Positions 1 to 6,435 of a stretch of DNA of 6,435 nt are shown here, one piece after another. Origin of the DNA: Methanolinea sp. (GTDB taxonomy: Archaea; Halobacteriota; Methanomicrobia; Methanomicrobiales; Methanospirillaceae); contig DUGV01000102.1 of NCBI GenBank assembly GCA_013331225.1, positions 1-6,435 on the forward strand, given 5' to 3'. The stretch's first letter is position 1. Each line of letters opens with the position of its first letter. The position numbers and the translations under genes are program-made. The notes beneath the pieces are model-generated. The model saw only the letters and a program-made list of their open reading frames with translations. It did not search any database and was not told the origin of the DNA.

Positions 1-1
1 C

Positions 2-529
2 ACCGGGATCGGTGCAGGGGTCTACGAGCAGGGAAGGCTGCTCTTCGGCGAGGACGGAAACTTTGCGGAGGTCGGACACTTCGTGGTCGAGACCACGTGG
101 AACCTTCCCTGCGGGTGTGGAGGGACCGGGCACTGGGAAGGATGCGGTTCAGGGAGGTTCATCCCCGCGTTCTTCCTTGAGTGGTGCCGATCGTCGAATC
201 ATCGGTCTCCTTTCCGGAACCTTTCCGATGCAGCGGCCATTTTTGCGGCTGCAGCAGGCGGAGACCCGGTCGCAGGGGAGTTTGTCTCGGAGCTTGGAAA
301 GGTGGAGGCGAGAGGGATCTCGCTCCTCATTGCGGCCTATGACCCCAGTCTTATTGTCATCGACGGGAGCGTGGCAAGGAATAACTGGCATATCTTTGAA
401 ACATCTGTCCTCCCCCATGTCCGCTCCGTATCAGGCAAGATCCCGCAGATGCGCCTCAGCCCACTCGGCGGGAACGCACCGCTGCTTGGCGCGGCATGGA
501 GCGTGTTCGACCGGACGCCTGTCCCCTGA
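2..529 (+). CDS. ROK-family sugar kinase/regulator, C-terminal part (5' end outside window)
   Basis: This is the last 175 residues of a ROK (repressor/ORF/kinase) family protein, open from the left edge to a TGA at 527-529. ROK proteins are ATP-dependent hexose or amino-sugar kinases, or related sugar-responsive regulators. Visible family signatures are the glycine loop TGIGAG (2-19), EVGH (68-79), whose His is a zinc ligand in the family, and the zinc segment CGCGGTGHWE (110-139), followed by GSGRF. The third Cys of the usual CxCGxxGCxE pattern is His here (codon 131-133). The C-terminal AAYDPSLIVIDGSVA and SPLGGNAPLLGAA segments also fit the family. The N-terminal ATP-binding DxGxT motif and any DNA-binding domain lie outside the window, so kinase and repressor cannot be separated; lack of visible regulators makes kinase more likely. 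The gene is convergent with the minus-strand gene at 899-1738. Confidence 0.88.
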   Translation, partial: TGIGAGVYEQGRLLFGEDGNFAEVGHFVVETTWNLPCGCGGTGHWEGCGSGRFIPAFFLEWCRSSNHRSPFRNLSDAAAIFAAAAGGDPVAGEFVSELGKVEARGISLLIAAYDPSLIVIDGSVARNNWHIFETSVLPHVRSVSGKIPQMRLSPLGGNAPLLGAAWSVFDRTPVP

Positions 530-750
530 TGGACGGGAACCTGACTTCCGGTTCGTTCTCTTCTCTCCCGGAAGGTGAATCACAACCAGCGGAGAATTCC
601 TGTCCGGAATCGGTCGGGTGCCATGAACCTCCCGGTTCAACTCCCGTTCCTTCCGATTCAAGGGAGGGCCCCCGCGTTCCCGATCCTGACCCGGGAACAG
701 CAGCACATTCTATTATCGTCCCTCGCGTGAGGGATGAGACTGAAAAATGA
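529..750 (+). CDS. Doubtful 73-residue low-complexity ORF overlapping the ROK stop
   Basis: An ATG at 529-531 shares one base with the ROK stop (TGATGG) and opens a 73-codon frame rich in Pro, Ser, Glu and Gly, with no recognisable domain or hydrophobic segment. A start at 496 inside the ROK gene is also possible. In favour of reality are the overlap with the upstream stop and the ATGA overlap with the next small ORF. Against it are the disordered composition and the fact that the same bases form several perfect hairpins (545-734), which better suits a transcribed non-coding segment. It is listed so that the reader knows the frame exists; no function is proposed. Confidence 0.2.
   Translation: MDGNLTSGSFSSLPEGESQPAENSCPESVGCHEPPGSTPVPSDSREGPRVPDPDPGTAAHSIIVPRVRDETEK
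545..734. other. Hairpin-dense stretch after the ROK gene
   Basis: Five perfect inverted repeats lie within 190 bases: CTTCCGG 545-551 with CCGGAAG 568-574; GAATCGG 607-613 with CCGATTC 653-659, enclosing TGAACC 624-629 with GGTTCA 634-639; GTTCCCG 676-682 with CGGGAAC 692-698; and TCCCTC 719-724 with GAGGGA 729-734. The run suggests folded RNA in the ROK 3' untranslated region or a separate transcript. GC richness raises the chance background, and no T-tract terminator follows. Confidence 0.45.
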
Positions 751-851
751 TGAACCCGATTGCACGCAGGGTGCGCGGGCCTCTCCTGACCTGCATCTTC
801 GTCTGCATGGTGTTCCTTGGTGCCATCACGGCTGCGTACACAGGGATATGA
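747..851 (+). CDS. Possible 34-residue single-helix membrane peptide
   Basis: The frame starts with two consecutive ATG codons (747 and 750) overlapping the preceding TGA in an ATGA arrangement, and ends at TGA 849-851. The predicted peptide has a basic N-terminus (ARRVRG) followed by about 20 hydrophobic residues from LLTCIFVCMVF to AAY, so it would be a membrane-inserted peptide or a bare signal-anchor. It could be a genuine small protein translated by coupling, or the truncated start of a former exported protein, because the same frame is open again after the stop. No family is recognised, and there is no strong ribosome binding site beyond the coupling. Confidence 0.27.
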   Translation: MMNPIARRVRGPLLTCIFVCMVFLGAITAAYTGI

Positions 852-898
852 AGCGAGGGGATGTGCCTGCATTACGCACAACCAGAAGGAGGGACGTT

Positions 899-1738
899 CT
901 ACTCCTGGAATAGAGGAGGGGTTCGGGAATCCTCCTTCACTACTTCCATATACCACATGGAAAGGACACCCCGGATAATCTCCTTCAGCCGTTCCATGCG
1001 CTGCATGTCAAGAAGGGCGCCCTGCTGTGGGCTCGAATTGCCACCCTCATACAGTGAGCGGTTCACCTCGACCTGGATCCAGGGGATACCCTTGTGCCAG
1101 TAGTGCGCATTCGAGATGAACCCTCCCGAGAACGGGTGGTTGAGCGTGACGCTCCCTGCTCCCGGAAACTCGTCCCGGAACCTTTCTGCCAGCTGCCGGA
1201 TCCACTCCGGCGGGCAGGTACAGAGTGCCCCTCTTCTCGGGTGTCCGTTCCGGTCCCCGTTGTTACCAAGGCATATGAGTGGCCGCGGCTGTCCCTCGTC
1301 AGGCTGGCCTGGCAATCCCACAGGGACCATGCTGTGGCAGTCGAACGCGACTGCGATCTTCCGGCTGTCCAGCAGACTGTCAAGTTTTGCATGGTAAGGG
1401 AAGTAGTGACGCAGGAGGAGCCTGTGAATTGCCTGGATATCTGGCTGCATGCCTTCTTTCCAGACCGGCGCCCCAAGCGAGGTCTGGAACTTGACCACCC
1501 CGTCACGGCGCCGGGGAGGAAGATGGTACGGAGGGCGGTTCAGGTCGACGATAACCCGCGACACCCTGGCGCTGGCAAAGGCTTTCACCTCTGCCTTGAA
1601 CCCAAAAAGACGTTCCGATGCGGGGTCGCTGTAATAGGAGAGTGCAGGCGGATCAAGGGCGACTGCTCCCGCGACCTCCTCCGGGATGCCGACTCCCCCG
1701 TGGGGAATCGAGATGAGAATCGGGAGCCCTGGTGACAT
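899..1738 (-). CDS. N-formylglutamate amidohydrolase-family protein
   Basis: The 279-residue protein belongs to the N-formylglutamate amidohydrolase family (Pfam FGase type), zinc hydrolases related to the carboxypeptidase/aspartoacylase fold. Known members release formate and glutamate from N-formylglutamate in histidine breakdown. Motifs in order are SIPHGG (10-15), SDPASERLFGF (37-47), VDLNRP (64-69), DCHSM (133-137), HPFSGGFIS (201-209) and IQVEVNRSLY (221-230). His13, Glu42 and His135 are the likely metal ligands by analogy with the fold. The length is normal for the family. The ATG at 1738 directly follows the TGA of the acetyltransferase gene (TGAATG on the minus strand), with a G-run about 5 bases upstream acting as ribosome binding site, so translational coupling is likely. 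No hut genes are visible, so the physiological substrate is open; family membership is secure, the exact reaction is not. Confidence 0.9.
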   Translation of the reverse strand: MSPGLPILISIPHGGVGIPEEVAGAVALDPPALSYYSDPASERLFGFKAEVKAFASARVSRVIVDLNRPPYHLPPRRRDGVVKFQTSLGAPVWKEGMQPDIQAIHRLLLRHYFPYHAKLDSLLDSRKIAVAFDCHSMVPVGLPGQPDEGQPRPLICLGNNGDRNGHPRRGALCTCPPEWIRQLAERFRDEFPGAGSVTLNHPFSGGFISNAHYWHKGIPWIQVEVNRSLYEGGNSSPQQGALLDMQRMERLKEIIRGVLSMWYMEVVKEDSRTPPLFQE

Positions 1739-2335
1739 TCACTGCCCCCCCTTGCATGGTACTACCCGGTTGCGGCTCCCGTCAAGGTAGTGCGGGTAAA
1801 AGTCATCGGCCTGGATGCCATAGAAGTGCACATCGTGAAACGACCCCCACTTGCATGCGTGCCCTTTCATTGCACCCTCAAAGTGCATACCGATGCGCAC
1901 GAGCACGCGGGATGAGGGAGTGTTCCAGTCGAGGTGCCTCGCGTAGATGCGGTGTAGGCCGAGGCCGAGGAAGCCAAACTCAAGCAGCGCTCCCGCGGCT
2001 TCAGTCGCGTATCCCCTGCACCGGAACGGCCTTCCTATCCAGTACCCGAGTTCTGCATGGGAATGTGCACAGTTCACCCTGAGGCTTGCAGCACCGGCAA
2101 TGTCGGTGGTCTCCTTCTCGGTTATGGCAAAGATGTAGTGTTCCCCACGCTGCCAGAGGCCCTGGTGCTGCCCTATCCACTGCTCCGCATCCTCCAGGGT
2201 GTAGGGATGGGGGATCTCAAGCACGCCTGCCGCAATGCACATGTCATCGGCATGTTCCTGAACGGACTGGGCATCGTCTATCGAGAAACGTCGGAGCCAT
2301 AACCTCGGCGTATTCAGGATCTCTCGGGGGGGCAT
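1739..2335 (-). CDS. GNAT acetyltransferase, RimJ/RimL type
   Basis: The 198-residue protein is a Gcn5-related N-acetyltransferase of the Acetyltransf_3 (RimJ/RimL-like) group, which transfers acetyl from acetyl-CoA to an amino group on a protein N-terminus or small molecule. It opens with the typical TPRLWLRRF (9-17). The core strand AELGYWIG (94-101) is followed by the acetyl-CoA pyrophosphate loop and helix RGYATEAAGALLEFGF (107-122). The C-terminal NTPSSRVLVRIGMHFEG segment (138-154) carries the family's Asn and Ser followed by the GF/GM turn. ATG at 2335 is the only in-frame ATG near the 5' end; a stop lies only a few codons upstream. It is the first gene of a two-gene operon with the amidohydrolase, and an acetylase beside a deformylase-type hydrolase hints at N-acyl amino acid chemistry. 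The substrate is unknown. Confidence 0.92.
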   Translation of the reverse strand: MPPREILNTPRLWLRRFSIDDAQSVQEHADDMCIAAGVLEIPHPYTLEDAEQWIGQHQGLWQRGEHYIFAITEKETTDIAGAASLRVNCAHSHAELGYWIGRPFRCRGYATEAAGALLEFGFLGLGLHRIYARHLDWNTPSSRVLVRIGMHFEGAMKGHACKWGSFHDVHFYGIQADDFYPHYLDGSRNRVVPCKGGQ

Positions 2336-2360
2336 GGAACATTCACATGTCTATTTGGAA

Positions 2361-2399
2361 CCGGGTATCATATGAGACTGTAGTTCCTGTGATACCCGG
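2361..2399. promoter_or_regulatory. Perfect 10-bp inverted repeat between divergent genes
   Basis: CCGGGTATCA (2361-2370) and its exact reverse complement TGATACCCGG (2390-2399) are separated by 19 bases, with an A-run immediately to the right (T-run on the minus strand). It lies 26 bases upstream of the GNAT start and about 100 bases before the divergent membrane-protein gene. It may be a regulator binding site (half-sites nearly three helical turns apart) or a hairpin in the GNAT leader. The sequence shows the symmetry; the role is inference. Confidence 0.55.
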
Positions 2400-2456
2400 A
2401 AAAAATTATCCGCGGGGTCACACGCCAGGGCGGGCCTTCTTCACGAGCAGGGCCAC

Positions 2457-2465
2457 ATTTTAAGA
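2457..2465 (+). promoter_or_regulatory. Weak TATA-like box for the membrane-protein gene
   Basis: ATTTTAAGA sits about 36-44 bases before the ATG at 2501, which would give a leader of roughly 10-15 bases. There is no clear purine-rich BRE in front of it. A weak purine run (AAGAGAGAGAG) precedes the start codon. Confidence 0.3.
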
Positions 2466-2500
2466 TGGACGTCGCCAGAACTGTGTAAGAGAGAGAGCAG

Positions 2501-3013
2501 ATGAATACCTCCATCCTTGCCCGGAAGGCCGTGGTGATCGCCTCCCTTGGAGCAGCAGCCATCATCAGCGGGTACTTCGGCCTCGCCCTGTCTCTCGGGA
2601 CCGCCACGGTCATGGACACGCGTGACATTCTTGTCGTGTGTGCCGGGGTGCTTGCCGGCCCTGCAGGAGGCGCACTGGTGGGGCTCCTTGCAGGTCTCCC
2701 TGGACCTGATCCCCTCTCAGAAGTATCACTCTACATGGTTGGCGGCCTCGCCGTCGGGTTCATTGCAAGGTATTGTGCGGCCAATCGGGAATGGATGCCC
2801 ACTGCTGCCCTTGGACTGGGATTCGGGTACGTGCTTTCAGGGGCAATCCTGATGTTCACTTCGTGGTACGACGCGGTTGCGGCGCTTGCGTTCAAGTCCC
2901 TTATCATGCTGAACATCTGTATCCTCGTCCTCTCCATCATCGACTCCCTGGATCACCGGATCTTCTCATGGGACAGGCGGTCTCCGGCCCCTGACTCTTC
3001 CGGCTCGCGGTGA
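2501..3013 (+). CDS. Five-helix membrane protein resembling 5TMR-LYT / ECF S-component proteins
   Basis: The 170-residue protein is almost entirely membrane-embedded, with hydrophobic segments at about 10-32, 42-67, 73-93, 100-119 and 125-149 and a polar, basic C-terminal tail (150-170). The stretch MDTRDILVVCAGVLAGPAGG (38-57), followed by GLLAGL and a GG-containing third helix ending in GFIAR, matches the pattern of the LytS-type 5TM receptor module and of the substrate-binding S components of ECF vitamin transporters, which look alike in sequence. No cytoplasmic kinase, cyclase or histidine-kinase domain follows, so if it is a receptor it stands alone. No ECF A or T genes are visible. The start at ATG 2501 has a weak purine-rich site before it. 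Membrane location is strongly supported; the family is a motif-level impression. Confidence 0.75.
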   Translation: MNTSILARKAVVIASLGAAAIISGYFGLALSLGTATVMDTRDILVVCAGVLAGPAGGALVGLLAGLPGPDPLSEVSLYMVGGLAVGFIARYCAANREWMPTAALGLGFGYVLSGAILMFTSWYDAVAALAFKSLIMLNICILVLSIIDSLDHRIFSWDRRSPAPDSSGSR

Positions 3014-3627
3014 GGCGGGGCATTCTCTCTTGCCTGACCATTCCCCCCGTGTGGACCCTGGCTCATTTCCATAAAGACAGAGCAAGGCAGGGTAACCCCC
3101 GGATCTGCCCATTATGAAGGGCAGAAGGGGATGTTGCACATCCATTCATTCCATGTTGATCGAGGAATGCTGGGACAAGAGGTTCACTGTAAGGCTCGTT
3201 TTCTGTTGGGGTATAGACAGAGAAAAGGGCAGTTCACATGAAGAGCCAAAGGTCATCCAGGCATCCGGCCGCGAGGTACCCGATGCGGCCAAGTTGGGGA
3301 GTTGATACCGGATGACCAGGCCATTCAAGGTGTGGAGGGCTGCAGACCGTCCACATGGAGGGTGCCAGACAACAAATCAGAGATCATGGAATCATATGCA
3401 TGATCACTGTCCAGCATGGCAGATATGGTTTCCACTGACGATAAAGATTATGTCATGGCTTGATGAACCAGTGGATACGGGGATCCAAAATCTCCCATAT
3501 CTTGTTCATTCTCTAAAAATATCCAATATTATGGTTCAAATTATTCACCCGGGGCGTATTCACAGGATTATTGTTTTATGGTTGAGAGGCGCTCTTTGAA
3601 TCAGTGACAGGGTCAGGCAATCAGTGT
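3014..3627. other. Long gap without a convincing gene
   Basis: Between the membrane-protein stop and the promoter of the small Cys-rich gene I see no protein I can defend. Two open frames (3114-3305 and 3312-3599, both +) give unbalanced, domain-free translations without good start context. The left two thirds hold the hairpin run described separately, and bases from about 3490 to 3600 are clearly more AT-rich than the surroundings. A weak TATA-like TTTCCATAAAG at about 3067-3077 could start a transcript near 3100. Confidence 0.5.
3104..3474. ncRNA. Candidate structured RNA region (run of perfect hairpins)
   Basis: Consecutive perfect stems can be read directly: TCTGCCC 3104-3110 / GGGCAGA 3119-3125; GGATGT 3129-3134 / ACATCC 3138-3143; CATTCC 3147-3152 / GGAATG 3164-3169; GGCTC 3193-3197 / GAGCC 3243-3247 around TTTTCTGT 3199-3206 paired to ACAG and AAAA at 3217-3226 with a two-base bulge; GGTCATCC 3251-3258 / GGATGACC 3310-3317 around GGCCGC 3267-3272 / GCGGCC 3285-3290; TGTGGA 3331-3336 / TCCACA 3350-3355; GATCATG 3382-3388 / CATGATC 3399-3405; CCACTG 3432-3437 / CAGTGG 3469-3474. 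There is no Rfam family I recognise, and the strand is not determined. It could be a cis-acting region or a decayed element instead of an RNA gene. Confidence 0.35.
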
Positions 3628-3637
3628 GCATATAAGC
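3628..3637 (+). promoter_or_regulatory. TATA box of the Cys-rich small-protein gene
   Basis: GCATATAAGC is the best TATA box in this gap. With the usual 25-base spacing, transcription would start near 3657, giving a leader of about 29 bases to the ATG at 3686. The box lies inside the first codons of the longer reading frame that opens at 3626, which argues against that earlier start. CCATG (3659-3663) and CATGG (3675-3679) could form a small leader hairpin. Confidence 0.5.
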
Positions 3638-3685
3638 AAACGATGGCTTGACATATCCCATGCACCCCATATCACATGGAAACTA

Positions 3686-3862
3686 ATGACGAACGACGTC
3701 AAAAAGACCTGCGATGTATGCGGGAGGAAAGCCATCGGCATCCAGGTACTGGGATGCTGCGGGTCGGTAGTCTGTGAAGTGCATGCAGAGGACCGGCTCA
3801 AACACATGAGCCCAGGTGAGAAGATCGAGTGGGGTTCATGCTTCTTTTACCGGTACGAGTGA
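3686..3862 (+). CDS. Small Cys-rich, probably zinc-binding protein
   Basis: The 58-residue protein has the pattern Cys9-x2-Cys12, Cys24-Cys25, Cys30-x2-His33 and Cys52. CDVCGRKA followed by GCCG and VVCEVHAE resembles the knuckle pairs of treble-clef or AN1/B-box-like zinc fingers, so binding of one zinc ion, perhaps two, is likely. The C-terminal half (SPGEKIEWGSCFFYRYE) is not recognised. Codon choice shows the strong third-position GC typical of the neighbouring genes, which supports coding. The frame is open from 3626, giving 78 residues, but the TATA box at 3628-3637 favours the ATG at 3686; a weak GGA lies a few bases upstream. It is monocistronic and convergent with the DAC gene. Its role could be nucleic-acid or protein binding; there is no evidence to choose. 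Confidence 0.72.
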   Translation: MTNDVKKTCDVCGRKAIGIQVLGCCGSVVCEVHAEDRLKHMSPGEKIEWGSCFFYRYE

Positions 3863-3873
3863 CATATAGGTTT

Positions 3874-3880
3874 AAAAAAA
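3874..3880 (-). terminator. T7 tract, likely terminator of the SIS/DAC operon
   Basis: On the minus strand, AGCGC is followed by seven T residues and then AAACC, about 125 bases beyond the DAC stop. Archaeal RNA polymerase terminates at such T-tracts. It could equally end a short RNA started from the TATA box at 3976-3986. Confidence 0.4.
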
Positions 3881-3926
3881 GCGCTTCGTATATGGGGGTT
3901 CAGGGATCCTTCACTATCAATAGGGG

Positions 3927-3937
3927 TTTTGTCTTTT
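3927..3937 (+). terminator. T-rich tract after the Cys-rich gene
   Basis: TTTTGTCTTTT lies 65 bases after the stop at 3862, with a further CTTTTCTTG tract near 3962-3970. This is a plausible + strand archaeal terminator in a convergent intergenic region. Confidence 0.4.
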
Positions 3938-3975
3938 ACTGATGAATGTCACGCACGCAATCTTTTCTTGCTCTG

Positions 3976-3986
3976 CATATATATAG
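3976..3986. promoter_or_regulatory. Near-palindromic TATA element in the convergent intergenic region
   Basis: CATATATATAG is a strong TATA sequence readable on both strands and is followed on + by seven G. On +, it would drive an antisense transcript into the 3' end of the DAC gene. On minus, it would give a short RNA starting near 3952 and ending at the T7 tract at 3874-3880. No BRE-like purines flank it on either side, so it may be fortuitous. Confidence 0.25.
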
Positions 3987-4005
3987 GGGGGGAACTATGC
4001 AGTTT

Positions 4006-5712
4006 TTAAAAAATCAGCGATTTTACACTCTGCCCGTCGCGAAAGACCGTCAGGCGGCCCCCTGTCTCTGAGACAACAATTCCCACCGCCCCGGTCACCA
4101 CAGTCATTGCCGCAACAGAGCGGTGGCGGGTGCCGTACCCGGCAGGAAGCGCGAGGGGGACGTCACCCGGAAGGAACTGCCGCCCGGACGCCACGATGAA
4201 CCCGTCTCCCCCGATGATGAACCCGCCGTCGAGCATCGCAAAATTCTTGATGCAGGTCTTGTTCCCGGGGTTTCCGACGTACCTCATTTCGTTCTCCATT
4301 GAATTGAACGGGTTGAGGATAAGCGGCTGGGATTTGGCCATGACCGAGGAGGCGTCGCCAACCAGGAACGATGTCCCGACCCGTTTTCCCTCCCAGCCCT
4401 CCCGCGAGATCTCGACGCATATGGAGAAGACATCGTCAAAGACATCCCGCTTGATATCGGTCCCTTTGAGGAGGCGTGTCCTCCAGGGGTCGGTGCGGAT
4501 GCCGCACGAGTCAGGGCGGGAATAATCGGTGATGTCTTCGCCTACGCAGACGATGTCCGGGACGACCCCGTCTCTCTCAACCCCCACCATCTTCCACGCG
4601 ATGCAGGCCCTGCGCAAGCCGGGGAGCGCATGTTCCACCGCGATGACCGAAGATTCATCTGCGTTCCTCGAACATCCGGAAAGCATTGTCATGAAGTCGC
4701 GCGCCGATTGCGAACCGGGTGGAACCAGCGTGCCGATGACATTGCTTCCTGCAACATCAACCGACCGGAACCCAAACATCATCTCGGCTGCGGGATTGCA
4801 GTACACAATATTCCCATCAGAGTCCGTCCGGATGACAATTGCCCCCATGCTCTCGAAAACCGCGCGATACCTGCTCTCGATCTCCATGACCTTCTGGTCA
4901 AAAGACCGCTGCAGTTCGAGAAGCGACTGGTGGCAGCGGATGTCCTCGCAGATGCAGAGATACATGTCCTCCCCCTCCTTCCCGGCAAGCTTTCGCATTT
5001 TCAGCCTGATGGGGACATGAGCACCATCCCTCTTCCTGAGCACTACCTCTCTCTGAACCCAGCCCGCACCGCCCTTCGACTGCCTTCCCAGCTCCCCAAA
5101 CCACCTCATGTCCTCTTCGCGGGGGAGGATGGAATGGAACGGTCTCCCCGCCATCGTGGAGGGAGAGTATCCCAGGATATGCGCCATCTCTTCGTTCATC
5201 CAGGAGATATCGGGATGTGTCAGGATAGAGAGAGGGACAGGAGCCGAAGAGATGACGTCGTAAGGATGCCCGAACGACGCTTCGGAATCGCGCCTGGCAT
5301 TCCTGCCTTTCATCAATTGAGTGAGGTTCCTGCCCAGGTCAGAGAAGAGTGCCGGGAGGCTGGAAGACCCCTGGAGCGGGAACTCCATCCTCTGGTGCGA
5401 GTCCTCCACCACGATAGTATCCCCTGCCTGGAGGGTGAACTGGGACGAACCACGCCGTTTCCGTTCGTTCTTCAGTCTTACGAGGGGGATGTCGCGGGAT
5501 GACGCAACGGCCTCCAGCCTCGAGCCGTCCCGACTGGAATCATTGGAGATGACCAGGGAGTAAGAGCGGGCGAAGAGAAGTTCGATACCCTCCCTTGAAG
5601 AAGGGACACGCTCGACGGCATATCCTTTCTGCGTGGAGAGATAGTCTCCGAACAGCGAGATGAGGTCGGTCCGGTCATCGACGAGCAGTATGTGAACCTT
5701 GTCAGGCGGCAT
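4006..5712 (-). CDS. Receiver-PAS-PAS-diadenylate cyclase (DAC) fusion protein
   Basis: The 568-residue soluble protein has a receiver-like domain (about 5-85), a linker, PAS domain 1 (about 150-258), a short helical linker (261-282), PAS domain 2 (about 282-398) and a C-terminal DAC domain (about 420-568). DAC domains join two ATP into c-di-AMP, a second messenger tied to potassium and osmotic control. DAC evidence is GKRVGTSFLVGD (442-453), NPFNSMEN (467-474), the metal/catalytic DGG (495-497; DGA in most DACs), GTRHR (527-531), the nucleotide-binding RHR signature, and VVSETGG (546-552). The order and spacing resemble archaeal DacZ. The receiver keeps the acidic pair Asp12-Asp13, but the phosphoacceptor position is Asn57 (SLVISN) with Asp58 beside it, so phosphorylation is doubtful. 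The PAS domains show WMNEEMAHILGYS and VYCNPAAEMMFGF motifs. The start has a GGGAAGAGAG site directly before ATG. It lies 66 bases after the SIS gene. DAC assignment is confident; activity is inferred. Confidence 0.9.
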   Translation of the reverse strand: MPPDKVHILLVDDRTDLISLFGDYLSTQKGYAVERVPSSREGIELLFARSYSLVISNDSSRDGSRLEAVASSRDIPLVRLKNERKRRGSSQFTLQAGDTIVVEDSHQRMEFPLQGSSSLPALFSDLGRNLTQLMKGRNARRDSEASFGHPYDVISSAPVPLSILTHPDISWMNEEMAHILGYSPSTMAGRPFHSILPREEDMRWFGELGRQSKGGAGWVQREVVLRKRDGAHVPIRLKMRKLAGKEGEDMYLCICEDIRCHQSLLELQRSFDQKVMEIESRYRAVFESMGAIVIRTDSDGNIVYCNPAAEMMFGFRSVDVAGSNVIGTLVPPGSQSARDFMTMLSGCSRNADESSVIAVEHALPGLRRACIAWKMVGVERDGVVPDIVCVGEDITDYSRPDSCGIRTDPWRTRLLKGTDIKRDVFDDVFSICVEISREGWEGKRVGTSFLVGDASSVMAKSQPLILNPFNSMENEMRYVGNPGNKTCIKNFAMLDGGFIIGGDGFIVASGRQFLPGDVPLALPAGYGTRHRSVAAMTVVTGAVGIVVSETGGRLTVFRDGQSVKSLIF

Positions 5713-5757
5713 CTCTCTTCCCTATCCCGGGGTATGTGTGTGACTGGAAGGGCAGAC

Positions 5758-5766
5758 GGATAAAAG
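5758..5766 (-). promoter_or_regulatory. Possible TATA box for the DAC gene
   Basis: On the minus strand CTTTTATCC lies about 50 bases upstream of the DAC ATG, giving a leader of about 20-25 bases. It suggests that the DAC gene may have its own promoter in the 66-base gap besides read-through from the SIS gene. Confidence 0.35.
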
Positions 5767-5778
5767 TCTTCCTGGCAT

Positions 5779-6321
5779 TCAGATATGGCGTTCCCCGACC
5801 CTCTCCGGTGGGATGCCATGGAGACGCCCATACCATGTCACGAAGATCTCCTGGAAGTACCATGCTGCAATCTCGAAGTCCCCTCCTCCATAGATAACGC
5901 CACCATCCATCGGAAAGAGAATGATCGTAAGGGAAGAACCCCTTGCGAGAGGGGAAGCAGGATCACCGGTGATCGCCACGCAGCGTGCGCCTGCGCCCCG
6001 TGCGCTCTCGAGGGAGCAGATCACCTCTTTCCGGTCGCCGGACTTCGAGAAAAGGATGACAACATCATCCTGCCGTATGGGGTCCCGGACCTGGTCCCCG
6101 AGCCAGAAGACCTGTTGTTCCGGGGCAAGGAAGTGCCGAAGCCGTATTGCCATTGCAAGACCCGCAGTCCCGCTCCTGCCGAATCCATAGAGATGGATGG
6201 CAGGCGAGGACTCGATAAGGCCTGCAAGGGCCCTCGATTGCCGTTCGCCTTCGACCAGGGTGCCGGCAAGCCGCTTTAAATATGCACTGTACTCATCGGC
6301 AATTCTTGACATATCCTGCAT
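5779..6321 (-). CDS. SIS-domain protein, 6-phospho-3-hexuloisomerase-like
   Basis: The 180-residue protein is a single SIS (sugar isomerase) domain close in length and motif order to archaeal 6-phospho-3-hexuloisomerase (HxlB/PHI), which interconverts 3-hexulose 6-phosphate and fructose 6-phosphate in the ribulose monophosphate pathway. Signatures are a helical N-terminus, LYGFGRSGTAG (44-54) with the first phosphate-binding loop, DDVVILFSKSG (85-95) with the second, GARCVAITGD (111-120), GGGDFE (145-150), where Glu150 aligns with the conserved Glu of PHI, and the C-terminal ERH (177-179). ATG 6321 has an AAAGGGG site at good spacing; a second ATG three codons later is possible. No hexulose-phosphate synthase is visible beside it, so another phosphosugar isomerase or binding role is possible. 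It is co-oriented with, and 66 bases upstream of, the DAC gene. SIS membership is firm; PHI activity is inferred. Confidence 0.88.
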   Translation of the reverse strand: MQDMSRIADEYSAYLKRLAGTLVEGERQSRALAGLIESSPAIHLYGFGRSGTAGLAMAIRLRHFLAPEQQVFWLGDQVRDPIRQDDVVILFSKSGDRKEVICSLESARGAGARCVAITGDPASPLARGSSLTIILFPMDGGVIYGGGDFEIAAWYFQEIFVTWYGRLHGIPPERVGERHI

Positions 6322-6403
6322 TGAATGATCCCCTTTACACCATTGAACTGGTATTGGGCTTATGAGAAGTAATGGATTTCGGAAGGGATGAATGTGAAGG
6401 GGA

Positions 6404-6435
6404 CGCCCCAGCCGGGATTCGAACCCGGGTCGGAA
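6404..6435 (-). tRNA. 3' end of a tRNA gene (identity not determinable)
   Basis: On the minus strand the T arm is CCGGG-TTCGAAT-CCCGG (6428-6412), followed by the acceptor strand CTGGGGC (6411-6405) and discriminator G (6404). The next bases are TCC, so CCA is not encoded, as is common in archaea. TTCCGAC (6435-6429) would be the end of the variable region. The anticodon lies outside the window. A discriminator G would fit tRNA-Asp or tRNA-Ser, but this is not enough to decide. Confidence 0.9.

What the first reader, a model, noticed from the sequence alone, without database searches (positions are those of the whole stretch)
4006..5712. c-di-AMP synthase domain fused to receiver and PAS sensory domains in an archaeon
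The C-terminal 150 residues carry the DAC signatures (DGG 495-497, GTRHR 527-531, SETGG 548-552, GTSFLVGD 446-453). The first 400 residues are a receiver-like domain plus two PAS domains. Known archaeal DacZ proteins, as I recall them, pair DAC with a non-PAS N-terminal region, and bacterial DacA/DisA use membrane or DNA-binding modules. PAS gating would make c-di-AMP output respond directly to a redox, ligand or energy signal, a route not generally described for archaea.
Basis: partly seen in the sequence, partly recalled or inferred. Interest (0 to 1): 0.85.

Follow-up and report, generated by a model that had tools for sequence, protein, structure and literature searches.

The report
Sensor-gated c-di-AMP synthase of methanogens
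This methanogen gene encodes a predicted c-di-AMP-making enzyme joined to two PAS sensor domains and a receiver domain that lacks its phosphate-accepting residue; most genomes of this archaeal family have such proteins and lack the usual archaeal enzyme, so c-di-AMP output there is likely set by a direct internal signal that is still unknown.

Summary

The interpretation needs three corrections. (1) Not a rarity: 108 of 159 DAC genes fetched from this family cluster with this layout, in 86 of 99 genomes; the usual DacZ_A domain is over cut-off in 1 of 108 genomes of the family but 116 of 124 of the rest of the order. The class seems already catalogued as 'DacX' (Methanoregula boonei); I found no experiment on it. 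(2) The receiver is probably dead as a phosphate switch: Asp is missing in 101 of 101 complete members, present in the 17 best-scoring receivers of the same genome. (3) The window gene is a divergent second copy; its genome also has a main-type copy and a PKD-membrane-DAC.

Best reading: a one-component, PAS-gated diadenylate cyclase, probably paired with the SIS-domain gene just upstream (5 of 5 genomes of its clade examined). Activity, ligand and gating are untested. New variant of a known kind.

The parts
4006..5712 (-). gene for pseudoreceiver-PAS-PAS-DAC protein, 568 aa
   Evidence: four orthologues in synteny; dN/dS 0.12-0.15 over the whole gene
5323..5697 (-). residues 6-130: receiver-like domain without the phosphoacceptor Asp
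   Evidence: Response_reg 15.9 bits, under cut-off; alignment to 17 receivers of the same genome
5542..5544 (-). codon 57, Asn at the place of the phosphoacceptor Asp (Asp58 follows)
5272..5367 (-). residues 116-147: long predicted helix joining receiver and first PAS
   Evidence: AlphaFold2 model mae13ce69e194
4939..5265 (-). residues 150-258: first PAS domain
4849..4938 (-). residues 259-288: long predicted helix joining the PAS domains
4525..4872 (-). residues 281-396: second PAS domain
4015..4485 (-). residues 410-566: diadenylate cyclase (DAC) domain
4354..4377 (-). GTSFLVGD motif, residues 446-453
4222..4230 (-). DGG motif, residues 495-497, catalytic Asp495
4120..4134 (-). GTRHR motif, residues 527-531
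4057..4071 (-). SETGG motif, residues 548-552
5779..6321 (-). SIS-domain (sugar-phosphate isomerase-like) gene, 180 aa, directly upstream on the same strand, 66 bp gap
   Evidence: PF01380 54.7 bits; HxlB model 65 bits, cut-off 160; beside this DAC in 4 of 4 relatives
6401..6435 (-). 3' part of a tRNA-Arg(CCG) gene cut by the window edge
   Evidence: blastn of the tRNA of L233 to the whole contig, 6467-6401, 86%; ARAGORN itself calls none in that contig, which has two N there; tRNA-Arg upstream of the pair in 4 of 4 relatives

Best explanation
The gene encodes a protein with a DAC (diadenylate cyclase) domain that likely makes c-di-AMP from two ATP, and whose two PAS domains, rather than a phosphorelay, are predicted to switch it. 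The receiver at the N-terminus lacks the Asp and so is likely a docking or dimer module. The two PAS domains, joined by long predicted helices, would dimerise and, on binding an unknown ligand, bring two DAC domains face to face, the arrangement that DAC catalysis needs. The messenger would then act on ion and osmotic balance. The copy in the window is a divergent second paralogue, probably co-transcribed with a SIS-domain (sugar-phosphate-binding type) protein that may be its partner. Shown: the layout, predicted fold, conserved active-site residues, loss of the Asp, purifying selection, family-wide presence and near absence of DacZ_A. Inferred: activity, dimer gating, ligand, SIS partnership, targets.
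Against: No biochemistry. The window clade is among the most changed: DGG (6 of 166 DACs; DGA in 146), Thr550 where CdaA has a Glu that lines the site (PMC7288161, passages; Ser in 158 of 166 here), and a long branch (0.61). No known PAS cofactor motif was recognised. Whole-protein pTM is only 0.49, so the domain arrangement is not predicted with confidence; no dimer was modelled. In three of the six cluster members scanned besides the window (L089, L060, L101) Pfam shows no receiver hit at E up to 0.1. In other families of the order the same layout mostly coexists with DacZ_A (7 of 9 genomes), so replacement is not a general rule. DHH and TrkA_C proteins have other jobs too.
Confidence: 0.6

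Rival explanations
1. The window copy is a cyclase-dead or weak paralogue that binds ATP or c-di-AMP and regulates the main copy by mixed dimers.
For: Long branch; DGG in 5 of 5 of this clade but 6 of 166 overall, Thr550 in 8 of 166; the same genome holds a main-type copy (L001) and a PKD-membrane-DAC (L002).
Against: The DAC part is under strong constraint, dN/dS 0.069-0.095, as low as PAS2 and lower than the receiver; Asp, Arg-His and Ser are kept; DacZ-like proteins also have a small residue at the Glu position (SESGG, 12 of 12) and vary after DG (V/M/I, 12 of 12).
Confidence: 0.22
2. It is a response regulator: a histidine kinase phosphorylates the receiver and so controls the cyclase.
For: Receiver-like N-terminus; three main-type members score above the Response_reg cut-off (41.3, 35.7, 43.6 bits); a PAS-HATPase kinase gene lies next to the main-type copy of G011, with a 71% identical ORF at the same place in the own genome.
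Against: No Asp at the acceptor column in 101 of 101. 10 have an Asp one column later, among them the whole window clade, so shifted acceptance is not fully excluded there. The other site residues are often lost: Thr or Ser in 39 of 101, Lys in 29 of 101.
Confidence: 0.06
3. The PAS domains only hold the dimer together and the enzyme is constitutive; regulation is by expression.
For: No cofactor motif recognised; tandem PAS domains can serve as dimer modules (general knowledge).
Against: The family keeps the PAS part, and sister DAC lineages carry other sensor-type modules (PKD, TPR, with membrane helices), which suggests variation of the input.
Confidence: 0.12

Closest known systems
DacX class of archaeal diadenylate cyclases (named by Corrigan and Gruendling 2013, example Methanoregula boonei A7I8S2)
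   Same: Listed in PMC6741144 (passages and one appendix part) with Methanoregulaceae examples. The only DAC match of genome G016, whose contig of 2,542,943 bp equals the M. boonei genome as I recall it, has receiver, PAS and DAC in Pfam (L030).
   Different: The 2013 paper is not held, so its drawing of DacX was not seen. The window protein is 31-35% identical to the 18 main-type rows of A2 and has DGG and SETGG; its SIS partner gene was found beside no other fetched DAC locus, within the flanks held.
DacZ / CdaZ, the usual archaeal diadenylate cyclase
   Same: DAC domain nearest to the NCBIfam DacZ model (102.7 bits).
   Different: No DacZ_A domain; the DAC tree separates the two groups (100*).
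DisA and CdaA/DacA
   Different: No DNA-binding part, and no membrane helix by hydropathy; identity in the fold matches 15-24%.
DosP and other PAS-gated cyclic-dinucleotide enzymes of bacteria
   Same: Tandem PAS before a cyclic-dinucleotide enzyme; best whole-model Foldseek match.
   Different: DosP breaks c-di-GMP and binds haem (recalled); here the enzyme is a DAC, and I saw no haem His at the place recalled from DosP and FixL.
Aspartate-less receivers (ALR)
   Same: Receiver without the Asp; reported as up to 10% of archaeal receivers, most in Halobacteria and Methanomicrobia (PMC4395418, passages).
   Different: That paper's main text has no word beginning with 'DAC'.

Membership tests
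Diadenylate cyclase (DAC, PF02457) | Pfam model above curated cut-off | tested here: met
   50.5 bits against 27
Diadenylate cyclase (DAC, PF02457) | DAC fold | tested here: met
Diadenylate cyclase (DAC, PF02457) | Active-site Asp of DGA, GTRH, Ser | tested here: met
   Asp495, Gly527-His530, Ser548; DGA is DGG and the second Glu of SEE is Thr
Diadenylate cyclase (DAC, PF02457) | c-di-AMP synthesis from ATP | not testable with these tools
   needs purified protein
DacZ / CdaZ | DacZ_A N-terminal domain | tested here: not met
   no DacZ_A hit in the protein nor in its genome, which is 68% complete
DacZ / CdaZ | NCBIfam DacZ equivalog score | tested here: not met
   102.7 bits against a cut-off of 430
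DacX class | receiver + PAS + DAC in Methanoregulaceae-type archaea, as the M. boonei example | tested here: inconclusive
Two-component receiver (PF00072) | score above Pfam cut-off | tested here: not met
   15.9 bits against 30.2; L001, L030, L005 score 35.7-43.6, above it
Two-component receiver (PF00072) | phosphoacceptor Asp | tested here: not met
   Asn57; Asp in 0 of 101 family members, 17 of 17 controls
PAS domain | Pfam PAS models above cut-off, two stretches | tested here: met
   PF00989 69 bits, PF13426 63.9 bits, two stretches each
PAS domain | bound ligand or cofactor | not testable with these tools
   no cofactor motif recognised by eye

The most novel reading that the evidence does not exclude
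In one large family of methanogens the near-universal archaeal c-di-AMP synthase was displaced by a set of one-component cyclases with swapped sensors: pseudoreceiver-PAS-PAS inside the cell, PKD outside the membrane, and membrane-TPR, up to four DAC genes per genome. Phosphorelay control was cut out by loss of the Asp, and PAS signals set c-di-AMP directly; in the window's clade a SIS protein feeds sugar-phosphate status into the cyclase, a counterpart of the CdaA-GlmM link of Firmicutes.
Probability: 0.35. Interest if true: 0.72.

Novelty: new variant of a known kind. Interest (0 to 1): 0.5.

Why it matters
What regulates c-di-AMP synthesis in archaea is largely open; ordinary DacZ has only a 'probable sensor domain' (wording of Pfam's DacZ_A entry), for which PMC6741144 suggests a regulatory role from its fold (passages). 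Here recognisable sensor domains are fused to the cyclase in most members of a family that includes cultured Methanoregula. That makes the question testable: find the PAS ligand, measure c-di-AMP. It also shows a lineage-level exchange of the synthase (DacZ_A in 1 of 108 against 116 of 124 genomes) and a receiver lineage that has lost its phosphorylation site in every complete member examined.

Tried and rejected
Rejected: a chance ORF (full-length relatives); an assembly chimera (four relatives with the same fusion and neighbours); a phosphorelay output; a window-only or genus-only curiosity. 'DacZ and the PAS type exclude each other' held in the family (0 of 99 genomes with both) but failed outside it: of 14 loci fetched there, 9 match the PAS type over 309-392 residues of the N-terminal part, 2 (L254, L258) over only 87-118, and 3 are multi-membrane DACs; 7 of the 9 genomes (G126, G127, G130, G131, G162, G211, G212) also have DacZ_A. 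An apparent 544-aa MscS gene and a 149-aa ORF near the relatives' copy proved to overlap hypD on the other strand; MscS itself is supported but shorter. A second whole-protein search added no DAC relative, because PAS proteins filled the candidate list. Whole-model Foldseek listed only PAS proteins in its first 50 rows, hence the DAC-only model. Rfam and tRNA scans of the window gave nothing. Paper searches on archaeal or PAS-linked cyclases: in an open-licence library only; beyond the class list in PMC6741144 I saw none on such a protein, mostly judging from listings. PMC5847659 (archaeal two-component census, passages) has 0 words beginning with 'diadenylate', 'DAC' or 'c-di' in its main text; its supplements were not read.

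Limits: 159 of the 162 matches counted for the family were fetched (missing: one each of G045, G046, G099). Seven 5'-open proteins were left out of the receiver count (101 of 108). Architecture labels are single-linkage BLAST clusters of N-terminal parts, anchored by Pfam scans of 20 of 166 proteins plus the window's; two rows of the TPR cluster (L014, L040) joined only at the looser cut-off and were not scanned. The DAC tree used 62 of 166 domains after removing near-copies and short ones, with a quick search and no outside root. dS is above 1 in most comparisons, so dN/dS is rough. The SIS test reaches only as far as the fetched flanks: 108 of 166 loci have 600 bp or more upstream of the DAC start; the neighbours of the two 44-46% relatives (P0006, P0007) were not examined.

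Full report

Active site. Against CdaA the catalytic Asp495, Thr528-Arg529-His530 and Ser548 are in place. PMC7288161 (passages) lists Asp71, Thr102, Arg103, His104, Ser122 and Glu124 among the side chains of the CdaA site; the last one is Thr550 here. Over 166 fetched DAC domains Asp495, Arg529, His530 and Ser548 are invariant; position 497 is Ala in 146 and Gly in 6, position 550 is Ser in 158 and Thr in 8. The window clade has DGG, GTRHRS and SETGG (5 of 5); DacZ-like proteins have DG[V/M/I], GGRH[R/L] and SESGG (12 of 12). So the missing second Glu is a feature of the archaeal set and does not by itself suggest a dead enzyme. dN/dS is 0.069-0.095 in the DAC part, 0.065-0.11 in PAS2, 0.09-0.21 in PAS1 and 0.16-0.23 in the receiver (four pairs).

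Receiver. Aligned to the 17 best-scoring of 28 receiver matches of the same genome, the acceptor column holds Asp in 17 of 17 of them and in 0 of 101 complete DAC-linked receivers (Tyr 62, Pro 14, Cys 8, Asn 5, others 12); 10, the window clade included, have an Asp one column later. Nine more from other families of the order lack it as well, read by eye. Pfam still scores L001, L030 and L005 above the receiver cut-off, but shows no receiver at E up to 0.1 in L089, L060 and L101. This is an aspartate-less pseudoreceiver; a phosphorelay role is unlikely.

How common. DAC is in 100 of 108 genomes of the window's family, 59 of 59 of the good ones. I fetched 159 of the 162 matches. 108 cluster as pseudoreceiver-PAS-PAS-DAC, 25 as PKD-membrane-DAC, 13 as membrane-TPR-DAC, 6 as DacZ-like, 7 are single or partial (Pfam anchors). 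The PAS type is in 86 of 99 genomes and 52 of 59 good ones. DacZ_A, the N-terminal domain of ordinary DacZ, is over cut-off in 1 of 108 genomes of the family, with one more match below cut-off, and in 117 of 232 of the whole order, hence 116 of 124 outside the family, where DAC itself is found in 76 of 80 and 43 of 44. Five more proteins of the family cluster with DacZ by BLAST but have no DacZ_A match over cut-off. Outside the family, 9 of 14 loci chosen for frame length or low rank match the PAS type over most of its N-terminal part, 7 of them in genomes that keep DacZ_A, so there it is mostly an addition, not a replacement. The protein database gives 864 matches to the Methanoregula DAC part; the 120 listed all carry PAS, and one is named 'Diadenylate cyclase' by UniRef, from Methanoregula formicica (candidates were limited to 0.55-1.75 times the query length, so short DacZ could not appear).

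Place of the window copy. In the DAC tree (62 domains) DacZ is split off at 100*; the PAS type lies in one 30-row clade at 95* together with two odd rows (L087, L022) and two partial ones; the window's five-member clade is 100* and sits on a long branch in an 11-row subclade of second copies (96*). The own genome, 68% complete, has three DAC genes: the window copy, a main-type copy (L001, receiver 41.3 bits) and a PKD-membrane-DAC (L002).

Neighbours. A SIS-domain gene lies 66 bp upstream on the same strand. In the four relatives with this clade's DAC it is in the same place (59-91% identity); it was found beside no other fetched DAC locus, within the flanks held. A tRNA-Arg(CCG) lies just upstream of the pair in 4 of 4 relatives, with an 86% match at that place in the window's contig, so the transcription unit is probably SIS-DAC. 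The best named model for the SIS protein is HxlB at 65 bits, far below the cut-off of 160: sugar-phosphate type, function open. In three of four relatives an MscS channel gene lies a few genes away on the other strand (Pfam for two); in the fourth it was not found in the piece held. In Haloferax dacZ and mscS2 share an operon (PMC6741144, passages). Beside the main-type copy of G011 are a DEAD-box helicase and an Ion_trans_2 channel gene on the same strand; relatives of both are also in the G006 piece. These are hints at osmotic targets, not proof.

What is known. PMC6741144 (passages and one appendix part) says that Corrigan and Gruendling 2013 named five archaeal DAC classes, DacV to DacZ, and lists DacV from Methanosphaerula palustris, DacW from Methanospirillum hungatei and DacX from Methanoregula boonei. 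Genome G093 has the M. hungatei size, 3,544,738 bp (PMC2686161, passages); G016 and G015 have the M. boonei and M. palustris sizes as I recall them. G016's only DAC match is receiver-PAS-PAS-DAC, so DacX is very likely this layout. I could not read the 2013 paper. No experiment on such a protein turned up in the eight paper searches named under Tried and rejected.

Mechanism and verdict. Most likely a one-component, PAS-gated diadenylate cyclase. Shown: layout, predicted fold, residues, constraint, loss of the Asp, distribution. Inferred: activity, ligand, gating by dimer geometry, SIS partnership, osmotic targets. The more interesting finding is the lineage-wide exchange of the c-di-AMP synthase for sensor-fused versions.

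Noticed in passing
L002 352-1902 (own genome, contig C129): A second kind of sensor-DAC: two PKD stretches, two predicted membrane helices and a DAC domain, i.e. probably an outside sensor on an inside cyclase; 25 of 159 family DACs fall in this cluster.
   Followed up: partly
L033 1480-2811, L004 616-1905: DAC proteins with TPR repeats and two predicted membrane helices, possibly the DacW type; 13 of 159 family DACs fall in this cluster.
   Followed up: partly
L252, L253, L259: DAC frames with 8-9 predicted membrane helices in genomes G131, G026 and G130 of another family; CdaA has three, as I recall.
   Followed up: no
4006-6321 against L052: Synonymous divergence from the nearest relative jumps from 0.24-0.26 (SIS gene, residues 1-130) to 1.2-1.8 (PAS and DAC parts): probably a recombination break near residues 130-150.
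   Followed up: no
3626-3862 (+): Small Cys-rich ORF (CxxC with later Cys/His) convergent with the DAC gene, kept at 68-76% identity in 4 of 4 relatives; no Pfam family above cut-off.
   Followed up: no
899-1738 (-), 1739-2335 (-), 2501-3013 (+), 2-529 (+): N-formylglutamate amidohydrolase family, GNAT acetyltransferase, a 5TMR-LYT membrane protein and the end of a ROK sugar kinase. The 5TMR protein is near the DAC in 4 of 4 relatives, the first two in 3 of 4 of the pieces held.
   Followed up: no
L241 9778-10671, 8260-9591, 6465-8132: Beside the main-type DAC of G011: an Ion_trans_2 channel gene and a DEAD-box helicase on the same strand.
   Followed up: partly
L070 2505-3524: A very divergent DAC protein of 339 aa (end branch 3.1, GARHIFA motif) in genome G024.
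   Followed up: no
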